Positions 1 to 6,165 of a stretch of DNA of 6,165 nucleotides are shown one piece after another. The DNA lies in the NCBI GenBank assembly GCA_030837265.1, contig JAUPKV010000103.1, forward strand, positions 1 through 6,165, given 5' to 3'. The notes beneath the pieces were generated by a model. It had not been told where the DNA came from. It was given only the letters and a program-made list of their open reading frames with translations, and made no database searches. The number at the start of each line of letters is the position of its first letter. The stretch's first letter is position 1. The stretch comes from Methanobacteriota archaeon. GTDB taxonomy: Archaea; Halobacteriota; Methanosarcinia; Methanosarcinales; Methanosarcinaceae. The position numbers and the translations under genes were made by a program.

Positions 1-10
1 AGGCGATACG

Positions 11-106
11 ATGCTAAAAAAGGAACTAGGAGCCCTATTCCTCAGAAACGGACCTTATTTTAACAACCGTTCAGCTTCGGGAAAAATATACACAAAAGAT
101 AACTAA
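11..106 (+). pseudogene. Signal-peptide relic, copy 1 (frameshifted, no body)
   Basis: The ATG at 11 begins a 31-codon frame ending at TAA 104-106. The first eleven residues, MLKKELGALFL, match the intact signal peptides of the two full genes (MLKRQLGTLFL, MIKKQLGTLFL). One extra base in the stretch after codon 11 shifts the frame. In the shifted frame the ancestral LILTTV segment is still legible in the DNA at 53-70 (CTTATTTTAACAACCGTT). The ribosome binding site is weakened to AGGCGAT (1-7). No mature domain follows before copy 2. I read this as a dead 5' end of a secreted-protein gene; a functional 31-residue peptide is possible but less likely. Confidence 0.75.
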
Positions 107-154
107 AGTTGTGAGTTTTCTCAAATTCTAAAAAACTCGCCCGAAGGTGATGCG

Positions 155-235
155 ATACTGAAGAGATTGCCAGGATCCCTATTCCTGACAACAAGCACTC
201 TTTTAACAGTAGCATTGGGTTTAGAAAAAAATTAA
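155..235 (+). pseudogene. Signal-peptide relic, copy 2 (start codon lost)
   Basis: The position equivalent to the start codon is ATA (155-157) although a good ribosome binding site, AAGGTGAT (145-152), remains upstream. Reading on in frame gives ILKRLPGSLFLTTSTLL and then TVALGLEKN to TAA at 233-235, still shaped like a signal peptide with a basic start, a hydrophobic core and ALG. No mature domain follows; the leader of copy 3 begins soon after. It is B-type, most like copy 4 (1230). The ATG inside the ribosome binding region (150-152) opens only a three-codon frame. Confidence 0.75.
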
Positions 236-280
236 CCTTCCTTCGAATTTGAGTTTACTCTAATCCTAAAATCCAACCCA

Positions 281-288
281 AAGGTGAT
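281..288 (+). promoter_or_regulatory. Ribosome binding site of the beta-helix gene
   Basis: AAGGTGAT, complementary to the 3' end of archaeal 16S rRNA (anti-SD ATCACCT), sits 3 bases before the ATG at 292. The identical element precedes the ATG at 1366. It fixes the start of both genes and is part of the repeated module. Confidence 0.8.
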
Positions 289-291
289 ACG

Positions 292-1170
292 ATGCTAAAA
301 AGACAGCTAGGGACCCTATTCCTGGCAACATGCCTTATTTTAACTACCGTACCTGCTGTACTGGGCGGAGAAAATAAACAAATTATAAATATTGCCGGAG
401 ATGGAAGTGGAGACGTCAACTGCGATGGAAAAGATGATCATGCCCAGATTAACCAGGCGCTTGATTATGCAGCAAGCCAGCCTGGCACGATCGTCCATCT
501 TAAAGGACCATTTACTTATGAAATCGGCGATTCTCTCCGAATCGGCAGTAACACAGTCCTTGAAGGAGATTCGGGAGCAAAAATTAAGCTTGCCCCAGGA
601 TTAAATGAATGGGGAGGACGTGGAAGCAGTATTGCAAATGAAAAAGCTATGCTCATGATTAAAGGCAATTCTGCATCCGATGTTACAATAAGAAACTTAA
701 CAGTTGATGGGAGCCAGAGCGATTATTATCCTCACATAACTCTCGGCTGGTCTATTTTCAACATGGCAACACTCATAGGCGTTGATGGGTTAACAATACA
801 GGATGTTACATTCCAGAACGGATGTAATGATGCCATGCTTATTTCAAAATCCAGCAACGTAATGATAGATTCAGTAACAGTAAACAAGTGCGGACATGAT
901 GGAGTGTATGCCTATAATGTCAAAGACATTACAGTCAAGAATTGTACCTTCATTAACCGGACTAATTCGTCCACTCGATTCGATATTGTCACTGATGGGG
1001 TGTTTGCAAACAATGATTGTAGCACATCCGGTGGCGGATATGCTGGTCTGGAACTTGAAAATGCTGTTACTAACATAGAAGTTTACGGCAACAATTTCCA
1101 TGACTTAGCTGGTCCTGACATAGCACACGTCCATACTAAAGAAACTAATGTAAACATCCACGATAACTAA
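292..1170 (+). CDS. Secreted right-handed parallel beta-helix (pectate-lyase-like) protein
   Basis: A 292-residue exported protein. Residues 1-26 form a Sec signal peptide: K3-R4, a hydrophobic core, then PAVLGG, with cleavage probably near G25/G26. Residues 31-100 look like the N-terminal cap of the pectate-lyase/polygalacturonase superfamily: AGDGSGD, CDGKDDHAQINQAL, a PGTIVHLKG strand, SNTVLEGD. From residue 127 on there are regular beta-helix rungs (DVTIRNLTVDG, GLTIQDVTFQNG, NVMIDSVTVNKCG, DITVKNCTFINR, NIEVYGNNFHDL). Such folds commonly bind or cleave acidic polysaccharides, so action on extracellular or cell-wall polysaccharide is a reasonable inference; no catalytic residue could be identified. 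The frame stops at NVNIHDN, in the middle of what looks like another rung and without a capping domain, so the C-terminus may be truncated. Its 5' end is a copy of the repeated module. The start is set by AAGGTGAT at 281-288. Confidence 0.85.
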   Translation: MLKRQLGTLFLATCLILTTVPAVLGGENKQIINIAGDGSGDVNCDGKDDHAQINQALDYAASQPGTIVHLKGPFTYEIGDSLRIGSNTVLEGDSGAKIKLAPGLNEWGGRGSSIANEKAMLMIKGNSASDVTIRNLTVDGSQSDYYPHITLGWSIFNMATLIGVDGLTIQDVTFQNGCNDAMLISKSSNVMIDSVTVNKCGHDGVYAYNVKDITVKNCTFINRTNSSTRFDIVTDGVFANNDCSTSGGGYAGLELENAVTNIEVYGNNFHDLAGPDIAHVHTKETNVNIHDN

Positions 1171-1226
1171 ATGTCCTGATTAAGTAGGAATCTCAAGAAG
1201 CACATAAAGCCACAACCCAAAGTGAT

Positions 1227-1298
1227 GTGGAGCTGAAAGGATTGACAGGATCCCTATTCCTGATATCAGTCGATCTTAGCAAAACATCGCTTTGGTGA
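1227..1298 (+). pseudogene. Signal-peptide relic, copy 4 (start and RBS damaged)
   Basis: The codon aligned with the ATG of the intact copies is GAG (1230-1232), and the ribosome binding site has decayed from AAGGTGAT to AAAGTGAT (1219-1226). A GTG one codon earlier (1227) could in theory start a 23-residue frame, VELKGLTGSLFLISVD and onward, to TGA 1296-1298, but the hydrophobic core is cut short by an Asp and no mature domain follows. B-type, closest to copy 2. It begins only about 60 bases after the stop of the beta-helix gene. Confidence 0.72.
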
Positions 1299-1301
1299 TA
1301 A

Positions 1302-1340
1302 AACTTATAAGTTCCCTATAAATTTTATTTAAATCTAATC
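1302..1340 (+). promoter_or_regulatory. Candidate promoter/palindrome before the TIM-barrel gene
   Basis: Holds a perfect 12-bp palindrome AACTTATAAGTT (1302-1313) followed by the AT-rich stretch CTATAAATTTTATTTAAAT (1316-1334), which offers TATA-box candidates 35-60 bases before the ATG at 1366. A separate promoter for this gene would explain why the module carries leader as well as signal peptide. Which TATA is used, and whether the palindrome binds a regulator, cannot be told here. Confidence 0.4.
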
Positions 1341-1354
1341 CGAAATCCAACCCA

Positions 1355-1362
1355 AAGGTGAT
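1355..1362 (+). promoter_or_regulatory. Ribosome binding site of the TIM-barrel gene
   Basis: AAGGTGAT followed by TCA and the ATG at 1366. It lies in the same module position as the site before 292 and supports the chosen start. Confidence 0.8.
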
Positions 1363-1365
1363 TCA

Positions 1366-2193
1366 ATGATAAAAAAACAGCTAGGAACCCTATTCCTGGT
1401 AACATGCCTTATATTAACAACCGTACCTGCTGTACTGGGTGGCTCATCAATTAACAAAACCGAAGGAGCAAATTCTGACACCCAAAGAAGCACTGGAACT
1501 GAAAAAATGCCTTTAGAAGGTGCCTGGAATAATTGCGATTTCTCTAAACCTGCTGCACAATGGTCAGCCGATGCCAATAAATTTGGAGGTGAACATGGAA
1601 TTGTTGACCTCGTAGTTACTCAGGCACATGCAAATAAGCTCGCTTACGTGCCTTTTCCTTTCGAAAAGCAAGGATCTATCTACAGCTCTGACGAGACCGA
1701 CAAGGTAGAACCATACCTGGATACTTTCGAGAAAGATGGACGAAAGGTGATTCTCTCGATTCAGCCAAATGGGGCTGATGCTTCTGAATTGATGGATATT
1801 ATACTCTCAAGGTACGGACATCACAAAAATATAATTGGTATAAATGTTGACATGGAGTGGAAATTAACAGGAAATCCAAATCACCTCAGTGATAAAGAGC
1901 GAGATGTCTGGCTAGACAAGATCCATAGCTATAATCCGGAGTATAAACTTTTCCTGACCAATTTCAAGGATTATACTTACTTCCCTCATGATGCAAAGGA
2001 CCTTGTTATCTTATACGATGGCCAGGGATCTCAGAATGACATCCTTAAGGAATACGGGATACTTGCAAGCCATTTCTCATCGGTCGGATTATATACCGGA
2101 TACGATGAAGATACTCCACGAACAGCATCTAGCGACAGTATTGTGGCTGCAGCTCCGAATACTAAATACATTCTCCACTCAATTGATGATTAA
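1366..2193 (+). CDS. Secreted TIM-barrel, glycoside-hydrolase-like protein
   Basis: A 275-residue exported protein. Residues 1-26 (MIKKQLGTLFLVTCLILTTV, then PAVLGG) are the module signal peptide, nearly identical to that of the gene at 292. Residues 27-50 are a polar linker. The rest alternates hydrophobic strands and helices like a (beta/alpha)8 barrel: GIVDLVVTQAH (78-88), RKVILSIQPNG (126-136), KNIIGINVDMEWK (154-166), YKLFLTNF (193-200), DLVILYDGQG (212-221), SVGLYTGY (239-246), KYILHSIDD (267-275). The strand ending D162-M-E164-W is where GH18-like and related barrels place catalytic acids, and this segment with SYNPEYKLFL resembles archaeal and bacterial secreted barrel proteins I recall with a 'VDVEW' motif. 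Glycosidase activity is an inference. The protein ends after the last predicted strand and looks complete. It shares nothing with the beta-helix protein beyond the signal peptide. Confidence 0.8.
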   Translation: MIKKQLGTLFLVTCLILTTVPAVLGGSSINKTEGANSDTQRSTGTEKMPLEGAWNNCDFSKPAAQWSADANKFGGEHGIVDLVVTQAHANKLAYVPFPFEKQGSIYSSDETDKVEPYLDTFEKDGRKVILSIQPNGADASELMDIILSRYGHHKNIIGINVDMEWKLTGNPNHLSDKERDVWLDKIHSYNPEYKLFLTNFKDYTYFPHDAKDLVILYDGQGSQNDILKEYGILASHFSSVGLYTGYDEDTPRTASSDSIVAAAPNTKYILHSIDD

Positions 2194-2262
2194 GTGCAGA
2201 TAAAAAACTGTGAAGTAAATTGGAAATATGCCGGTCATAATTTCGATTTCTTCAAATTCTTT

Positions 2263-2352
2263 TTACTTTTTTATCAACTTACATAAAGCGAAAAGTGAAC
2301 CTATCCAGACAAGTATCAACACTAAATATAGCCCAAAACCCCAGAGATTCAT
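2263..2352 (-). CDS. 29-residue single-pass membrane peptide, probably leaderless
   Basis: A short minus-strand frame from ATG at 2352 to TAA at 2263-2265. The peptide starts MNLWGFG, continues with a membrane-length hydrophobic run (LYLVLILVWIGSLFALC) and ends in a basic tail, KLIKK. This layout is typical of genuine small membrane proteins, with the positive tail likely on the cytoplasmic side. No ribosome binding site precedes the ATG, but a TATA box (TTTTATATA on the minus strand, 2383-2375) is centred about 27 bases upstream, which puts transcription start at or next to the ATG, as in leaderless archaeal messages. It is convergent with the TIM-barrel gene, 69 bases away. The function is unknown; partners could be a membrane complex or it could act alone. 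Chance occurrence cannot be excluded at this length. Confidence 0.5.
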   Translation of the reverse strand: MNLWGFGLYLVLILVWIGSLFALCKLIKK

Positions 2353-2374
2353 ATTATATGATATATGATTAACT

Positions 2375-2383
2375 TATATAAAA
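2375..2383 (-). promoter_or_regulatory. TATA box for the 29-residue membrane peptide
   Basis: Reads TTTTATATA on the minus strand. Its centre is about 27 bases before the ATG at 2352, the normal distance from an archaeal TATA box to the transcription start, so the message would begin at the start codon. The + strand reading (TATATAAAA) is also TATA-like but leads into no gene. Confidence 0.45.
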
Positions 2384-2493
2384 TATGGATTTTATAAATC
2401 GACGGTAGTAATTATAATTTTTTCAGTAGTAGTCCACATAACTTCAGATTGTTTTCATGGTTAAAGGATATTTTATATTATTTTTAAATTGCT

Positions 2494-2543
2494 TGTTACC
2501 CCTAAAATAGAAAATGAGTTGTTATATATAGTAACGGGTGACA
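2494..2543 (+). promoter_or_regulatory. TATA box flanked by an inverted repeat, upstream of the NosD-like gene
   Basis: TTATATATA (2522-2530) is a good archaeal TATA box that would start transcription near 2552 and give a leader of roughly 110 bases. It is flanked by arms TGTTACCC (2494-2501) and GGGTGACA (2536-2543), complementary over 8 positions with one G-T pair. This could be an operator around the promoter or coincidence in a low-complexity region. Confidence 0.35.
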
Positions 2544-2585
2544 GTATATTGTATAATATTATGGCAACTTGTAATAAGCTGTAAT

Positions 2586-2613
2586 CTTAACTTTGGGTGA
2601 ATTCAAAGTTAAG
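2586..2613 (+). repeat. Perfect 10-bp inverted repeat in the probable 5' leader
   Basis: CTTAACTTTG (2586-2595) and CAAAGTTAAG (2604-2613) are exact reverse complements around an 8-base spacer, GGTGAATT. The hairpin ends 46 bases before the start codon at 2660 and would lie inside the transcript if the TATA box at 2522 is used. It could be an RNA hairpin controlling translation or stability, or a DNA operator. It has no T-run after it and does not look like a terminator. Confidence 0.6.
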
Positions 2614-2642
2614 CTAATGATCTGAGGTTGCTTTCAAGTTAT

Positions 2643-2648
2643 GGGGGG
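2643..2648 (+). promoter_or_regulatory. Ribosome binding site of the NosD-like gene
   Basis: GGGGGG, able to pair with the CCTCC anti-SD using a G-U, ends 11 bases before the ATG at 2660. The same G-run type of site precedes the genes starting at 4978 (minus) and 5488. The ATG at 2641 is in another frame and closes after nine codons. Confidence 0.55.
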
Positions 2649-2659
2649 CTATTTAGGAA

Positions 2660-3910
2660 ATGGGGCTTAATGGAGACGGAGATTATTTCATCAAGTTTGT
2701 GGATATTTCATTGGTAATTATTTTGTTCCTGGTTTCAGTAGACGCCGGAGATGCAAGGACTGTTTATGTGGAACCGGGAAATTCGATTCAAGGTTTCGTA
2801 AATAATTCTACTGTAGGGGATCTTATTGTCATTAAGCCTGGAGTTTATCAGGAAAATATTACTATCAACGTATCCGGAGTGAAGGTAATATCAGACCCTG
2901 GTAGTTCCGGCGTCGTGCTCATAAAGTCACCGGATGGGAATTCAAGTGTGTTTCAGATTGAAGCGGATAATGTAACTGTAAGCGGGTTTAATATAACAGG
3001 TTCAGGTGAAGAACCTGACAGGGCTACAGGGACACCGGAAGGAACTTCCTGCTATCCGGCAGGGATTTGCCTCAAACATGCAAATAACTGCACAATCGAG
3101 AAGAATAATATTTCCAAAAACCTGTACGGAATCTATCTGCAGGACTCCATGAACAATACTCTCTCGCAGAATATCTTTTCCGGAGACGGGATCTGGCTTG
3201 ATGAAGAATGTAGCCGAAACCTGTTATTCAATAATGTAATTGAGAATGGAAATATCATCCTGGGAGCACACTGCTGGAACGATATAATACTGCAGAATAA
3301 ACTTTCAAATGGTGATGGAATAAGCATTGCCTGCTGCGGTGGAGACAATCTTGTTTCCGGGAACTCAATCATTAATTGCAGTTCTGGAATTGATATTTAT
3401 GATGTCCAGGCAAAGACCGTTATTAGTGATAATCGGATTGAAGACTGCACTTACGGGATTGTCTTCGATTTTGTTTTAGGTTCCAGAGTATCTAATAACT
3501 CGATTTCTAATGCCAGCACCGGGATTTATTTCAGAGAAGAATGCCACAACAATAATCTTTACAATAATATAATTACTTCCAGCAAGTTGTCAGGTATCTA
3601 TTTACTGGACAATTCTGCCGATAACCTCATCTATAACAATTATTTTAATAACACGATAAACACAAGAATCGAAAACAGCAACAACAATTCCTGGAACATT
3701 ACGAAAAACAAGGGCACGAGTATTGTAAAGGGTCCATACCTCGGTGGAAACTTCTGGGCAAATCCTATAGGTGCAGGTTTTTCGCAAACTGCGGAGGACT
3801 TGAACTTAGATGGAATTAGCGACCTGCCCTACAGGGTTATAGGAAGTGATTTTGACTATTTCCCACTTGTCATGAATTCTTCCACCACCCTAAACAAACA
3901 CGAACTCTGA
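2660..3910 (+). CDS. NosD/CASH-type parallel beta-helix cell-surface protein
   Basis: A 416-residue exported protein. Residues 13-32 (hydrophobic core LVIILFLVSV, then AGDA) form a signal peptide. Residues 34-70 have the classic opening of NosD-like proteins: TVYVEPGNSIQGFVN, GDLIVIKPGVYQENITI. Residues 100-335 are a run of PbH1 beta-helix rungs with the recurring pattern N-N-x-I-S/xxGIYL (ENVTVSGFNITGS-like, NCTIEKNNISKNLYGIYLQD, NLIYNNYFNN). Residues 355-403 are the C-terminal segment common to Methanosarcina surface proteins: GGNFWANPIGAGFSQT, D-N-DGI-D-PY and a final DYFPLV. Many N-x-S/T sequons suggest N-glycosylation. NosD proper matures nitrous oxide reductase; no such enzyme is nearby and methanogens lack that role, so this is better seen as a surface or polysaccharide-binding protein. 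Six or more Cys lie in the helix, including C225-C226, which is unusual for an extracellular helix and may form disulfides. The last domain is present, so it looks full length. Confidence 0.85.
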   Translation: MGLNGDGDYFIKFVDISLVIILFLVSVDAGDARTVYVEPGNSIQGFVNNSTVGDLIVIKPGVYQENITINVSGVKVISDPGSSGVVLIKSPDGNSSVFQIEADNVTVSGFNITGSGEEPDRATGTPEGTSCYPAGICLKHANNCTIEKNNISKNLYGIYLQDSMNNTLSQNIFSGDGIWLDEECSRNLLFNNVIENGNIILGAHCWNDIILQNKLSNGDGISIACCGGDNLVSGNSIINCSSGIDIYDVQAKTVISDNRIEDCTYGIVFDFVLGSRVSNNSISNASTGIYFREECHNNNLYNNIITSSKLSGIYLLDNSADNLIYNNYFNNTINTRIENSNNNSWNITKNKGTSIVKGPYLGGNFWANPIGAGFSQTAEDLNLDGISDLPYRVIGSDFDYFPLVMNSSTTLNKHEL

Positions 3911-3918
3911 TTATTATT

Positions 3919-4335
3919 TTAATCTCCCCCGCCCCCACATTCGAGCACAAAGTCATGAATTTTCCCAGTAATTGTTTCTTGTGAAATATACCATGGCTTA
4001 TCCTTTACCGAAAGAGTAAGATTAGACACACCGTCCCATTTAAAATGAACTTTTGCTCCATGCCCTTCAATATCACCCTCATTTCCTTGAGGTATCTGGA
4101 CGCCGACTGCTGCAAGTTTTTGTTTCATACAATTGAATACTTCAGAATTAACGTTTTTATATGTCATAGTGCCAGAGTCATATCCACTGTTTGATTGAGG
4201 AGATTTTGGGGTAGTTTCTCCTGAACTGTAGGTCTTTGTTAACTTAGAATCCGGAGTAAGCACATATGTTGCAATGAATGCACATACAATTAAAAGTATG
4301 AGAGTAGCCAGTACTGCCTTTGGAAATTTCCTCAT
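3919..4335 (-). CDS. Membrane-anchored 138-residue protein of unknown function
   Basis: An N-terminal signal anchor (basic MRKFPK, then hydrophobic residues 8-26) is followed by a Ser/Thr/Pro-rich linker (about 30-55) and a small globular domain (57-138) outside the cell. The domain begins TYKNVNSEVFNCMKQKL, has GDIEGHGAKVHFKWDG and WYISQETITGKIHDFV, and ends in the striking CGGGGD. Its two cysteines, C69 near the start and C133 at the end, could form a disulfide joining both ends of the domain. I recognise the layout as a recurring lineage-type small secreted domain but cannot name a family. The AGGAAA site 7 bases before the ATG supports the start. It is convergent with the NosD-like gene, with only 8 bp between stop codons, so the two 3' ends overlap in transcription. 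Confidence 0.75.
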   Translation of the reverse strand: MRKFPKAVLATLILLIVCAFIATYVLTPDSKLTKTYSSGETTPKSPQSNSGYDSGTMTYKNVNSEVFNCMKQKLAAVGVQIPQGNEGDIEGHGAKVHFKWDGVSNLTLSVKDKPWYISQETITGKIHDFVLECGGGGD

Positions 4336-4342
4336 TTTATCG

Positions 4343-4348
4343 TTTCCT
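4343..4348 (-). promoter_or_regulatory. Ribosome binding site of the 138-residue protein
   Basis: AGGAAA on the minus strand, 7 bases before the ATG at 4335. It is a weaker match than the AGGTGAT sites elsewhere in the window. Confidence 0.5.
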
Positions 4349-4730
4349 ATTAATTGCCGCTTTATCTATAATTCCTTTAAAAGATTAAACTGTAAAATCA
4401 CAGGGATTAACCGGGAACTGTGGGCGAAACATTTTCTCAGAAGTGAAGCTTCTTGATTTTGTCTTGATGTAAAACTAATTTAGTATTTTATGACTCTTTT
4501 TTTATTTAAACTTAAAGTTTATTATACTGTTGACTATGATAAAAATAAAATCGATATTCTATTATAAAAAAGGATTAAATTATCTTAAGCTGTAGAGTAA
4601 AATCTAAAGTAACTCTTAGTGTGATTAAAAGAACAGTATGCTTCTTTGGAATGGGAATGAGCTTGTCAATAGTTTCGAATCCCACTCGTGCTTTAAATAT
4701 TTAAGTTGTGTCAATAATAAAACTAAGTTA
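4349..4730. other. Gene-poor AT-rich spacer
   Basis: No convincing gene was found on either strand. The left end must hold the promoter of the minus-strand gene ending upstream at 4335; the TTTAAA-like sequence at 4376-4383 is a weak candidate. Notable elements are a near-perfect odd palindrome TAAACTT-A-AAGTTTA (4507-4521), the palindrome GAAGCTTC (4445-4452), and a tRNA-3'-end-like string TTCGAATCCCACTCGTGC (4674-4691) whose T-stem does not pair. On the minus strand GAGTGGGA and TCCCATTC can pair over 8 positions with one G-U around a loop of about 24 bases. Confidence 0.5.
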
Positions 4731-4769
4731 GAAATTATTAGTTATTATTAGTTATTATTAGTTATTATT
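4731..4769. repeat. 10-bp tandem repeat, nearly four copies
   Basis: The unit GTTATTATTA is repeated at 4741, 4751 and 4761, preceded by a variant GAAATTATTA at 4731 and ending in a last copy with one changed base. It abuts the stop codon of the minus-strand gene at 4772, so it would lie in that gene's 3' untranslated region. Slippage-prone microsatellite-like DNA is the simplest explanation. Confidence 0.85.
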
Positions 4770-4771
4770 CT

Positions 4772-4978
4772 TTAAATTTTTAGCTCTTTTTTTAATCTTC
4801 TATTTTTTTGCTTTAGATCCTCTAAGGCTTTAACAAGGCGATCGCTTTTTGTTTTTATTTCTTTATCAAATCCTGGAGTTTCGGGGTTGATTTTATCCCA
4901 ACGAGCTTCCAGATTCTTTGTGTAAGTTTCTGCACTTAATTTTTTAAAGTCTTTTACTTCCTTATCCGTTTTATACAT
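4772..4978 (-). CDS. Small charged coiled-coil protein of unknown function
   Basis: A 68-residue protein, strongly charged and lysine-rich, with no signal peptide or membrane segment, so probably cytoplasmic. The first part (YKTDKEVKDFKKLSAETYTK) is predicted helical. A Pro-containing turn (NPETPG, 31-36) separates it from a C-terminal helix with coiled-coil-like heptads (about 37-66: SDRLVKALEDLKQKNRRLKK). Such small proteins may dimerise or bind nucleic acid, but nothing fixes a function. A GGGGG ribosome binding site 6 bases upstream and TATA-like sequence beyond it support expression as a single gene. No known family recognised. Confidence 0.7.
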   Translation of the reverse strand: MYKTDKEVKDFKKLSAETYTKNLEARWDKINPETPGFDKEIKTKSDRLVKALEDLKQKNRRLKKELKI

Positions 4979-4984
4979 CTATTT

Positions 4985-4989
4985 CCCCC
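4985..4989 (-). promoter_or_regulatory. Ribosome binding site of the coiled-coil gene
   Basis: GGGGG on the minus strand, 6 bases before the ATG at 4978, in the context TTTGGGGGAAATAG. It closely resembles the GTGGGGGAAAAAAC before the DUF1699 gene. TTTATTTAT (minus strand, 5020-5012) and an AT-rich run at 5031-5044 are candidate TATA boxes. Confidence 0.6.
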
Positions 4990-5093
4990 AAATAAAAATG
5001 GGATCGAAAACATAAATAAATTTCTACAGTATAATTTTATTTAAAAACGTTATTATATTTTAAAAAAGTTGGAATGTACTAAGAATTGTACAG

Positions 5094-5126
5094 AATATAA
5101 AAATAATTCTGAGCAGATTCTCTGCT
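5094..5126 (-). terminator. Hairpin plus T-rich tract after the Cys-rich gene
   Basis: AGCAGA and TCTGCT (5112-5117 and 5121-5126) form a perfect 6-bp stem with a 3-base loop. On the minus strand it lies 11 bases past the stop codon at 5138 and is followed by TTATTTTTATATT. This fits a terminator for the gene at 5138-5314. Archaeal termination depends mainly on the T-rich tract, so the hairpin may be secondary. Confidence 0.5.
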
Positions 5127-5137
5127 TTACTGGTTTT

Positions 5138-5314
5138 TTAATCTACTTTTATTTTAAATGATGAAGTTGTACTTGATGTTTTTTCGTCTTTTTCTAAGCA
5201 GTCACACAAGCCGCACAAACAACAGCCTTCTTCGCAATGCATTATGTGCTTTAAAATACAGGCAAGACCTATTATTGCCAATATACAAACAAGTATTTCT
5301 AGAAATTTCTGCAC
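5138..5314 (-). CDS. 58-residue cysteine-rich single-pass membrane protein
   Basis: Starting at GTG 5314 the protein has an N-terminal membrane helix (about residues 4-22, FLEILVCILAIIGLACIL), then a dense cysteine cluster H23-IM-H26-C27-EEG-C31-C32-L-C34-GL-C37-D-C39, and a polar Ser/Thr/Lys tail. The pattern CxxxCCxCxxCxC with two adjacent His suggests metal or Fe-S binding, or thiol chemistry at the membrane surface; this is an inference. I chose GTG at 5314 over the TTG at 5332 (64 residues) because GAGGGA lies 6 bases before the GTG and inside the longer version's codons. A TATA box at 5359-5368 would start transcription about 20 bases before the GTG. A hairpin and T-rich tract follow the stop. 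These four consistent signals support a real gene despite its size. No known family recognised. Confidence 0.68.
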   Translation of the reverse strand: MQKFLEILVCILAIIGLACILKHIMHCEEGCCLCGLCDCLEKDEKTSSTTSSFKIKVD

Positions 5315-5320
5315 GAGTAT

Positions 5321-5326
5321 TCCCTC
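5321..5326 (-). promoter_or_regulatory. Ribosome binding site deciding the GTG start
   Basis: GAGGGA on the minus strand, 6 bases before GTG 5314. With the alternative TTG at 5332 this site would be coding and no other site is visible upstream. Confidence 0.6.
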
Positions 5327-5358
5327 TAACAAACCTAATGTACTTTATTATTTATGAA

Positions 5359-5368
5359 TATATTTAAA
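5359..5368 (-). promoter_or_regulatory. TATA box of the Cys-rich membrane protein
   Basis: TTTAAATATA on the minus strand, close to the archaeal consensus TTTAAATA. Counting about 26 bases from its centre puts the transcription start near 5337, just upstream of the GAGGGA site. It lies in the divergent spacer shared with the DUF1699 gene. Confidence 0.6.
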
Positions 5369-5416
5369 CGAGCAGAAAGCTTCCAAACTATATCAAAAAT
5401 TATGAATCAATTAGAT

Positions 5417-5430
5417 AAATATATATAATA
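5417..5430 (+). promoter_or_regulatory. TATA box of the DUF1699 gene
   Basis: AAATATATATAATA is centred about 26 bases before G5450, the likely transcription start, leaving a leader of roughly 38 bases. TTTATATT at 5442-5449 is a second candidate. With the minus-strand TATA box at 5359 this forms a compact divergent promoter region of about 155 bases. Confidence 0.5.
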
Positions 5431-5475
5431 TGTAATTAGTATTTATATTGGAGTTTAAATAAAAACATTTATTGT

Positions 5476-5480
5476 GGGGG
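5476..5480 (+). promoter_or_regulatory. Ribosome binding site of the DUF1699 gene
   Basis: GGGGG, 7 bases before ATG 5488, of the same G-run type as before the coiled-coil and NosD-like genes. Confidence 0.65.
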
Positions 5481-5487
5481 AAAAAAC

Positions 5488-5895
5488 ATGCAGATCAGAG
5501 TAGTTAGTTCCAGAGAGGAAATCTCTTCGCTCAACCCTGACGAACAAATAGTTCATGTGGCGTTTAGGCCTTCGAACAAAGATATTTTTGAATTGGTTGA
5601 AGCCTGCCCGAAAGTTGAAGTAATTCAGTTACCTCAGTCCTACAAACGTAAGATTTCACGGTCAGTTGAAATGTTTCTTGAGATGAAAAGAATCCAGTTT
5701 ATTGAGGGAGACATCTGGGGTCACAGGAAGGATATGGCAGAGTATTACAGCATGCCTTATTCGATGATGGAAAAAATAAAGAAAATGAAAGTCGAAGGAA
5801 AAGATGCTGAAACAATTGGGGAAAAGGTTTCAAAGGAAAGCACCATGAATCCAGAAATAGTTGCATACATGGTTAATAAAGGAATTCATAGCTGA
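5488..5895 (+). CDS. DUF1699 family protein
   Basis: A 135-residue soluble, cytoplasmic protein. I recognise it as DUF1699, a family of about this length known essentially from Methanosarcina and relatives and often present as several paralogues. Diagnostic segments are the N-terminal strand MQIRVVSSREEISSLNP, then IVHVAFRPSNKDIFELVEAC (21-40), PKVEVIQLPQSYKRKISRS (41-59), a helix EMFLEMKRI, and IEGDIWGHRKDMAEYY (72-87). The last third is lysine-rich and helical with MMEKIKKMKVEGKDAETIGEKV, which resembles a small helix-turn-helix-like segment; DNA binding is a guess. The family's function is not known to me. Promoter and ribosome binding site lie in the expected places. It is transcribed divergently from the Cys-rich membrane protein. 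Confidence 0.85.
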   Translation: MQIRVVSSREEISSLNPDEQIVHVAFRPSNKDIFELVEACPKVEVIQLPQSYKRKISRSVEMFLEMKRIQFIEGDIWGHRKDMAEYYSMPYSMMEKIKKMKVEGKDAETIGEKVSKESTMNPEIVAYMVNKGIHS

Positions 5896-5959
5896 TTTTA
5901 AAAACTATATTGGAATAATATACAAAGTAAACAAATCAAAATACCTCTTCTCTTCCCGT

Positions 5960-6025
5960 AGACTGGATTTAAAAAGACCTTACAGTCTTTTATTTTCTGT
6001 CCTTTTCTCATTTTCAGAAAATAAA
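5960..6025 (+). terminator. Overlapping hairpins after the DUF1699 gene
   Basis: Three stems compete for shared bases: AGACTG (5960-5965) with CAGTCT (5983-5988); AAAAGAC (5972-5978) with GTCTTTT (5985-5991); and TTTATTTTCTG (5989-5999) with CAGAAAATAAA (6015-6025), a perfect 11-bp arm pair with a 15-base loop. T-rich tracts (5988-6014) lie among them. They are 65-130 bases past the stop codon and most simply act as terminator or 3' end of the DUF1699 message. Confidence 0.45.
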
Positions 6026-6053
6026 GCTAAAATAAATGTATTATATGGCTTAC

Positions 6054-6152
6054 TTATAAAAAAGTATCAGTAGAAGGAGGTTTATTGCTGTTTTGATTAT
6101 TTTGATTCAAACGAGCCTCTAAAACTCTTACATGTTCTTAAAGTTCAGCAAT
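6054..6152 (+). other. Structured element at the right edge: possible small RNA or leader
   Basis: A TATA-like TTATAAAAA (6054-6062) would start transcription near 6084. ATTGCTG at 6084-6090 is an exact reverse complement of CAGCAAT at 6146-6152, so an RNA starting there could close on itself after about 69 bases. Inside, TTTGA and TCAAA can also pair. A strong ribosome-binding-like AGAAGGAGGT (6072-6081) lies just before, but no ATG, GTG or TTG after it opens more than a few codons. It may instead belong to the leader of a gene beyond the window. Confidence 0.3.
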
Positions 6153-6165
6153 TAGATAAGTAATA

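Follow-up and report, generated by a model that had tools for sequence, protein, structure and literature searches.

The stretch of DNA analysed here, referred to as the window, comprises 6,165 nucleotides from an archaeon of the Methanosarcinaceae. A profile search of the window with nhmmer detected five copies of a module, all on the + strand, with E-values from 3e-8 to 5e-28. The five copies within 1.4 kb that an earlier note on this DNA had described were thus recovered. Unit 1 (1..106, nhmmer match 1-72) belongs to the upstream class and is cut by the window edge. It starts with an RBS-like AGGCGAT (1-7), followed by a short open ORF at 11-106 (MLKKELGALFLRNGPYFNNRSASGKIYTKDN, from the ORF list). 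The end of this ORF carries an anti-RBS strand (68..81, CGTTCAGCTTCGGG) predicted to pair with positions 140-154, which form the RBS region of unit 2 (CCCGAAGGTGATGCG). Unit 2 (140..215, nhmmer) is also of the upstream class. Because ATA at 155-157 replaces its start codon, it has no ORF in register. Unit 3 (270..358, nhmmer E 5e-28), of the gene-start class, forms the signal-peptide start of ORF1, with the RBS AAGGTGAT at 281-288. Between ORF1 and unit 5 lies unit 4 (1213..1271, nhmmer E 3e-8), a degenerate copy of the upstream class that has a long end branch in the copy tree and clusters with unit 2. As for copy 2, no start codon in register was found for copy 4 in the window. Unit 5 (1344..1432, nhmmer E 2e-24) is again of the gene-start class and forms the signal-peptide start of ORF2, with the RBS AAGGTGAT at 1355-1362. 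The two gene-opening copies (269-368 and 1343-1442) share 91% identity across 100 nt; their match ends at the Gly-Gly codons, as the earlier note had observed.

ORF1 (292..1170, + strand, 292 aa) encodes a type B secreted beta-helix protein (PF13229, E 1e-11) with a signal peptide spanning codons 1-26 (292-369). PF13229 is the only domain matched; PF06848, the criterion of the Disaggregatase family, was not found in ORF1. ORF2 (1366..2193, + strand, 275 aa, from the ORF list) encodes a type C secreted protein. Its signal peptide (1366-1443) is followed by a linker and by a glycosidase-like body from about residue 51, and matching to relatives with other N-termini begins near this residue. No Pfam match was obtained for the ORF2 body and no PDB sequence match for type C. 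The predicted model of the body is weak (mean pLDDT 66) and resembles glycosidase TIM barrels at low TM. Of the two folds put forward in the earlier note, the beta-helix is therefore established by Pfam and the TIM barrel is only likely; the model is too weak to give the type C fold a family name. Among 64 proteins, counted with the read-through start of L063 excluded, 60 bodies are homologous beta-helices, some of disaggregatase type, and four are glycosidase-like; beyond these two unrelated families, none was seen. One long type A protein combines a pectate-lyase-like helix with PF06848 (Disaggr_repeat, E 7e-88), and many loci encode shorter relatives of about 300 aa that do not have the length for a PF06848 domain. 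In 20 sequences of type C relatives, the module signal peptide is present in six and an unrelated N-terminal anchor in nine. Judged by these similarities, the secreted enzymes appear related to those dissolving the Methanosarcina sugar coat.

The module is present in 28 of 30 Methanosarcina genomes, one per species. Units recur roughly every 140 nt; a single unit makes up the whole array in 32 of 71 cases. Comparison across loci showed zero to two upstream units per leader, rarely more, followed by the gene-opening unit; counts at L058 and L106 are approximate because the nhmmer matches are split in these arrays. Every upstream unit carries an RBS of its own; ahead of type A genes it also contains a short ORF resembling a signal peptide without mature protein. 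The earlier note's remark that the untranslated leader and silent positions are conserved holds genus-wide. Over the 22 nt before the start, gene-start copies differ by 4-6%, as compared to 21% in the first upstream class, and silent divergence is 0.12-0.19 in codons 2-12 as compared to 0.35-0.49 in the bodies. Homogenisation as the only cause of the conserved silent sites is unlikely, because class-specific silent differences persist across species. In the copy tree, from which nine loci were excluded, a branch separates the upstream copies from the remainder (56 vs 56; SH-aLRT 98, a value obtained by a quick method on few columns). The upstream copies are thus a conserved, separate class of short signal-peptide-like ORFs across the genus. 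The copy tree does not support a view of the array as recombination copies awaiting bodies, or of its upstream members as lesser versions of one module; it indicates instead an old conserved leader structure. A virus origin was not supported, one exact pattern giving no match in viral contigs.

The relation between the short upstream ORFs (uORFs) and the following RBS was then analysed. For the pairing tests, 130 units were reduced to 117 by removing identical units and listed degenerate or diverged loci, and the 117 candidates to 90 by an identity filter. The uORF ends pair with the next RBS with a predicted energy of -18.1 ± 2.2 kcal/mol (n = 54, excluding L058, L106 and the window's own upstream units), as compared to -8.7 ± 1.8 kcal/mol (n = 67) for the signal-peptide ends of true genes. 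In 49 of the 54 cases the uORF stops at or past the paired strand. In predicted folds, the next RBS is buried in structure overlapping the upstream ORF, as translational coupling requires. This complementarity of uORF 3′ ends to the RBS that follows suggests a translational-coupling relay. In the window, pairing of 68-81 with 140-154 gives a minimum-energy fold of -23.8 kcal/mol (z -2.8), the duplex of the anti-RBS strand with the RBS region of unit 2 reaches -20.7 kcal/mol, and TTCGGG of unit 1 is compensated by CCCGAA in unit 2. The predicted folds preceding both window genes are ordinary (z -1.1 and -0.35). For first or single units, the classes show a U-A/C-G swap in tail-RBS pairing; the energy nevertheless equals that of shuffled tails (-8.7 vs -8.2, no excess) and such pairing was discarded. 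Exchanging partners had no significant effect on pairing, either in 33 gene leaders (P 0.17) or in type A uORF1 leaders (P 0.63).

Maintenance of the uORFs depends on the gene type. In type A uORFs, one of 119 distinct substitutions breaks the start or the frame where 7.7 are expected, and frame-shifting gaps occur in 4 of 19 type A uORF1. Type B/C uORFs, with 4 breaking substitutions among 71 for 4.7 expected, are not maintained. Selection at the peptide level was not detected on uORFs (pN/pS 1.21 and 0.80, both intervals including 1), a weak test since the interval for type A gene signal peptides (0.34-1.05) also spans 1. On this weak test, the uORFs did not appear as sequence-conserved microproteins.

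In relatives, a leader RNA of about 400 nt lies upstream of the array, a position past the left edge of the window, and this large RNA is absent from the window itself. The order in relatives is a TATA-like box, the leader (13 helices counted), the upstream units and the gene-opening unit. The leader starts 27-30 nt after the box in 38 of 47 loci. Covariation amounts to two-sided changes in 25 pairs and 54 cells, as compared to 10.5 and 16.6 in shuffles (0/500). Over the 13 helices in 39 loci, 91.3% of 2851 cells are paired, against 29-40% with slid partners; helix 6, in poor register in this count, reaches 94% in a separate analysis. The alignment energy is -106, as compared to -55 ± 5 in 60 column shuffles. 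RNAalifold with default settings returned just 10 weak pairs on alignment A1, none changed on both sides, and no pairs on alignment A2 (two of 43 first units excluded); the share of paired cells on A1 was not above shuffles (86/500). Alignment A3 contains 39 of 41 loci, L059 and L105 being excluded. The covariance model R1 matched in 27 of the 30 genus genomes and in none of the other 155 genomes of the order. All but one of its 58 matches lie upstream of a module, and 12 of 69 modules have no leader RNA upstream. An ATTACG element behaved similarly, with 60 of 60 matches upstream of module loci. In these large searches, run with stricter filters, neither the element nor R1 appeared outside these loci or outside this genus, which argues against a broad regulon. 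Assignment to a known RNA family was also rejected, since Rfam gave a single chance-level match in the window and no match in the four loci scanned; no known riboswitch matched in either scan. By covariation and consistent position, the leader is a candidate structured cis-regulatory leader RNA.

Several other explanations were weighed. The earlier note had proposed that recombination places new bodies behind a constant promoter-leader-export module, thereby diversifying surface proteins. Identities across the module boundaries agree with a fixed cassette having sharp edges on both sides and unrelated bodies: between the beta-helix and type C genes of G003 and of G008, identity is 0.91 for the RNA leader and 0.89-0.91 for the signal peptide, but drops to 0.46-0.50 further upstream and to 0.43 in the body. 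Three type C leaders lie at three places among type B leaders, one adjoining the B leader of its own genome, and a single clade of type C leaders was rejected (p-AU 0.025, for a group chosen after the first tree). Type C bodies also occur with other N-termini. Type C leaders look exchanged with beta-helix leaders, so that the cassette idea is partly right. In contrast, the 18 type A leaders all group in a single clade and were therefore inherited vertically, no more than two unrelated body families were seen among the 64 proteins, and the upstream copies constitute an old class of their own. Moreover, the type C signal peptide and proximal leader do not track the B gene of their genome (over the 10 nt before the RBS, C-C identity is 1.00 and C-B identity 0.81). 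As a general account, swapping is therefore unlikely. A constant 5′ expression and export part also precedes different bodies in Mycoplasma vsa/vsp-type surface switching. In Methanosarcina, unlike there, the constant part is a structured RNA leader, and neither an inversion system nor a store of silent bodies was observed.

The upstream copies could also be functionless leftovers of tandem duplication, only the promoter and signal peptide being of importance. Many genes with a single unit, decaying type B/C uORFs and undetected peptide selection would fit. We nevertheless consider this quite improbable, since the upstream class is retained in different genomes and gene families, the mean difference over the uORF is 0.16 for a silent divergence of 0.35 in the same genes, the strong complementarity to the next RBS is absent from gene-start copies, and type A uORFs keep start and frame; the last point and the copy tree also make decayed gene starts unlikely. 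That the conserved upstream region is a DNA element, a promoter with operators, would agree with the TATA-like box at its start and with the palindromes ATTACG/CGTAAT and TCTAATTAGA, which could bind dimeric regulators. Pair-preserving changes on both sides over 13 helices, a one-base insertion in a hairpin loop at L076, L095 and L115, and a box located before the structured part, not after it, render this interpretation improbable. Finally, the 60 homologous beta-helices could simply reflect an ordinary family of secreted proteins whose signal peptide is conserved. An unrelated body has the same leader, and conservation in the untranslated part and at silent sites exceeds that at silent sites of the bodies, which also disagrees with the alternative in the earlier note of an export signal conserved at the protein level alone. 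An ordinary family is hardly credible.

Overall, the window probably represents the 3′ end of a Methanosarcina-specific regulatory leader RNA with a mini-ORF relay before secreted enzymes. The leader RNA would control whether the first RBS is accessible. Each short ORF would, through its end, pair with the following unit's RBS and close it. A ribosome translating the short ORF would pass over the anti-RBS strand and free the next RBS, so that the signal would be relayed down to the enzyme gene. The whole cassette has also become attached to an unrelated body of glycosidase-like type, and its distal part seems to have moved between genes within a genome. Since the type A example carries a disaggregatase-related domain, the device probably controls the time at which cells loosen their polysaccharide coat. 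A more speculative version, to which we give little credit, is an export-capacity sensor for aggregate dispersal, with bare-signal-peptide uORFs and a leader RNA deciding the start of the relay. Because the short ORFs would make bare signal peptides, the targeting machinery would hold the ribosome on them, leaving the anti-RBS strand open. Synthesis of matrix enzymes would in this way be tied to both an RNA-sensed cue and free secretion capacity.

The proposed leader-relay arrangement can be compared to known systems. Translational coupling by RNA unfolding is described for rpmI-rplT and MS2 coat-lysis, with a spacing of +52 nt for rpmI-rplT (PMC12548453); the median spacing in Methanosarcina units is 53 nt. 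As in these systems, translation of the upstream ORF is predicted to melt structure over the next RBS. Unlike them, the Methanosarcina uORFs are tandem, only signal-peptide-like and located behind a large structured leader. Like structured leader RNAs and riboswitches (Rfam 15; 104-motif survey, PMC2864571), the leader has covarying helices right after a promoter box and before a fixed gene set; it differs in ending in uORFs and in having no Rfam match in the scanned loci. Within the same genus, post-transcriptional control by a 5′ leader is reported for the CO dehydrogenase/acetyl-CoA synthase operon (Anderson 2009, as cited in PMC5112694), which concerns different genes. The comparison enzyme is the Methanosarcina mazei disaggregatase (review PMC12369344), which the domains predicted in the type A example resemble, whereas many leader-linked proteins are shorter.

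The leader occurs in nearly every Methanosarcina genome searched, with a likely promoter box, a fixed set of targets and a relay design open to testing with ordinary reporters. The joining of a regulatory leader and an export signal, as one unit, to an unrelated enzyme body is documented here. To our knowledge, few large covarying leaders are known in archaea. No description of this one appeared in the titles and abstracts that searches of open-licence papers listed. Shifts between aggregates and single cells are described as an open question outside M. mazei (PMC12369344), and the leader would give a handle on these shifts in methanogens.

The earlier note had described five copies of one expression and export unit in the window, and nhmmer confirmed all five on the forward strand: unit 1 (1-72), unit 2 (140-215), the gene-opening unit 3 (270-358), unit 4 (1213-1271) and the gene-opening unit 5 (1344-1432). 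The two gene-opening copies are 91% identical across 100 nt, and, in line with the note, similarity stops at the Gly-Gly codons. The glycosidase-like (type C) gene directly follows the beta-helix (type B) gene, with a single decayed unit in between, and in the copy tree its unit is nearest to that of the type B gene (91%). At 307-325 and 1381-1399, the signal-peptide codons make a small hairpin (CTAGGAA CCCTA TTCCTGG), found in the upstream class of copies as CAGGAA ACCCTA TTCCTG, which may account for part of the silent-site constraint. The window also carries a second beta-helix gene (2660-3910; NosD/PF05048, PF13229) with a different N-terminus of its own and no module unit, a short intergenic tandem repeat, TTAGTTATTA (4728-4767), and a DUF1699 protein (5488-5895; PF08004), from a family without assigned function. 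Everything beyond the window's own copies is based on relatives.

With window positions 1300-1445 as query, the module was matched (E ≤ 0.001) in 28 of the 30 genomes searched from Methanosarcina, the genus to which genome G003 belongs. An nhmmer survey of 65 fetched regions plus the window gave 133 hits forming 71 arrays (32 single, 17 double, 21 triple and 1 quadruple; split hits are present in two of them), in which units recur about every 140 nt. Where a triple array precedes a type A gene (one beta-helix type), the upstream copies are short ORFs (uORFs), each with its own RBS, such as MLKRQIGTLFLTPCLILTTVSTVGDI and MLKIKQETLFLIPCLSLTAVCAFGKNRL in locus L070.

We considered that the upstream copies might be debris. 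This was rejected, because they form a branch separate from gene-start copies and their frames are kept open in type A. One branch of the copy tree (n=112) parts 56/56 upstream from 56/56 gene-start copies (SH-aLRT 98, by a quick method on 97 columns). In type A uORFs, only 1 of 119 distinct substitutions breaks the start or frame, against 7.7 expected (1/58, P 0.105, and 0/61, P 0.017, for the two sets separately); for type B/C uORFs the count is 4/71 against 4.7 expected. In type A, 4 of the 19 uORF1 rows contain frame-shifting gaps, which counts against frame maintenance: the middle is shifted yet open in L076, L095 and L115, and uORF1 of L056 is broken. Peptide-level selection on the uORFs was undetected, with pN/pS of 1.21 (n=15, interval 0.73-2.29) and 0.80 (n=23, 0.50-1.14); gene signal peptides gave 0.62 (n=22, 0.34-1.05) and 0.42 (n=27, 0.27-0.63). 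At L063 (5899-6912, minus strand), the upstream ORF continues without a stop into the type C gene, for a joint frame of 337 aa, and protein record P0011 has such an extension.

A stretch like CCGTATC.GCTTTGGG at the uORF ends can base-pair with CCCAAAGGTGATACG, the RBS region of the next unit. Duplex energies against the canonical RBS were -18.1±2.2 kcal/mol for uORF ends (n=54) versus -8.7±1.8 kcal/mol for the ends of gene signal peptides (n=67). The uORF stop lies at or beyond the paired strand in 49/54 cases, a median of 53 nt before the next start. Own partners paired better than swapped ones across 47 non-first units (-17.8 versus -17.3±0.14, 0/2000) and in 13 uORF2 leaders (P 0.0025); 33 gene leaders showed no significant advantage (P 0.17). 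Two-sided changes occurred in 8 cells versus 2.8 in shuffles for the 47 units (1/500) and in 25 versus 14.9 for 41 first units (0/500). The share of paired cells in the 47 units did not exceed shuffles (86/500), and RNAalifold at default settings found 10 weak pairs on the 47-unit alignment and none on the 41-first-unit alignment. Between units 1 and 2 of the window, TTCGGG/CCCGAA replaces TTTGGG/CCCAAA, a compensatory change, and their fold reaches -23.8 kcal/mol (z -2.8). Ahead of each of the two genes in the window the fold is ordinary (z -1.1 and -0.35), while three relatives reach z of -2.3 to -3.6. The relay, in which a uORF end would pair with the next RBS, is a computed prediction.

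Upstream of the first unit, a comparison of 52 loci with four queries revealed a region that as many as 50 of the 51 other loci share over about 450 nt and that ends abruptly. Its alignment has a folding energy of -106 kcal/mol, versus -55±5 in 60 column shuffles. Thirteen helices pair in 91.3% of 2851 cells over 39 loci, with two-sided changes in 25 pairs and 54 cells versus 10.5 and 16.6 in shuffles that ignore kinship (0/500). Sliding the partners lowered pairing to 29-40%, a control biased toward the structure since this was derived from the same sequences. In the corrected register, with two pairs moved, helix 6 is paired in 94% of cells. In 42/47 loci a TTTATA/TTATAA box is found no more than 50 nt upstream of the first helix, and in 38/47 it is at 27-30 nt; shuffled sequence has one anywhere within 50 nt in 28%. 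Some loci have a pair of hairpins with identical stems, spaced by about 97 nt, which might exchange strands. An Rfam scan of four leader loci gave no match at E ≤ 1. At L068 (about 5265) and L091 (about 2931), the middle of the leader adjoins the gene-start unit directly, as if its 3′ part had been deleted.

A 131-position covariance model of the leader matched 58 places, spread over 27 of the 30 genus genomes. Under the stricter filters used for the two large searches, it had no match in 155 other genomes of the order (27/185 overall), and the 14 positives in a draw of 392 phylum genomes were all genus members. A same-strand module lies downstream at 57/58 places; at the lone exception (G020:C34), the contig ends 204 nt beyond the match. 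The leader element ATTACG-loop-CGTAATATRRAATTTT was found at 60 places in 27/30 genomes, always upstream of a module (60/60), and not in the window; 12 of 69 modules have no leader RNA upstream. Overall, the leader RNA is well supported by sequence comparison.

The 64 downstream proteins fall into a beta-helix cluster of 60 and another cluster of 4. The long type A protein of L085 combines a pectate-lyase-like helix with a Disaggr_repeat domain (E 7e-88). The type C protein had no match in Pfam or NCBIfam; its weak predicted structure (pLDDT 66) resembles glycosidase barrels at low TM. A search with type C as query found 59 proteins. Among the 20 whose sequences were read, 6 start with the module signal peptide, 1 with a different signal peptide and 9 with an unrelated anchor; the N-terminus is missing from 3, and the remaining one is a beta-helix protein that carries the module. 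Module-bearing and anchored type C genes lie within about 4 kb of each other in G003, G008 and G021; G001 has two type C genes on a contig without a module match. The module-bearing and anchored genes of G003 enclose another gene that has, judged by eye, a glycosyltransferase-like stretch. In protein P0044 a type C domain is fused to a polysaccharide deacetylase/DUF2334 domain, which may point to an exopolysaccharide-related role.

The idea of a fixed promoter-leader-export cassette with swapped secreted bodies held in part, for sharp edges and for one captured body, type C. Between B and C loci of G003 and G008, identity is 0.91 in the leader RNA and 0.91 and 0.89 in the signal peptide, and falls to 0.50 and 0.46 in the flank and 0.43 in the body. 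The within-genome excess of leader identity is small, because C leaders of different genomes share 0.87-0.89. In the leader tree, type A is a single clade (100/99) and the three C leaders require three changes among B leaders; a single C clade, a group defined after seeing the first tree, was rejected (p-AU 0.025, 17 rows). Because the 10 nt before the gene unit, together with its leader, are class-specific (C-C 1.00, C-B 0.81), the exchanged piece seems, from these sequences, to be the distal leader RNA.

What the cassette idea missed is the main feature, the leader RNA and the tandem uORFs. PMC11456600 assigns 10% of the small ORFs that lack annotation in M. mazei to 5′ UTRs, so decisive data may already exist. 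Overall, matrix enzymes across the genus Methanosarcina are preceded by a structured leader RNA and a predicted relay of tandem uORFs derived from signal peptides.
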